Origin: Pelomonas caseinilytica
GTDB lineage: Bacteria > Pseudomonadota > Gammaproteobacteria > Burkholderiales > Burkholderiaceae_C
Length of the DNA: 64,000 nt
Reading direction: 5' to 3'
Assembly (NCBI RefSeq): GCF_021353235.1
Contig: NZ_JAJTWT010000016.1
Coordinates: forward strand, 1-64,000
Part shown: in pieces, positions 1 through 64,000 of the stretch
Position numbering within the stretch: the first letter of the stretch is position 1
Layout: every line of letters starts with the position of its first letter
The notes under the pieces: generated by a model
The model's database searches: none
Told to the model about the DNA's origin: nothing
Seen by the model: the letters and a program-made list of their open reading frames with translations, nothing else
Program-made: the position numbers and the translations under genes

Positions 1-117
1 CCACGCTTCCTTCCCACGCTCGGTCGCCCTCACGCAGTTGCGCTTCGCTTCGCTCACTGTGACCAGCTCGCGGGAGGACTTGCACCTCCAGGATGTGCGC
101 CCATGCTGGGCGCACAC
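1..117. other. Left-edge noncoding stretch with a perfect hairpin
   Basis: I see no credible gene here. Positions 94-102 and 108-116 form a perfect 9-bp inverted repeat (TGTGCGCCC / GGGCGCACA) around a 5-base loop. It sits just beyond the aceA terminator and could be a second stem of that terminator or a REP-like unit. The window edge prevents judging what lies to the left. Confidence 0.5.
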
Positions 118-143
118 AAAAAAGAGCCCGCCAAGGCGGGCTC
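118..143 (-). terminator. Rho-independent terminator of aceA
   Basis: Read on the minus strand, positions 143-124 form a GAGCCCGCC / GGCGGGCTC stem with a two-base loop, followed at once by a run of T (positions 123-118 are A on the plus strand). It starts 28 bases after the aceA stop codon, the classical arrangement for an intrinsic terminator. Confidence 0.85.
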
Positions 144-170
144 GAAAGTCGGGAGTTGACGTTCCCTGGA

Positions 171-1469
<1,299 letters not shown>

Positions 1470-1542
1470 GGAAATCTCCTTGCAAACATCGAAAACCGAT
1501 GGCGCAAGACTAGTCCTGCCCCGGGCGCTTGTGGAGGGTCAA

Positions 1543-1556
1543 GTCTTATATAAGAC
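1543..1556. promoter_or_regulatory. Candidate operator palindrome upstream of aceA
   Basis: GTCTTATATAAGAC is a perfect 14-bp palindrome 74 bases upstream of the aceA start codon, in an AT-rich island inside otherwise GC-rich DNA. The position fits a promoter-region operator. Which regulator binds it cannot be told from the sequence. Confidence 0.5.
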
Positions 1557-1636
1557 AAAAAACTTTATCTTTAAAAAACAGTGACTTAGATTGTATTTTT
1601 CAAATCGCAAAACGTCATTCACCATAATGAGAAAAA

Positions 1637-1650
1637 TTGCGGCGCCGCAA
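1637..1650. promoter_or_regulatory. Second palindrome between aceA and the acetyltransferase
   Basis: TTGCGGCGCCGCAA is a perfect 14-bp palindrome about 170 bases upstream of aceA and 86 bases upstream of the chosen start of the divergent acetyltransferase gene. It could be an operator for either gene. GC-rich palindromes arise by chance more easily than AT-rich ones, so confidence is low. Confidence 0.3.
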
Positions 1651-1735
1651 CATCGCTGCTTTTCACGATCTGAAAGGTGACTTTCGAATCGTGAGAACGG
1701 GTCGTTTCAGAATGGCCCGCTCGCTCACACTTGCC

Positions 1736-2293
1736 ATGCCTGTCCTGCAGCCCCCCCGCCTTCGCCTCGAGCCGCTCGACGACCGCCATTTCGAGGGTCT
1801 GCACCGCCTCAATCGCGACCCGGTCGTCATGCGCTACATCACCGGCCGGCCCGACACGCTGCAGGACACCCAGTCCATGATCGACCGTGTCAAAGCCCGC
1901 TGGGCCGAGTTCGGCTATTCATGGTGGGGATTCATACGCCGCGAGGACGGTGAGTTGATCGGCAGCGGCTGCATCCAGCACCTCAACCGCGACCCCGAGG
2001 GACCGCTCGAAACCGGCTGGCGGCTGCGCCAGGACGCCTGGGGTCAGGGCTATGCCAGCGAGGCAGCCCGCCACATGGTGGGCTGGGCCTTCGAGACGCT
2101 GAAGCCCGAGCTGGTCTGCGCGGTTTGCCAGCCGCCCAACGTGGCCTCGGCCACGGTCATGGAAAGGCTGGGCATGCGCTACGTGGGCCTGGGGCGCTGG
2201 TACGACATGGAGTGCAAGCGCTACGACATCACCGCCGATGACTGGCCAGCCTCGCCGGGCCACGCCGCCTGGTGTGCCGACCTGGCGGGCTGA
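1736..2293 (+). CDS. GNAT-family N-acetyltransferase, RimJ/RimL type
   Basis: Predicted to transfer acetyl from acetyl-CoA to a protein N-terminus or small amine; the substrate is unknown. From the chosen start (MPVLQPPRLRLEPL) it is 185 residues. The opening LRLEPLDDRHFEGL, the central YSWWGFIRREDGELIGSG strand and the acetyl-CoA loop around GQGYASEAARHM, followed by NVASATVMERLGM, are typical of this subfamily. The frame stays open upstream to 1637, and ATG 1712 is an alternative start. I prefer 1736 because the family motif begins immediately after it. It is transcribed divergently from aceA; no partner gene hints at a substrate. Confidence 0.85.
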   Translation: MPVLQPPRLRLEPLDDRHFEGLHRLNRDPVVMRYITGRPDTLQDTQSMIDRVKARWAEFGYSWWGFIRREDGELIGSGCIQHLNRDPEGPLETGWRLRQDAWGQGYASEAARHMVGWAFETLKPELVCAVCQPPNVASATVMERLGMRYVGLGRWYDMECKRYDITADDWPASPGHAAWCADLAG

Positions 2294-2334
2294 GGCATAG
2301 TCCGGCGCTACCCATTCACTTGCGAGGAGGTCCC

Positions 2335-2481
2335 ATGGCCAACACCGAACAGCGCAGCAACAAAATGGCGAAGAAGCCCAAGAAGGACGCCGCGCCCGGC
2401 AAGACCGCCGGCTCCGACCGGCCGGTCGCGCCCATGACCGCTGTCATGCCCAAGGGCAAGGAAGCCAAGAAGCAAAAATAG
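2335..2481 (+). CDS. Small lysine-rich hypothetical protein (48 aa)
   Basis: A short open frame starting MANTEQRSNK with a strong GAGGAGG ribosome binding site at 2324-2330, ideally spaced from ATG 2335. The product is basic (many Lys, e.g. KKPKKD near residue 14 and KEAKKQK at the end), has no cysteine, signal peptide or membrane segment, and looks disordered. Small basic proteins of this kind are common in Burkholderiales, but I recognise no family. It lies 41 bases after the acetyltransferase gene and may be cotranscribed. The ribosome binding site is the main reason to believe it is translated. Confidence 0.6.
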   Translation: MANTEQRSNKMAKKPKKDAAPGKTAGSDRPVAPMTAVMPKGKEAKKQK

Positions 2482-2492
2482 GCGCTCCGCCC

Positions 2493-2538
2493 AAAAAATG
2501 GGGTCAGAGTCGATTTTATTTAATCGACTCTGACCCCA
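2493..2538 (-). terminator. 17-bp perfect hairpin, likely terminator of the MarC gene
   Basis: Positions 2499-2515 and 2522-2538 are a perfect 17-bp inverted repeat with a six-base loop. Read on the minus strand the stem is followed by six T residues (2498-2493), so it should terminate the MarC gene that ends at 2542. The stem core GGGGTCAGAGTCGA resembles dispersed proteobacterial repeats sometimes found beside REP-associated transposases (recollection, not checked). It may therefore be a mobile repeat used as a terminator. It also lies 18 bases beyond the plus-strand small ORF. Confidence 0.75.
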
Positions 2539-2541
2539 TAT

Positions 2542-3144
2542 TTAGAGCCCGCCGACGAAATAGCGCTTCAGGCCGGCCAGCACCATCTCGACGGCGATGG
2601 CCGTCAGAACGAGGCCCATCAGCTTCTCGATCGCCGAGACGACCGAGTCGCCCAGCAGCTTGCGGATGCGGTCCGCCAGCACCAGCACGACGCCCGACAC
2701 CAACATGGCAGCGCTGAGCGCACCTATCCATTCGTAGATGCGGTCGGGCTGGCGCGATGCCAGCAGCAGCACCGTCGCCATCGCCGACGGTCCGGCAAGC
2801 AGCGGCACGGCCAGCGGAAAGATCAGGGGCTCGCGGCCCGGCTCCAACCCATAGGCCGACTCGCCCGAGCCGCCGAAGATCATGCGGATGGCGATGATCA
2901 TGAGGATCACGCCGCCAGCCACTTCCAGCGAGCGCTCCGACAGGTGCATGACCCGCAGGAAGCCCTCGCCCAGGAACATGAAGGCGAAGAGCACGCTGAA
3001 GGCGATGCCCACCTCGCGCATCGCCACCCGCGTGCGCCGCTCCCGCGGCACCGAACGCATGATGGGGATGAAGATGGGCAGGCTGCCGAGCGGGTCGAGC
3101 ACCAGCAGCAGCAGGATCAGGGCGGAGAGGAAGCTGTGGTCCAT
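2542..3144 (-). CDS. MarC-family integral membrane protein
   Basis: Member of the MarC/YchE/YhgN family of inner-membrane proteins of uncertain function; the old link to multiple antibiotic resistance is not supported for this family. The 200-residue product from ATG 3144 (MDHSFLSALI) has about six hydrophobic segments. It carries typical motifs: LLLVLDPLGSLPIF near the N-terminus, a central FGGSGESAYG, and PLAVPLLAGPSAMATVL. The frame extends upstream to 3198, but the added residues are polar and unlike the family, so the internal start is preferred. It ends just before a strong hairpin terminator. Confidence 0.9.
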   Translation of the reverse strand: MDHSFLSALILLLLVLDPLGSLPIFIPIMRSVPRERRTRVAMREVGIAFSVLFAFMFLGEGFLRVMHLSERSLEVAGGVILMIIAIRMIFGGSGESAYGLEPGREPLIFPLAVPLLAGPSAMATVLLLASRQPDRIYEWIGALSAAMLVSGVVLVLADRIRKLLGDSVVSAIEKLMGLVLTAIAVEMVLAGLKRYFVGGL

Positions 3145-3236
3145 GCCGGCATTGTCGGCGGGCGGCAAAGCCGCGCGGCGAGGCACGGCCCGGGGCACAG
3201 GGCGGCACCGCCTCCCGGCGGGCCGCCGCGGCCAGG

Positions 3237-5603
3237 TCAGAAGCGGTAGTGCATCCGCGCGTAGTAGGACGCGCCGTTCAGACCGAACTGCAAGCTCTCA
3301 TAGTAGAAGCCGTTGTCGGTCTCGTTGGGGTCCTGCTTGGTCGGGTGGACGTTGAAGACGTTGCTGCCGCCCACGCTGAACTTGAGCGCCGGCGTGGCCT
3401 GCCAGCTCAGGCCGAGGTCCATTGACGCCTTGGGCTTGTAGACCTGGTTGGGCACCGGCGGGCCAGAGAAGGTACCCAGGGTCTGGCCGCCGAAGCGGAT
3501 GATCTTGGCCTCGCCGGTCCACGCCCCCTGGCTGTACTCGAAGCCCAGGGTCTCCTTGTCGCGCGGGCCGCCCTGCTCGATGAAGAGTCGCTCGCGCTCG
3601 GACAGCAGCACGTCCTCGAAGCCCTTCAAGGAGGCCGGCGCATTGACCGCGGTCACCAGCGTATGGCTCACGTTGAGGGCCAGGAAGGTGTTCAGCATGC
3701 CGGCGCCCACCTTGGCCCGCGTTGAGGCTGTGAGGTCCAGGCCGCGCGTGCGGGTGTTGACGGAATTGACGAAGAACTGCGCCTGACCGACTCCGAGGCC
3801 CTGCAGGATCGCCCCCAGCGCCGGATAGTTGTCGGCATCGAAGCGGCCGGACAGCACGATGCGGTCCTTGATCTTGATCTGGTAAAGGTCCAGCGTGATG
3901 GCCGTGTCGGTGCTGGGCTTGGCGGTGAAGCCGACGGTGTAGTTCCTGGACTTCTCCTGCTTGAGCGCCGGCACGCCGGCGGCGTTGGCGATGGTGCTGC
4001 CGTTGGGGGCCAGCACGACGTCCAGCGGCTTGCCGCTGATGAAGTCGGTGAAGGTCGACGAGAAGTAAAGCTGCTGCAGGCTGGGCGCGCGGAAACCGGT
4101 GCTCGCCGCGCCGCGCAGCAGGAAGCCGCTGTTGACGGCATAACTGCCGGCCAGCTTGGCAGTCGTCTCGGACCCGAAGTCGCTGTAGTGCTCCGTGCGC
4201 ACGGCCGCGTCGGCCGTCAGCGACGGCGTCAGGTTGGCCTCCCAGTCCACATAGAGGGCCTGGCTGCTGCGGCTGCGGCGGGTGGCGTCCGACGGCTGGA
4301 AGCCGGGAAAGCCCTGGCTGCCGGCGTTGCCGCCGAAGCCCACGCCGTCGGCATCGATGTAGGAGCCCGGCTCGCCTGCAACGATGTTGTACTTCTCGCG
4401 GCGGTATTCGGCGCCGAAGGCGACGTTGCTGCCACCCAGCAGTTCAGGGAAGAAGCGGCTGACGTCGAAGTTGGTGGTGTACTGGTCGAAGCCGAAGCCG
4501 CCCGCATTGAAGCTCGACGGGCTGACGCCCTTGCCACCGGCCAGCAGGTCCTTGTTGGCGATGGAGGCGTTCAGCGTGTGGCTGATGTCGTAGCGCAGCT
4601 TGTTGGAGCCGAAGGTCTGGGACAGGTCAGTCTCCCAGCCGGCGAAGGAGGACTTCCAGCCGACGATGAGGTAACGGTCCTCGATCTTGCCGTTGATGAA
4701 GGGCACGAAGCCGTCGGGGTACATGGCTGCCGAATTGCGGCTCGGGATGTCGTCGGAGCCGACGCCACCGCGGGCCCAGGCCGCCGAGGATGCATCGCGG
4801 TTCTGCGCACCGGCGGTCAGGTAGAGCTTGCTGTCGCCCGCGATGGGGAACTCACCGTTGAGGTAGACCGTCTTGTTCTGCACCTTGGTGTCACCAATGA
4901 TGCGGGGGTAGAAGTCCTGACCACCGCGGCTCGAGCGCCCGCGATCCTGCCACTCGCCGGTGATGCCGAGCGTGCCGCCGCCGAGCTTGACGCCGCAGTA
5001 GGCCGAGGCCAGCCAGTTCTTGCCGTCGCCGGCCGAGTACTGGCCATAACCGGCCACCGCCTCGCAGCCGGCCTTCTTCTTGAGCTGGATGTTGATGACG
5101 CCGGCGATGGCGTCCGAGCCGTATTGGGCCGCGGCACCGTCGCGCAGCACCTGCACGTTGTCGATGGCCAGCAACGGCAGGGAATTCATGTCCGTCCCAG
5201 TGGAGCCCCGGTTGCGGGCGCCGAAGAGGTTGACCAGGGCCACCGTGTGGCGGCGCTTGCCGTTCACCAGCACGAGGGTCTGGTCGGAACCCAGGCCGCG
5301 CAGGGCTGCCGAGTCGATCAGGTCGGCGCCGTCCGCCCCCGTCTGGCGGGTGGAGTTGAAGGACGGCGACAGGTATTGCAGCGACTGGGCAAGGTCGAAT
5401 TGCCCACCGCTCTCGGCGACCTTGCTCATCGAGTAGATGTCGACCGGCACGAGGGTGTCGGTCGAGGAGGCCGCCGGCAAGGACTTGCGCGAACCCAGGA
5501 CGGTGACGCGTTCCAGGTTGTTGGCCTCCTGGGCCAGCACGGCGGACGAGCCGAAGAGGCTGAGAGCGGCCAGGGCGACCGGCAGAAGGCGGTGAACAGG
5601 CAT
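3237..5603 (-). CDS. TonB-dependent outer-membrane receptor
   Basis: Predicted 22-stranded outer-membrane barrel with a plug domain, importing a siderophore, vitamin or oligosaccharide using TonB energy. The 788-residue product starts MPVHRLLPVA with a signal peptide cut near AVLAQEA. The plug domain follows (VNGKRRHT, then RDGAAAQYGSDAIAGVIN, the hallmark plug sequence). The barrel ends in a C-terminal aromatic residue (MHYRF). The open frame reaches back to 5774, but only the ATG at 5603 gives a signal peptide. Nothing in the neighbourhood (no FecR/sigma pair, no periplasmic binding protein) names the substrate. The 193 bases upstream to xerD show no recognised riboswitch or repressor site. 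Confidence 0.92.
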   Translation of the reverse strand: MPVHRLLPVALAALSLFGSSAVLAQEANNLERVTVLGSRKSLPAASSTDTLVPVDIYSMSKVAESGGQFDLAQSLQYLSPSFNSTRQTGADGADLIDSAALRGLGSDQTLVLVNGKRRHTVALVNLFGARNRGSTGTDMNSLPLLAIDNVQVLRDGAAAQYGSDAIAGVINIQLKKKAGCEAVAGYGQYSAGDGKNWLASAYCGVKLGGGTLGITGEWQDRGRSSRGGQDFYPRIIGDTKVQNKTVYLNGEFPIAGDSKLYLTAGAQNRDASSAAWARGGVGSDDIPSRNSAAMYPDGFVPFINGKIEDRYLIVGWKSSFAGWETDLSQTFGSNKLRYDISHTLNASIANKDLLAGGKGVSPSSFNAGGFGFDQYTTNFDVSRFFPELLGGSNVAFGAEYRREKYNIVAGEPGSYIDADGVGFGGNAGSQGFPGFQPSDATRRSRSSQALYVDWEANLTPSLTADAAVRTEHYSDFGSETTAKLAGSYAVNSGFLLRGAASTGFRAPSLQQLYFSSTFTDFISGKPLDVVLAPNGSTIANAAGVPALKQEKSRNYTVGFTAKPSTDTAITLDLYQIKIKDRIVLSGRFDADNYPALGAILQGLGVGQAQFFVNSVNTRTRGLDLTASTRAKVGAGMLNTFLALNVSHTLVTAVNAPASLKGFEDVLLSERERLFIEQGGPRDKETLGFEYSQGAWTGEAKIIRFGGQTLGTFSGPPVPNQVYKPKASMDLGLSWQATPALKFSVGGSNVFNVHPTKQDPNETDNGFYYESLQFGLNGASYYARMHYRF

Positions 5604-5796
5604 GACGACTCCGTGAAGCTTTGTGATGGCGGCGGAGTTTGCCCCGGTCCACCGTGGCCTGGCCCCTCGGTGTTGTGGCCCGCCGACAGCTTGAAACCAA
5701 CGAAACCATCGAAGCCCCGGGGCAACCCGAAGCCCTCGGCCTCGGCACGGTGCGTGCGCACCAGAGCGAGGCAAGACCGGCCCTGGCTGGTCGCCG

Positions 5797-6672
5797 CTAA
5801 CCGCGGGGATGGTGCTGGGCGTGCAGTGCCTTCAGCCGCTCACGCGCCACATGGGTGTAGATCTGCGTCGTCGACAGGTCGGCATGCCCCAGAAGCAGCT
5901 GCACTGCGCGCAGGTCCGCCCCATGATTGAGCAGATGCGTGGCGAAAGCATGGCGCAAGGTATGCGGCGACAGCGGCACCGTGATGCCGGCGGCGAAGGC
6001 GTGCTTCTTGATCAGCGTCCAGAACATCTGCCGGGTCATGCCGGCGCCGCGCGCGGTGACGAAGAGGTCATCGCTGCTCTGCCCGGCCAGGATTTCGGCC
6101 CTGGCCTCCCTCAGGTAGCGCGCCAGCCAGTCGCGTGCATGCTCGCCGAAGGGCACGATGCGGCTCTTGGCGCCCTTGCCCGTCACGTGCAGCACCGCAT
6201 CCTTGAAGGCCAGGTGGGCGCTCTTGAGGGTCACCAGTTCCGAGACCCGCAGGCCGCTGGCATACATCAGCTCGAGCATGGCGCGGTCGCGCAGGCCCAG
6301 CGGGGTGTCCACGTCCGGCGCGGCCAGCAGGGCCGTCACCTGGGTTTCGCTGAGCAGCTTGGGCACACGCAGCGGCTGGCGCGCGGTGGTCAGCTTGAGC
6401 GTGGGGTCCGCCTGGATGCGGCCCTCGCGCAGCGCCCAGCGGAAATAGCGCTTGAAGACTGACAGCCGCCGATTCGCGCTGGTCGCCTTGCCGGCCGGCC
6501 GGGCCACCGCGTATTCGAACAACTGCGCCTCGGTGCAGGCGTCCAGCGGCGTCGGTGCCAGCCAGGCGGCGAGCGCCGCCAGGTCGCGCCGGTAGGCCGC
6601 CTGCGTGTTGGCGCTCAGGCCGTCTTCCAGCCAGAGCGCCTCGACGAAGGCCTCGATGCCCGGGTCAGTCAA
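5797..6672 (-). CDS. xerD: Tyrosine recombinase XerD
   Basis: Site-specific recombinase that with XerC resolves chromosome dimers at dif under FtsK control. The 291-residue product has the N-terminal core-binding domain (about 1-90) and the catalytic domain with the full set Arg142, Lys166, His237, Arg240, His263 and nucleophile Tyr272 ([14 protein letters not shown]). XerD is favoured over XerC by length and by the [20 protein letters not shown] block. The start is a TTG at 6672 that overlaps the last 8 bases of the upstream Bug protein gene. No later ATG fits the N-terminal domain, so translational coupling to that gene is likely. Confidence 0.9.
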
Positions 6673-7630
6673 GTTTCAGTTTCTGCGCCGCCACGACCTT
6701 CCGGTAGACGTCGAGTTCGGCCGCGATCTGGGCCGCGAATTCCTGCGGCGTGTTGGCGATGATGAGCGAACCGGTGTCCTCGATGCGCTTCTTCACGTCG
6801 GGGAGTTCGGTCGCCTTCTTGACGGCGCCGTGCACCTTGTCGACGACTTCCTTGGGCAGGTTCTTGGGCCCGTGGATGCCGTAGTAGGCCATGCGGTTGA
6901 CCGGCTCCAGCCCCACCTCCTTGAAGGTCGGCACATTGGGCAGGGCCGCCAGTCGCTGCGGCGCCGCGACGACGATGGGGATGAGGCGGCCGTCCTTGAT
7001 GAAGGGCAGCGCCGAGGGCAGGTTGTCGAAGATCATCGGCACCTGACCGGCGACGGTGTCGTTCAGCGCCGGGCCGGCGCCGCGGTAGGGGATGTGCAGC
7101 ACGAAGACGCCGGCGAGCGTCTTGTACAGCTCCATCTGCAGGTGGCCGATGCCGCCGGTGCCCGAGGTCGCATAGCTGTGCTTGCCGGGGTTCTTCTTGA
7201 GCTCGGCGACGAAGCCCTTGTAGTCGCGCGCGGGGAAGCTCGGATGCACGGCGATCACGTTGGGCGTGGCCGCGATGTTGATGATGGGCGTGAAGTCGGT
7301 CAGCGGGTTGTAGGCGATCCTCGGGTTGATGGCCGGGTTGGCGGCCGTCGTCGAGACGGTCGCCACGCCGAGGGTATAGCCGTCGGGAGCGGCGCGCGAG
7401 ATCTCGGTGGCGCCCACCGTGCCGCCGCCGCCGGCCTTGTTGTCCACCACCATGGTCTGGCCGAGCAGGCTGGCCATGCGCTCGGAGACGATGCGGGCAA
7501 TGATGTCCGTCGTGCCGCCAGGCGCGAACGGCACGATCAGGCGCACGGGCTTCGCGGGATAGCCCTCGGCCCAGGCGAGAGGGCTGAGGCCGGCCAGCGC
7601 GGCGGCTTGGAGGACGGAACGGCGTTGCAT
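6665..7630 (-). CDS. Bug-family (TctC-like) periplasmic substrate-binding protein
   Basis: Periplasmic binding protein of the tripartite tricarboxylate transporter type, a family greatly expanded in Burkholderiales, where most members are orphan. The 321-residue product begins [21 protein letters not shown], a signal peptide with a twin-arginine-like start. It continues with the family hallmark [16 protein letters not shown] and the ligand-loop region [12 protein letters not shown]. No TctA/TctB membrane genes are present, so the ligand is unknown. The gene overlaps the start of xerD, an odd partner that suggests cotranscription rather than shared function. Confidence 0.92.
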
Positions 7631-7674
7631 GTCATCGGTCTCCGGTGTTCTGGAGAGCCGATGCTAGCCCTAGA

Positions 7675-8276
7675 TCAGGACGCCGGCTGTCCGAGCAGCC
7701 CGGCGCGCAGCCGGTTGTCGGTGACCTTCTCGCCGAGGAAGACCTTCAGGAAGGCGGTGTAGAAATCCTGGCCCTCGATGGGCTTGCCCCACACCTTGCC
7801 GTTCACCGTCAGCACCGTGCCGCCCTGGGCCGGCAGGTAGTCGATGCGCAGCAGGTCGCCCTTCTTCACGCGGCCGACCTCGGTGATGGCGGCATTGAAC
7901 TGCCGCACGCGCTCCGCCACCGCAGCCTTCTCGGCCTCCGTGCAGTTGCGCTGCACGCCCTTGTCGACGGCCTTGACGAACTCCTGCGTGGAGACGTCCT
8001 TCACGAGCGGGATGACGATGCGCATCTCCAGGCGCTTGGGCCCGGGCTGGGCATAGACCGCGTCCGGCGTGGTCGTCTTGTGCGGCAGGTACAGGGCTGC
8101 AAGGTAGAGCGGGTAGATGGCCACCTGGCGCTTGCCGGCACCGTTGAGCTGGAGACTGGTGCCGTCGAGCTGCAGCGTGTCGGCGAAATCCTGGCCCTCA
8201 TAACGCAACGCCTGGGCGGGCAGGGAGACGGCGGCGGCCAGGGCCAGGACGGCGGCGTGGCGGCGGATCGGCAGGT

Positions 8277-8280
<4 letters not shown>
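7675..8280 (-). CDS. Chalcone-isomerase-like secreted protein
   Basis: A 201-residue protein with a signal peptide (MNLPIRRHAAVLALAAAVSL, cut near AQA) and the bacterial chalcone-isomerase-like fold recognised from QLNGAGKRQVAIYPLYLAALYL and the later RLEMRIVIPLVKDV and KGDLLRIDYLP stretches. Bacterial members are periplasmic; they are not known to act on flavonoids and their function is unsettled. ATG 8280 overlaps the queG stop codon by 4 bases, so the two are translationally coupled. A longer open frame runs upstream to 9120 but is antisense-type noise inside queG. Confidence 0.85.
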
Positions 8281-9413
<1,133 letters not shown>

Positions 9414-9881
9414 TTGGCCTTGATTCTAGAAACGCGCTTGCACTGGCCCGACGAGGCCGCCGCCGAAGCCACCGCCCAGCGCCTGGCCCGGGCCCTGCTC
9501 CCCGCCCCGAACGCCCTCATCGAACTGCACGGCCCGCTCGGCGCCGGCAAGACCACCTTCGTGCGGCTGCTGCTGCGCGCCCTCGGCGTGCAGGGCCGCA
9601 TCAAGAGCCCGAGCTACGCCGTCATGGAAAGCTATGCCCTGCCCTGCGGCGCCACGGCCAGTCATTTCGACTTCTACCGCTTCGGCGACCCGCGCGAGTG
9701 GGAGGACGCGGGCTTGCGCGACGTCTTCGCGGCGCCGGGCCTCAAGCTCTGCGAATGGCCCGAGAAGGCCGCGGGCCAACTGCCCGCCCCCGACCTTCAA
9801 CTCTTCATCGAACCGACATCCGGCGATGGCCGCGACGTGCGGGCCGTCGGCGCGCCGCGCCTCGTCGAGGCGCTGGCATGA
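9414..9881 (+). CDS. tsaE: tRNA threonylcarbamoyladenosine biosynthesis ATPase TsaE
   Basis: ATPase that works with TsaB and TsaD to make t6A37 in ANN-decoding tRNAs. The Walker A motif GPLGAGKTT, the family motif IKSPSYAVMESY and the HFDFYRF block identify it. No ATG fits: ATG 9348 lies inside the divergent queG gene. In-frame TTG codons at 9414 and 9420 directly follow the queG start. I give 9414 because a weak GGGAC is suitably spaced upstream; 9420 is equally possible. Length is then about 155 residues, normal for the family. The stop overlaps the amidase start by 4 bases. Confidence 0.92.
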   Translation: MALILETRLHWPDEAAAEATAQRLARALLPAPNALIELHGPLGAGKTTFVRLLLRALGVQGRIKSPSYAVMESYALPCGATASHFDFYRFGDPREWEDAGLRDVFAAPGLKLCEWPEKAAGQLPAPDLQLFIEPTSGDGRDVRAVGAPRLVEALA

Positions 9882-11290
9882 CGACGATGCGCCGCCGCTC
9901 CTCGCTCGGCCTCCTCGCCCTGCTGCTCAAGGCGCCGCAAACCCTGGCCGCGCCGACCCAGCCCGGCCAGGCCAGCATCGTCGCCGTGCGCGTGTGGCCG
10001 GCGCAGGAGTACACGCGGGTCACCATCGAGTCCGACCAGGCGCTGGCGGCCCGGCATTTCCTCGTCGACTCGCCGCACCGCCTCGTCATCGACATCGAGG
10101 GCCTGGCACTGAGCCCCGGGCTGCGCGAGCTGATCGGCAAGGTCAAGCCCGACGACCCCTACATCAGCGGCGTGCGCGTGGGCCAGAACACGCCCACCGT
10201 CGTGCGCATCGTGCTCGACCTGCGCCAGCCGGTGGCGCCGCAGATCTTCACGCTGACGCCGGTGGCGGCCTACAAGCACCGCCTCGTCTTCGACCTCTAT
10301 CCCAAGTTCCAGGCCGACCCGCTGCTGGCCCTGGTGCAGGAGCGCGAGAAGGCGCCAGCTCCCGCGACGACGCCGGCCCAGCGGGCCGAGGCCGCGGCCA
10401 GCGCGGTCAACGACGCACTGGGCGAGCTGATCCAGAAGATCGAACGTCCGCCGGCGCCGCCCGCCTCCTCGGCCCCCTTGCCGCAGCCGCTGCCGCAGCC
10501 ACCGGTGGCTGCCGCGTCCAAACCCGCGCCGCCCCCGCCGCCCGCGGCGGCGGCCGAACCCAAGATCGACCGCCTCATCATCATCGCCCTCGACCCCGGC
10601 CACGGCGGCGAGGACCCGGGCGCCGTCGGCCCGTCGGGCCTGCGCGAGAAGGACGTGGTGCTGTCGGTGGCCCACAAGCTGCGCGAGCGCCTGACGGCCA
10701 ACGCCAACATCCGGGTGCTGATGACGCGCGATGCGGACTTCTTCGTGCCGCTGCACGAACGGGTTCGCAAGGCGCGGCGCGTGCAGGCCGATCTCTTCGT
10801 CTCCATCCACGCCGACGCCTTCTTCACGCCGCAGGCGCGGGGCGCCTCGGTCTTCGTGCTGAGCGACGGCGCCGCCACCAGCGCTGCCGCGCGCTGGATG
10901 GCCAACCGCGAGAACGCGGCGGACATGGTCGGCGGCGTCAACGTCGGTGCGGCCACCAACGACGCCAACGTGCTGCGTGCCCTGCTCGACATGAGCACGA
11001 CGGCCCAGATCAAGGACAGCCTCAAGCTCGGCGGCGAGGTGCTGGGCCAGATCGGCAAGGTGGGGCGGCTGCACAAGGCCAAGGTGGAGCAGGCCGGCTT
11101 CGCGGTGCTGAAGGCGCCGGACATCCCGAGCATCCTGGTGGAGACGGCCTTCATTTCCAACCCGGAGGAAGAGAAGAAGCTCCGCGACCCGGACTACCAG
11201 GACCAGCTGGTGGACGCGCTGGCGACGGGGATCGCCAAGTACTTTGCGAAGAATCCGCCGATGGCGAGGCGGCGGAGTACGACGCTCTGA
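9878..11290 (+). CDS. amiC: N-acetylmuramoyl-L-alanine amidase, AmiC type
   Basis: Zinc-dependent periplasmic amidase that cleaves the amide bond between MurNAc and the stem peptide to split the septum. The 470-residue product has a signal peptide (MTTMRRRSSLGLLALLLKAP), an AMIN targeting domain (about residues 33-145), a Pro/Ala-rich linker (about 160-225) and an Amidase_3 domain. That domain shows the zinc ligands in DPGHGGEDPGA, GLREKDVVL and SIHADAFF and the catalytic Glu in ILVETAFISN. The two arginines at 5-7 before SSLGLL suggest Tat export, as for E. coli AmiC. It is coupled to tsaE by an ATGA overlap, a common arrangement. Confidence 0.95.
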   Translation: MTTMRRRSSLGLLALLLKAPQTLAAPTQPGQASIVAVRVWPAQEYTRVTIESDQALAARHFLVDSPHRLVIDIEGLALSPGLRELIGKVKPDDPYISGVRVGQNTPTVVRIVLDLRQPVAPQIFTLTPVAAYKHRLVFDLYPKFQADPLLALVQEREKAPAPATTPAQRAEAAASAVNDALGELIQKIERPPAPPASSAPLPQPLPQPPVAAASKPAPPPPPAAAAEPKIDRLIIIALDPGHGGEDPGAVGPSGLREKDVVLSVAHKLRERLTANANIRVLMTRDADFFVPLHERVRKARRVQADLFVSIHADAFFTPQARGASVFVLSDGAATSAAARWMANRENAADMVGGVNVGAATNDANVLRALLDMSTTAQIKDSLKLGGEVLGQIGKVGRLHKAKVEQAGFAVLKAPDIPSILVETAFISNPEEEKKLRDPDYQDQLVDALATGIAKYFAKNPPMARRRSTTL

Positions 11291-11297
11291 GTCTGGC

Positions 11298-11991
11298 GGG
11301 GAGCCTTTGCGACCTCGGTGCTCTGGTTTTTGTCGGGTAGCTTCTGTTGAGAGCCTTTCGGCTCGGTGCTTTGGTTTTGGTCGGGTGGCTTTTGCTGAGA
11401 GCCTTTGCCACTCTCTGCACCGCCGCGGGAATCCGCCCCGCGAGGGCGGGTAACTTTCTTCTGTCAGCGCCAGAAGAAAGTCACCAAAGAAGAGGCGCTC
11501 TAAACCCAGCGCCCTGCTGCGTTGAACGCCGAGAAGCGCCCCGAGGCGACCCGCTGCGCTCTCGCCGCTGTCCCTATCCCGAGCACCACAAATCGGACCT
11601 CCACGCCGCTTAACGCCGGCTGCACGCCGGGCTCACCAATGAAGACACCACATGCCACGACGCGCCGCCCGAGCGGCGCTTGCGTTGAACTCGTGAGTTC
11701 GGCGTGCAGCCGACGTTAGGCGCACGGACAGTGGCGGCATCGGGCTCGTCACAAGGACAGCGGCGAGAGCGAAGCGGGTCGCCTGTAGCCCGGTCCGAGC
11801 CTCAAGCGCGCTGGGATGCTCGCTTTAAAGCGCCTCTCTTTTGGTGACTTTTCTCTGGCGCCGACAGAGAAAAGTTACCCGCCCTCGCGGGGCGGATTCC
11901 CGCGGCGGTGCAGAGAGTGGAAAAGGCTCGATGCAAAGGCAACCCGACCAAAACAAGCCCCCGGGTCGGAAGGCTTTCAGCAACGGCGACC
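11298..11991. repeat. Large palindromic intergenic repeat element, copy A
   Basis: The 713-base gap between amiC and the hydrolase gene holds no credible gene but a nested palindrome. Outer arms: 11408-11457 and 11871-11920 are a perfect 50-bp inverted repeat. Middle arms: 11544-11573 and 11755-11784 match at 29 of 30. Inner arms: 11611-11629 and 11700-11718 match at 18 of 19. Each outer arm also carries its own 11-bp hairpin (11453-11463/11471-11481 and 11847-11857/11865-11875), whose two versions differ in sequence but keep pairing. The left flank has tandem copies of a GAGCCTTT unit at 11301, 11351 and 11399. The right end shares GGCTTTCAGCAA with copy B (31800-32442). Confidence 0.85.
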
Positions 11992-12003
11992 GAACCCGCC
12001 CAT

Positions 12004-13944
12004 TCACTCCGCCACCACCACCGGCAACTCCACCACGCTACGCCGATACACCCTCTGCGTCGCCACCCGATAGTCCTGCGGCCTCGCATCGAAGATGCTC
12101 GGCACGAAAGTCTGCGGATTGCGGTCGTAGAGCGGGAACCAGCTCGACTGCACCTGCACCATGATCCGGTGCCCCGGCAGGAAGACGTGGTTGGCGTTCG
12201 GCAGCGAGAAGCTGTAGGCCAGCGGCTCGCCCGGCTTCAGCGCCTTTGGCTGCGACCACGACTCGCGGTAGCGCCCGCGGAAGATGTCGCCCGACACCAT
12301 CAGCTGGTAGCCGCCCAGCGCCGGCTGGGCCGGCACTTCGTCGGGGTAGACGTCGATGAGCTTGACCACCCAGTCGCTGTCCGTGCCGCTCGTGGATGCG
12401 ACCAGGCGGGCCACCGGCTCGCCGGCGATCTTGACCGCGCGGGTCAACACCTCGCTGGTGTAGACCAGCACGTCCGTGCGGCCCGAAGCCTCGCGCTGGT
12501 CGTCCACCAGCCAGCGCGGCCAGGTGAGGCCCTTGGCCTCGTCATAACCCATGGGTCGGATGGGCCGCTGGCGATAAGGCACGGGCTTGGCGGGGTCGGA
12601 GACATATTCATCGAACCCGGCGTCCCCACCGCGCGGCGCGCCGCCGAGGGTCAAGGCACCGCCGGGCTGCAGCGCGAGCGGCGTGGGCTGGATGCGGCAG
12701 CCGGCCGTGCAGCCTCGCGGCCAGCCGTCGAGCCCCAGCCAGCGCCCCGTGCCGGTCTCGTAGGCCGTCACCCGCGCCAGCGGCCGGGCCGGCTTGATGC
12801 CACGCAGATGCTCGTCCAGGAAGGGCTTGAGCACCTGCTGGCGGAACTCCCAGGCGGTGTCGCTGCGGAACTTGATCGCGCCGATGAAGCTGCCGTCACC
12901 GATGGCGCCTCCATGCACCCACGGCCCCATGGCCATGCGCACCAGCGGGGCCGAATCGGCCCGCGCCGTCAGCGCCTTGTAGACGGCCGGCGCGCCATAG
13001 ATGTCCTCGGCATCCCAGAGGCTGTGCACCAGCAGGGTCGGCACGGTCAGGGGCCGGGCCGCGAGCAGCTTGTCCATGGCCTGCTGCTGCCAGAAGTCGT
13101 CATAGCCCGGATGGGCGAGCAGCTTGCGCCAGTAGCCGCTCTGGCCCAAGCCGCGGCGACGGCCGAGCTCACCGGCCGAGCCGGCCTGCAGGAAGGTGTC
13201 GTAGTCGTCGTAATGGCTGCTGAACCACTTGGCTTCGTTCTTGCGCGTCACGACCTGCTCGTAGACATAGCCCATGCCCTGCTGGCGGAAGGCGCCGTGG
13301 TGGAACCAGTCGTCGCCGCGCCAGCCGTCCACCATGGGGTTCATGGGCACGGCGGCCTTGAGCGCGGGATGCGGGTCCACCAGCGCCGCCAGCGACAGGA
13401 AGCCGTCGTAGGAGATGCCGATGATGCCGACGCGGCCGTTGCTCTCGGGCAGGTTCTTCACCAGCCAGTCGATGGTGTCCCAGGTGTCGGTGGCGTGGTC
13501 GACCGGCGTGGGATTGAGCGGGCCGCGAAAGGGGCGGGTCAGCACGTAGTCGCCCTCGGACTCGTACTTGCCGCGGATGTCCTGCACGACGCGGATGTAG
13601 CCGCCCTCGACGATGACGTCGGCGGCGTGGTCATAGCCCTGGATCAGCGCGGCGAGGTGGGAACTCTCGTTGTGGCTGGTCAGCTCGGCCGCGTTGTAAG
13701 GCGTGCGGGTCAGCAGGATGGGCGCGTCATGGGCGCCCTTGGGAATGAGGATGACGGTGCTGAGCTTGACGCCGTCGCGCATCGGGATCTGCACCACGCG
13801 CTTCTCGTAGTCGAAGCTGTCGGTCGCCGGGGTGACGGACTCCGGCGTCTCGCTCGGCAGGCCCGGGTAGGCCGGCGGGTCGGCCGCCAGGGCGGCTCCG
13901 CCGGCCAGGGCCAGCACCGTCAGCAAGGATCGCAGCATCTTCAT
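12004..13944 (-). CDS. CocE/NonD-family hydrolase (X-Pro dipeptidyl-peptidase S15 type)
   Basis: Serine hydrolase of the alpha/beta-hydrolase class that includes cocaine esterase, alpha-amino-acid ester hydrolases and glutaryl-7-ACA acylases. The 646-residue product has a signal peptide (MKMLRSLLTVLALAGGAALA) and so is periplasmic or secreted. The nucleophile is Ser168 in GISYDG, with the partner acid in LWDAEDIYG and the His in GPWVHGG. The C-terminal beta jelly-roll domain includes DSDWVVKLIDVYPDE. ATG 13944 with an upstream GGGAG is chosen over the open frame beginning at 14004. Two cysteines in RGCTAGC may form a disulfide. The natural substrate cannot be told. Confidence 0.92.
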   Translation of the reverse strand: MKMLRSLLTVLALAGGAALAADPPAYPGLPSETPESVTPATDSFDYEKRVVQIPMRDGVKLSTVILIPKGAHDAPILLTRTPYNAAELTSHNESSHLAALIQGYDHAADVIVEGGYIRVVQDIRGKYESEGDYVLTRPFRGPLNPTPVDHATDTWDTIDWLVKNLPESNGRVGIIGISYDGFLSLAALVDPHPALKAAVPMNPMVDGWRGDDWFHHGAFRQQGMGYVYEQVVTRKNEAKWFSSHYDDYDTFLQAGSAGELGRRRGLGQSGYWRKLLAHPGYDDFWQQQAMDKLLAARPLTVPTLLVHSLWDAEDIYGAPAVYKALTARADSAPLVRMAMGPWVHGGAIGDGSFIGAIKFRSDTAWEFRQQVLKPFLDEHLRGIKPARPLARVTAYETGTGRWLGLDGWPRGCTAGCRIQPTPLALQPGGALTLGGAPRGGDAGFDEYVSDPAKPVPYRQRPIRPMGYDEAKGLTWPRWLVDDQREASGRTDVLVYTSEVLTRAVKIAGEPVARLVASTSGTDSDWVVKLIDVYPDEVPAQPALGGYQLMVSGDIFRGRYRESWSQPKALKPGEPLAYSFSLPNANHVFLPGHRIMVQVQSSWFPLYDRNPQTFVPSIFDARPQDYRVATQRVYRRSVVELPVVVAE

Positions 13945-14016
13945 CGTCAACGCTCCCAGGTCATCGTCGTGTGATCCTAGGGGCGTTGGCGCCGAGGGCG
14001 CCACGGGGTTGACCCG

Positions 14017-14229
14017 TCAGCAGCACTTGCCCTGGCGGGCCGAGTAGCGCGCCGCCTGGCGCTCGCGGAAGAAGGCCTCGTAGCTCATGGGCTCGCGGTC
14101 GGGATGGGTGGCCCGGTGATGGGCCAGGTAGGTGCCGTAGTCCGGCACGCCCACCATCAGCCGCAGGCCCTGGGTGAGATACCGCCCCGCGCGGGCGGCA
14201 TCGCGGGCCAGGTCACCCAGCTCACGCAT
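14017..14229 (-). CDS. YbdD/YjiX-family small protein
   Basis: A 70-residue protein of the DUF466 family that is almost always encoded directly after CstA/BtsT-type pyruvate transporters. Diagnostic features are VGVPDYGTYLAHHRATHPD, EPMSYEAFFRERQAARY and the terminal Cys-Cys (GKCC). Its start overlaps the cstA stop region by 8 bases, so it is translationally coupled. It is thought to assist pyruvate uptake by the transporter; the mechanism is not clear. Confidence 0.93.
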   Translation of the reverse strand: MRELGDLARDAARAGRYLTQGLRLMVGVPDYGTYLAHHRATHPDREPMSYEAFFRERQAARYSARQGKCC

Positions 14230-16288
14230 GCTGGCCCGCCGGCAGCGGCACGAAGGCGGTCTCCTGCGCCGTCGGACGGCCCTGGCGGCGCGCCGCCAGG
14301 ATGCTCTTGACGCTGTACACGAGCACGCTCAGCACCACGCCCATGAAGACGGCGCACAGCGCCGCGTCGAGGCGGTCGTTGAACACCACGCGCTCCATGG
14401 CCGCCAGCGTCTTGGCCGGTGCCAGCACCTTGCCCTCGGCGACGGCCGCGGCGTACTTGCCGGCGTGCGCCAGGAAGCCCAGCTTGGGGTCGGGCGAGAA
14501 GATCTTCAGCCAGCCTGCCGTCATCGTGCAGGCGAGCAGCCAGGCCGCGGGCAGGGCCGTCACCCAGGCATAGCGGTCCTTCTTCATCTTGAAGATGACG
14601 ACGGTGCCGAGCAGCAGGGCCACGGCAGCGAGCATCTGGTTGGCGATGCCGAACAGGGGCCACAGCGTGTTGATGCCGCCCAGCGGGTCGACCACGCCCT
14701 GGTAGAGGAAGTAGCCCCAGGCCGCCACGCAAAGGCCCGTGGCGACGAGGTTGGCCACCCAGCTCTCGGTGCGCTTGAGCGAGGGCACGAAGCTGCCGAG
14801 CAGGTCCTGCAGCATGAAGCGGCCCGCGCGGGTGCCGGCATCCACGGCCGTCAGGATGAACAGCGCCTCGAAGAGGATGGCGAAGTGGTACCAGAAGGCC
14901 ATCATGGCCTTGCCGCCCACCACCTGGTGCAGGATCTCGGCCATGCCGACGGCCAGGGTCGGCGCCCCGCCGGCACGGGCCAGGATGGTCTTCTCGCCCA
15001 CGTCGGCCGCGGCCTGGGTCAGCATGTCGGGCGTGATGACGAAGCCCCAGGTGGACAGCGTCTGCGCGACGGTGCCGGCGTCCTTGCCGACGACGGCAGC
15101 CGGGCTGTTCATCGCGAAGTACACGCCCGGCTCGATGCACGAGGCCGCGACCAGCGCCATCACCGCGACGAAGCTCTCGGCCAGCATGCCGCCATAGCCG
15201 ATGTAGCGGGCGTGGGTCTCGTTCTCCAGCAGCTTGGGGCTGGTGCCCGAGGAGATCAGCGCGTGGAAGCCCGACACCGCACCGCAGGCGATGGTGATGA
15301 AGAGGAAGGGAAAGAGGCTGCCTGCCCACACCGGGCCGGTGCCGTTCGCGAACTGCGTCAGCGCGGGCATCTTCAGCGGCGGCGCCACGATGACGATACC
15401 GATGGCCAGGGCGACGATGGTGCCGATCTTCAGGAAGGTGCTGAGGTAGTCGCGCGGGGCCAGCAGCAGCCACACGGGGATGCAGGCGGCGACGAAGCCG
15501 TAGCCGATCAACGCCCACACCAGGTTCACCGGCGTGAAGGTGAACAAGGGCGCGAGCGTCGCGCTCTCGCTGACCGCCTGGCCGCCGAAGATGGCGCCCA
15601 TCAGCAGCACGAAGCCGATGACCGACACCTCGCCGATGCGCCCCGGGCGGATGAAGCGCAGGTACACGCCCATGAAGAGGGCCACGGGGATGGTGGCGGC
15701 CACGGTGAAGGTGCCCCAGGGCGAATCGGCCAGCGCCTTCACGACGATCAGGGCCAGCACCGCGAGGATGATGATCATGATCATGAAGGCGCCGAACAGG
15801 GCGATCAACCCGGGCACCGTGCCCATCTCCTGCTTGACGAGGTCGCCCAGCGACCTGCCGTCACGGCGCGTGGAGATGAAGAGGACGATGAAGTCCTGCA
15901 CCGCCCCGGCGAAGACCACGCCGGCCAGGATCCACAGCAGGCCCGGCAGGTAGCCCATCTGCGCCGCGAGCACCGGGCCCACCAGGGGGCCGGCACCGGC
16001 GATGGCCGCGAAGTGGTGGCCGTAGAGCACGTGCTTGTTGGTGGGCACGTAGTCCAGGCCGTCGTTGTACTTCCAGGCGGGCGTCTGGCGCTGGGCGTCC
16101 AGCCCCAGCACCTTGTCGGCGATGAACAGGCTGTAGTAGCGGTAGGCAATGAGGTAGGTGCACAGGGCGGCAGCCACGACCCACAGGGCGCTGATCGTCT
16201 CGCCGCGGCTCAGGGCCACGGTGGCGAGGGATGCGGCGCCCAGGATCGCGACACCCGCCCAGGCGAGGTGGCGGCGCAGGTTCTGCAT
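14222..16288 (-). CDS. cstA: CstA/BtsT-family pyruvate transporter (carbon starvation protein)
   Basis: Inner-membrane transporter of 688 residues with many hydrophobic segments, related to E. coli CstA and the pyruvate/proton symporter BtsT. Recognisable family blocks are YNDGLDYVPTNKHVLYGHHFAAIAGAGPLVGPVLAAQMGYLPG, WILAGVVFAGAVQDFI and FHALISSGTSPKLLENE (given here as landmarks in order). Expression in relatives responds to carbon starvation or extracellular pyruvate through LytS/LytTR-type systems. A LytTR pair lies far away in this window, so no direct link is claimed. It is followed by the coupled ybdD gene, the standard arrangement. The 153 bases upstream hold no other gene. Confidence 0.95.
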   Translation of the reverse strand: MQNLRRHLAWAGVAILGAASLATVALSRGETISALWVVAAALCTYLIAYRYYSLFIADKVLGLDAQRQTPAWKYNDGLDYVPTNKHVLYGHHFAAIAGAGPLVGPVLAAQMGYLPGLLWILAGVVFAGAVQDFIVLFISTRRDGRSLGDLVKQEMGTVPGLIALFGAFMIMIIILAVLALIVVKALADSPWGTFTVAATIPVALFMGVYLRFIRPGRIGEVSVIGFVLLMGAIFGGQAVSESATLAPLFTFTPVNLVWALIGYGFVAACIPVWLLLAPRDYLSTFLKIGTIVALAIGIVIVAPPLKMPALTQFANGTGPVWAGSLFPFLFITIACGAVSGFHALISSGTSPKLLENETHARYIGYGGMLAESFVAVMALVAASCIEPGVYFAMNSPAAVVGKDAGTVAQTLSTWGFVITPDMLTQAAADVGEKTILARAGGAPTLAVGMAEILHQVVGGKAMMAFWYHFAILFEALFILTAVDAGTRAGRFMLQDLLGSFVPSLKRTESWVANLVATGLCVAAWGYFLYQGVVDPLGGINTLWPLFGIANQMLAAVALLLGTVVIFKMKKDRYAWVTALPAAWLLACTMTAGWLKIFSPDPKLGFLAHAGKYAAAVAEGKVLAPAKTLAAMERVVFNDRLDAALCAVFMGVVLSVLVYSVKSILAARRQGRPTAQETAFVPLPAGQHA

Positions 16289-16441
16289 GGGGGCTTGTCT
16301 CCGATGCGGTGCGCACGTCGAAGGGCGGCGCTACCGTCCGGGCAGTGTCGAAAAACACCAGCCGAAGGGCATCGGTCAAGCCACGCGCACCATCCACGCG
16401 GCACCACCTAAGGGTCAACCCTCAAGCCATCCGCACCACCC

Positions 16442-16768
16442 CTAGCGGCCCGCAGCCTTTTTCATCTTCACGTGCGCTGCAAGCGCCCACGCGTTGAGCG
16501 ACTCGGCGTACTCCCGGATCAGCTGTGACTGTTTCGAGCCCGCCGCCAGCGCCTTGTCCTGAGCCTGCGCGGCCGCTTTCATCTTCGCGTTGGCTGACGC
16601 CGCCCATTTGTCCAATTCAACGGCGTAGTCGCGGAGCAATTTCGACAGCTTGGCGCCCACCGCGCTTCGCTTGCTGTCCAGCTCGGCGGCTCGCAGCATC
16701 TTTGCATTTGCCGAGCCAGCCCATGCATCCAGCTGCCTGGCGTACTCTCGTATTGCAGAACTCTCCAT
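16442..16768 (-). CDS. Hypothetical protein with a 39-residue tandem repeat
   Basis: I recognise no family. The 108-residue product is built from two full and one partial 39-residue repeats starting at Ile6, Leu45 and Ile84. Each begins with (I/L)R(E/D)YA..L(D/N).WA..(A)..KM, with conserved Tyr, Trp, and Lys-Met. The Ala/Lys-rich spacing predicts amphipathic helices, perhaps a coiled coil. There is no signal peptide, membrane segment or cysteine. ATG 16768 is preceded by a good GGAGG. It lies 12 bases after the four-cysteine small gene and would be the last gene of the operon interrupted by the IS66 element. Confidence 0.75.
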   Translation of the reverse strand: MESSAIREYARQLDAWAGSANAKMLRAAELDSKRSAVGAKLSKLLRDYAVELDKWAASANAKMKAAAQAQDKALAAGSKQSQLIREYAESLNAWALAAHVKMKKAAGR

Positions 16769-16780
16769 GGCCGCACCTCC

Positions 16781-17032
16781 TCATACGCCCGGCGGCTTGG
16801 GGGGCGGCGGTACATCCTTGCCGCCTGAGCCCACATACGCCTTGTATGCCGTCGTGCAGTCCTTGTACACGTCCTGCATGTCTTTGAAGCACTGCTTGCG
16901 TTCAGCGTCCGTCGCGGTGTCAGGAAGTTCCATGCATTTTTTCCACTTGGCGACGTTCGCCGCCCCTTTCAAACACGACGGCCCCTTCGTCAACAAGGTG
17001 TAGGTGTCACCCCAGGTACGTTTGTCAGCCAT
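16781..17032 (-). CDS. Small four-cysteine hypothetical protein
   Basis: I recognise no family. The 83-residue product starts MADKRTWGDT and has Cys20, Cys33, Cys48 and Cys59 (spacing X12, X14, X10), a pattern recalling paired-cysteine helical hairpins. A Pro-rich tail follows (PPPPKPPGV). No signal peptide is visible. ATG 17032 overlaps the original stop codon of the upstream acetyltransferase gene and follows a GGGAG site, so before the IS66 insertion it was translationally coupled to that gene. The insertion now separates it from its promoter by 2.5 kb. Confidence 0.75.
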   Translation of the reverse strand: MADKRTWGDTYTLLTKGPSCLKGAANVAKWKKCMELPDTATDAERKQCFKDMQDVYKDCTTAYKAYVGSGGKDVPPPPKPPGV

Positions 17033-17055
17033 TTGAATCTCCCTTCATTGCGTCA
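17025..17055 (-). pseudogene. Severed 3' end of the interrupted GNAT gene
   Basis: If the IS66 element and one copy of its 8-bp duplication are removed, the acetyltransferase frame reads ...RQAPVIDAMKGDSNG and stops at 17025. The last 11 codons or so now lie on this side of the element, cut off from the rest of the gene at 19567-20070. The stop codon overlaps the start of the four-cysteine protein gene. Confidence 0.85.
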
Positions 17056-17063
17056 ATGACAGG
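17056..17063. repeat. Left 8-bp target-site duplication of the IS66 element
   Basis: ATGACAGG directly abuts the left inverted repeat and is identical to 19559-19566. Eight-base duplications are the rule for IS66-family insertions. Confidence 0.95.
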
Positions 17064-17089
17064 GTAGGCGTCCGGCAAAGTCATCTTGA
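17064..17089 (+). repeat. IS66 left terminal inverted repeat
   Basis: Begins GTAGGCGTCCGGCAAAGTC; pairs with 19533-19558 at 21 of 26 positions, with differences at positions 4, 12, 17, 18 and 21. Confidence 0.9.
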
Positions 17090-17142
17090 ACGAGGGGTCG
17101 CCCACGACAAGGATGCTGTCCACGTAACGATAGGTGGACGCG

Positions 17143-17490
17143 ATGACAAGCGACAAGAAGACGAGGCGGCGGTACAGCGAGGCGCAGAAGGCGCAGGTGC
17201 TGGCTGAGTGTGACGAGCCGGGCGCGTCGGTCGCCAAGGTCGCGATGGTCCACGGCATCAATGCCAACATCGTCCACCGCTGGAGGCAACTGTCTCGGGG
17301 CGAGGGTCTTGCCGGTCCCGCCAAGGCAAGTGGGTTCGTGGCGCTGTCGCTTCCGGCTCCTGCGGTGCCCAACGCCGTAGCGGCTGATGTCCGAGTCGAG
17401 CTCCGTCGCGGGCCCGTCGTGATCACCGTCACTTGGCCAGTCAGCGGGGCGGCTGAGCTGGCCGCGTGGATCCGCGAGCTGCTGCGGTGA
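17143..17490 (+). CDS. tnpA: IS66 accessory protein TnpA (OrfA)
   Basis: A 115-residue helix-turn-helix accessory protein of IS66 elements. The N-terminal RRRYSEAQKAQVLAE and VAKVAMVHGINANIVHRW stretches are the usual DNA-binding motif. ATG 17143 is chosen with an AGGTGG site just upstream; a GTG at 17134 is an alternative. The stop codon overlaps the GTG start of tnpB. Confidence 0.93.
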   Translation: MTSDKKTRRRYSEAQKAQVLAECDEPGASVAKVAMVHGINANIVHRWRQLSRGEGLAGPAKASGFVALSLPAPAVPNAVAADVRVELRRGPVVITVTWPVSGAAELAAWIRELLR

Positions 17491-17819
17491 TTCGCATCGA
17501 CGCCGTGTGGCTGGCTGTGCAGCCACTGGACATGCGACTGGGCACCGAGGCGGCGCTGGCCCGAGTCGTGAACGTGTTCGGCGCTGCCAAGCCACACCAC
17601 GCCTACCTCTTCGCCAACCGCCGCGCCAACCGCATGAAGGTTCTCGTGCATGACGGCATCGGCGTGTGGCTCGCGGCCAGGCGGCTCAACGCCGGCAAGT
17701 TCTCGTGGCCGCTGGGCGGCACCAGCACGCAAAGCCTGACGCGCGTGCAGCTCGACGCGCTGGTGCTCGGCCTGCCGTGGCAGCGCCTGGGCGAGGCCGG
17801 CATCATCCGCACGATCTGA
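17487..17819 (+). CDS. tnpB: IS66 protein TnpB (Orf2)
   Basis: A 110-residue IS66 Orf2 protein needed for transposition but of unknown biochemical role. Family landmarks are the N-terminal AVWLAVQPLDMRLG, the central HHAYLFANRRANRMKVLVHDG and WPLGG. The GTG start at 17487 overlaps the tnpA stop (GTGA), indicating coupled translation; the upstream extension of the frame is not family-like. Confidence 0.93.
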   Translation: MIRIDAVWLAVQPLDMRLGTEAALARVVNVFGAAKPHHAYLFANRRANRMKVLVHDGIGVWLAARRLNAGKFSWPLGGTSTQSLTRVQLDALVLGLPWQRLGEAGIIRTI

Positions 17820-17895
17820 AGAGCAGTGCCCTGGCACGGGCAATTGCTGGATGTGCCGATGTGCTGAGAGCGACGCTGCGGCACGATGGCTGTCC

Positions 17896-19452
17896 ATGAT
17901 CAGCGCGCAGCAACTGGACGCCTTGGACCCGCAGATGCGGCAGGCCGTGCAGTCGCTGCTCGCCGAGGTCCAGCAGCGTGACGCCGAGATCGCCTTCAAG
18001 CAGGCGCTCATCGACAAGCTCACGCACGAGATGGCGATCCTCAAGCGGATGAAGTTCGCCGCCACCAGCGAGCGCTTCGCCAGCACCCTCTCGCCCGAGC
18101 AGCGAAGCCTGCTGGAAGAGACGCTGGACACCGACATCCATGAGCTCGACGGCGAGCTGCAGCGCCATCGCAAGAAGACCGACCATAAGGACGAGGACGA
18201 GAAGAAGGCGCCCAAGCGCGCGCCGCTTCCCGCCCACCTGCCGCGTCGCGACGTGCCGCACGAGCCTGCCGACACGACCTGCGGTTGCGGCAAGGCCATG
18301 CAGCGCATCGGCGAGGACGTGTCCGAGAAGCTGGACTACCAACCTGGCGTCTTCACGGTCGAGCGCCATGTCCGTGGCAAGTGGGTCTGCAAGTGCTGCG
18401 AGCGCCTCGTGCAGGCACCGGTTCCGGCCCACGTGATCGACAAGGGCATCCCCACGGTCGGCCTGCTGGCCCACTTGCTGGTGGCCAAGTTCATGGACCA
18501 CTTGCCCCTGTACCGGCAGGAGGCGGTCTTCGCCCGCGCCGGCCATCTGATCGCCCGCTCGACGCTGGCCCAGTGGGTCGGGGAATGCGGCGCGCAGCTG
18601 CAGCCCCTGGTGCAGGCCCTGGCCGACGAGCTGCGGCGCCACATGGTGCTGCATGCCGACGAGACGCCGGTGGCGATGCTCAAGCCCGGTAACGGCAAGA
18701 CCCACAAGGCCTACATCTGGTCGTATTGCACGCCCAGCACCGACCCGGTCAAGGCGGTGGTGTACGAGTTCAGCGAGACCCGCAGCGGCGAGAACGTGCG
18801 GGACTTCCTGCGGCTGGACACGTCCGATGCCTGGCAGGGCACGCTCGTCACCGACGGGTTCAGCGGCTACTCGGCCTGCGTCGACAAGGGGGTCACCTCT
18901 GCCCAATGCATGGCGCACAGCCGCAGGAAGTTCCACGAGCTGTGGGCCAACCACGGCAGCAAGGTCGGCGAGCAGGCGCTGCGCTTCTACCAAGTCCTGT
19001 TCAGCATCGAGCGCCAGGCCGAGCAGATCACCCCTGAAGAGCGACGGCGCATCCGGCAGCGCAAGTCACGACGGGTCCTCGCCGTGTTCCACCGATGGCT
19101 GCTGGGGCAACGGCAGTTGGTGCCGCCTGGCTCCGCCACCATCAAGGCCATCGACTACAGCTTGAAGCGCTGGAAGGAACTCACACACTTCGTGAATGAC
19201 GGCGACGTGCCAATCTCGAACAATTGGGTCGAGAACCAAATCCGCCCAATTGCCGTCGGCAGATCGAATTGGCTCTTCGCCGGCAGCCTGCGGGCGGGCA
19301 AACGCGCCGCGGCCATCATGAGCCTGCTGCACTCGGCCCGCATCAACGGTCATGACCCGTACGCCTACTTCAAGGACGTGCTGGATCGCTTGCCGACGCA
19401 CCCCGTCAACCGGATCGACGAGTTGCTGCCGCATCGCTGGTCACCGAGCTGA
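17896..19452 (+). CDS. tnpC: IS66 transposase TnpC
   Basis: A 518-residue DDE transposase. Visible parts in order are an N-terminal coiled coil (about 10-60), an acidic/basic linker, a zinc-finger region (CGCGK about residue 135 and CKCC about 172), and the DDE domain with Asp in HADETPV, Asp in LVTDGFSGY and Glu in NNWVENQIRP. The C-terminal IS66 domain follows (LLHSARINGHDPYAYF). Full length with no stop or frameshift. ATG 17896 is chosen because the coiled-coil domain begins there. It lies 76 bases after tnpB, as usual. Confidence 0.96.
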   Translation: MISAQQLDALDPQMRQAVQSLLAEVQQRDAEIAFKQALIDKLTHEMAILKRMKFAATSERFASTLSPEQRSLLEETLDTDIHELDGELQRHRKKTDHKDEDEKKAPKRAPLPAHLPRRDVPHEPADTTCGCGKAMQRIGEDVSEKLDYQPGVFTVERHVRGKWVCKCCERLVQAPVPAHVIDKGIPTVGLLAHLLVAKFMDHLPLYRQEAVFARAGHLIARSTLAQWVGECGAQLQPLVQALADELRRHMVLHADETPVAMLKPGNGKTHKAYIWSYCTPSTDPVKAVVYEFSETRSGENVRDFLRLDTSDAWQGTLVTDGFSGYSACVDKGVTSAQCMAHSRRKFHELWANHGSKVGEQALRFYQVLFSIERQAEQITPEERRRIRQRKSRRVLAVFHRWLLGQRQLVPPGSATIKAIDYSLKRWKELTHFVNDGDVPISNNWVENQIRPIAVGRSNWLFAGSLRAGKRAAAIMSLLHSARINGHDPYAYFKDVLDRLPTHPVNRIDELLPHRWSPS

Positions 19453-19491
19453 AGACCGTTCGCCGTTGGACGGCGATTCCCATCCCCGGTG

Positions 19492-20070
19492 TCAAGGGCT
19501 GGGAATCTGCACCGTGCTCCGGAGGGCAACCGTCAAGGTGTGTTTGGCGGACGCATACATGACAGGCGCTTGACGCAGGCGCCATTCGTAATCGACATAA
19601 GTACACGCTTGCGTGGTGCGTATAACCCGCTTGGCGCGAAAGCCGCTGGCCTCGTAGAACCCGCCTACGCGTTCGCGAATGCACGACAGGGACAGCCGGG
19701 TCCATCCTTGCGCCTTGGCCCAACCGAGGAGCGCGGTCCCGATGCCGCGGCGTTGCCAGGCGGGCGCCACGTGCAGCTGTGCGACATGGTTCCTGCGCAG
19801 CGCGAGGAAGCCGACCGGCACGCCACCGCTCGCAGCGACGATCACTTCGTGCAATGGCAGCAGGACACAGTCGATGTAGCGCCTCGTCGCCTCGAGATCC
19901 AACGTCTCATCGCCGTCGTCGTGGGCATCCACCTGTGTGACGTGCCAGATGCGCGCCAGCGCAGACGCCTCATCGCTGCCCTGCATCGGGCGGACGGAAA
20001 AGCCAGGCGGCTTCTCCGTGAAGCTTTGGGCACCAACCGCGGATGCACGCGGTACATCGACTTCGACCAC
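19492..20070 (-). CDS. GNAT acetyltransferase with C-terminus replaced by IS66 sequence
   Basis: A GNAT-family N-acetyltransferase whose core is complete: FSVRPMQGSDEASALARIW at the start, VGFLALRRNHVAQLHVAPAWQRRGIGTALL as the acetyl-CoA loop, and RVGGFYEASGF near the end. The IS66 insertion falls after RQAPV; the frame then runs about 24 codons into the element and stops at 19492. So only the last 11 or so native residues (VIDAMKGDSNG, still present at 17025-17055) are lost, and activity may survive. GTG 20070 with GGGAG upstream is chosen as start; the frame opens with TTG at 20112. Originally the first gene of a three-gene operon. Confidence 0.85.
   Translation of the reverse strand: MVEVDVPRASAVGAQSFTEKPPGFSVRPMQGSDEASALARIWHVTQVDAHDDGDETLDLEATRRYIDCVLLPLHEVIVAASGGVPVGFLALRRNHVAQLHVAPAWQRRGIGTALLGWAKAQGWTRLSLSCIRERVGGFYEASGFRAKRVIRTTQACTYVDYEWRLRQAPVMYASAKHTLTVALRSTVQIPSP
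19533..19558 (-). repeat. IS66 right terminal inverted repeat
   Basis: Read inward on the minus strand it begins GTATGCGTCCGCCAAACAC and matches the left repeat at 21 of 26 positions. Confidence 0.9.
19559..19566. repeat. Right 8-bp target-site duplication of the IS66 element
   Basis: ATGACAGG, identical to 17056-17063 and directly adjoining the right inverted repeat. Confidence 0.95.
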
Positions 20071-20341
20071 CCGTTTCTCCCGCTTACTTTTATCGTTATG
20101 TCTCGGCGGCAAAGATACAGCTGCGCACGGGTCTTCGCAACCTTGCTGCCGTGTGAAAACGGGCTCCGTGGGCCCTTCTTTTAGGGAGGCGGTGCGCCCC
20201 GCTATCCCGCAGTTCGTACGCCGTCACAGGCCCCGGAACACACTCCCTTACGAACCCGGCCCGAGGGGCGTCAACGAGCGGCATCGGCAGACGTTGATCA
20301 GCCATCGAAAAGCCCCTCGCACGGCTTTGCAGGAGGTTCAC

Positions 20342-20722
20342 ATGCTTCGTCACATCCTCGCCACCACCCTCGCGACCGCCGCCCTCCTCGGCGCCGGCTC
20401 CGCCCATGCCGGCGGACATTGGTCGGTCGGCATCGGCATCAACCTGCCCGCACCCGGCGTCGTCGTGGCGCCCGCCCCGGTCTACGTGGAGCCGGCGCCC
20501 GTCTATTACGCCCCGCCCCCGGTCGTCTACGCGCCGCCGCCCCCACCCCGCTACGTCTACCGCGACGTCTACTACGCCCCGCCGCCGCAGATCGTCTACG
20601 AGGCGGGCTACCGCGACCGCCGCTGGGAACACCGCCACGACGACTGGCAGTGGCGCCGCGAGCACGAACGCCATGAGCGCTGGGAACGCGACCGCGACGG
20701 CTACGGCCCCTACCGCCGCTAA
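20342..20722 (+). CDS. Secreted Pro/Tyr-rich hypothetical protein
   Basis: A 126-residue protein with a clear signal peptide (MLRHILATTLATAALLGAGS, cut after AHA), then a low-complexity section of repeated PVYV/PVYY/PPPVVYAPPP units (about residues 40-75). The tail is Arg/His/Trp/Asp-rich (WEHRHDDWQWRREHERHERW). Similar small exported proteins are frequent in Burkholderiales, but the function is unknown. It has a perfect AGGAGGT ribosome binding site 4 bases before ATG 20342. The open frame extends far upstream, but the signal peptide fixes this start. It converges on the response-regulator gene. Confidence 0.85.
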   Translation: MLRHILATTLATAALLGAGSAHAGGHWSVGIGINLPAPGVVVAPAPVYVEPAPVYYAPPPVVYAPPPPPRYVYRDVYYAPPPQIVYEAGYRDRRWEHRHDDWQWRREHERHERWERDRDGYGPYRR

Positions 20723-20737
20723 TCAGGGCGCCGCTGA

Positions 20738-21364
20738 TCAGGGCTCGCGCGAGCGCTCGACCGCGTAGCGGATGAGCTCGGCCTGCCCGTCGAGTTCCAG
20801 CTTGCGCTTGATGCTCTGCCGGTGGGCCTCGACGGTGCGAACCGAGAGGTCGAGCTGACGCGCGATCTGCTTGCTCGAGGCGCCCTGCCCCAGCAAGGCG
20901 AGGATCTCGCTCTCACGCGGCGTCAGCACCGGCTTCGGGCTCTGCCCGCGGAACAGCCGGCCGGAGACCGCTGCGCTCAGGAACGTGCCGCCCGCCGCCA
21001 CGGCATCGATGGCCGAGACGATCTCGGTCGCCGGCGCGTCCTTGAGCACATAGCCCCGCGCTCCGGCCTGCAGCGCCCGCTGCACGTATTCGGGGTTGTC
21101 ATACATGCTGAACATCAGCAGCTTGATGTCCGGCCGCGCAGCCAGCATCTCCGCGCCCAGCGCGATGCCGTTGACCTCCTTCAGCCCCACGTCCATCAGC
21201 ACCACGTCCGGCGTGGTGCGCGCCAGCTGCTCCAGCGCCTCGGCGCGGTTGCCGGCCTCGCCGACGACCTCGAAGCGCAGCACCGCCTGCAGCCGCGCGA
21301 CGAGGCCTTCGCGCACCATCGGGTGGTCGTCGACGAGCAGGATGCGGATGGGGGTCGAGGTCAT
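20738..21364 (-). CDS. NarL/FixJ-type response regulator
   Basis: A 208-residue regulator with a receiver domain (acidic pocket DD at 12-13, phospho-acceptor Asp58 in VLMDVG, Lys in GYVLKDAP) and a C-terminal LuxR-type helix-turn-helix (LTPRESEILALLGQGASSKQIA through VRTVEAHR). It overlaps the sensor kinase gene by 4 bases (ATGA), so the two form a cognate pair. All receiver residues are present. The regulated genes are not evident. Confidence 0.94.
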   Translation of the reverse strand: MTSTPIRILLVDDHPMVREGLVARLQAVLRFEVVGEAGNRAEALEQLARTTPDVVLMDVGLKEVNGIALGAEMLAARPDIKLLMFSMYDNPEYVQRALQAGARGYVLKDAPATEIVSAIDAVAAGGTFLSAAVSGRLFRGQSPKPVLTPRESEILALLGQGASSKQIARQLDLSVRTVEAHRQSIKRKLELDGQAELIRYAVERSREP

Positions 21365-22770
21365 GCGGCGGCGCGGGCGAGGTCGGCAGCCGAGAGTTTG
21401 ACGGCAAGCCGGCAGCCCACCCCCGGCGCCGTGACGAGGCTGAGTCGCGCACCGAGCGCATCGGCCCGCTCGCGCATGCTGCGCAGGCCGAGGCCCCGGT
21501 CGGCCACCGCCTGGGCCGCCTCGGCGTCGAAGCCCCCGCCGTCGTCGGCCACCTCCAGAGCCAGCCCGCCGCCGCCGTCGAAACGCAGGGTCAGGCCAAC
21601 CTGCGTTGCGCCGGCGTGGCGGGCGGCATTGTTCAGCGCCTCCTGGGCGATGCGGAACAGCGCCGTCTTGACGGCCTCCGGCAGCTCGGTCTCCTCGCCC
21701 TCCACCGTCGCCGTGAAGCGCGTGCCCCCGGCCGCGTCGAACTCGCCGGCCAGGTGCTGCAGCGCGGCAGGCAGGCCCAGGGTGTCCAGCAGGGCCGGCC
21801 GCAGGGCGTGGGACAGGTGGCGCACCTCGGCCAGCGTGGTGTTCAGGCGCTTGAGCGCGAGGTCCTGCAGCCGGGCGGCGCCTGCAGGCTCATGCTGGGC
21901 CGATTCGATCAACAGCTTGGTCGCAACCAGGGCCTGGCTGACGCCGTCGTGCAGCTCCCGCGCGAGGCGCGCGCGCTCGTCTTCCTGGCTCTGCACCACC
22001 TCGCGCGCCAGGGCGCGGAGCTTGGCCTCGGCGCTGCGATGCTCGCTCAGGTTGAGGGCCAGGGCGCCCGCGCTGATCAGCGCCACGCCCAGCACGGCCA
22101 CGGCGCCCACCCACAGCAGCGTGGTGGTGATGTTCTGGCGCGCGCCGCGCTCCAGCTCGGCCATGGTGGCCTCGATGCCGTCGAGGTACAGGCCCGTGCC
22201 CAGCATCCATTGCCACTCGGGGACCATCACGACATAGCCCAGCTTGGGCGCGAGCAGGCTGCTCGATGGCTTGCGCCACAGGTATTCGACATAGCCGCCG
22301 CCGGCCTTGGCCTGGGCGATCAGTTGCTGGATGGTGGGCCGGCCGAGCGGGTCGCGCAGCTCCCACAGGTTGCGGCCGATCAGCTCGGGCTGGCGCGAGT
22401 GCATGAGCACGCGGCCGTCGAGCGAATAGACGAAGAAGTAGCCGTCGGTGCCATAGTCCAGCGAGGACAGCAGCTGCAGTGCCTGCTGAGGACCGCCGGG
22501 CTGGCCTTGCAGCGGTTTCAGCGTGCTGACGGCCAGGTCCACGTAGTGCTTGAGCTCGGTGCGCCGCGCGTCCATGTAGCTGGCGCGCACCAGGGCATGC
22601 TCGCGCGCGGCCAGTGAGCTTTCCTGCTGGCGCACCGCCAGCGCGATCAGCGCCAGCGAGGCCAACAGCGGCAGCAGCGCCAGCAGCAGGAGCTTGGCCC
22701 GCAGGGAGAGGCCGCGCGTCACGAAGGTGCGCAAGCGTTGGCGCAAAGATGATGCCGTGGCAGCCATCAT
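21361..22770 (-). CDS. Membrane histidine kinase with Cache sensor domain (HisKA_3 type)
   Basis: About 469 residues. An N-terminal membrane segment (LLLLALLPLLASLALIALAV), a periplasmic single-Cache domain (about 45-190, with GYFFVYSLDGRVLMHSRQPELIG), a second membrane segment (about 200-225), the phospho-acceptor His in ARELHDGVSQAL, and an ATPase domain (NNAARHA, ADDGGGF, GLGLRSMRER) are visible. This is the NarX/DegS-like class that pairs with NarL-type regulators, as here. Cache domains of this type usually bind small organic ligands. Start set at ATG 22770; the frame begins with TTG at 22779. Confidence 0.93.
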   Translation of the reverse strand: MMAATASSLRQRLRTFVTRGLSLRAKLLLLALLPLLASLALIALAVRQQESSLAAREHALVRASYMDARRTELKHYVDLAVSTLKPLQGQPGGPQQALQLLSSLDYGTDGYFFVYSLDGRVLMHSRQPELIGRNLWELRDPLGRPTIQQLIAQAKAGGGYVEYLWRKPSSSLLAPKLGYVVMVPEWQWMLGTGLYLDGIEATMAELERGARQNITTTLLWVGAVAVLGVALISAGALALNLSEHRSAEAKLRALAREVVQSQEDERARLARELHDGVSQALVATKLLIESAQHEPAGAARLQDLALKRLNTTLAEVRHLSHALRPALLDTLGLPAALQHLAGEFDAAGGTRFTATVEGEETELPEAVKTALFRIAQEALNNAARHAGATQVGLTLRFDGGGGLALEVADDGGGFDAEAAQAVADRGLGLRSMRERADALGARLSLVTAPGVGCRLAVKLSAADLARAAA

Positions 22771-22801
22771 CGCGCTCAACGCCCTCGTCGTGCTGCCGCG
22801 C

Positions 22802-25800
22802 TCACCGCCCCAACGTCGCTGCGGCCGGGGCCGTCCTGCGCTGGATGGGCTTCCACGCGTCCAGGCGCTTCATCACGTCGGCGATGGCGGCGTCGAGCTG
22901 GGTGTCCTCGCCGCGGTTGACGGCGGCGGGGTCGAGTTCGACGTCGAGGTCGGGGGCGACGCCCTCGTTTTCGATGCGCCATTCGCCCTCGGGCGTGAAG
23001 AAGCGGAAATAGGGCACGGTCAGGAAGCCGCCGTCGATGAGGTCGGGGTTGACCGAGATGCCGATCAGGCCGCCCCAGGTGCGCTTGCCGACGAGGGGCC
23101 CCAGGCCCACGCGCTTGAAGGCATAGGGCATGAAGTCGCCGCCGGAGCCGGCGTCCTGGTCGATGAGCATGGCCTTGGGGCCGTAGATGGCGCCGCCCGG
23201 CGTGTCGAACACCAGGCCGTCGCGGTCCTTCCAGCTGCCAAGGTAGGGCCGGGCGAGCAGCTCGGTCACGTAGTTGGCCGCCTGGCCGCCGCCGTTGCGG
23301 CGGTCGTCCACGATCAGGGCCTGCTTGTCCACCTGGGCGAAGAACATGCGGTTGAAGTGCTCGAAGCCCTGGCTTCCTGTGTCGGGCATGTAGACGTAGG
23401 CCACCTTGCCGCCCGTCTTCTGCTCAACCTTGCGGCGGTTGCCCTCGATCCAGGCCCAGCGGCGCAGCAGGGCTTCGCTGGCGATGGGCTCGACCGTGAC
23501 CTCGCGCCGGCCCTTGCCCGCCGCGTCCTGCGCGACGGCGACGACGACCTGCTTGCCGACGGTGTTCTCCAGCCGCGCGTAGAGGTTGGTCTTCGCGTCC
23601 AGCTCGTGGCCGCCGATGGCGAGCACGTAGTCGCCCTCCTTCACGCCCAGGCCCGGCACAGCCAGGGGCGAGCGCAGGTTGGGGTTGAGACGGTCGCCGG
23701 CATAGAGCCGCGTGATGCGGTAGCGGCCCTGCTCGACGGTGAAGTCAGCGCCCAGCAGGCCCACGGCCACCTTGGGCTCCTCATGCACGTCGCCACCGCC
23801 CGTGCGGTTGTGGCCGACCTGCAGCTCGGCGATCATCTGCACGAGCAGGTCGTTCAGGTCCTCGCGGCGCTGCACGTGGGCAAGCTGCGGCAGGTAGCGG
23901 TCGTACACGGCCTGCCAGTCCAGGCCGTGCAAGGCGGGGTCGTAGAAGAAGTCGCGCTCCATCCACCAGGCCTCGTCGAAGATCTGCTTCCACTCGGCGC
24001 GCGGGTCGACGCGGGCACGCAGGCCCGAGGTGTCCAGCGGCTTGCTCTCGCCCTTGTCGTTGGCATCGCCCACCTCCAGCTTGTCGCCGGCCACGCGCAG
24101 CAGCAGCTTCTTGTGGTCTTCGCTGAGCGAGAAATCGGCGACGCCGCTGCGCAGCAGCTTGGGCTTGCGCTCCTCGAAGTCGAAGCGCCAGAGTTCGGCC
24201 GTCGCGCGCTTCTCGGCCTGGGGCGGCTCGACGCTGGCGCCGGGCTGCGGGCGCTGCAGGTAGAAGAGCGCGCCGTCGGCGGCCACGGCGAGGTTGTCGT
24301 AGTTGCGCTCGGCCACGGGCAGGGCGACGAGGCGATCCGCCAGCCCGGCGAGGTCGACCTTGATGGGCTTGACCGGCTCGGGCCGGGCGTCCTCCGCCTT
24401 CTTGCCGTCGGCCTTCTTGCCGTCAGCCTTCTTGTCATCAGCCTTCTTGTCATCGGCCTTCTTGTCGTCGTCCTTCTTCTCATCCTTGTCCTTCTTGCCG
24501 TCCTCGTCGCCCGCCTTGGGCGCCAGCGGCGACTTGCCGTCGGCCGCCAGCACCAGGGCATAGAGGCCGGCGCGACGCGGGCGCTCCTGGGTGGACAAGT
24601 CCAGGCCCACGGCGGCGGGGCCGGTGTTGATGGACGCCGTGAAGTAGAGGTAGTCGCCCTTGGCCGAGAAGGTGGGCGTCGCCGCATGCGCCAAGCCGTC
24701 AGTCACCGCATGGTTTCTGCCGGTGGCGATCTCGTGCAGCCAGACGCGGCCGAAGTAGTTGTCGCCCGAGCTGGTGAAGGCCAGCCAGCGGCTGTCCGGC
24801 GAGAAGGCCACGTCGACGCCGCCGCGGCGCACGTCGGTGGCGATCTTGACGAGCTGACCCCGCTGTGGCCCGGCCGCCAGGCCCATGCGGTAGAGGTTGA
24901 GGTGGTTGTCCTGCAGCACGAGGTGGTGGCCATCGGGCGACCACTCCAGCAGCGTGAAGTAACCCTCCTTGGGCAGCAGGAAGCGCTCGCGGGTACCGAG
25001 GCCCGTCTGCGCCACCAGCACGAGTTCATGCCGCATGCCGGGGGCGTCGGAGATGAAGGCGATGTGGCGGCCGTCGGCGCTCCACAGCGCGTCCTTCTCG
25101 CGCGCGCCGGAGGTCTCGGTCAGGTTGCGCACGCTGCCGTCCTTCACGGGCACCGTGAACACCTCGCCGCGGGCGCTCACCACCACGCGCTTGCCGGTCG
25201 CCGACAGGCGCGCCGAGGTGATGGACTTGCCGGCGTCCTTCCACTGCGTGCGGGCCTGCGGCGCGATGCTGTCCAGCCGGATGTCCAGCACCGCCGGCGT
25301 GCCGCCGGCCAGGTCGATCTGCTTGATGCGCCCGCCGGCCTCGTACACCAGCGTCGTGCCGTAGGCGTCGACGGCGCGCACGTCCCACTGCGTTTCGCGC
25401 GTGAGCTGGCGCAGGGCCTTGGTGGCGGGGTTGTAGGCGAAGAGGTTGGCCGCGCCATCGGCCCGGTCCGAGATGAACACGACCTGTCCCCCGGCCCAGA
25501 CCGGCGCCGAGTCGGTGGCGTTGACGTGGGGCACCTGCTCCCAGGCCTGGGTGGCCATGTCCATGATCCACACCGGCGGCGTCGTGCCGCCGCGGCTCAG
25601 CCGCCAGCCGCTCGCCCCCGCGTAGGCCGCGCCGTAGGGCCGGTAGGCCAGGCGCTTGCCGTCGGGCGACCAGGCGCCCTCGTAGGCCACGGCCTTCATG
25701 ACCTGCTTCTCGTAGCCGCCGTCGATGCCGACCTCGTAGAGCTGGTTGCTGCGGTTGTTCAGCACCTCGCGCGGCGACGCGAACAGCACCCGCTGGCCGT

Positions 25801-26155
25801 CCGGGCTCCAGCCGCTGACGACGTCGGGGCTCGGGTGCCAGGTCAGCCGCCGGGGCTGGCCGCCGTCCAGACCGATGACGTAGACGTCGGTGTTGCCGTC
25901 GTAGCTGGCCGAGAAGGCGATGCTGCGGCCATCGGGCGAGAAGCGCGGCGCGAACTCGCTGGCCGCGTGGCTGGTGAGCCGGCGGGGATGCCCGCCGTCG
26001 CGGTCGGCCAGCCACAGGTCGCCAGCGTAGACGAAGGCGAGATGGTCCTTGGAAACGGCGGGCTGGCGCAGCATCAGCGTCGGCTCGCTCGCCGCGGCCG
26101 GGCCGGAGGTCATCCAGGCGCAGGCCAGCGCAAGTGCGAAACGGGACGGGGTCAT
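22802..26155 (-). CDS. Tricorn-like S41 protease
   Basis: A 1117-residue exported protease of the tricorn family, which degrades peptides. After a signal peptide (MTPSRFALALACAWM, cut near AAAS) come two WD40/PD40-type propellers with repeated FSPDGRSIAFSA and WSPDGKRLAYR motifs, a PDZ domain around VKEGDYVLAIGGHELDA, and the S41 core. The catalytic Ser is residue 1004 in DAGSGGDF; VDDRRNGGGQ lies upstream. About residues 545-585 form a very charged insert of repeated KKADD/KKADG units not expected in the family. In Betaproteobacteria such proteins are periplasmic. No partner gene is coupled. Confidence 0.93.
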   Translation of the reverse strand: MTPSRFALALACAWMTSGPAAASEPTLMLRQPAVSKDHLAFVYAGDLWLADRDGGHPRRLTSHAASEFAPRFSPDGRSIAFSASYDGNTDVYVIGLDGGQPRRLTWHPSPDVVSGWSPDGQRVLFASPREVLNNRSNQLYEVGIDGGYEKQVMKAVAYEGAWSPDGKRLAYRPYGAAYAGASGWRLSRGGTTPPVWIMDMATQAWEQVPHVNATDSAPVWAGGQVVFISDRADGAANLFAYNPATKALRQLTRETQWDVRAVDAYGTTLVYEAGGRIKQIDLAGGTPAVLDIRLDSIAPQARTQWKDAGKSITSARLSATGKRVVVSARGEVFTVPVKDGSVRNLTETSGAREKDALWSADGRHIAFISDAPGMRHELVLVAQTGLGTRERFLLPKEGYFTLLEWSPDGHHLVLQDNHLNLYRMGLAAGPQRGQLVKIATDVRRGGVDVAFSPDSRWLAFTSSGDNYFGRVWLHEIATGRNHAVTDGLAHAATPTFSAKGDYLYFTASINTGPAAVGLDLSTQERPRRAGLYALVLAADGKSPLAPKAGDEDGKKDKDEKKDDDKKADDKKADDKKADGKKADGKKAEDARPEPVKPIKVDLAGLADRLVALPVAERNYDNLAVAADGALFYLQRPQPGASVEPPQAEKRATAELWRFDFEERKPKLLRSGVADFSLSEDHKKLLLRVAGDKLEVGDANDKGESKPLDTSGLRARVDPRAEWKQIFDEAWWMERDFFYDPALHGLDWQAVYDRYLPQLAHVQRREDLNDLLVQMIAELQVGHNRTGGGDVHEEPKVAVGLLGADFTVEQGRYRITRLYAGDRLNPNLRSPLAVPGLGVKEGDYVLAIGGHELDAKTNLYARLENTVGKQVVVAVAQDAAGKGRREVTVEPIASEALLRRWAWIEGNRRKVEQKTGGKVAYVYMPDTGSQGFEHFNRMFFAQVDKQALIVDDRRNGGGQAANYVTELLARPYLGSWKDRDGLVFDTPGGAIYGPKAMLIDQDAGSGGDFMPYAFKRVGLGPLVGKRTWGGLIGISVNPDLIDGGFLTVPYFRFFTPEGEWRIENEGVAPDLDVELDPAAVNRGEDTQLDAAIADVMKRLDAWKPIQRRTAPAAATLGR

Positions 26156-26218
26156 CGGGATCTCCGACAGTCTCGAAAAACCCGCGACTCTAGTCCTGAA
26201 GCCCGTTCGAACTGAAAG

Positions 26219-26866
26219 TCAGCCCGTCTGGCGCTTGAACTTGCCGCGCAGGCTCCCGCCGATGACCACGAGGCCGGGGATGAGGATCATGGCCCAGATG
26301 ATCTTGTCCAGGTGGGCCTTCACCCAGGGCACGTTGCCGAAGAGGTGGCCGATGGTGGTGACGCCGCAGACCCACAGCGCGCCGCCGGCCACGTCGTAGA
26401 GGGTGAACTTGCGGCGCGTCATCTGCGCCACGCCGGCCACGAAGGGCGCGAAGGTGCGCAGGAAGGGCATGAAGCGCGCCGCCACGATGGTGATGCCGCC
26501 GTACTTCTCGTAGAAGTCGTGGGCCTTCATGAAGGCCGCCTTGTTGAAGAAGCGCGACTGCTCCCACTGGAAGACCCGCGGCCCGAAATGCCGCCCGATG
26601 GTGTAGTTGCTCTGGTTGCCCAGGATGGCCGCCAGCGTCAGCAGGCCCATGGACAGGCCCAGGTCCATCAGGCCCACGCCGCACATGGCGCCGACGACGA
26701 AGAGCAGCGAATCGCCCGGCAGGAAGGGCATCACGACGACGCCCGTCTCCACGAAGATGATCAGGAAGAGCAGCGCATAGACCCAGGCGCCGTGGGCCTG
26801 GACGAAGTCCGCCAGGTGCTGGTCGACGTGGAGGATGAAATCGAGGAGGAAATGCAGCAGGTCCAT
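26219..26866 (-). CDS. DedA-family membrane protein
   Basis: A 215-residue member of the DedA/SNARE-associated family, which includes undecaprenyl-phosphate and phospholipid flippases. Key motifs are FVETGVVVMPFLPGDSLLF near residue 40-60 (the acidic residue is functionally important in relatives) and FMPFLRTFAPFVAGVAQM (the RTFxPxxAG motif). Several hydrophobic helices are present. Divergent from mutL with 57 bases between the starts. Confidence 0.93.
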   Translation of the reverse strand: MDLLHFLLDFILHVDQHLADFVQAHGAWVYALLFLIIFVETGVVVMPFLPGDSLLFVVGAMCGVGLMDLGLSMGLLTLAAILGNQSNYTIGRHFGPRVFQWEQSRFFNKAAFMKAHDFYEKYGGITIVAARFMPFLRTFAPFVAGVAQMTRRKFTLYDVAGGALWVCGVTTIGHLFGNVPWVKAHLDKIIWAMILIPGLVVIGGSLRGKFKRQTG

Positions 26867-26923
26867 GGGGCGGGATTATCCCGGCGGCTTCATGACGGCC
26901 ACCCCGCCGCGATAATCCCGCCG

Positions 26924-28759
26924 ATGGATGTGTCCCTCCCCGAAGTCGCCCCGCCCCGCACCATCCGCGAGCTCCCTGACGAGCTGATCAGCCAGATCGC
27001 CGCCGGCGAGGTCGTCGAGCGCCCGGCCTCGGTCGTGCGCGAGCTGGTGGACAACGCGCTGGACGCCGGGGCCCGCCACATCCAGGTCAAGCTGATGGCC
27101 GGCGGCGTGCGTGCCATCGTCGTCGAGGACGACGGCTGCGGCATCCCCGTCGCCCAGCTGCCGCTGGCCCTCAAGCGCCATGCCACGAGCAAGATCGCCA
27201 GCCTCTCGGACCTCGAATCGGTGGCGACCATGGGCTTCCGGGGCGAGGCCCTGGCCGCCATCGCCTCGGTGTCCGAGATGGCCATCGCCTCCCGCACGGC
27301 CTCCGACGCGCACGCCAACCGCCTGGACGCCCGCAGCGGCGAGCTGCAGCCGGCGGCCCGCGCCCGCGGCACCAGCGTGGAGGTGCGTGAGCTCTTCTTC
27401 GCCACGCCGGCCCGCCGCAAGTTCCTCAAGACCGACGCGACCGAACTCGCCCATTGCGTGGAGGCCGTGCGCCGCCACGCCCTGGCCCGGCCGGACGTGG
27501 GCTTCGCCATCTGGCACGAGGGCAAGCTCGTCGACCAGTGGCGCCCGGCCACGCCCGAGCAGCGCATCGCCGACGTGCTGGGCGAGGACTTCATCGCCGA
27601 CAGCCGCGCCTTCTCGCACAGCGCCGGGCCGCTGGCCCTGACCGGCCGCGCCGGCCTGCCCGAGGCCGCCCGTTCGCGGGCCGACCAGCAATACGTCTGG
27701 GTCAACGGCCGCTACGTTCGCGACAAGCTCATCGCCCACGCCATCCGCTCCGCCTACGAGGACGTGCTGCACGGCCAGCGCCAGCCGAGCTATGTGCTCT
27801 TCATCGAGATCGCGCCGGAGCTGGTGGACGTGAACGTGCACCCCACCAAGATCGAGGTGCGCTTCCGCGACGGCCGCGCCATCCACCAGAGCGTGCGACG
27901 CGCCTTCATCGACGCGCTCGCCGCGTCGCGCAGCGCCGAGGCCGAAGGCGTCGATTCGGCCATGGCGCCGCTGTCCTTCGCGCCGACGACGCCGGCCACG
28001 CTCTACGTCGCCGAGCCGCGGCCGGCCTACGTGGCACCCGTGCCGCCAACGGCGGAGCAGGTGCGGCTGTCCCTCGTCCAGCACGAGACGCTGTGGGAGC
28101 CCACCCGGGCCGCCACGCCCGCCCCGGCCGCATCGTCGGCGCCGCCCTCGGTCACCCTCAAGCTGCCCGACGAGGACTGGCCCCTGGGCCGGGCCATCGC
28201 GCAGATCCAGGGCGTCTACATCCTGGCCGAGAACCGCCAGGGCCTGGTCATCGTCGACATGCACGCCGCCCACGAGCGCGTCGTCTACGAGCGCCTGAAG
28301 GCCAGGCTGGGCGCCACGCAGATCGAGAGCCAGCCGCTGCTGATCCCGGTCAGCTTCGCCGCCACGGCCGAGGAGGTGGCCGCCGCCGAGCAGCACGCCG
28401 AGACGCTCGCCAGGCTGGGCCTGGACGTAGCGCCCTTGTCCAGCCGCACCCTGGCCGTGCGCTCGCGCCCGGCGCTGCTGGCCGCGAGCGACCTGGTCGC
28501 GCTGACCCGCGAGCTGCTGGCCGAGATGGCCCAGTTCGACGCCAGTTCCGTGCTCGAACGCGCCCAGCACGAGATCCTCGCCACCATGGCCTGCCATGGC
28601 GCGGTGCGCGCCAACCGCCAGCTCACGCTGGAGGAGATGAACGCCCTGCTGCGCGACATGGAAGCCACCGAACGCGCCGACCAATGCAACCACGGCCGCC
28701 CCACCTGGCGCCAGCTCGACATGCGTGAGCTGGACGCCCTTTTCCTCCGCGGACGCTGA
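26924..28759 (+). CDS. mutL: DNA mismatch repair protein MutL
   Basis: Links MutS mismatch recognition to strand excision. The 611-residue product has the GHKL ATPase domain with Glu40 and Asn44 (RELVDNALDAGA), DGCGI at 70-74 and GFRGEAL at 104-110. A variable linker follows (about 350-425), then a C-terminal domain with the metal-binding endonuclease motif DMHAAHERVVYE (Asp445-Glu456) and the late CNHGRP. So it is predicted to be an endonuclease-type MutL, consistent with the absence of MutH in most Betaproteobacteria. ATG 26924 is chosen; the frame opens far upstream inside the divergent dedA gene. Confidence 0.97.
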   Translation: MDVSLPEVAPPRTIRELPDELISQIAAGEVVERPASVVRELVDNALDAGARHIQVKLMAGGVRAIVVEDDGCGIPVAQLPLALKRHATSKIASLSDLESVATMGFRGEALAAIASVSEMAIASRTASDAHANRLDARSGELQPAARARGTSVEVRELFFATPARRKFLKTDATELAHCVEAVRRHALARPDVGFAIWHEGKLVDQWRPATPEQRIADVLGEDFIADSRAFSHSAGPLALTGRAGLPEAARSRADQQYVWVNGRYVRDKLIAHAIRSAYEDVLHGQRQPSYVLFIEIAPELVDVNVHPTKIEVRFRDGRAIHQSVRRAFIDALAASRSAEAEGVDSAMAPLSFAPTTPATLYVAEPRPAYVAPVPPTAEQVRLSLVQHETLWEPTRAATPAPAASSAPPSVTLKLPDEDWPLGRAIAQIQGVYILAENRQGLVIVDMHAAHERVVYERLKARLGATQIESQPLLIPVSFAATAEEVAAAEQHAETLARLGLDVAPLSSRTLAVRSRPALLAASDLVALTRELLAEMAQFDASSVLERAQHEILATMACHGAVRANRQLTLEEMNALLRDMEATERADQCNHGRPTWRQLDMRELDALFLRGR

Positions 28760-28776
28760 ATTGAGATTCAAACAAA

Positions 28777-28844
28777 GCCACAGAGGCACAGAGGCACAGA
28801 GGCCGCGGATTGACGCCCTCTCTGTGTCTCTGTGCCTCTGTGGC
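28777..28844. repeat. CACAGAG-type hairpin repeat, copy 1
   Basis: Positions 28777-28802 and 28819-28844 pair at 24 of 26 bases. Both arms are built of short CACAGAGG/CCTCTGTG units repeated two to three times. It sits between mutL and the pseudouridine synthase gene. Copy 2 is at 30110-30193. This is a dispersed intergenic hairpin family, not a coding region. Confidence 0.85.
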
Positions 28845-28890
28845 TGTGTTCAATCGACCCGAGCCCGCAACGGCAAGATCGACGACTGAC

Positions 28891-30090
28891 ATGGCCACGC
28901 TCACCCTCAAGAACAAGAAACCCGCCGCCAAGACCCGCACCGCGGAGGGCGAGAAACGCGCCCCGGTGCGTGGCAAGGGCGTCTCCAAACCGCGCCCGAC
29001 GCTGGCCCAGGCGCAGGCCGAGCGGGCCGAGCGCGAAGAGCAGTTCCTGCAAAGCCAGCAACGGCGCGAGCGCCCCGCGCCCCTGCGCGAAGAGCACCCG
29101 GCCCGACCCAAGGCCGGCGCCTTCAAGCCCGAACGGCCGCCGGCAGGCCACCCGCCGCGTGGCGATGCGCCACCGCGAGGCCCACGCGCCCGCCCCGACG
29201 AGCGGCCCGCACCGGGCCGCCCGCCGCGCGTCGACCAGCGCCGCGTGGCCAACCGCGGCCCGGGCCTGGAGCCGCCCCAACGCCCGCAGCAGCGCCTGAA
29301 CCCGGCGCGCCAGGTCGACGCCGAGGACGGTGACCGCCTGTCCAAGCGCATGAGCGAGCTGAAGATGGCCTCGCGCCGCGAGGCCGACGAGTGGATTGCC
29401 GCCGGCTGGGTCCGCGTCAACGGCAAGGTCGCCGTGCTGGGCCAGCGTGTCGTCGGCGACGTGCAGATCGACATCGACCCCGCCGCGCGCCAGGCCCAGG
29501 CCCAACTCGTGACCGTGCTGTTGCACAAGCCGATCGGTTATGTCTCCGGCCAGGCCGAGGACGGCTACGAGCCCGCCGTCGTGCTCTTCCAGCCCGAGAA
29601 CCGCTGGAAGGACGACCCCTCCGGCATCAAGCCCCATCCCAACCACCACCGCCACCTCGCCCCCGCGGGCCGGCTGGACATCGACTCCACCGGACTGCTC
29701 GTGCTGACCCAGGACGGCCGCATCGCCAAGGCCCTGATCGGCGACGACTCGCTGATCGAGAAGGAGTACCTCGTGCGGGTGGAATTCGTCGGCCACGCGG
29801 TGCCGGAGGGCACCCTGCCCAATGCGGCCCTCGCACCGGAGAAGCTCGCCCTGCTCAACCACGGCCTGGAACTCGACGGCGAGCCGCTCAAGCCCGCCAA
29901 GGTGAGCTGGCAGAACGAGCAGCAGCTCCGCTTCGTGCTGCGCGAGGGCAAGAAGCGCCAGATCCGCCGCATGTGCGAGCTGGTCGGCCTCAAGGTCGTG
30001 GGCCTCAAGCGCGTGCGCATCGGCCGCATCCCGCTCGGCCACCTGCCCGTCGGACAGTGGCGTTATCTGGCGCCGTGGGAACGGTTCTGA
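28891..30090 (+). CDS. Pseudouridine synthase, RsuA/RluB/RluF family
   Basis: Isomerises a uridine in rRNA. The 399-residue product has an N-terminal S4 RNA-binding domain (about residues 148-195, [19 protein letters not shown]) and a catalytic domain with the nucleophile Asp263 in [11 protein letters not shown]. The RQIRRMCE motif and IEKEYLV favour RluF (23S rRNA U2604) over RluB, but I leave the symbol open. Residues 1-145 are a long Arg/Pro/Lys-rich, presumably disordered, tail not found in E. coli RluF. ATG 28891 is chosen because the upstream extension is translated hairpin repeat. Flanked on both sides by CACAGAG-type repeats. Confidence 0.9.
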
Positions 30091-30109
30091 CCGCGGTCCC
30101 GGGAAAACC

Positions 30110-30193
30110 GGCCACTGAGACACAGAGACACAGAGAAATCGGGGAATAGACGCGTGCAACCGAGCTTCTCTGTGCCTCTGTGTCTCTGTGGCC
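30110..30193. repeat. CACAGAG-type hairpin repeat, copy 2
   Basis: Positions 30110-30137 and 30166-30193 pair at 26 of 28 bases, with the arms again made of ACACAGAG/CTCTGTGT units. It ends 20 bases before the miaA start codon, so it would lie in the miaA leader of any read-through transcript. Confidence 0.85.
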
Positions 30194-30212
30194 GTGTTCG
30201 GCTGTTTTCGGC

Positions 30213-31139
30213 ATGATGGCGCGCCCCCCCATCTGCCTGGCCGGTCCCACCGGTTGCGGCAAAACCGCGGCAGCCCTGGCCATTGCCGAGGTGCTGCCCG
30301 TCGAGATCATCAGCGTCGACTCGGCCCTGGTCTACCGCGGCATGGACATCGGCACCGCCAAGCCGAGCGCCGCCGAGCGGGCCGCCGTGCCCCACCACCT
30401 GATCGACATCCTCGACCCGACCGGCAGCTACTCGGCCGCCGAGTTCGTGCGCGACGCCAGGCGCCTGGCCGGCGAGATCGCCGCACGCGGCCGGCTGCCG
30501 CTGCTGGTGGGCGGCACCATGCTGTATTTCAAGGCGTTGTTCGACGGCCTGTCTGCCCTGCCCCAGGCCGATGCCGAGCTGCGTGCGCAGATCGACGCCG
30601 AGGCCGCGGAGCTCGGCTGGCCGGCCCTGCATGCCGAGCTGGCGCGCCTGGACCCACCCACGGCCGAACGCCTGGCGCCCAATGACAGCCAGCGCATCCA
30701 GCGGGCCCTCGAGGTCATCCGCCTCACTGGCCAGCCGCTGAGCGCCCTGCACGCCGCCTCGCGCGACGAGGGGGTCGACTGGCCGCTCTTCTCGCTGGAG
30801 CCCGCCGACCGCGGCTGGCTACACGAGCGACTGGCGCAGCGCTTCGACGCCATGCTGGCTGCGGGCCTGGTCGAAGAAGTCCGGGCCTTGCGGGCGCGCG
30901 GCGACCTCAGCCTCGCGCTGCCGTCCATGCGCTGCGTGGGCTATCGCCAGGTCTGGGAGGCGCTGGATGCCGACGACTTCACCACGCTGCGCGAGCGCGG
31001 CATCGCCGCGACGCGCCAGCTCGCCAAGCGCCAGGTCACCTGGCTGCGCAGCATGCCGCGCCGACGCGTCATCGCCTGCGACGGCCCGCAGCCGGTGCCC
31101 GAGCTGCTGGCCGGGCTGCAAAGGTTGCTGAACGCATGA
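30213..31139 (+). CDS. miaA: tRNA dimethylallyltransferase MiaA
   Basis: Adds a dimethylallyl group to adenosine 37 of tRNAs reading codons starting with U. The 308-residue product has the P-loop GPTGCGKT at residues 11-18, the substrate loop [18 protein letters not shown], and the later [29 protein letters not shown] and KRQVTWLR motifs, all standard. ATG 30213 (or 30216) follows a hairpin repeat, and no good ribosome binding site is visible. The stop overlaps the following ABC gene by 4 bases. Many relatives place miaA after mutL, as here. Confidence 0.97.
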
Positions 31140-31789
31140 CGGTGCTGTCCGCCCGAGGGCTGGCCAAGAGCTATGCCGACACGCCGGTCTTCGCCGGCAT
31201 CGACCTGGACCTGCAGGCCGGCGAGATCGTCGCCTTGCTGGGCGAGTCGGGCAGCGGCAAGTCGACGCTGCTGAACTGCCTGGCCGGGCTGGACGAGGCC
31301 GATGCCGGGGCCATCACGCTGGCGGGGCAGGACCTGCGCGGTCTCGACGACGAGGGCCGCTCCGCGCTGCGGCGCCGTTCGCTGGGCTTCATCTTCCAGG
31401 CCTTCCACCTGCTGCCCCACCTGAGCGTCGCCGACAACGTGGCCCTGCCCTTGCGGTTGCTCGGACAGCGCGACGACGGCCGGGTCGCGGCCATGCTCGA
31501 GGCGGTCAACCTCGCCGCACTGTCGGCACGGATGCCGCGGCAGCTCTCGGGCGGCCAGTTGCAGCGCGTGGCGATCGCCCGGGCGCTGGTGCACCGGCCC
31601 GTGCTGGTGCTGGCCGACGAGCCGACCGGCAACCTCGACGCCCGGCATGCGGCCGAGGTGCTGGAGCTGCTGAGGCGGTGCACGCACGAGGCGGGGGCGG
31701 CGTGCCTGCTGGTGACGCATTCGGAGGTGGCGGCGCAGGCGGCGGATCGGCGGCTGCGGCTGGATGCGCGCGGGTTGCACGTCGCATGA
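31136..31789 (+). CDS. ABC transporter ATP-binding protein, LolD/MacB type
   Basis: A 217-residue ATPase with Walker [10 protein letters not shown] (36-44), signature [15 protein letters not shown], Walker [14 protein letters not shown] and the switch His in LVTHSE. This subclass works with FtsX/MacB-type permeases in lipoprotein release or mechanotransmission rather than classical import. The obvious partner is the FtsX-like permease at 32481, but a 0.7 kb palindromic repeat element sits between them. It is coupled to miaA by an ATGA overlap. Confidence 0.92.
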
Positions 31790-31799
31790 CGGTGGGGAG

Positions 31800-32442
31800 G
31801 TGTTGCTTGCTTTTGCGTGCGGCGCCTTGGTGGCCAGGCCCATGCCGGGAATTCGCCCCGGCGGGCGACCTACTTTCTTGGGCGCCCAAGAAAGTAGGCA
31901 AAGAAACCGCCCCCGAACCGCCCGCCCCGCCGCTGCGCGGCGGGGTTCCCTGCGCTGCTCAGGCCTTGAGGGCCCGCGCAAAACTCGCTTCGCTACGCTC
32001 CGCTCAAACAGTTGCGCGGAGTCAGTTGTTGAAGCGAGCTTCGCTCGCGCCCTCAAGGCCTTGCGCTGCTCGGCGGGCTCAAAGGGGGAGTGAAGGAACA
32101 GCCGGCGCCAGCCGGCTGGCGCGTTTGGCTGTTGGCTGTTTCGGCTGTTTGGGGCCTCCCCTTCTAAACCGCCGAGAAGCGCAGAAGCCCGAGGCGCGCG
32201 CGCAGCGCGCTTCAACAACTGACTCAGCGCCACTGTCTGACCGTAGCGAACGCAGTGAGCGAAGGGAGTTTGGCGCTGGCCTCGGGCTTCGAGCATCGCA
32301 GGGCACCCACCCGCATCGCGGGTGGGCGGTTTTGCAGGGGCCGCTCTTTGCCTACTTTCTGGCGGGCCAGAAAGTAGGTCGCCCGCCGGGGCGAACTCCC
32401 GGCACGGTGCTCCGAGTCGAAAGGCTTTCAGCAAAAGCGACC
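31800..32442. repeat. Large palindromic intergenic repeat element, copy B
   Basis: The 691-base gap between the ATPase and permease genes has no credible gene. Outer arms 31843-31878 and 32369-32404 match at 35 of 36. On the left, 31870-31897 is a perfect 28-bp palindrome (arms CTACTTTCTTGGGC and its complement). On the right, 32351-32363 and 32366-32378 form the matching hairpin with changed but compensating bases. Internal arms around 32020-32055 and 32195-32232 also pair imperfectly (sharing TCAGTTGTTGAAGCG and its complement). Architecture and the right-end sequence GGCTTTCAGCAA match copy A at 11298-11991. Confidence 0.82.
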
Positions 32443-32480
32443 CACCAGCCGCGCCAGCAAAGCACACGCGCCCTCGTCTC

Positions 32481-35027
32481 ATGACCCTCTGGCGCCACTT
32501 CACCTGGCCCGCCTGGCGCGACCACCCCGGCCGCGTGCTGCTGGCCATCCTCGCCGTGACCCTGGGTGTGGCCCTCGCCTTCGGCGTGCACCTCCTCAAC
32601 GGCGCCGCCCTGGCCGAATTCGCGCGCGCCGCCCGCGGCGTCAACGGCCAGCCCGACCTGGTGCTGCGCGCCCGCTCCGGCCCGCTCACCGATGCCGACC
32701 TCGTCGAGCTGCTGGAGCGCCCCGCCGTGGCAGCCGCCAACCCGGTGCTCGAGGCCGTGGCCCTGTGGCCCGGCCAGGCCGGGCCCGATGGCCGGGCCCT
32801 GTCCATCCGCCTCGTCGGGCTGGACCCCCTCGCCCTGCTCGCCTCGGCCGCAGGCGCCCGGCCGCTGGCCCCCGAACTCGTGCCGCAGGTGGAAGGCGGC
32901 ACCGCCGAGGCCCTGGCCGCCCGAACCGTGCATCTCAACGGCGCCGCGCGCGCCCGCCTGCCCGCGGGCGCCACCACGCTCAGGCTGCGCCTGCCACAGC
33001 CCGGCAGCGGCGCCCCGCGCGACGTGGAGCTGCAGGTCGGCGGGCGCATCGCCGCCGGCAGCACGCCGCTGGGCGTGCTCGACATCGCCGATGCCCAGCT
33101 CCTGTTCGGCCGCCTCGGCAGCCTGGACCGCATCGACATCCAGCTCGCGCCCGGCATCGACGCCGCCGCCTTCACCGCCAGCCTGCCACCGCGCTGGCGC
33201 GCCGAGCCTCCCGCCGACGAGGGGGCCCGGCTGTCCGACCTGACCCGGGCCTATCGCGTCAACCTCGGCCTGCTCGCGCTGATGGCGCTCTTCACCGGCA
33301 GCTTCCTGGTCTACGCCGTGCTGTCGCTGGCCACCGCCCAGCGCCTGCCGCAGTGGGCGCTGGTGGGCGTGCTGGGGGTGTCGGCACGCATGCGCTGGCG
33401 GCTCATCCTCATCGAAGGCCTGGTGATCGGCAGCCTGGGCACCGTGCTCGGCCTGGCCCTCGGCGTGGGCCTGGCGGCGGGTGCGTTGAAGCTGCTGGGC
33501 AGCGACCTCGGCCTGCACGCGGCCGGCGGCTCGTCGGCCGACCTGCTCTTCGCCCAACCGCTGCTGATGCCTGCCGTGGTCTACGCCGGGCTGGGCCTGG
33601 CCGCGGCGCTGGTGGCCTCGCTGGCCCCGGCGCTGACCGTGCGGCGCATCGCTCCGGCCCTGGTGCTCAAGGGCCTGGGACTGCCTGCGGGGCGTACCCT
33701 GCCTGCCTGGGCCGGCCTGGGCCTGCTGGCTCTCGGCGCGGCGCTGGCGTGGGTGCCGCCGCTGTGGGGCGACACGCCGGTGGCCGCCTACCTGGCCATG
33801 CTCTGCCTGCTGGCGGGCGGGCTGGCCCTGGTGCCGGCCCTTGTGCGCGGCATGACGGCCCTGCTGGAGAGACTGCCGGCCGGCCCGCTGCTGCTGCTGG
33901 CCCGCGAGCGCAGCCGCGACCAGGCCACCGAGGCACGGCGCTCGCTGGCCGGCGTGCTCGTCGCCCTGGCGCTGGCGGTGGCGATGACGGTCATGATCGG
34001 CAGCTTCCGCGAGTCGCTGACGCGCTGGCTGGACCAGGCCCTGCCGGCCGACCTCTACGTGCGCGCCGCCCTGCGCGGGGCGGACGGCCTGCCGGCGCCA
34101 CTGCAGCCGGCCGTGCTCGACGCCCTGGGCCGCCTGCCCGAGATCGCCCGCAGCGCGCCACAGCGCACCGCTCGCCTGCGGCTGCGCCCCGAGGCCGAGC
34201 CGGTGGCGCTGACGGCACGTCAGCTGGACACCGGCGGCCTGCCCTTGGTGGAACGCTGGACGGGCGCCGCAGCGGCGGACACCCTGGCCGTGTGGGTGAA
34301 CGAAGCGGCCCGCGACCGCGATGGACTGGTACCGGGACGCGTGTTTACCGCCGAGCTGGTGGACGGAGACCGCCGGCTGCGCCTGCAGGTGCGCGGCGTC
34401 TGGCGCGACTACTCGCGCCAGAGCAGCGCCCTGTGGATGGACCTGGCCGACTACCGCCGTGCCAGCGGCGACACCGGCACCAGCGAGCTGGCGCTGTGGC
34501 TGGCGCCGGGCCGCAGCCTGGACGCCGCACGGGCCGCCGTGCGCCGCGTGGCCGGCGACGACGTGGAAATGGCCGCCGCGGGCGAGCTGCGCACCTTGTC
34601 GCTGCAGATCTTCGACCGCAGCTTCGCCATCACCGTCTGGCTGCAGGCCGTGGCCCTGGCGGTGGGCCTGTTCGGCGTGATCGCCAGCCAGTCGGCCCAG
34701 GCCCTCGCCCGGCGCCGCGAGTTCGGCCTGCTGCGCCACCTCGGCCTGTCGCGGCGCGAGCTGCTGCGCCTGCTCGGGCTGGAGGCCGGCCTGCAGGCCG
34801 GCGCGGGCGCCCTGGCCGGGCTGGCCCTGGGCCTGGGCCTGAGCCTGGTGCTGGTCTATGTCGTCAACCCGCAGAGCTTTCACTGGACCATGGACCTGCA
34901 CCTGCCGCTGGCGCGGTTGGCCGCCCTGGTGGGCCTGGCCTTCGCCGCGGCGGTGGGCGCTTCGCTGCTGGCCGGCCGCCGCGCCCTCGGCCCCGACGCC
35001 GTGCGCGCCGTGAGGGAGGACGCCTGA
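32481..35027 (+). CDS. FtsX/MacB-type ABC transporter permease
   Basis: An 848-residue inner-membrane permease with an N-terminal membrane segment (HPGRVLLAILAVTLGVALAFG), a large periplasmic section, and two FtsX-type membrane blocks. One block lies in the middle (about residues 260-420) and one at the C-terminus (LQAVALAVGLFGVIASQSAQALARRREFGLLRHLGLSRRELL, given as landmark). It is the likely partner of the LolD-like ATPase upstream, forming an AttFG-like exporter. ATG 32481 is chosen because the membrane segment follows; the frame opens earlier inside the repeat element. The stop overlaps the next start (TGATG). Confidence 0.9.
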   Translation: MTLWRHFTWPAWRDHPGRVLLAILAVTLGVALAFGVHLLNGAALAEFARAARGVNGQPDLVLRARSGPLTDADLVELLERPAVAAANPVLEAVALWPGQAGPDGRALSIRLVGLDPLALLASAAGARPLAPELVPQVEGGTAEALAARTVHLNGAARARLPAGATTLRLRLPQPGSGAPRDVELQVGGRIAAGSTPLGVLDIADAQLLFGRLGSLDRIDIQLAPGIDAAAFTASLPPRWRAEPPADEGARLSDLTRAYRVNLGLLALMALFTGSFLVYAVLSLATAQRLPQWALVGVLGVSARMRWRLILIEGLVIGSLGTVLGLALGVGLAAGALKLLGSDLGLHAAGGSSADLLFAQPLLMPAVVYAGLGLAAALVASLAPALTVRRIAPALVLKGLGLPAGRTLPAWAGLGLLALGAALAWVPPLWGDTPVAAYLAMLCLLAGGLALVPALVRGMTALLERLPAGPLLLLARERSRDQATEARRSLAGVLVALALAVAMTVMIGSFRESLTRWLDQALPADLYVRAALRGADGLPAPLQPAVLDALGRLPEIARSAPQRTARLRLRPEAEPVALTARQLDTGGLPLVERWTGAAAADTLAVWVNEAARDRDGLVPGRVFTAELVDGDRRLRLQVRGVWRDYSRQSSALWMDLADYRRASGDTGTSELALWLAPGRSLDAARAAVRRVAGDDVEMAAAGELRTLSLQIFDRSFAITVWLQAVALAVGLFGVIASQSAQALARRREFGLLRHLGLSRRELLRLLGLEAGLQAGAGALAGLALGLGLSLVLVYVVNPQSFHWTMDLHLPLARLAALVGLAFAAAVGASLLAGRRALGPDAVRAVREDA

Positions 35028-36097
35028 TGTCCGTGCGGCCCTTGCCACTGCCGTTGCCCCGCCGCGCCCTGCTGCTGGCGGCCCTGCCCCTGCCCGTGCG
35101 GGCGGCGGCGACCGAGCTGCGCTTTCCGGCCGACTTCGGCGCCCATCCCAGGCAGGCCATCGAGTGGTGGTACCTGACCGGGCTGCTGTCGGACCTGGAT
35201 GGCGGGCCGCCGCGCTTCGGCTACCAGCTGACCTTCTTCCGCATCCCCGGCCCAGCCGCGGACGACCATCCCAGCGGCCTCGCGGCCCGGCAGCTGCTGC
35301 TGGGCCACGTCGCCTTGTCGGACCTCGGCGCCCGGCGCCAGCGCCACGCGCAGCGGCTGATGCGGGGCCTGCCCGGCGCCGTTTACACCACCGTGGGCGA
35401 CTGCCGGGTGAAGCTGCGCGACTGGCTCCTGCAGCGGCGCGGCACCAGCTACCGCGCCGCCTTCACCGGCCCGGGCTTCAGCCTCGACCTCGAAGTGCTC
35501 ACACCCCTGCCGCCGCTGCTGCAGGGTGAGGCCGGCCTCTCGCGCAAGGGGCCGCAGCCCGAGCAGTTCAGCTTCTACTACTCCCGGCCCCAGTTGACCG
35601 GCGCGGCGACGCTGGAGGTCGACGGCCGCAAGCTCGCCCTCGGCGCCAAGGGCTGGCTGGACCATGAATGGAGCGACAACGTCCTCGGCGACGCCGTCGG
35701 CTGGGACTGGCTGGGCGTCAACCTCGACGACGGCCGGGCGCTGACCCTCTTCCAACTGCGCCATGCCGACGGCCGCCGCTCTTTCGCGGGCGGCAGCCTG
35801 CGCACGCCCGGCCAGCCCGACCGCAGCTTCGCGCCGCAGGAGGTGCAGATGACGCCCCTGCGCCACTGGACCAGCCCCGCCACCGGCGCCCGCTGGCCGG
35901 TCGAATGGCGGCTGCAAAGCCCCGCGGGCGAGATGCGCCTGGCCGCCTTCTTCGACGAACAGGAGATCGACGCCCGGCGCAGCAGCGGCCTGGTCTACTG
36001 GGAGGGCGCGGCCCGGCTGTTCGACACCTCGAACCGGCCGCTCGGCGCCGGCTACCTGGAATTGACCGGGTATGTCGGCAAGCTGCCGCTCCCGTAG
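35027..36097 (+). CDS. AttH/CrtC-like lipocalin-fold secreted protein
   Basis: A 356-residue protein with a signal peptide ([20 protein letters not shown]) and the tandem lipocalin-like fold of the AttH and hydroxyneurosporene-synthase-like family. Hallmarks are HPRQAIEWWYLTG, GYQLTFFR, QFSFYYSRPQLTG, KGWLDHEWS and WDWLGVNLDDGRALTLFQLR. In other bacteria attH-like genes sit directly after an ATPase and an FtsX-type permease, exactly as here, so a role with that exporter is likely. A carotenoid hydratase role is unlikely because no carotenoid genes are near. Confidence 0.88.
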   Translation: MSVRPLPLPLPRRALLLAALPLPVRAAATELRFPADFGAHPRQAIEWWYLTGLLSDLDGGPPRFGYQLTFFRIPGPAADDHPSGLAARQLLLGHVALSDLGARRQRHAQRLMRGLPGAVYTTVGDCRVKLRDWLLQRRGTSYRAAFTGPGFSLDLEVLTPLPPLLQGEAGLSRKGPQPEQFSFYYSRPQLTGAATLEVDGRKLALGAKGWLDHEWSDNVLGDAVGWDWLGVNLDDGRALTLFQLRHADGRRSFAGGSLRTPGQPDRSFAPQEVQMTPLRHWTSPATGARWPVEWRLQSPAGEMRLAAFFDEQEIDARRSSGLVYWEGAARLFDTSNRPLGAGYLELTGYVGKLPLP

Positions 36098-36114
36098 CCC
36101 ACAATCGCCGGCCC

Positions 36115-37263
36115 ATGGCCCCACATCCCGCACGCCAACCCACGCGGCCCACCTTCGGCTGGGACAACCTGCGCGGCGAACGCGCCGCCGGCCTACCCGC
36201 CGTCGACGACCTGCCCCACCGGCACGCCCTCACCAGCGGCCGGGCCGCGCTGTTCGCGGCGATGCGTGCGCTGGGCGTCGGCCCCGGCGACACCGTGCTG
36301 GCGCCCAGCTACCACTGCCCGACCATGATCGCGCCGCTGCGCGCGGCCGGTGCCACCGTGCAGTTCTATCCGCTGGGCCCCGACGGCCTGCCCCGGCTGG
36401 ACACCATCGCCGCGGCGCCGGGCGCCAAGGCCATCGTCGTCGCCCAGCTCTTCGGCCTGCCCCGCTCGCTCGCGGCCGTGCGGGCCTGGTGCGACGCCCA
36501 CGGCCTCGCCCTCGTCGAGGACTGCGCCCACAGCTTCTTCGGCCAGGCAGGCGAGCGGCCCGTCGGCCGCTGGGGCGACCTCGCCACCGCCAGCCTGACC
36601 AAGTTCTTCCCCGTGCCCGAGGGCGGCCTGCTGGCCGCCGCCGCGCCGCTGCCGGCCCAGGCCCTGCGGCCCGCGGGCGCCAAGGCCCAGGTCAAGGCCT
36701 GGGTGGATCTGCTCGAACGCGGCAGCGAGCAGTCCCGGCTCACGGGCCTGAACACACCGCTGCGCGCCCTGTTCCGGCTGAAGAACGGGCCGCCGCGACC
36801 TGCCTCGGGCGGTGCGCCGGTGGAGCTCGACGAGGCCGGCTTCATGGCCGACTGCGACCTCGCTCGCATCGAGAGCGCGCCGACCGCCCTGGCCCGGCGC
36901 CTCTTCGCCGGCCTGCCGCGCGGGCGCATCGTGGCGCGCCGCCGCGCCCACTACGAGGCCCTGCACCGGCTGACGCAGGCCCTGCCCGGCGCGCGCCCCC
37001 TCCTCGGCCCGCTGCCCGCCCAGGCCGCGCCCTACGCGATGCCGCTGTGGCTGGACGACCCCGAACCCGCCTACGCCGCCCTGCGCGCCGCCGGCTGCGC
37101 CGTCTTCCGCTGGGACCGTGTCTGGCCCGGCGTGCCGCGTTTCGACGACGACCACGGCGCGCGTTGGCGCCACCACGTGCTGCAGTTGCTCTGCCAACAG
37201 GACCTGACCGAGCCCATGCTCGCCCGCACCGCCGAGGTGCTGACCCGAACGCTGACCCGATGA
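36115..37263 (+). CDS. DegT/DnrJ/EryC1/StrS-family aminotransferase
   Basis: A 382-residue PLP-dependent enzyme of the sugar aminotransferase family. The fold-type I features are visible: ALTSGRAALFAAMRALG at the start, APSYHCPTMIAPL, the PLP-ring aspartate region VEDCAHSFFG, and Lys163 in SLTKFFPVPEGG for the Schiff base. No sugar-nucleotide genes adjoin it, so the substrate is unknown; orphan members next to ABC exporters occur in polysaccharide or lipid modification. ATG 36115 gives the family N-terminus. The stop overlaps the exporter start by 4 bases, so both are translated together. Confidence 0.88.
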   Translation: MAPHPARQPTRPTFGWDNLRGERAAGLPAVDDLPHRHALTSGRAALFAAMRALGVGPGDTVLAPSYHCPTMIAPLRAAGATVQFYPLGPDGLPRLDTIAAAPGAKAIVVAQLFGLPRSLAAVRAWCDAHGLALVEDCAHSFFGQAGERPVGRWGDLATASLTKFFPVPEGGLLAAAAPLPAQALRPAGAKAQVKAWVDLLERGSEQSRLTGLNTPLRALFRLKNGPPRPASGGAPVELDEAGFMADCDLARIESAPTALARRLFAGLPRGRIVARRRAHYEALHRLTQALPGARPLLGPLPAQAAPYAMPLWLDDPEPAYAALRAAGCAVFRWDRVWPGVPRFDDDHGARWRHHVLQLLCQQDLTEPMLARTAEVLTRTLTR

Positions 37264-39062
37264 GCTCCACCTCCGACCGCCCCGCCTCCAAGCAGGCCCG
37301 CTCGCTCAGCGGCCTGCTGCCCTTCCTGCGGCCCTACCGCGTCCAGATCGGCCTGGCCCTGGTGATGCTGGTGCTCGCCGCCCTGGCGACGCTGGCCTTC
37401 CCCATCGCGCTGCGCGGCCTCATCGACGCCGGCTTCGGCGCCAGCAACCCCGGCGAGCGGCTGATGGCCCTGCGCGAGCACTTCCTCGCCATGTTCGGCG
37501 TGGGCGCGGCCCTCGGGGTGTTCTCGGCTTCGCGCTTCTACATGGTGACCTGGCTGGGCGAACGCGTGACCGCCGACCTGCGCAACGCCGTCTACACCCA
37601 CGTGCTGCGGCAGAGCCCCGAGTTCTTCGAGACCACGCAGACCGGTGAGGTGCTGTCGCGTATCACGACGGACACCACCGTCGTGCAGACCGTCGTCGGC
37701 TCCAGCCTTTCCATGGGCCTGCGCAACACGGTGATGGGCGTGGGCGCCCTGGTGATGCTCGTCGTCACCAACCCCTACGTGATGGGCCAGGTGCTGGGCA
37801 TCCTGGTGCTCATCGTCGCGCCGGCCCTGTACTTCGGCCGCCGCGTGCGCAAGCTCTCGCGCGCCAGCCAGGACCGCGTCGCCGACACCTCGGCCATCGC
37901 CGCCGAGGTGCTGAACGCCGTCACCGTCGTGCAGAGCTACACCCAGGAGGGCGCCGAGGCGCGGCGCTTCGCCGCCGCGAGCGAAGCCGCCTTCGACACG
38001 GCCCGCAAGCGCACCAAGGTCCGCAGCTTCCTGGTGGCCTTCATCATCACGGCCGTCTTCGGCGCCATGCTCTGGGGCCTGTACCAAGGCACCCAGGCCG
38101 TCATCGCCGGCAAGATCACCGCGGGCCACCTGGGCCAGACCGTCGTCTACGTGACCCTGTTGGTCAGCTCGGTGGCGGTGCTCGCGGAAGTGTGGGGCGA
38201 CGTGCTGCGCGCCGCCGGCGCCACCGAGCGCCTCGTCGAGCTGATGGAGGCCCGCTCGCCCGTGGCCGACCCGCCGACGCCCCAGGCCCTGCCCCTGCCT
38301 TCGGGCGGCAGCCGCGTCGAGTTCGACGCCATCCGCTTCCACTACCCCTCGCGCCCGCTGACGGCGGCACTGGACGGCATCTCGCTGACCGTCGAACCCG
38401 GCGAGACCGTCGCCCTGGTGGGGCCCAGCGGCGCGGGCAAGACGACGCTCTTCCAGCTGCTTCTGCGCTTCTACGACCCGCAGAGCGGCCAGATCCGACT
38501 GAACGGCCTGCCCACGCAGAGCCTCAGCCTGGCCGACCTGCGCGCCAGCGTCGGCCTGGTGCCGCAGGACAGCGTCATCTTCTCGACGACGGCGCTGGAG
38601 AACATCCGCTACGGCCGCCCGAATGCCAGCGACGAGGAGGTCATGGCCGCCGCCCGCGCCGCCTTCGCCGACGACTTCATCCGCGCCCTGCCCGAGGGCT
38701 ACCAGAGCTTCCTCGGCGAGCGCGGCGTGCGCCTGTCGGGCGGCCAGCGCCAGCGCATCAGCATCGCCCGCGCCATGCTCAAGAACCCGCCGCTGCTGCT
38801 GCTCGACGAGGCGACGAGCGCGCTGGACGCGGAAAGCGAACGCGTCGTCCAGGCGGCATTGGAGGCGGCGATGCAGCACCGCACGACGCTGGTCATTGCC
38901 CACCGCCTGGCCACCATTCAGAAGGCCGACCGCATCGTCGTGCTGGAAGCGGGCCGCATCGTCGACATCGGCCGCCACGAGGAGCTGGTGGCACGCGGCG
39001 GGCTGTATGCGAGGTTGGCGGCGATGCAGTTCGGGCTGGAGAACGAGGGCGTGACGGGCTGA
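37260..39062 (+). CDS. ABC exporter, fused membrane and ATPase domains (MsbA-like)
   Basis: A 600-residue half-transporter expected to act as a homodimer. Residues about 20-310 form the six-helix type I exporter domain (GEVLSRITTDTTVVQTVVG is the coupling region). The ATPase has Walker A GPSGAGKTT (about 387), signature LSGGQRQRISIARAML, Walker B LLLLDEATSALD and the switch His in IAHRLATI. It resembles MsbA/LmrA-type lipid and drug exporters. Coupling to the DegT gene suggests export of an amino-sugar-modified compound, but that is only inference. Confidence 0.92.
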   Translation: MSSTSDRPASKQARSLSGLLPFLRPYRVQIGLALVMLVLAALATLAFPIALRGLIDAGFGASNPGERLMALREHFLAMFGVGAALGVFSASRFYMVTWLGERVTADLRNAVYTHVLRQSPEFFETTQTGEVLSRITTDTTVVQTVVGSSLSMGLRNTVMGVGALVMLVVTNPYVMGQVLGILVLIVAPALYFGRRVRKLSRASQDRVADTSAIAAEVLNAVTVVQSYTQEGAEARRFAAASEAAFDTARKRTKVRSFLVAFIITAVFGAMLWGLYQGTQAVIAGKITAGHLGQTVVYVTLLVSSVAVLAEVWGDVLRAAGATERLVELMEARSPVADPPTPQALPLPSGGSRVEFDAIRFHYPSRPLTAALDGISLTVEPGETVALVGPSGAGKTTLFQLLLRFYDPQSGQIRLNGLPTQSLSLADLRASVGLVPQDSVIFSTTALENIRYGRPNASDEEVMAAARAAFADDFIRALPEGYQSFLGERGVRLSGGQRQRISIARAMLKNPPLLLLDEATSALDAESERVVQAALEAAMQHRTTLVIAHRLATIQKADRIVVLEAGRIVDIGRHEELVARGGLYARLAAMQFGLENEGVTG

Positions 39063-39083
39063 GGGGCGCGACGCGCCAAGCCC

Positions 39084-39407
39084 TCAGAGGTTCAGGAAGG
39101 GATCGAACACCTCCATCCCCAACGCCTTGAAGTCCGCCACGTTGCGCGTGGCGACGGTCAGGCCATGCACCTGGACGGTGGCCGCAATCATGGCGTCCTC
39201 GTACAGGATGTCGGACTTCCGGTGCATCAGACGGGCCCAGGCCCGGAACGCCGAGGCGTCCATGGGCAGGACGTCCAAGGGAACGTCAAGGCAGACGGCG
39301 CAACCGCGCATTCGGTCACAGACCGCGCCTGAATAGCCGACCGCGACTGAATGGTTATTCACTTTCTCCTTGCCTTGGCTCTGTCGATAAATAGAATGAA
39401 CGATCAT
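39084..39407 (-). pseudogene. Decayed PIN-domain toxin (VapC-like), N-terminus missing
   Basis: The last 75 or so codons read like the C-terminal half of a VapC PIN ribonuclease: LPMDASAFRAWARLMHRKSD, then YEDAMIAATVQVHGLTVATRNVADF and a FDPFLNL ending. The start of the family (a buried MIxxDTN strand with the first catalytic Asp) is absent; the first 30 codons are unrelated. The apparent ATG at 39407 lies in a palindrome upstream of the efflux operon. No antitoxin gene is adjacent. Most likely a remnant left when its 5' half and antitoxin were deleted. Confidence 0.75.
39348..39361. promoter_or_regulatory. Candidate operator 1 upstream of the RND efflux operon
   Basis: TGAATGGTTATTCA is an inverted repeat with 5-base arms and a 4-base spacer. 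It is followed by CTTT, like the second site 46 bases downstream, so both end in ATTCACTTT. It lies 127 bases before the efflux operon start codon. Confidence 0.45.
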
Positions 39408-39409
39408 TC
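39394..39409. promoter_or_regulatory. Candidate TetR-type operator 2 upstream of the RND efflux operon
   Basis: GAATGAACGATCATTC is a perfect inverted repeat (GAATGA-N4-TCATTC), in an AT-rich stretch 78 bases before the adaptor gene. Its size and position fit the operator of a TetR-family efflux repressor, and one is encoded at the end of this operon (45340-45942). Assignment of that protein to this site is inference. Confidence 0.55.
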
Positions 39410-39487
39410 ACTTTTCAAAACGTTCGACGGTGCCCGCGCCTGACCGGCCGCGACGCCCGCCGGTCCACCGTCCTCCCGGAGCGCCTC

Positions 39488-40681
39488 ATGCCCACATCGC
39501 CTGCAACCCTTCCCCCGCCTTCGGCGCCGGCCCGCTGGCCCCTCCTCGCCACCCTGGCCTTGTCGCTCACTGCCGCCGCCGTCCTGACGGCCTGCGGACC
39601 TGCCGACGCCCAGGGCGGGCCGCCGGCGCAGGGCCCGGCGCCGGTGGGTGTCGTCAAGCTCCAGCCGCAGCGCGTGGACTTGAATGCCGAACTCGCCGGC
39701 CGCACGGTGGCCACCCAGGTGGCCGAGGTGAGGCCGCAGGTCACCGGCCTCGTCAAGGCCCGCGCATTCACCGAGGGCAGCGAGGTCAAGGCCGGCCAAT
39801 TGCTCTACCAGATCGACCCCGCCAGCTACCAGGCCGCGCTCGACAGCGCAAAGGCGACGCTCGCCAAGGCCGAGGCCAATGCGACGACGGCGCGCCTCAA
39901 GGCCGGCCGCTACGTGGAACTGGCCGGCATCGACGCCGTCAGCAAGCAGCTGAGCGACGACGCCCAGGCCGCGCTCAAGCAGGCGCAGGCCGACGTGGAG
40001 GCCGCCCGGGCCGCCGTGCGCACCGCCCAGATCGACCTCGACCGCACCCGCGTGACGGCGCCGGTGGCCGGCCGCATCGGCCGCTCGGCGGTCACGCCCG
40101 GCGCCCTGGTCACCGCCAACCAGGCGACCGCCCTGGCCACGGTGCAGCAGCTCGACCCCATCTACGTGGACGTGACCCAGACCAGCGCCGAGCTGCTGCG
40201 CCTGCAGCGCCAGCTGGCCGACGGCACGCTGCAACGCGACGCCGCCGGCCAGGCGCGGGTGAAGCTGCTGCTGGAGGACGGCAGCAGCTACCCGCTGGAA
40301 GGCCGGCTGCAGTTCTCCGAGGTGCAGGTGGACCCGGGCAGCGGCAGCGTCACGCTGCGCGCCCAGTTCCCCAATCCGAAGCGGCAGTTGCTGCCGGGCA
40401 TGTATGTGCGCGCCCAGGTGCAGACCGGTACCCAGGCCCAGGCCCTGCTCGTGCCGCAAGCGGCCGTCTCGCGCGATGCCCGCGGCAACGCCACGGCCTT
40501 GGTGCTGAAGGACGGCAAGGTCGAAGCCCGCCTGCTGCAGACCGCCGGCGTCGTGCAGGGCCAATGGCTGGTGACCGGCGGCCTGGCCGCTGGCGAGCAG
40601 CTCATCGTCGACGGCCTGCAGCGCCTGCGCCCCGGCATGCCGGCCCAGGCCGTGCCGGCCAGCGCCGCGGCGGCCCGCTGA
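39488..40681 (+). CDS. RND efflux periplasmic adaptor (membrane fusion lipoprotein)
   Basis: Periplasmic adaptor bridging the RND pump and outer-membrane channel. The 397-residue product has a lipoprotein signal with lipobox LTAC (Cys36). The usual order follows: barrel-sandwich (EVRPQVTGLVKARAFTEGSEVKAGQLLYQIDPA), helical hairpin (about 115-185), lipoyl half-motif (LDRTRVTAPVAGRIGRS) and beta-barrel. This is the AcrA/MexA class. ATG 39488 has GGAG 8 bases upstream. It is the first gene of a three-gene pump operon with a TetR gene behind it. Confidence 0.95.
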   Translation: MPTSPATLPPPSAPARWPLLATLALSLTAAAVLTACGPADAQGGPPAQGPAPVGVVKLQPQRVDLNAELAGRTVATQVAEVRPQVTGLVKARAFTEGSEVKAGQLLYQIDPASYQAALDSAKATLAKAEANATTARLKAGRYVELAGIDAVSKQLSDDAQAALKQAQADVEAARAAVRTAQIDLDRTRVTAPVAGRIGRSAVTPGALVTANQATALATVQQLDPIYVDVTQTSAELLRLQRQLADGTLQRDAAGQARVKLLLEDGSSYPLEGRLQFSEVQVDPGSGSVTLRAQFPNPKRQLLPGMYVRAQVQTGTQAQALLVPQAAVSRDARGNATALVLKDGKVEARLLQTAGVVQGQWLVTGGLAAGEQLIVDGLQRLRPGMPAQAVPASAAAAR

Positions 40682-40699
40682 TCGGGAAGGAGCCCACCC

Positions 40700-43600
40700 A
40701 TGTCACGCTTCTTCATCGACCGCCCCATCTTCGCGTGGGTGCTGGCCATCGTCGTCATGCTGGCCGGCGTGCTGTCCATCCGCGCGCTGCCGGTGTCGCA
40801 GTACCCCAGCATCGCGCCGCCGCAGGTCAGCATCAACGCGCGCTACCCGGGCGCCTCGGCCAAGACGCTGGAAGACACGGTCACCCAGGTCATCGAGCAG
40901 AAGCTCAAGGGCCTGGACGGCATGACCTACATGTCCTCCACGTCGGACTCGCAGGGCAACGCCACCATCACCGTCACCTTCAACGCCGGCACCAATCCCG
41001 ACATCGCCCAGGTGCAGGTGCAGAACAAGCTGCAGGCGGCCACGCCGCTGCTGCCGCAGGAGGTGCAGCGCCAGGGCGTCACGGTCACCAAGTCGACCAT
41101 CAACTTCCTGCTCGTGCTGGGCTTCGTGTCGGAGGACGGCAAGCTCTCGCAGGTGGACCTGGCGGACTACGTCTCGTCCAACGTGCTGGACCCGCTCAGC
41201 CGCGTCGACGGCGTGGGCGAGGTGCAGCTCTTCGGCGCGCAGTACGCCATGCGCATCTGGCTGAACCCGACCCAGCTGGCCCAGTACGGCCTGACGCCGG
41301 ACGACGTCTCCGCCGCCATCCAGGCGCAGAACGCCCAGGTCTCGGCCGGCCAGCTCGGTGCGGCGCCGGCCGCTGCCGGCCAGCAGCTCAACGCCACCGT
41401 CACGGCGCAGTCGCGGCTGCAGACGGCCGAGCAGTTCCGCGAGATCGTGCTCAAGACCCAGGCGAGCGGTGCCACCGTGCACCTGCGCGACGTGGCCCGC
41501 GTGGAGCTGGGCGCGGAGAACTACGCCACCGTCTCCCGCTACAACGGCAAGCCCGCCGCCGGCGTGGCCGTCAAGCTCGCCACCGGCGCCAACGCCCTGG
41601 CCACGGCCAAGGCCGTCGAGGCCGAGGTCAAGCGCCTGGAGGGCTTCATGCCGGCCGGCATGAAGGCGGTGCTGCCCTATGACAGCACGCCCTTCGTGCA
41701 GGTGTCCATCGAGGAGGTGGTGAAGACGCTGGCCGAGGCCGTCGTGCTGGTCTTCCTGGTGATGTACCTCTTCCTGCAGAACTTCCGCGCGACGCTGATC
41801 CCGACCATCGCCGTGCCGGTGGTGCTGCTGGGCACCTTCGGCGTCATGGCCGCGGCGGGCTTCTCCATCAACACGCTGACCATGTTCGGCCTGGTGCTGG
41901 CCATCGGCCTGCTGGTGGACGACGCCATCGTGGTGGTGGAGAACGTCGAGCGCGTGATGACCGAGGAGGGCCTGCCGCCCAAGGAGGCCACGCGCAAGTC
42001 CATGGGCCAGATCAGCGGCGCCCTCGTGGGCATCGCCCTGGTGCTGTCGGCGGTGTTCGTGCCCATGGCCTTCTTCGGCGGGTCGACGGGCGTCATCTAC
42101 CGCCAGTTCTCCATCACCATCGTGTCGGCGATGGTGCTGTCGGTGCTGGTGGCCATGGTGCTGACGCCGGCCTTGTGCGCCACGCTGCTCAAGCCGGCTG
42201 GATCTGGCCATGAGGGCCCCGCCACGCACGGCTTCTTCGGCGCCTTCAACCGCCGCTTCGAGGCCCTGACCGGCGGCTACGAAGGCCTGGTGGCGCGCAT
42301 GCTGCGCCGCTGGGGCCGCCAGCTCGTCGTCTACGGCCTCATCGTGGCCGGCATGGCGGTGCTCTTCCTGCGCCTGCCCACGGCCTTCCTGCCCGAGGAG
42401 GACCAGGGCATCCTGTTCTCGCAGATCCAGCTGCCCGCCGGCGCCACCCAGGGCCGCACCCTGGAGGTCGTGCAACGCGTGGAAGACCACTTCCTGAACA
42501 ACGAGAAGGCGAACGTGGAGTCCGTCTTCGCCGTGACCGGCTTCAGCTTCGCCGGCCAGGGCGAGAACATGGCCATCTCCTTCGTGAAGATGAAGGACTG
42601 GTCCGAGCGCAAGGGACGCGACCAGTCCGTGCAGGCCGTCGCCGGCCGGGCCATGGGCCGCTTCATGCAGTTCCGCGACGCCATGGCCTTCGCCTTCGCT
42701 CCGCCGGCCGTGCTGGAGCTGGGCAATGCCAACGGCTTCGACGCCTACCTGCAGGACCAGGCCGGCGTGGGCCGCGAGACGCTGATGGCCGCGCGCAACC
42801 AATTCCTCGGCATGGCTTCGCAGGACCCGCGCCTGATGGCCGTTCGCCCCAACGGCCTGGAAGACGCCCCGCAGCTGCGCCTGGACATCGACACCGCCAA
42901 GGCCGGCGCCCTGGGCCTGTCGGTGACCGACATCAACAGCCTGCTCTCCACCGCCTGGGGCGGCAGTTATGTCAACGACTTCATCGACCGCGGCCGCGTG
43001 AAGAAGGTCTATCTGCAGGCTGACGCGCCCTTCCGCATGCAGCCCGCCGACCTCGACAGCTGGCGGGTGCGCAACGCCTCGGGCCAGATGGTGCCCTTCC
43101 CTGCCTTCGGCACCGCGCGATGGGAGCTGGGCTCGCCCCGCCTGGAGCGCTACAACGGCCTGCCCGCGGTGGAGCTGCTGGGCCAGCCGGCACCGGGCCT
43201 CAGTTCGGGCGCGGCCATGCAGGCCGTGCAGGAGATTGCCGCAAAGCTGCCGCCCGGCGTGGGCCTGAGCTGGACGGGCCTGAGCTACCAGGAGCGCCTC
43301 ACCGGCGGCCAGGCGCCCATGCTGTATGCGCTGTCGCTGCTGGTGGTCTTCCTGTGCCTGGCGGCGCTGTACGAGAGCTGGTCGGTGCCCGTGGCGGTGA
43401 TGCTCGTCGTGCCGCTCGGCGTCATCGGCGCCCTGCTGGCGGCCATGGGCCGCGGCCTGGCCAACGACGTGTATTTCCAGGTCGGCCTGCTGACCACCAT
43501 CGGGCTGTCCGCCAAGAACGCCATCCTCATCGTGGAGTTCGCCAAGGCACAGATGGAGGCCGGCAAGGACGCCGTCGCCGCCACGCTGGAGGCGGTGCGC

Positions 43601-43867
43601 CTGCGACTGCGGCCCATCCTGATGACCTCGCTCGCCTTCGGCCTGGGCGTGCTGCCGCTGGCCCTGGCCCATGGCGCCGGCTCAGGCAGCCAGAACGCCA
43701 TCGGCACCGGCGTGCTGGGCGGCGTGGTCTCCGCCACGGTGCTGGGCCTGCTGTTCGTGCCGGTCTTCTTCGTCGTCGTGCGGCGCTTCTTCCCGGGCCG
43801 CCCGGCCGCTCCCGTTGCAACCCCGCCGCAGGGCATGACGCCCGCGGCTTCCCCGGAGGGCCTCTGA
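40700..43867 (+). CDS. RND multidrug efflux pump inner-membrane protein (HAE1 family)
   Basis: A 1055-residue proton-driven pump of the AcrB/MexB family, normal length. It starts [21 protein letters not shown]. The proton-relay aspartates lie in [17 protein letters not shown] (about residues 406-407) and the relay Lys in [15 protein letters not shown] (about 937). The GAINxTGS-type and porter-domain features are consistent with hydrophobic drug export. Eighteen bases after the adaptor gene and one base before the channel gene. Substrate specificity cannot be read from the sequence. Confidence 0.97.
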
Positions 43868-43868
43868 C

Positions 43869-45326
43869 ATGCGCCCCACGCTGAACTTCTTCCTGCCCAC
43901 GCTGCTGACCGTGAGCCTGGCCCTGGCCGGCTGCATGTCGCTGGCCCCCGCTCACGAGCGCCCTGCCGCCCCGGTGGCCACTGACTGGCATGCGCCGGCA
44001 GCCGGCAGCACCGACGCCAAGGCCGCTGCCGACCTCGGCTGGCGCGAGTTCATCACCGACGCGCGGCTGCGCGAGGTCATCGAGCTCGCCCTGACCCAGA
44101 ACCGCGACCTGCGCGTGGCCCTGCTGAACGTGCAGCGCGCCCAGGCCCAGTACGGCGTGCAGCGGTCCGAGCAGCTGCCCAACGTCTCGGCCAGCGGCGG
44201 CCAGACGGCCCAGCGCGCGCCCGCCGGCCTCAGCGCCACCGGCCAGCCGGCCATCAGCCGGCAGTACACGGCCACCCTCGGCGTGAGCGCCTTCGAGCTG
44301 GACCTCTTCGGCCGCGTGAAGAGCCTGAGCGACGCGGCCCTGCAGCAGGTCCTCGCCACCGAAGAGGGGCGGCGCAGCACGCAGCTCAGCCTCGTCGCCC
44401 AGGTCGCCGCCGGCTGGCTGACCGTGGCCGCCGACCAGGAGCGCCTGCAACTGACCGAGCAGACGCTCAAGGCCCGCGAGGACAGCCTGCGCCTCACGCA
44501 GCGCCTGCAGGCGGGAGGCGTGTCCTCGACGCTGGACCTGCGCCAAGCCGAGATCGCCGTCGAGCAGGCCCGCACCGACCTGGCCACCTTGACGCGGCAA
44601 CTCGCCGGTGACCGAAACGCGCTGGAGCTGCTCGTCGGCGCGCCGCTGCAGGCCCGCCACTGGCCCGTGGCAGCAAGCGCCGACGCGGCGACCCTGACGA
44701 CCGAGCTGCCCGCCGGCCTGCCCTCGGAAGTGCTGCTGCAAAGGCCCGACGTGCAGCAGGCCGAACACAGCCTGCAGGCGGCCGAGGCGCAGATCGGCGC
44801 GGCGCGCGCCGCCTTCTTCCCGCGCATCAGCCTGACGGCCAGCGCCGGCAGCGCCAGCCCCGCGCTGGACGGCCTCTTCCGCAACGGAACCGGCCTGTGG
44901 AGCTTCATGCCGCAGCTCAGCCTGCCGATCTTCGACGCCGGTCGCAACCGCGCGCAGCTCAAGACGGCGCAGGTGGACCGCGACATCGCCGTGGCCCAGT
45001 ACGAGAAGGCCATCCAGGGCGCCTTCCGCGAGGTGGCCGACGGCCTGGCCGAACGGGCGACGCTCGTCCAGCAGGGCCAGGCCCAGCGGCGGCTGGTCTC
45101 GCACAGCGCCGACGCGCTGCGGCTGGCGGAGGCACGCTTCCGTGCCGGCGTGGACGACCGCCTGGCCACGCTGGACGCCCAGCGCTCCCTCTACGCCGCC
45201 CAGCAGGGCCTGGTGCAGGTGCAACTGGCGCAGCAGCTCAACCGCGTGACGCTGTACAAGGCCCTCGGCGGAGGCGCACTGGCCGACGCGGATGCAGCTT
45301 CCGCACCGCGACAATCGGGAGGCTGA
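43869..45326 (+). CDS. Outer-membrane efflux channel lipoprotein (OprM/NodT type)
   Basis: A 485-residue TolC-like channel subunit. The lipobox LAGC (Cys22) marks a lipoprotein as in OprM. Two repeated outer-membrane efflux domains are visible: TQNRDLRVALLNVQRAQAQYGVQRSEQLPNVSA (landmark of the first) and FPRISLTASAGSASPALDGLF (second). DLRQAEIAVEQARTDLA and LPAGLPSEVLLQRPDVQQAE are typical family stretches. It completes the tripartite pump with the two genes upstream. Confidence 0.95.
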   Translation: MRPTLNFFLPTLLTVSLALAGCMSLAPAHERPAAPVATDWHAPAAGSTDAKAAADLGWREFITDARLREVIELALTQNRDLRVALLNVQRAQAQYGVQRSEQLPNVSASGGQTAQRAPAGLSATGQPAISRQYTATLGVSAFELDLFGRVKSLSDAALQQVLATEEGRRSTQLSLVAQVAAGWLTVAADQERLQLTEQTLKAREDSLRLTQRLQAGGVSSTLDLRQAEIAVEQARTDLATLTRQLAGDRNALELLVGAPLQARHWPVAASADAATLTTELPAGLPSEVLLQRPDVQQAEHSLQAAEAQIGAARAAFFPRISLTASAGSASPALDGLFRNGTGLWSFMPQLSLPIFDAGRNRAQLKTAQVDRDIAVAQYEKAIQGAFREVADGLAERATLVQQGQAQRRLVSHSADALRLAEARFRAGVDDRLATLDAQRSLYAAQQGLVQVQLAQQLNRVTLYKALGGGALADADAASAPRQSGG

Positions 45327-45339
45327 ACTCACGCCCGCC

Positions 45340-45942
45340 ATGACCACCGCCCCCACCGAACGCGCCCAGGCCCGCCGCCAGCAGGTGCTGGACGCCGCCT
45401 CCGATGCCTTCCGCCGCCGCGGCTTCCACGCCGCCAGCATGGCCGAGATCGCCAAGCTGGCCGGCATGAGCCCGGGCCACATCTACAACCTGTTCGAGAA
45501 CAAGGACGAAATCATCGCGGCCATCGTCGAGCGCGACTGCGAGGAGATCGTGCGGCGCATCGCCGAGCTGCAGCAGGAGGGTGATGTCCTGCAGTCCATG
45601 CTGGGCCAGACGGAAGTGGCCATCGACGAGTCCACACAGATCGCCGACGCCGCCCTGGAGCTGGAGGTTCTGGCCGAGGCCAGCCGCAACCCCAGGCTGG
45701 CCGCGGTGATGCACGCCAACGAGGCGGTAGTCAACGCCAAGGCCCAGGGCCTCATCCGCCAGTCGCTGGGCGCGGCGGCGGACGAACTGCCCGCCGCGGA
45801 GATCGAGGGCCGGGCCCTGCTGCTGGCGGCGCTGTTCAACGGCCTGACCGTCATGAGCGTGCGCCAGCCCAACCTGGGCTCCCGCGCGGGCGACATCGCG
45901 CCGGTGATGCGCCGGGTGCTGCGGGTGCTGTTGGCACCCTGA
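45340..45942 (+). CDS. TetR-family transcriptional regulator
   Basis: A 200-residue repressor-type protein with the N-terminal TetR helix-turn-helix (ILD-like start [44 protein letters not shown] as landmark, residues about 10-55) and a C-terminal ligand-binding domain. ATG 45340 is chosen; the short upstream extension overlaps the end of the channel gene. It lies 13 bases after the channel gene and in the same direction, so it is probably cotranscribed and autoregulating. The palindromes at 39348 and 39394 are its best candidate operators. Confidence 0.9.
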
Positions 45943-45989
45943 GGACACGCCCGGCCGGGCGGGCGGCCAGTCGACGGAGAATGCGGGCC

Positions 45990-46796
45990 ATGAGCACGCC
46001 TCCCCGTCAGTACGAAGACTTCATGCGCCATGTGTTCGAGCATGGCGTGCAGAAAAGCGACCGCACAGGCACCGGCACGCGCAGCGTGTTCGGCCACCAG
46101 ATGCGCTTCGACCTCGCCGCCGGCTTCCCGCTGGTGACCACCAAGAAGGTCCACCTCAAGTCCATCATCCTGGAGCTGCTGTGGTTCCTGCGCGGCGACG
46201 GCAACGTCAGGTGGCTGCAGGAGCGCGGCGTGACGATCTGGGACGAGTGGGCACGGCCCGACGGCGACCTCGGCCCCGTCTACGGCGTGCAGTGGCGCAG
46301 CTGGCCCACGCCCGACGGGGGCCACATCGACCAGATCGCCGAGGTGGTCAAGCAGCTCAAGACCAACCCCGACAGCCGCCGCATCATCGTCAGCGCCTGG
46401 AACGTGGCCGACCTGCCCAGGATGGCCTTGATGCCCTGCCACGCCTTCTTCCAGTTCTACGTGGCGGACGGCAAGCTTAGCTGCCAGCTCTATCAGCGCA
46501 GTGCCGACATCTTCCTCGGCGTGCCCTTCAACATCGCCTCCTACGCCCTGTTGACGATGATGCTGGCCCAGCAGTGCGACCTGCAGCTCGGCGACTTCAT
46601 CTGGACGGGCGGCGACTGCCACATCTACGACAACCACGTCGAACAGGTACAGACCCAGCTCGCCCGCGAGCCGCGGCCCTACCCGACGATGACGATCAAG
46701 CGCCGCCCCGCCAGCCTCTTCGACTACGAGTTCGAGGACTTCGAGCTGAGCGGCTACGACCCCCACCCCGCCATCAAGGCGCCGGTCGCCGTATGA
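45990..46796 (+). CDS. thyA: Thymidylate synthase
   Basis: Methylates dUMP to dTMP using methylenetetrahydrofolate. The 268-residue product has the nucleophile Cys150 in [11 protein letters not shown], the dUMP-binding [19 protein letters not shown] block and the N-terminal [11 protein letters not shown] loop; the typical C-terminal IKAPVAV is intact. ATG 45990 has GGAGA about 9 bases upstream, better than ATG 45981. Followed by folA, the usual pairing since DHFR regenerates the folate it consumes. Confidence 0.98.
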
Positions 46797-46869
46797 GCGC
46801 AGCGCAGGGCCGCCTCAAGCAAGCTCGCTCCCGCTTGGCGGGACGGGCCGCAGGACCCAGGGTGCACCC

Positions 46870-47364
46870 ATGAGCCAAATCACGCTGGTCGCCGCCGTCG
46901 CCCGCGACGGCGCCATCGGACGCGACAACGCCCTGCTCTGGCGCATCCCCGAGGACATGGCCCGCTTCAAGGCGCTGACGGCCGGCAAGCCCGTCGTCAT
47001 GGGGCGGCGCACCTGGGATTCAATACCGGCCAGGTTCCGCCCGCTGCCCGGCCGGCGCAATCTCGTCATCAGCCGCAGCCTGCGGGAACTTCCAGGGGCC
47101 GAAGTGTTCCCAAGCCTGGACGACGCCCTGGCCGCCTGCGCGGCGGAGCCCGAGGTCTGCGTCATCGGCGGCAGCGAGATCTATGCCCTGGCCCTGCCCC
47201 GCGCCGACCGGCTGGCGCTGACGGAAGTGGATGTCGTCTGCCCCGATGCGGACCGCCATTTCCCTGCCTGGCCTCGCGACCGCTTCACCGAGGCCGCGCG
47301 CAGCGCCCATGCCAGCGCGGACGGCCAGCGCTTCGAATTTGTTGATTACCTTCGCAAGGAGTGA
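46870..47364 (+). CDS. folA: Dihydrofolate reductase
   Basis: Reduces dihydrofolate with NADPH. The 164-residue product shows the expected motifs: VAAVARDGAIGRDNALLWRIPEDM with the Trp and the substrate-binding acidic residue, VVMGRRTWDSI, LPGRRNLVISR and VIGGSEIYALALP. It lies 73 bases after thyA and 5 bases before the start of the DUF4337 gene. Ordinary chromosomal type, no sign of an acquired trimethoprim-resistance form. Confidence 0.97.
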   Translation: MSQITLVAAVARDGAIGRDNALLWRIPEDMARFKALTAGKPVVMGRRTWDSIPARFRPLPGRRNLVISRSLRELPGAEVFPSLDDALAACAAEPEVCVIGGSEIYALALPRADRLALTEVDVVCPDADRHFPAWPRDRFTEAARSAHASADGQRFEFVDYLRKE

Positions 47365-47369
47365 CTTTC

Positions 47370-47948
47370 ATGTCCGGACACGGTTTCCACGTCCACGGCC
47401 CGCACGACCACGAGCTGGAGCATGCGGCCCAGCATGAGCCCAAGGGCTTCGCCGGCCAGCTGGCCGTCATCACCGCCGTGCTGGCCACCGTTGGCGCCTT
47501 CTTCTCCTACATGGGCGGTGCGACCCAGGCCAATGCCGGCATCCTGAAGAACGACGCGGCCATCAAGAAGACCGAGGCCAGCAACCAGTGGAACTACTAC
47601 CAGGCCAAGAGCAGCAAGCAGAGCCTGGCCGAGCTGGCCGTCGAGCTCGCCCCGGCAGAGGAACAGAAGGCCCGCTACCGCGACAAGGTGGCCCGCTACG
47701 AGAAGGAGAAGGCCGACATCAAGGCCCAGGCCGAAAAGCTGGAGGAAGAGGCCAAGCACTTCGACGAGCAGAGCGAAGCCCAGCTGCACATGCATCACCG
47801 CTGGGCCCAGGCGACGACCGCCCTGCAGGTCTCCATCGCCCTGGCGGCCATCGCCCTGCTGACCAAGCGCCGCTGGATGGAGTGGGCCACGGTGGGCGTC
47901 GGCGGCGTGGGCGTGGTGCTCGGCGCCCTGGCCTGGATGCACATCTGA
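47370..47948 (+). CDS. DUF4337-family membrane protein
   Basis: A 192-residue protein of the DUF4337 family, function unknown. The N-terminus is His-rich (MSGHGFHVHGPHDHELEHAA), followed by a membrane helix (about 25-45), a long charged coiled coil (about 55-140, with KEKADIKAQAEKLEEEAKHF) and two closely spaced C-terminal membrane helices. The frame opens with GTG 47361, but ATG 47370 is spaced better from AAGGAG at 47356. Immediately downstream of folA; likely the last gene of the thyA-folA unit. Confidence 0.88.
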   Translation: MSGHGFHVHGPHDHELEHAAQHEPKGFAGQLAVITAVLATVGAFFSYMGGATQANAGILKNDAAIKKTEASNQWNYYQAKSSKQSLAELAVELAPAEEQKARYRDKVARYEKEKADIKAQAEKLEEEAKHFDEQSEAQLHMHHRWAQATTALQVSIALAAIALLTKRRWMEWATVGVGGVGVVLGALAWMHI

Positions 47949-47976
47949 CGGCGCTGCCGCGAGCGTTCGGCCGGGC

Positions 47977-50565
47977 TCAGCCGGCGGGGGCGGTCGCGGC
48001 CTCGCGCGCCGCCTCCATCAGCAACACCTCGAACTCCGCCGCGGGCATGGGCTTGTAGAACAGATAGCCCTGGCCGAACTGGCAGCCCTCGTTTTCGAGG
48101 AAGGCGAACTGGGCCGGCGTCTCGATGCCCTCGGCCGTCACCAGGAAGCCCAGGCTGCGGCTCATGGAGATGATGGCGCGCACGATGGCCGCGTCGTTGG
48201 CTTCGTCGGGCAGGTCGCGGACGAAGGCGCGGTCGATCTTGAGGTGGTTCACCGGCAGGGTCTTGAGATAGGCCAGCGAGGAATAGCCGGTGCCGAAGTC
48301 GTCGATGGCGATGGACAGGCCCAGGGCCCGGATGCCGTTGAGCGTCGTGCGGGCCCGCTCTGCATCAGCCATGAAGACGCTCTCGGTCACCTCGATCTCC
48401 AGTGCCGACGGCGGCACCCTCGTATCGGCCAGGATGCCCTGCAGCTCGCTGGCGAGGTCGCCGCGCTCGATCTGCGGCGTGGCGACGTTGATGCTGAGCT
48501 TGCCGAAGGGAAGGCCCGCCGCATGCCAGCGGTCGGCGTGGGCGACGGTCTGGCGGATCACCGTGTCGCCCAGCTTGTGGATGAGGGAGGACCGCTCCGC
48601 CAACGGGATGAACTCAACGGGCGAGATGAGGCCGCGCTCGGGGTCGCGCCAGCGCACCAGGCCCTCGGCGCCGATGATGCGGCGGGTACGCATGTCGACG
48701 CGCGGCTGGAACCAGACCTCGAAGTGCCCCATGTCCAGGCCCTGGCGCATGCGCTGCTCCAGCAGCAGGCGGTCGCGCACGGCCCGCGTCATCTCCCAGC
48801 GGTAGAAGCGGTAGGTGCTGCGTCCGCCTTCCTTGGCGGCGTACATGGCGGCATCGGCATTGCGGGTGAGCAGCACCTCGTCGGCCCCGTCCTCAGGGCA
48901 GCAGGCGATGCCGATGCTGACCGAGACGTGGACGAGGATGTCGTCCACGTTGAAGGGCACCTGCAGGTCGCTGATGATGCGGGAGGCGGCTTCGACGACG
49001 GTGTCGCGGCTGTCCAGGCCGGTCAGGATGACGGCGAACTCGTCGCCGCCCAGGCGGGCGACGGTGTCGCGGGCGCGCACGCAGCCGAGCAGGCGGCTGG
49101 CAATGTCGCGAAGCAGGCGGTCGCCGACGTGGTGGCCGAAGCTGTCGTTGACGCTCTTGAAGCCGTCGATGTCGAGCAGCAGCAGCGCGCAGAAGGAGTC
49201 GCGCGTGGCGGCGCCGATGTCCTGCACGAGGCGCCTGCGGAACAGCAGCCGGTTGGGGAGGGCCGTGAGGATGTCGAAATGCGCGAGCCGGTCGAGTTCC
49301 TGCTCGGTCTGCTTGATGGCCGAGATGTCCGAACAGACGGCGACGTAGCGCTCGGCGGCGCCGTTGCCGGACGCGACGGCGTTGATGGTCACCCAGGTGG
49401 GGTAGCGCTCGCCGCTCTTGCGCAGGTTGACGATCTCGCCCCGCCACCTGCCGGCGCCGCTCAGCGAGGCGACGATGCCCTGGGCATTGCCGCCGTCGCC
49501 CTGATGCGGATCGAGAAAGGGAAGGACCGCGCCGACGACCTCGGACTCGGCGTAGCCCGAGATGTCGGTGAAGGCCGCGTTCACGGACATGACGCGGAAT
49601 GCCGAGTCCATGATGACGATGGCTTCGCTGCTGCTCGAAAAGGCCGCACCGGCGATCTTGAGCCCCTCTTCCGCCGTCTTGCGCACCTGCACCTCCTCGT
49701 GCAGGGCGGCGTTCTGGCGATCGCTGCGGCGCAGCGAAGCGCCGAGCAGGGCCAGCATGCCCGCCATGAGGGCCCCGCCGAAGAGGCCGAAGTACAGGAA
49801 GGGCGAGGCCCCGAGAGAGGTGCGCGGCCAGCCGTTGGCCGGGATGGCGCCGAGCTGCCAGCTGCCGCCGGGAACCTGCACGTCGGACAGCACAGGCTCG
49901 CGCTCGAACACGCTGGCATCGCCACCGATCAGCTCGCCGGTGGGCTTGCGCAGCCCCACCTGCAGCACCGCTCCCGCGCCCACCCCCGAAGCCTGGGTGA
50001 TGGAGTCGATGTGGGTGATGACGCCGAGGATGCCCCAGTAGGTGGCGTCGTCGTGGATGTAGACGGGGATGCGGAAGATGAGCGCCCGCCCGCCTTCCAC
50101 GAGCTGGATGGGGCCGGCAAGGACAGGGATGCGTTGCAGCCTGGCCTTGATCACGTCATCGACCTCGTCGTAATGGTCGGCATAGCGCAGGCCGATGGCG
50201 GCCTCGTTGCCGGCCAGCGGATACACCGAGGAAATGACGTCCTGGGGCGCAAGGGTGATCGAGCGGATGTGGTGGTTCACGAGGATGGTCTTGCGGGCCA
50301 GGGTCTCGAAGACGGCCGGCTCGAACTTGCCGTCCTGCGTTTCCAGCCAGTTCGACAGCCCGACGGTCAGGCTGGACGTGGCCTCGACGATGCCCTCCAG
50401 GCGGGTGCGAACGACGGACAGCTCGGTGGCCACCTTGGCCCGTTGCTCGGCGTCCTGGCGCTTTTGCTGCAGGTCGGCGACGAGGAGGCCGGCCAGCAGG
50501 CACAGCAGGCCCGCGGGCAAGGCCATCGCGAAGGCGATGCGGTGCAGCTTCAGGGTCGGGGTCAT
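47977..50565 (-). CDS. CHASE-PAS-GGDEF-EAL cyclic-di-GMP signalling protein
   Basis: An 862-residue inner-membrane protein. In order: membrane helix (about 10-30), periplasmic CHASE sensor (NEAAIGLRYADHYDEVDDV within it), second helix, PAS domain (about 300-410), GGDEF domain with intact GGDEF (506-510) and an RxxD inhibitory site at 497-500, and EAL domain. The EAL signature reads Glu634-Gly-Leu instead of Glu-Ala-Leu, while EVTES, DDFGTGYSSL and KIDRAF are present, so it may make and degrade c-di-GMP. ATG 50565 has GGAG upstream. Probably the last gene of the minus-strand signalling operon. Confidence 0.93.
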   Translation of the reverse strand: MTPTLKLHRIAFAMALPAGLLCLLAGLLVADLQQKRQDAEQRAKVATELSVVRTRLEGIVEATSSLTVGLSNWLETQDGKFEPAVFETLARKTILVNHHIRSITLAPQDVISSVYPLAGNEAAIGLRYADHYDEVDDVIKARLQRIPVLAGPIQLVEGGRALIFRIPVYIHDDATYWGILGVITHIDSITQASGVGAGAVLQVGLRKPTGELIGGDASVFEREPVLSDVQVPGGSWQLGAIPANGWPRTSLGASPFLYFGLFGGALMAGMLALLGASLRRSDRQNAALHEEVQVRKTAEEGLKIAGAAFSSSSEAIVIMDSAFRVMSVNAAFTDISGYAESEVVGAVLPFLDPHQGDGGNAQGIVASLSGAGRWRGEIVNLRKSGERYPTWVTINAVASGNGAAERYVAVCSDISAIKQTEQELDRLAHFDILTALPNRLLFRRRLVQDIGAATRDSFCALLLLDIDGFKSVNDSFGHHVGDRLLRDIASRLLGCVRARDTVARLGGDEFAVILTGLDSRDTVVEAASRIISDLQVPFNVDDILVHVSVSIGIACCPEDGADEVLLTRNADAAMYAAKEGGRSTYRFYRWEMTRAVRDRLLLEQRMRQGLDMGHFEVWFQPRVDMRTRRIIGAEGLVRWRDPERGLISPVEFIPLAERSSLIHKLGDTVIRQTVAHADRWHAAGLPFGKLSINVATPQIERGDLASELQGILADTRVPPSALEIEVTESVFMADAERARTTLNGIRALGLSIAIDDFGTGYSSLAYLKTLPVNHLKIDRAFVRDLPDEANDAAIVRAIISMSRSLGFLVTAEGIETPAQFAFLENEGCQFGQGYLFYKPMPAAEFEVLLMEAAREAATAPAG

Positions 50566-50590
50566 GGATGCTCCAAAGGGGCGCCGGCGG

Positions 50591-51253
50591 TCAGCCATCG
50601 GTGCGGACTTCGAGCCGCGTGCCCAGTTGCAGGGCGGACCGGCTCCAGCCGCGCGGCGACGCCGCCAGCGTGGCCTGTACGCCTTCAGGCACGCCGGCCA
50701 CCGTGACCTGGGCGACGGCGAAGCGGCCGGCCCCGGCCCGGTCGTCGGGCGTGATGCGGATGGAGACGTCGGCCGACGGGCTGCCTTCGAGTTCGCGCAG
50801 CACGCGGGTCAGCGCCTCGCAGAGACGGTAGAGGGCCTGCGGCGCGAGGTCGGGCACCTGGGCGTCCAGGTGCAGGGCGTCGCTGCGCCGGCCGTGCAGC
50901 CACCGGCTCAGGCGCCAGTAGCTCGACACCTGGTTCACGAGGGCGTTCTGCCCGGGCCGCCGCTGCAGTTCGTGAGAGGCCCGGAGGTAGTCGGCCATCT
51001 CGGCGACGCCGTCCTGGACGTGCTCGTTGGCGTTCAGCGCCATGACGACACGATTGAGGACGTTCATGACGAGGTGCAGTTCCAGCAGCAGCCCGCTGCC
51101 CGCAACGTCGGCTGGCGCCGCCTCGGCCGCCGTGGCCGCGGGGTCGGCCGTTGCGGGGCCGCCGGCGCGGCGCCGGCCCAGCAGGGAGGCGCAGGCAAAG
51201 CCGCCGGCAAAGCTCACCAAGCCGACAGTCAAGGCCATGAGGCTGGGGTCCAT
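50591..51253 (-). CDS. Degenerate LytS-like (His_kinase-type) membrane protein
   Basis: A 220-residue protein with an N-terminal membrane helix (MALTVGLVSFAGGFACASLL). Its middle (LLLELHLVMNVLNRVVMALN, then MADYLRASHELQRR) resembles the QINPHFLFNTLN ... LSDLLRYSL region of LytS-family kinases, but the phospho-acceptor His-Phe is replaced. The C-terminal part has ATPase-like spacing (LYRLCEALTRVLRELEG) with no recognisable G boxes. I infer a kinase-derived protein without kinase activity. A GGGAGG site precedes ATG 51253. Lies 47 bases after the pseudokinase gene and 25 bases before the GGDEF/EAL gene. The family call is tentative. Confidence 0.6.
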   Translation of the reverse strand: MDPSLMALTVGLVSFAGGFACASLLGRRRAGGPATADPAATAAEAAPADVAGSGLLLELHLVMNVLNRVVMALNANEHVQDGVAEMADYLRASHELQRRPGQNALVNQVSSYWRLSRWLHGRRSDALHLDAQVPDLAPQALYRLCEALTRVLRELEGSPSADVSIRITPDDRAGAGRFAVAQVTVAGVPEGVQATLAASPRGWSRSALQLGTRLEVRTDG

Positions 51254-51300
51254 TCGAATCCTCCCGGAAGTCGTTCAGTCGTGAGGGCGTCCCGCCTCGT

Positions 51301-53850
51301 TCAGCCGCCCGCGGCCACGAAGGCCGGGGGTGCCGGGGGCAGGGGTTGGGGGCTGCGCAGCAAGGCCAGGCGTTCGCGCAGCCGACGCACGGAGATGGGT
51401 TTGTAGGCCAGGGCCACGCCGAGTTCCTCGGCGATGGCGCCCACCTCCTCGCGCACATCCCCAGTCAGCAGCAGGACGGGAACGTCCCGCCATTCGGGGC
51501 GCCTCCTGAGCTGGCGCAGTGCCTCGGTGACCGGCCCTTTCTCGCCCAGGTTGAGGTCGGTCACGAGCACGCCGGGCACCCCGTGGCTGAAGCGCGAGGC
51601 CGGCGCCACCAGTTCCTCGATGGACGCGAAGCCTTGGGCGTCCATGCCGGCATCCAGCAGCGCGTTCATGAGAGTGATGCGGCCGAAGGCGTCGTCCTCG
51701 ACGATGGCGACGGTCCGGTCGACGGTCAGGGCGTCGTCGCGCATCTCGGCCGCCGAGGGCACGAAGGCGCGCGGCAGGCTGAGGCGGTACAGCACCCCGA
51801 GCGATGGCGAGCGCTGCACGCTCAATTCGTGGCCCAGCATCTGGCAGGCCTGGCTCGCCGTGGCCAGCCCGAGGCCGAGTTCATCGGGGTCCGCGTCGGC
51901 CGCCGCCTCGGGCGGAGTCTCCTCGCTGGCGACGATCTCGATGCAGGTGTTCTGCTCCGAGGGCATGACGTGGACCTGGACGCTGCCGCGAGAGGCGTGC
52001 TTGACGACGTGCCCGACGAGGTTGACGACGATGCGCCGCAGCAGGTGGCGGTCGCTGAACACGCCGAACTGCGAAGGATGGACCGCCCAGGCCAGCCCCT
52101 TCTGTTCGGCCAGCGGACGGAACTGGCGATCGACTTCGTCGAGCAGGTCGCCAAGCTCGAAGCGCTCGGCATGCGGCACATAGGTGCCTTCCTGCAGGCG
52201 GGTCATGTCCATCAGGGCATCGAGCATGTCGGTCAGCGTGCGGCTGCTCTGGCGGACGGCCTCCATGTAGCGCTGGCGGGCCTGCGGCTCGCTCAGCGGC
52301 CCGGCCCCGGGCTCGGCCAGGTGGCTGAGGGCGTGAGCGGGCTGGCGCAGTTCCCGGCAGGCGGCCGCGAGCTGGCGGCTGCGCGCGTCGCTCAATTGCC
52401 TGAGCTGGGCATTGGCGGCGCCCAGGCTGTCCGCCAGGGATGCGATGAGGCGATGGCGCCGCCGCTGGCCGACATAGAGCGCCGCGATGGTCAGCAGCGC
52501 GACGCCCAGCAGCGCGGCCCCGACTGCCAGGGCGGTCCGGCGGGGCGCCTCCGCGGTGGCCCGCGCTTCGTGCTCGGCGGCGTCGACGCGGGCCTGGGTC
52601 AGCCGCTCCTGGGCTGCCGAGGCGGTGGCCAGGCGGATGGAGGCGGCATGGGCCAGATCCTCGAGCGCCTTGCCGGGCTCGTTCAGTACCTGCCAGGCAC
52701 GCGCCGACGCCTCGTAGTAGGCGGCCAGGCCCGCCTTGTTGCCCCCCTCGAGGGACTGCGCCAGGGCGCGGCCTTCCACCAGCACCGAGCGGGCCCCGCT
52801 GTCTCCGAGGCGAGCGAGGGCCAGGGCGCGGCCGGACAGGGCATCGAGCTTGTAGGCGTTGTTCAGCGCCTCGAAGGTGACGGCGTTGAAGTCCGCCAGT
52901 GCCGCCCCGTACTCCCCGGCGGCCAGGTAGGCCTGGCCTCGGGCCACGTAGGCGCGGGCCAGCGGGGTGGCCAGGCCGGCGCGCTGGGCGGCGTTGAGCG
53001 CCCGCTGGGCCAGTTCCAACGCCTCGACCTGCCGGTCCAGCCGGCCCAGCAACTGGCTCAGGCGGATGGCAGGCGTCAGCAGGCCGGGGTATTTCTCGGG
53101 CGGCAGGGTGCGGACGACCTCGTCCAGGTAGGCGGCCGCCAGGTTCGCCGCGGAGCGGGTCGGGTTGTCGAACAAGGCCAGCGCCATGTAGACGAGCAGT
53201 TCGGCCCGCTCGATCTGGCCGGTCAGCAGGGGCAAGGCGCGCTGGAACTGGTAGAGCGCCTCACCTTCCTGCCCCGACTGGCTGGCGATGATGCCGCGCA
53301 GCTTGCGCACCAGGCCCTCGTGCAGCGGTCCGCCGATTTCGCCGGCCAGTTGCTGCAGCAGGTCCAGGCGGGCCGGCCGGGGTGCCCGCGAGAACTGCAG
53401 GACGCTGGTCGACTCGGTCATGAGGACGAGTTCGAAGGTGGCCAGCGGGTCGGCCGCCGCGCGGGCGTCGCCGATGGCGCGTTCGGCCTGGTCCAGCAGC
53501 GGCACGGCCGACTGCAGGTCGTAGGCCGCGGTGTGGTTGGCCAGCCAGGCGAGGTGGATCCATTCGGCATGGCGGTCCCCGCGCCGGCGAGCGGTCTCAT
53601 AGGTCGATCGCAGCTGTGCCAGTTCGGACTTGAGGTCGCGGTAGGCCAGGTCGCGCCACTGCTGCCGCAGCGAGCGGATCTCCTCGAGCGCCTGCGCCTG
53701 GGCCGCCGAAGCGGGCGTGACCTGCGGCGGCGCCTCGGTGGCCGCCCGCAGGGGTTGGACGCAGGTGGCGAACACGGCCAAGGCGAGCAGCCCCGAGCGG
53801 GTGGCGCGGCCGAGGCGGCGCCCGGGCCATGAACACCGGTGGGCCGTCAT
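51301..53850 (-). CDS. TPR-like sensor with degenerate histidine-kinase core and intact receiver
   Basis: An 849-residue exported-domain sensor. A signal sequence/helix (about 15-35) is followed by a helical TPR-like repeat domain (about 45-420), a membrane helix (about 443-465), a kinase-like region and a C-terminal receiver. In the kinase region the usual (S/C)HDLRQP is CRELRQP, with Arg499 in place of the phospho-acceptor His. His614 replaces the N-box Asn, and the DxGxG box is missing. The receiver keeps its acidic pair, Asp765 (VTDLNLG), Thr in LLTGD and Lys in YKPIS. It is a tandem paralogue of the kinase upstream. The start overlaps that gene's stop (ATGA). Confidence 0.88.
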   Translation of the reverse strand: MTAHRCSWPGRRLGRATRSGLLALAVFATCVQPLRAATEAPPQVTPASAAQAQALEEIRSLRQQWRDLAYRDLKSELAQLRSTYETARRRGDRHAEWIHLAWLANHTAAYDLQSAVPLLDQAERAIGDARAAADPLATFELVLMTESTSVLQFSRAPRPARLDLLQQLAGEIGGPLHEGLVRKLRGIIASQSGQEGEALYQFQRALPLLTGQIERAELLVYMALALFDNPTRSAANLAAAYLDEVVRTLPPEKYPGLLTPAIRLSQLLGRLDRQVEALELAQRALNAAQRAGLATPLARAYVARGQAYLAAGEYGAALADFNAVTFEALNNAYKLDALSGRALALARLGDSGARSVLVEGRALAQSLEGGNKAGLAAYYEASARAWQVLNEPGKALEDLAHAASIRLATASAAQERLTQARVDAAEHEARATAEAPRRTALAVGAALLGVALLTIAALYVGQRRRHRLIASLADSLGAANAQLRQLSDARSRQLAAACRELRQPAHALSHLAEPGAGPLSEPQARQRYMEAVRQSSRTLTDMLDALMDMTRLQEGTYVPHAERFELGDLLDEVDRQFRPLAEQKGLAWAVHPSQFGVFSDRHLLRRIVVNLVGHVVKHASRGSVQVHVMPSEQNTCIEIVASEETPPEAAADADPDELGLGLATASQACQMLGHELSVQRSPSLGVLYRLSLPRAFVPSAAEMRDDALTVDRTVAIVEDDAFGRITLMNALLDAGMDAQGFASIEELVAPASRFSHGVPGVLVTDLNLGEKGPVTEALRQLRRRPEWRDVPVLLLTGDVREEVGAIAEELGVALAYKPISVRRLRERLALLRSPQPLPPAPPAFVAAGG

Positions 53851-56188
53851 ATGACTCGCGCCTCGGCCGCGTGGAGCATTCCACCGGCATGGTCCGCGTC
53901 CAGCCTCTCCATGCCGAGGCGGACCACGGAGCCTCGGGGCGAGGAGAGCGGCACGGAGATTTCGTGGCCGAGCACCCGGCAGGCCTGGCGCACGATGGAC
54001 AGGCCCATCCCCAGGCCGACGGCGCCGCCCAGGCTGACGCCGAACTCGGGGTCGGTGGCATCGCCGGTCAGCTTGTCGACCGGGATGCCCGGGCCGGTGT
54101 CGGCGATCTCGACCAGGACCCGCTGCTCCGTCACCGCCGCGTGGATCTGGACGCCGCCGTGGGTCGAGTAGCGCACCGCGTTGGACGCCAGGTTGAAGAG
54201 GATGCGCCGGAGCAGGTGACGGTCGCTGCTCACCAGGGCCGAACGGCGCTGACCTGCCAACCCAGGCCCTTGGCCTGCGCGGCCTGGCGGTATTGCAGGT
54301 CGACCTCGACGAGCAGCTCGCCGAGGTCGACGATCTCCGCGTGAGGCACGTAGGTGCCACGCTCGAGCTGCGTCATGTCCATCAGCGCGTCGAGCATGTC
54401 GGTGAGCGTGCGGCTGCACCGCTGCACCGCCTGTACGTGCGCCTCGACGTCTTCGGGCCGCTGGGGCTCGGCGGGTTGGGATTCGGTGAGCAGCCCCAGC
54501 ACATGGGCCGGCTGGCGCAGGTCATGGCAGGCGGCGGCCAGGTGGCGGCTGCGTGCGGCGTTGAACTGCTCGAGCTGGGCATTGGCCGACTGGAGCTGGG
54601 TCACCAGCCGGGCGATCTGGCGGCGTTGGCGGAACTGATGGGCGTAGAAGCCTCCCGCGAGCAGGACGGCCGCCGCCAGGCCGAGCACGCCGATCACCAG
54701 CCACCGGCGATGGGCGGCTTCGACCTGGGCCTCCGCCGCCCGCGCCGCGCCGTCGACGCGCGCCTGAAGCAGCTTCTCCCGCGCGGTGTTGGCCATGGCC
54801 GAGCGGATGGCGCCGGCGCGCGCCAGGTCGTCCAGCGCGCCGGCAGCGTCGCCGAGGGTCTGGCGCACGCGGGACGAAGCCTCGTAGAACTGGGCGATGG
54901 CCAGGCTGTTGGTGTTGCTCTGGGCCTGGGCCAGCACATGGCCACGCTCCAGCAGCCCCGTGGCGCCGGGGTCGCCCAGTTGCGCCTGCGCGAGCCCCCA
55001 TCCCACCAGGCAGCTCAACCGGCCGGCGACGTTGAGCGCATCCATGGAAGCCGACTTGAAGGTGGCGAGCGCCAGGGCGGGACTGCCGGCGCCGAGGTAG
55101 GCATGGCCCAGGGCCACCTGCGCCTGGGCCAGAGGCGTGGCCAGGCCGAAGCGGCGCGCCACCGAGGCCGCCCGCTGTGCCGCCGCGACGGCGTCGCTGT
55201 TGCGATCCAGCCGGCTCAGCAGCTCGCTCTGCCGGACCAGGGCCTCGACGAAGCTGGGATAGCGCTCGGGCGGCAGGGCTTCGTCCAGCTCCCGGAGATA
55301 GCCCAGCGCCTGCCGGGCCGCCGGGACCGTGGGGTTCTCGAACAAAGCCTGGGCCATGGCGAACAGCAGCTCCGCCCGGTCGAACCGGCCGGACAGCAGC
55401 GGCATGGCGCGCTGGTACTGGAACAGGGCCTCGCCGTCCTGGCCGGCCTGCGCGGCAGCCAGGCCGCGGAGTTGCCAGACCAGGCCTTCACGCAGCGGGT
55501 CGCCCAGCTTGCCGGCCATGGCCGCGGCCTGGGACAGCAGGGACTCACGCGGCAGCTCGTACTGCTGGCCCACGCGCGTGGCCTCCACCATCCACAGCAG
55601 CTCGAAAGCGGCCATGGTGTCCCCGCCCTGCCGGGCCGTCTCGATGGCCTGCTCGGCGAGGGTCAGCAGCGGCGCACTGGTGGCGTAGTCGACGGCGGCG
55701 GTCTCGCGCGCCAGCCAGGCCAGGTGCATCCATTCGGCGTGACGGTCGCCCCGGGCACGGGCGCCCTCGTACTGGGCACGCAGTTGCCCGAGCGCCCCCT
55801 GGGCGTCTCGATATCTCAGCTCGAGCAGCGCTTCGCGCCAGGCGCGCCAGTCGTCGTTGCTGCGCAGCTCGGGCGTCGCGGGGGTCGGCTGGGCCACGGC
55901 GCATAGCGGGCCGAGGCTGGTCCACAGCAACACCAGCCACAGCAGCGCGGCCAGCAGCCGCGTCGCCGCGCCGGCACCGCAGAAGCGGCGTTCGGCCCCG
56001 TCGGCGGACGATGAGACGGTTTGCGACAGCAAGGCTGACAGCCCCTTGTGTGTTGCGGTCGACAGGGAAGGCCCGCTGAACCACGCTTGCAGTATGGGGC
56101 CGCCACGCGGGCCCCGGATGGGGGTTGACGAGGGGACTCCGCTGCGCTGGCACTCCAGCGCGCCGGACGAACCCTGGTCGATCGTCAC
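53847..56188 (-). pseudogene. TPR-like sensor histidine kinase interrupted by a single-base frameshift
   Basis: Two overlapping frames together make one kinase. The first (56188-54230) covers the export signal (about residues 77-100), TPR-like domain, membrane helix, and phospho-acceptor His555 in CHDLRQP, then stops after GLGWQVSAVRPW. The second continues with ALVSSDRHLLRRILFNLASNAVRYS, DTGPGIP and GLGMGLSIVRQA, a complete ATPase domain ending at 53847. Adding one G in the CGGCCC around 54237-54242 restores VRALVSSDRH, the expected continuation. The GTG start at 56188 overlaps the chemoreceptor stop, and the first 75 residues are unusual. It could be a sequencing error or a real loss. Confidence 0.85.
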
Positions 56189-57774
56189 CGCGCGAGCCCG
56201 GGCTGGCCCGCGCCACCGTCGGCCAGCTTGAACGTGGTGACCATGCGCACGAGTTCCGCGGCCTGGCCGCTGAGTCCCGAGGCCGCGGCGGCCATTTCCT
56301 CGACCAGGGCGGAGTTCTGTTGCGTCACTCTGTCGAGCTGGTGGATGGCCAGGCCGAGCTGCGAGACGCCGGTGCTCTGTTCGGAGCTGGCCACGCTGAT
56401 CTCGCCGACGATGTGGGCGACCCGCTGGATCTCGCCGACCACCTCGCCCATGGCCCGGCCGGCGCGGTCGGCCAGGCCGGCACCCTTCTCGACGCGCTCG
56501 ACGCTGTCCTCGATGAGTCCCCTGATCTGCTTGGCGGCCTCGGCGCTGCGCGTGGCCAGGCTACGCACCTCCGCGGCGACCACGGCGAAGCCGCGCCCCT
56601 CCTCGCCAGCCCGCGCCGCCTCGACGGCCGCGTTCAACGCCAGGATGTTGGTCTGGAAGGCGATGCCGTCGATCACCCCGGTGATGTCGGCGATGCGCTG
56701 GCTGGCGCCGTGGATGTCACGCATGGTGGTGACGACCTCCGCCACGACCCGCCCGCCCTGGACGGCGACACCGGCCGCCGTCTGGGCCAGCAGGCTGGCC
56801 TCTGAGGCGTTGTCGGCGTTGTGCCTGACGGTCGAGCCCAACTGCTCCATCGAGGCGGCGGCCTGCTGCAGCGAACTGGCCTGGCTCTCGGTGCGCGCAC
56901 TGAGGTCGGCGTTGCCATGGGCAATCTCGGCGCTGGCATGGGCCACCGTCTCGGACGAATTGCGCACCCGGTGCACCAGATCGGACAGGCTGTCCCGCAT
57001 CTCGCCGAGCGCGCCCATCAGCTGGGCGGTTTCGTCCCGGCCCTGCGGATGGACGGCCTGGCGCAGGTCGCCGGATGCGAACGTCCTGGCCACGCGCACG
57101 GCGTCTCCCACCGGGCCGACCACGCTGCGCGTGATCAGGGCCACCAGCAGCAGGCTGGCGCCCAGCGACGCCGCGAAGATGGCGCCCATGGTCCAGGTCG
57201 CCGATTCGTTGCTCTCGCGGGCCTCGGCTTCGTCCGCCACGGCGCGCCGGTTGGCGATCTCCACCACCTGGTCGATGGCCGCGCGGTGCACCTCGTAGGC
57301 CGCTTCGAGCCGGCCCATCGCCGCCTCCGTCGCCGCCTTGTCGCCATGCTGGATGGCGGGCGCCAGATCGTCGAAGGCGGTCCGGTAGAAGGCCTCGACC
57401 GGCTGGTTGGCGGCGTCGAGCAGCAGCCCGGCCAGCGGCGCATCCAGCCGCGCCTGGGCCCAGAACTCGTGCCGCGCCAGATAGTCCTTGCGCAGCCCCT
57501 TCAGCCGTTCAACCAGTTGCGACTGCGCCGCCGGCTCCGTGGCGCGGGCCAGCTGCAGGCACACCAGGTAGGACTCGAGGATGTATTCCGGCGGCGGCAG
57601 GATGTCGGCGACGAGATCCTTGGTCTGGACGATGCGCTGGTAGAGCGCGCCGTTGACCTTGAGGCGGTCCAGGGTGTGGAAGGCCGCCGCGCCGAAGAGG
57701 GCGAAGCCGAGGAAGAAGATCACCAGCAGGGCGCTGAAGCGCGTGCCGATGCGATAGTGGCTGAACGTCACCAT
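56185..57774 (-). CDS. Methyl-accepting chemotaxis protein
   Basis: A 529-residue chemoreceptor: membrane helix (about 12-33), periplasmic four-helix-bundle ligand domain (about 35-190), second helix, HAMP domain, then the cytoplasmic signalling domain with the highly conserved hairpin tip [26 protein letters not shown] (landmark) and methylation-type helices. No C-terminal CheR/CheB tethering pentapeptide is seen. Ligand unknown. It is followed with a 4-base overlap by the frameshifted kinase gene and preceded by an orphan gene 19 bases away, so it appears part of the signalling operon rather than a che cluster. Confidence 0.95.
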
Positions 57775-57793
57775 GGCCGGTCTCCGCGCCGCC

Positions 57794-58228
57794 TCAGGCG
57801 ATGGAGCCGCGCAGTCGAGCCGCCAGGGCCTCGAGGGCGCGCTGCAGTTGCCGGCGCTTGTGGCAGGCCGCGAAGTGGCGCTGGATGATGTCCAGGGCCA
57901 GCACGCGGTCGACCTCCCCGGCCGCCGCCTCGGCAGCGGGGCGGCCGGCGCACAGGGCGATGACGCGCTTCAGGCGCAGCTCGCAGAGGTCGCGGTCACC
58001 CGCGAGGGCGGCGCAGATGCATTCCTGCACGGCGTCGATGGCGCGCCCGCGCTCCGCCTCACCGAGGGGTTCGCCCGCCCACGCGGAGACCGGCGAGTCG
58101 TAGGGCATCAGGTCCGGCCCGGGGGCCTTGGGTACGCCGGCACGGCCGAGGGGATGGCGGGGGCGAGACGAACGAGCCGGCACATTGAAGAGGACGACGT
58201 TCGCATCGGTGGCACGGATAGGCTGCAT
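57794..58228 (-). CDS. Hypothetical helical protein, first gene of signalling operon
   Basis: No family recognised. A 144-residue product starting [16 protein letters not shown]; the first 60 residues are Pro/Arg-rich, the rest is Ala/Leu/Arg-rich and helical ([20 protein letters not shown], then [21 protein letters not shown]), with five cysteines. ATG 58228 has a GAGG site 5 bases upstream; a GTG at 58234 also opens the frame. It lies 19 bases before the chemoreceptor gene, suggesting cotranscription, and might be a small regulator of that signalling unit. Confidence 0.7.
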
Positions 58229-58588
58229 GTACACCTCACGATGAGTTAGTACCGCAACGATGCGCGTGCAGGCCCCACCGGCGCGAAGAAAGCGACAAGG
58301 TCGCGCTTTCCTGCCACGACACGGCGGTGACGTGGAACGAATGGCATGGGGGCTCCGGCCCCTTCGCGCTTGCGCGTTGAAAGCCTGGGCGCCGACGGCC
58401 CGGCCGGGGCCTGTTCATCGGGCGATTCATCCGGTGTCCACCACGAACATTTCGTTCCCGCCAGGAAGGGACTCGTCGGGAACTTTCCGCCCAGCCGGGC
58501 CGGCCACCTACCGTGCGCCCCGTCAAAACAGGTCCGCTTGCCGGGCCCTCACCTTCATCGCCTCTGGCGTCAACTGGACGGGACAGAC
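58229..58588. promoter_or_regulatory. Divergent intergenic region of the signalling island
   Basis: 360 bases between the two divergent signalling gene groups, without a credible gene. It holds an inverted repeat GTTCCCG / CGGGAAC at 58454-58460 and 58477-58483 and a short AAAGCG / CGCTTT stem around 58310. Promoters for both directions must lie here or nearby; I cannot point to convincing -35/-10 pairs. Confidence 0.4.
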
Positions 58589-59752
58589 ATGGACAGTGCA
58601 GACATCTGGGACATCTTCTACCGGCCCGACGACCTCGCCGGCATGTGGTTCGGATTCCAACTGGCTCGCTCCTTGGGAGAGCAGCGCCAGCGCGTCCGGC
58701 TCTACTGCCACGACATCCAGACCCTGTCCGTCGCCCACGTCAACCTTGACCCGCGCGTGCTGATCCAGCACCTGGGCAGCGTCGAGATCCTCGACCAGCG
58801 CCTGGCGCGCACCATCGCCGCCGCCCCCAACCTGATCGAAATCTTCGACGGCGCGCCGCCAGCACCCTACATGGCCCGCTTCTTCAGCATGCAGTCGGGC
58901 GGCAACTGGTACTCCCTGCACGCGCCCTGGTCCAGGCGCGACGTCCCGACGGCCATCCAGTTGCGCACGCAGTCGCAGACGCATCGCCAGTTCGACGTGA
59001 ACCTGGGCGATTCGTCGCAAAGCGCCGGCCTCATCCGCTCCGTCGGGCAGCCCCATGTACTGCGTACCAGCCCGCAGTCGCTGCTGGCGGCACGGGCCAG
59101 CATCCTGAGCCTGCTGGGCCTGTCGTCGGACCTGCTCGAAGCCGACCGGACTCTCTACGTGAGCGCCAGCGCCGGCATCGCCTGGCCACAGTGGCTGCGC
59201 GCCCTGATCGAGTCCGAGACCTCCCACTGCCTCTTCGTCGAGCATGGCGAGCTGCAGGAGAAGATCGCCCCCATCTTCTCCCGCGTGCCGGGCCAGCCGG
59301 GCACGAGCTCCATCGGGGCGCTGACGGTCGTCTTCCTGCCGCCTCTGCTTTGGGCACTGGTCGACGAGATCATCAACATCTGCGACCTCGTGCTGACCGA
59401 CCGCGACGACGTGGCCTTCCGGGCCGCTGAACGCGGCACCCCATCGGTGCGCGCCCAGGCGGCACCCACCGACACCGACATGGCGCACTGGCTCTTTCCA
59501 GAACCCAGCTCGAACCTGGCCGAGTGCTACCGAGGCGCGGCGGCGGCCCTGGGCACGGGCCGTGGCGTGCCCGAAAACCTGGACGCCTTCATGGCCCGGC
59601 TGGAGGACTTCAAGGCCCATGCCCGGCAGGTGCAGGCCCGCGTCGGTCGCGCCTCGGACCTGGTCGCCCTGCTGCTGACCTCCAGCGAGATCAGCACCGC
59701 CTCGAACGTGGAGCGATTGTTCGCTCCGACGCAACCCAACCCGATGCTCTGA
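58589..59752 (+). CDS. Divergent EarP-like protein (arginine rhamnosyltransferase fold)
   Basis: A 387-residue protein that resembles EarP, the enzyme that rhamnosylates an arginine of elongation factor P. Matches are the N-terminal WDIFYR (EarP: WDIFCR) with ..LAR.L and the late block CDLVLTDRDDVAFRAAERGTPSV, which parallels CDLNFVRGEDSFVRAQWAGKPFV. Yet the catalytic DNxGDIG loop reads DDLAGMW, and the RGED nucleotide-sugar motif is changed. So the rhamnosyl transfer function is doubtful; it may be a pseudo-enzyme or use another substrate. No efp gene adjoins it, unlike true earP. ATG 58589 is chosen. Followed 13 bases later by a pseudo-receiver gene. Confidence 0.6.
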   Translation: MDSADIWDIFYRPDDLAGMWFGFQLARSLGEQRQRVRLYCHDIQTLSVAHVNLDPRVLIQHLGSVEILDQRLARTIAAAPNLIEIFDGAPPAPYMARFFSMQSGGNWYSLHAPWSRRDVPTAIQLRTQSQTHRQFDVNLGDSSQSAGLIRSVGQPHVLRTSPQSLLAARASILSLLGLSSDLLEADRTLYVSASAGIAWPQWLRALIESETSHCLFVEHGELQEKIAPIFSRVPGQPGTSSIGALTVVFLPPLLWALVDEIINICDLVLTDRDDVAFRAAERGTPSVRAQAAPTDTDMAHWLFPEPSSNLAECYRGAAAALGTGRGVPENLDAFMARLEDFKAHARQVQARVGRASDLVALLLTSSEISTASNVERLFAPTQPNPML

Positions 59753-59765
59753 GACCCGGATCGCC

Positions 59766-60191
59766 ATGAAGACCCCCCTGCCCCGCGTGCTGGTCGTTTC
59801 CGATTCCGCCGACCTGCGCTGGCATTTCAGCACCCTGCTGTACGAGCTGATCGTGGACGTGTACTGGCAGCTCGAGCTCAAAGGATTGGTCGAATTCGCC
59901 CACTGGTGTGAACCCCATCTCGTCATCCTGGCCATGCGCGACCTGAACGATTCGTACGCCGCCTACCAGGGCCTGGCAGGCCTGCTGAAGGACTCGGCGG
60001 CGCGAGTGGCCCTGGTGGGCGCCCCGCAGGACGGCGCACCCTACCCCAGCCGTGACCGTTTCCAGCTCGACGGCTACCTCTCCGCCCCGCCCACCCTGCA
60101 CGAACTGGCCTGGCTGGTGCAGCAATGCCGCATGCCCGCGGCCAAGCTGCCGCCCAAGGCGGGCAAGCCCTTCAGCGCGCCTCGCGTCTAG
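59766..60191 (+). CDS. Stand-alone receiver-like protein lacking the phospho-acceptor
   Basis: A 141-residue protein with the outline of a CheY-like receiver: PRVLVVSDSADLRWHFSTLL as first strand and helix, EPHLVILAMRDLN where the acceptor strand should be, ARVALVGAPQ and LDGYLSAPPTLHELA. The acceptor Asp is Ala56, one of the two acidic-pocket residues is missing (SDS for EDD), and the conserved Lys is Ala107. Phosphorylation by the usual chemistry is therefore not expected. A short Pro-rich basic tail follows. It lies 13 bases after the EarP-like gene and 72 bases before the hybrid kinase gene. Confidence 0.75.
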   Translation: MKTPLPRVLVVSDSADLRWHFSTLLYELIVDVYWQLELKGLVEFAHWCEPHLVILAMRDLNDSYAAYQGLAGLLKDSAARVALVGAPQDGAPYPSRDRFQLDGYLSAPPTLHELAWLVQQCRMPAAKLPPKAGKPFSAPRV

Positions 60192-60263
60192 GGCACACCC
60201 GCTCCGCTTCCCGCCCAACCCACCCACAGGCGCCGTCCGACGAGGTGCCCAACGAGCCGCAAC

Positions 60264-62237
60264 ATGGCAGCCGAAGACACCGAGACCCACACCGCCGAGG
60301 GCCCACCTCCGCCCGCACGTCCGCGCCTGAGGTCCGGCGCCCTGATGAACGTCATCAGCCGGCGTACCCTCACCCTGGTCGCGCTGCTGGGCGGCGCCGT
60401 CCCCGCCTACCTGCTGGCAAGCCGCCAGCCTGGCTGGGCAGTCCTCGTGGGCTGGCTCGCGCTGTACGCGCTCGTCGGCAGCTACTGGCTGCGCGACGCC
60501 ATCACCGAGAGCCCGACCTTTCTCGGCCCGTCCAGGGCGGTGCGACCGCTGCTGCTGGCCGCCGTGTTCGGCGTCATCGGCGCCTCGCCCATCCTCGTCT
60601 TCGAAAACGACCACCATGCCCGGGCTTCACTGACGCTGCTGGCACTGAGCCTCTCGCTGGCGGCCTCGGCGGCGGCGCTCAAGAAACCCGCCAGCGGCAT
60701 CGGCTACGCACGGGCCGTCCTGGCGGTCACGCTGGCCGGCTGGGCCGCGGCGCAGGGCGACGTGGAAGTTCTCTTCATGCTGCAGGTCGTGGCCGCATGG
60801 CTCTTCGCGGAGATCTTGTCGCGCCGGTCCGCCTACCTCAGGCGCCGGTTCAAGGCGGCAGCCGCCAGCCACGCCAACGTGGCCAACGCCCTGCGCGCCA
60901 AGACCCGCGAACTGCAGGAGTCGAACTCCTCGCGCGTCCGCATCCTGGGCACCGTCAGCCACGAAATCCGCCAGCCGGTGCATGCCCTCGGCATGATGGT
61001 CGAGCGGCTGCGCATCGATCCCCACTCCACCGAGTTCCGCGTCCAGCTCGACGAGATCGCCTCCGTGGTGCGCTCGCTCGCGCATTCACTCGCCCTGCTG
61101 CTCGACATCTCTCGCCTGGACGCCGGCACCGTCAAGGTCAAGAAGAGCATCTCGCCGGTGCAGGCTTTGCTCGAACGCATCCGCCGGGAGTTCGCCGTCG
61201 ACGCCAAGCGCAAGGGCCTGAAGTTCGAGTGCGACAGCGACCTCAATGCCAAGATCGACACCGACTTCGCCCTCTTCTACGGCGCCGTGGCCAACTTCGT
61301 CAGCAATGCCATCCGCTACACCGACCGCGGCTACGTCAAGGTCTCGCTCTCGCAGCGGAACAAGGACGAACTCTGGCTGCACGTCAAGGACAGCGGCCGC
61401 GGCATCCCCGACGACAAGTTCGACGACATCTTCAACGAATACGTCCGCCTGGACCGGGAAAACCAGGCCGCGCAAGGCTTCGGGCTGGGCCTGGCCATCG
61501 TCAAGCGCACGGCGCAGCTGCTGGACCTGACCATCGAGGTCGACTCCGTGCTGGGCAAGGGCAGCGAGTTCCGCATCTCCGTGCCCTGCAGCAGCCAGAC
61601 GCAGTCCATGACGCCGGGGGCAACGACCATGGCCCGCCCGTCGACCGTCAGCCGCTCGCTGGTCGGACTGCGCGTGGTGCTCGTGGACAACGACGAATCG
61701 GTGCTGCGCGGCATCGACAGCATGGTGCGCAGCTGGGGCTGCGTGCCGCTGTCCTGCCAGAGCGTGGCGGAGCTGGCCGGCAAGCTCGCCCACATGCCCG
61801 GCACGGAGTTCGACTGCGTGGTGGCCGACTTCCATCTCGGTGCCGGCGAGCCCAATGGGCTGGACGCCATCGAGCTGGTCCGCAAGAGCATGTCGCGCTT
61901 CGTCTCAGCCACACTTTTCACGGGCGACCTCAGCATCCGTTCGGCCGACCTGCCCTTGCCCGACGTGCACGTCGCCCACAAGCCCGTCGTGCCGGCGCGC
62001 ATCTGCGTGATGTTCGAGGAGATGGCCGCCGAGAGCAAACGCCGCCGCCCCGAAGAGGATTCCGAGGCGGCACTCGAAGTCGAGACCCTGTCGGAATCCA
62101 TGCCGCTGGCCTCGGCCTACTCCTACTCCAACCACCCCGCCATGCTGCAGCCGCACGAGGCGCAAGTCGCCGCCGAGGCGGTCCTGCAAGGGGCCGCGGA
62201 GGCCGGCATACGCCAGCCCGCCGCCAAGCCGGACTGA
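60264..62237 (+). CDS. Membrane hybrid histidine kinase with C-terminal receiver
   Basis: A 657-residue kinase. A disordered N-terminus (1-28) precedes an integral sensor region of about six helices (30-190). A dimerisation domain with His233 in GTVSHEIRQPVHAL follows, then an ATPase domain (NFVSNAIRYT, DSGRGIP, GFGLGLAIVKRT) and a receiver with Asp522 in VVADFHLG plus the DND pocket, Thr in LFTGD and Lys in AHKP. All residues needed for autophosphorylation and internal transfer are present. It is the only fully intact kinase of the island and the likely partner of the LytTR regulator 150 bases downstream. Confidence 0.93.
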   Translation: MAAEDTETHTAEGPPPPARPRLRSGALMNVISRRTLTLVALLGGAVPAYLLASRQPGWAVLVGWLALYALVGSYWLRDAITESPTFLGPSRAVRPLLLAAVFGVIGASPILVFENDHHARASLTLLALSLSLAASAAALKKPASGIGYARAVLAVTLAGWAAAQGDVEVLFMLQVVAAWLFAEILSRRSAYLRRRFKAAAASHANVANALRAKTRELQESNSSRVRILGTVSHEIRQPVHALGMMVERLRIDPHSTEFRVQLDEIASVVRSLAHSLALLLDISRLDAGTVKVKKSISPVQALLERIRREFAVDAKRKGLKFECDSDLNAKIDTDFALFYGAVANFVSNAIRYTDRGYVKVSLSQRNKDELWLHVKDSGRGIPDDKFDDIFNEYVRLDRENQAAQGFGLGLAIVKRTAQLLDLTIEVDSVLGKGSEFRISVPCSSQTQSMTPGATTMARPSTVSRSLVGLRVVLVDNDESVLRGIDSMVRSWGCVPLSCQSVAELAGKLAHMPGTEFDCVVADFHLGAGEPNGLDAIELVRKSMSRFVSATLFTGDLSIRSADLPLPDVHVAHKPVVPARICVMFEEMAAESKRRRPEEDSEAALEVETLSESMPLASAYSYSNHPAMLQPHEAQVAAEAVLQGAAEAGIRQPAAKPD

Positions 62238-62387
62238 GACCACGCAGGGCGTCCAGGAGGCGGGCGGCAGGGTGATGCCTTCCCCGGCGATCGTGCGGCC
62301 GGCACGCCAAACGTGCTGATTTCCCTTGCGATAGGGGGGGCATATCTGAGCATCATCCAGTCATAAACGACTAGCGAGGGGCATCGC

Positions 62388-63167
62388 ATGAACACGGAAG
62401 CGCATTCGCCGCCGGCACAGCAGGCGCGGGCGGAACCCACGGTCAAGGTCCTGGTCGCGGAGGACGACCCGGTCCAGCGGAACTCCCTGGTGGACCTGCT
62501 CGCCTCCCTCAGGCCCGATTGGGGCGTGGTGGCCTGCGTCGGCTCCGTGGACGAAGTCCAGTCGGCCGTCGACTCCCTCATTCCTGACCTTTGCCTCATC
62601 GACATCCACCTGCAGGGCAGCGACGATCCGAACTGGATCAAGAACCTCGGCTCCGACCTGGCCATCATCTACGTCACCGGCGACCCGGAATTCGCCGTGC
62701 ACGCCTTCGACAGCGACGCCATCGACTACGTGCTCAAGCCCATCACGGCTCGGCGCCTGAAGACGGCCCTCGACCGTGCGAGCCGCGACCCGCGCCTTTC
62801 CGGCAGCCGGTCCACGGGCGGCGAAGGCGGCCCCGGGCGGACCTACCTGACCCGCGTCACCATTTCACGTGGTGCGGAGACCATCGTGGCCATGCCGGAA
62901 GACATCGCCTACCTGGAAGCCGACATGAAATACACCCGCGTCGTGACGACGCGGGGCGCGGGCCTCGTGCGCATGGGCATCAACGAGTTGAGCGCCCGGC
63001 TGCCTGAAGAACAGTTCCTGCGCATCCACCGCGGCTACGTCGTCAACCTGAAGTTCGTGTCTTCGGTCAAGCGCAACGAGCTGGGCTATCTCGAAGTCCA
63101 TCTGAACGGGCGCCAGGAAGTGCTGCGGGTCAGCAAGTCCTACCAGCACGTCTTCCGTCCCGATTGA
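62388..63167 (+). CDS. LytTR-family response regulator
   Basis: A 259-residue regulator: receiver domain with the EDD pocket (25-27), Asp72 in CLIDIHL and Lys117 in DYVLKPIT, then a Gly-rich linker and a C-terminal LytTR DNA-binding domain (about 155-255, EDIAYLEADMKYTRVVT, FLRIHRGYVVNLKFV). The AlgR/LytR class binds direct repeats upstream of targets. A GAGGGG site precedes ATG 62388. The preceding 150 bases contain a C/G-run and no clear hairpin terminator. Confidence 0.95.
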   Translation: MNTEAHSPPAQQARAEPTVKVLVAEDDPVQRNSLVDLLASLRPDWGVVACVGSVDEVQSAVDSLIPDLCLIDIHLQGSDDPNWIKNLGSDLAIIYVTGDPEFAVHAFDSDAIDYVLKPITARRLKTALDRASRDPRLSGSRSTGGEGGPGRTYLTRVTISRGAETIVAMPEDIAYLEADMKYTRVVTTRGAGLVRMGINELSARLPEEQFLRIHRGYVVNLKFVSSVKRNELGYLEVHLNGRQEVLRVSKSYQHVFRPD

Positions 63168-63350
63168 CGCCGGCCGCGTCGCCCCCCGGCCGCACTCGTC
63201 TCCGCAGCCTTCACCGAACCGGCCCGCAATTGGTGGCGGCCGGCGCCGCACTCGTTCCGCCTCCAGGCGCCTCGTCTGAAAGCCGCAGGCCCCTCCACCG
63301 CGCCGCTTACCTTTGCCGTCGAGGGAGCGCGCAAAGGCGCAGTGGAGAAG

Positions 63351-63851
63351 ATGAACATTCTGACGGCGGTGATCCTCGGCTGGCTGGGCCTGAACCTGGT
63401 CCTCGTCCTCCTGCTCTGGCGTGACGCAGAAATGACCCGGCGCCGGGTCGAAGCCAGGGAAGCGGCCCGCGCCAAGGCGCGGGCGGAGCGCCAGGCCGCG
63501 CTTTGGCGCCCGCGCGGCGATGCTGCGGGGCATCCGGAGGCCGGCATCGCGGCCCACGCGAGCGCCGGCTCCGACGCGCCACCAGCGCGCGAGGCCCGCC
63601 GGGTGATCGCGATGGTGAGTGGAGAGTCCGGTGACGCCCTCGCGCCCCGGCTGTCCGGTGGCGGCAGCGCCGCGCGCGTCCTGCCGGCCGTGCCCGGTGC
63701 AGACGTTCGCCATTTGATGGATCTCTACGACGAAATCCGCACCCTGCGCCTCACGGTGGCCGAACTCAGCCTCGACAAGGCCCGCCTCACGGCGATGACC
63801 CAGCCTCGCCCCCGCCCACCGCGCGCTGCGCCGCGCACCGACCGGAGCTGA
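63351..63851 (+). CDS. Small membrane-anchored hypothetical protein
   Basis: No family recognised. A 166-residue product from ATG 63351 (MNILTAVILGWLGLNLVLVL) with one N-terminal membrane helix, an Arg/Ala-rich coiled stretch (about residues 25-55), a disordered middle, a short predicted coiled coil near the end (DVRHLMDLYDEIRTLRLTVA) and a Pro/Arg tail. GGAG lies 3 bases before the ATG; GTG 63342 also opens the frame. Separated from the LytTR gene by 183 bases in the same direction. Confidence 0.65.
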   Translation: MNILTAVILGWLGLNLVLVLLLWRDAEMTRRRVEAREAARAKARAERQAALWRPRGDAAGHPEAGIAAHASAGSDAPPAREARRVIAMVSGESGDALAPRLSGGGSAARVLPAVPGADVRHLMDLYDEIRTLRLTVAELSLDKARLTAMTQPRPRPPRAAPRTDRS

Positions 63852-63911
63852 GCTGCCGCGCCTGCAAGGCGGCCCGCGCAGCCGGCCGGGCCGTCGCTAC
63901 GATGTCCGGCC

Positions 63912-64000
63912 ATGCTGGACCGCATCGACGAAGAAATCACCTTCCGCAAACTGGAGATCCTGCTCGCCTTCATGGAGAGCGGGAACCTGGCGCGTGCCGC
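63912..64000 (+). CDS. LysR-family regulator, 5' end only (runs off the window)
   Basis: The window ends 29 codons into the gene. The visible start, MLDRIDEEITFRKLEILLAF then MESGNLARAA, is the first part of a LysR winged helix. The EEITFRKLEILLAFMESGNLARAA form resembles MdcR-type malonate regulators, but too little is present to assign it. Confidence 0.75.
   Translation, partial: MLDRIDEEITFRKLEILLAFMESGNLARA

Follow-up and report, generated by a model that had tools for sequence, protein, structure and literature searches.

EarP is the EF-P arginine-32 rhamnosyltransferase (PF10093, TIGR03837; PDB 5NV8, 6J7M, 5WXK). According to excerpts of a study of this enzyme (PMC5615199), D13, D17 and E273 are invariant across EarP orthologues (432 homologues mined) and alanine variants at these three positions are inactive. 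Residual activity is reported there for D13E and E273D and none for D17N, D17E or E273Q, and the contacts to the donor are F191, F252, F258, Q255, R271 and Y193. Receiver-fold proteins that lack the phospho-acceptor Asp and work with a hybrid kinase are known, as in ShkA of Caulobacter (PMC7010744 and PMC12632262, both in excerpt), where the pseudo-receiver is a domain inside the hybrid kinase and is bound by c-di-GMP (PMC7010744). The mechanisms that switch bacterial pseudo-receivers were termed a mystery in the excerpted part of a 2025 perspective (PMC12632262). In LytS/LytTR systems, for example BtsS/BtsR, the regulator consists of a receiver and a LytTR domain (PMC10653868, in excerpt).

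Here we describe an EarP-fold protein, referred to as EarPL, encoded in a stretch of 64,000 nucleotides from Pelomonas caseinilytica (the window). The sequence-only reading of the window had placed this gene inside a signalling locus, and genes for a pseudo-receiver, a hybrid kinase and a LytTR regulator do follow it (Table 1). We propose, with a confidence that we would put at about even, that EarPL represents a separate EarP-derived clade of predicted dead enzymes and is likely a protein-binding adaptor of the adjoining hybrid-kinase/LytTR pathway.

Table 1. Features of the EarPL locus, with positions in the window.
Feature	Position	Strand	Description
220-aa protein, H...N..N motif	50591..51253	-	recurs near EarPL in other genera
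EarPL	58589..59752	+	387 aa; EarP-fold protein, predicted catalytically dead
EarPL residues 12-22	58622..58654	+	replace the EarP D13-to-D17 loop; W20 instead of G19 (5NV8 alignment)
EarPL W255 codon	59351..59353	+	instead of EarP ribose-contact Q255 (alignment)
EarPL residues 265-283, CDLVLTDRDDVAFRAAERG	59381..59437	+	replace the RGEDS block: R271 to D, E273 to D, S275 to V
EarPL C-terminal tail, VERLFAPTQPNPML	59708..59749	+	possible docking peptide (putative function)
Stand-alone pseudo-receiver	59766..60191	+	141 aa; Ala at the phospho-acceptor Asp site
Hybrid histidine kinase	60264..62237	+	HisKA, HATPase_c, weak receiver match; 72 bp after the pseudo-receiver
LytTR response regulator	62388..63167	+	receiver and LytTR DNA-binding domain; 150 bp after the hybrid kinase

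The similarity of EarPL to EarP exceeds chance. The N-terminal WDIF and the CDL...F.RA...G.P block (CDLVLTDRDDVAFRAAERGTP, residues 265-285), on which the suggestion of EarP ancestry had been based, are both present in the open reading frame. The EarP profile PF10093 matches the protein above its gathering score (47.3 bits against a cut-off of 25, E 2e-12), and the predicted model has the GT-B fold of EarP and is strongly similar to EarP on structure comparison. A lack of profile or structural similarity, the outcome that would have spoken against the suggestion, was therefore not observed. A search of PDB sequences with the single EarPL protein gave no match up to E 1, and a profile search did match EarP there (5nv8, E 8e-31). 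The NCBIfam EarP equivalog TIGR03837 scored 48.4 bits on EarPL, far below its cut-off of 347.05, and 17 to 67 bits on six other EarPL proteins.

An ordinary earP is present elsewhere in the same genome (G000:C39:12521-13519, 400.8 bits), carries DNHGDIG and RGED, and adjoins the sole EF-P N-domain match of the genome on contig C39; the loop of this EF-P is SRGGRGAA. An ordinary EarP was found in all 20 genomes of the genus that were searched. No efp gene is present among the neighbours of EarPL in the open reading frame list of the window, as had been stated from the letters alone. EarPL as simply the divergent EarP of the species is ruled out by the ordinary earP adjoining the EF-P gene. We also rejected the idea that EarPL was recently copied from the resident earP. 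In the tree (65 rows), one branch with 100/100 support separates 26 EarPL proteins from 39 ordinary EarPs, and the resident ordinary EarP falls with its own genus; the branches are long and do not fix the age of the split.

To compare residues, 75 ordinary EarPs and 26 EarPL proteins were aligned jointly with P. putida EarP (5NV8) as the reference; P0022 (a fragment) and P0002 (an antisense reading) were left out, and P0017 lacks its N-terminus. The ordinary EarPs were chosen by D[NT]xGDxG and [RK]GED, which makes their counts at D13, G19, D17, R271, E273 and D274 wholly or partly circular; the counts at F191, Y193, Q255, S275 and Y291 are free of this circularity. F191, Y193, R271, S275 and Y291 are present in 75/75 ordinary EarPs (partly by choice at R271) and in 0/26 EarPL proteins (one EarPL is gapped at Y291). 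The column of Q255 is Gln in 73/75 ordinary EarPs and Trp in 26/26 EarPL proteins, and that of G19 is Trp in all 25 EarPL proteins having that part. At R271 the EarPL proteins have Asp (22), Ser (2), Glu (1) or Thr (1). E273 is kept in none of the 26, with Asp in 14, including EarPL of the window, and D274 and R278 are retained in 24/26 and 25/26, respectively. None of the dTDP-rhamnose pocket residues F191, Y193, F252, Q255, F258, R271 and Y291 is kept in EarPL of the window, which has D, G and D in the columns of D13, D17 and E273 and so lacks the set of catalytic acids. Across EarPL, Asp occupies the D17 column in 5/25 and the D13 column in 9/25 (EarPL of the window among the latter). The N-terminal loop lacks one residue relative to EarP, and where the gap falls in this stretch is uncertain. 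The earlier claim of altered catalytic motifs thus holds for DNxGDIG, which aligns with DDLAGMW, and for RGED, which aligns with DRDD, but the loss of D13 itself hangs on where the gap is placed. At the other end of the protein, the motif F[AS]PTxP is found at the C-terminus in 23/26 EarPL proteins and in 0/75 ordinary EarPs; the exceptions are the EarPL of G134, which lacks it, and P0009 and P0018, where it is altered. In the model the final residues have low pLDDT, as would be compatible with a docking peptide that is flexible.

EarPL is a patchily distributed clade. Orthologues with 65% identity occur in G013, G018 and G019, so that 4/20 genomes of the genus, with that of the window, have this type, and a second type (30% identity) occurs in 2/20, G005 and G019. 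Remoter EarPL genes were found in two other genera, in G185 (1/16 genomes) and in G134, G315 and G812 (3/16 genomes). Each of these four genomes has one more match, which carries ordinary EarP motifs in G134, G315 and G812. Among 5.8 billion proteins we found 21 relatives besides the protein itself (48-73% identical), and a profile search of the protein database gave no members beyond these. With the best few candidates per genome scored, so that some EarPL genes could have escaped, 5/399 genomes of the family match the EarPL query at 70 bits or more (at least), the highest score in 399 genomes of the order, the own genome aside, is 127.9 bits, and four of 369 genomes of the class besides the own have a match, all with ordinary motifs. 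Inspection of 29 loci of the order outside the own genome revealed no EarPL: 26 carry both ordinary motifs and three are ordinary by close variants; a distant EarPL could hide among the other order matches listed. A plasmid search with EarPL gave no match. In both genomes with the second EarPL type, its gene immediately precedes one for guanylate kinase, after which comes a RelA/SpoT gene (L022:5189-9727 in G005; L023:530-5002 in G019); L023 also has an RNA polymerase omega-type gene there. G019 has 6% contamination, and a foreign origin is possible for its second EarPL or for one of its two copies of ordinary EarP; the completeness of G013 is 91%.

EarPL is under purifying selection. The EarPL matches listed have open frames free of inner stops, and in the close pair G018/G013 EarPL has a dN/dS of 0.145 and the ordinary EarP one of 0.140, with 0.29-0.46 and 0.18-0.43, respectively, in the remaining pairs (NG86, a rough measure on GC-rich genes).

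The pseudo-receiver gene starts 13 bp downstream of EarPL on the same strand. Its product has no Pfam match, and its model (pLDDT 80) has a receiver fold, with a receiver as the top Foldseek match (E 1.3e-5). The site of the phospho-acceptor Asp is Ala56 in 8/8 rows. In the hybrid histidine kinase the kinase boxes are conserved, as judged by eye, and the receiver match, with 17.3 bits, falls short of its cut-off (30.2). The LytTR regulator matches the LytTR profile with 70 bits and the receiver profile with 47.3 bits and has the phospho-acceptor Asp in 5/5 aligned sequences; its best NCBIfam match is BtsR, where its 83.7 bits do not reach the cut-off of 246. Strand and spacing suggest that the genes from EarPL to the LytTR regulator are transcribed as one operon. 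A search for LytTR-type tandem repeats upstream of EarPL gave none for the window and none common to the loci; repeat-like matches in G018 and G315 are at chance level.

Several other genes lie around EarPL in the window and in other genomes. Proteins of 207-220 aa with the H...N..N motif and an N-terminal hydrophobic stretch are encoded near EarPL in the five genomes with a LytTR orthologue (relatives in L025, L083, L084 and L085). They could be the cognate LytS-like sensor, although Pfam gives nothing for the 220-aa member, even at thresholds as loose as E 10. A histidine kinase ORF with TPRs (54230-56188, minus strand) stops after HisKA, and HATPase_c is found in an overlapping ORF of another frame (53847-54419, minus strand), indicating a frameshift or a sequencing fault. 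A 169-aa protein (63342-63851, plus strand) has an N-terminal hydrophobic stretch, no Pfam match, and relatives (36%) near EarPL in G013 and G019. Large surface-type proteins with PATR repeats, PEP-CTERM or lectin-like/DUF6701 parts are encoded near several EarPL loci (L019:5306-8806, L083:55-5343, L084:9672-14582) and are a possible output of the pathway.

We used the window kinases, the LytTR regulator, the pseudo-receiver and the 169-aa neighbour as tblastn queries against other EarPL loci and against ordinary earP loci, the latter in stretches of 5 to 19 kb. Signalling relatives are present at 8/9 EarPL loci, the window counted, versus 0/22 ordinary earP loci; the locus of G812 was not counted as it is 99.9% identical to that of G315. 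Four more ordinary earP loci have no kinase, LytTR or pseudo-receiver relative, and one of them has a chemoreceptor. The Fisher p for this linkage is 4e-7, a value inflated by shared ancestry, the EarPL loci representing about five lineages in the tree. Conservation of the neighbourhood had been proposed as a check in the sequence-only reading; the one EarPL locus where no signalling relative was found is that of G005. Full LytTR orthologues (49-76% identity) are present in G000, G019, G185, G134 and G315, each at most 4.3 kb from EarPL, and G013 has an 82-residue piece of the LytTR regulator that is 67% identical. This C-terminal remnant (L020:3223-3468) abuts the start of EarPL on the opposite strand. 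In G018, G005 and 20 EarPL-free genomes (15 of the genus and five of two other genera) there is no full-length LytTR match above 36% identity, and shorter pieces reach up to 45%. The LytTR orthologue is thus found in 5/8 EarPL-bearing versus 0/20 EarPL-free genomes (p 6e-4, again inflated by ancestry). Overall, three genera show EarPL linked to genes for kinases and LytTR regulators. Because EarPL adjoins the LytTR gene in G134 and G315, where the pseudo-receiver is missing, EarPL and the LytTR gene would form the older core of the locus.

Sugar transfer is argued against by the replacement of the donor pocket, the diphosphate Arg and the catalytic acids across a conserved and selected clade, and a protein-binding role in the pathway is argued for by the invariant pocket Trp residues, the new tail and the co-inheritance with the LytTR regulator and hybrid kinase. 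In this reading, the two invariant Trp residues would plug the cleft that holds the donor in EarP, and the tail with F[AS]PTxP would dock on a pathway partner. EarPL together with the Asp-less pseudo-receiver, where present, may modulate either the activity of the LytTR regulator or its supply of phosphate from the hybrid kinase. Against this reading stand the EarPL of G005 without signalling neighbours, G018 without a LytTR orthologue, the tail motif being absent or altered in 3/26 proteins and the missing LytTR-type repeat upstream. The Asp found by some members in the D17 column (5/25) or the D13 column (9/25) also counts against it, as does the Asp at E273 in EarPL of the window, E273D EarP being reported to be partly active in the excerpts of PMC5615199. 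A more specific proposal, which we put forward tentatively and at less than even confidence, is that a pseudo-glycosyltransferase with a plugged cleft and docking tail, descended from an ancient offshoot of EarP, is the dedicated third part of a travelling kinase/LytTR module, with the pseudo-receiver, as a second dead protein, relaying it to the hybrid kinase. If this is true, a phosphorelay has come under the control of a fold otherwise used to modify a translation factor.

The main rival to the adaptor is a ligand sensor, in which the reshaped interdomain cleft binds another small molecule and signals to the kinase or regulator. The two-domain GT-B fold with its interdomain cleft and the polar residues that persist in the former pocket (D274 in 24/26, R278 in 25/26) speak for a sensor, but bulky Trp occupies two pocket positions without exception, the residues for the donor have been lost and there is no candidate ligand; we consider it unlikely. 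Altered sugar transfer and EF-P binding are both less likely than ligand sensing. That EarPL is still a glycosyltransferase, using another donor or chemistry on a signalling protein, is made quite improbable by the loss of the diphosphate Arg R271 in 26/26 (Asp in 22) and the replacement of the aromatic cage and Y193 in 26/26, even with the GT-B fold kept and an acid at E273 in 14/26 and at D274 in 24/26. Of the two options given in the sequence-only reading, the clade-wide replacements disfavour a recruited glycosyltransferase acting on an arginine of a signalling protein and favour, as a prediction, a dead binding protein. EarPL might instead compete with EarP for EF-P, binding the factor but leaving it unmodified, and couple translation to the signalling pathway. 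The D13A, D17A and E273A variants of EarP still bind EF-P in a two-hybrid assay, but most donor-pocket variants fall below the binding threshold (PMC5615199, in excerpt), and the pocket of EarPL is far more altered than those of these variants, leaving this idea, too, with little probability.

Two further explanations deny EarPL a part in the pathway. As a dead EarP relative hitch-hiking in signalling islands, it would have a role unrelated to the kinases. This is consistent with the G005 copy lacking a nearby kinase or LytTR relative and with the position of the second EarPL type, which in G005 and G019 precedes gmk-rpoZ-spoT-type genes. We regard it as improbable given the linkage at 8/9 EarPL loci versus 0/26 controls and the LytTR orthologue missing from 20/20 EarPL-free genomes examined. 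A functionless remnant could account for the patchy presence (window type in 4/20 and second type in 2/20 genus genomes), but the frames free of inner stops in the EarPL matches listed, the dN/dS of 0.145 in the close pair, and the new invariant residues and new tail make it very improbable. The adaptor remains our preferred reading.

No report of EarP joined to LytTR or a response regulator was found in the open-licence literature, subscription papers being mostly uncovered, in agreement with the earlier remark that no EarP paralogue is described in a two-component locus. The EarPL locus would offer a small defined case in which to ask how dead enzymes and pseudo-receivers control a kinase. 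It resembles ShkA in having an Asp-less receiver-fold protein beside a hybrid kinase and, unlike ShkA, its pseudo-receiver is a separate protein encoded between EarPL and the kinase, with no known ligand. It shares with LytS/LytTR systems the architecture of the regulator and differs in that the kinase nearest to this regulator is a HisKA hybrid kinase; to our knowledge, no EarP-like part is known in those systems. Annotation by the EarP Pfam profile misleads here, since it labels EarPL proteins as EF-P modifiers though the residues for the chemistry are replaced. Compared with EarP itself, EarPL has a replaced donor pocket and replaced catalytic residues, an extra C-terminal tail and signalling neighbours in place of efp, and the clade would show the reuse of a specialised protein-glycosylating fold, probably in signal transduction.
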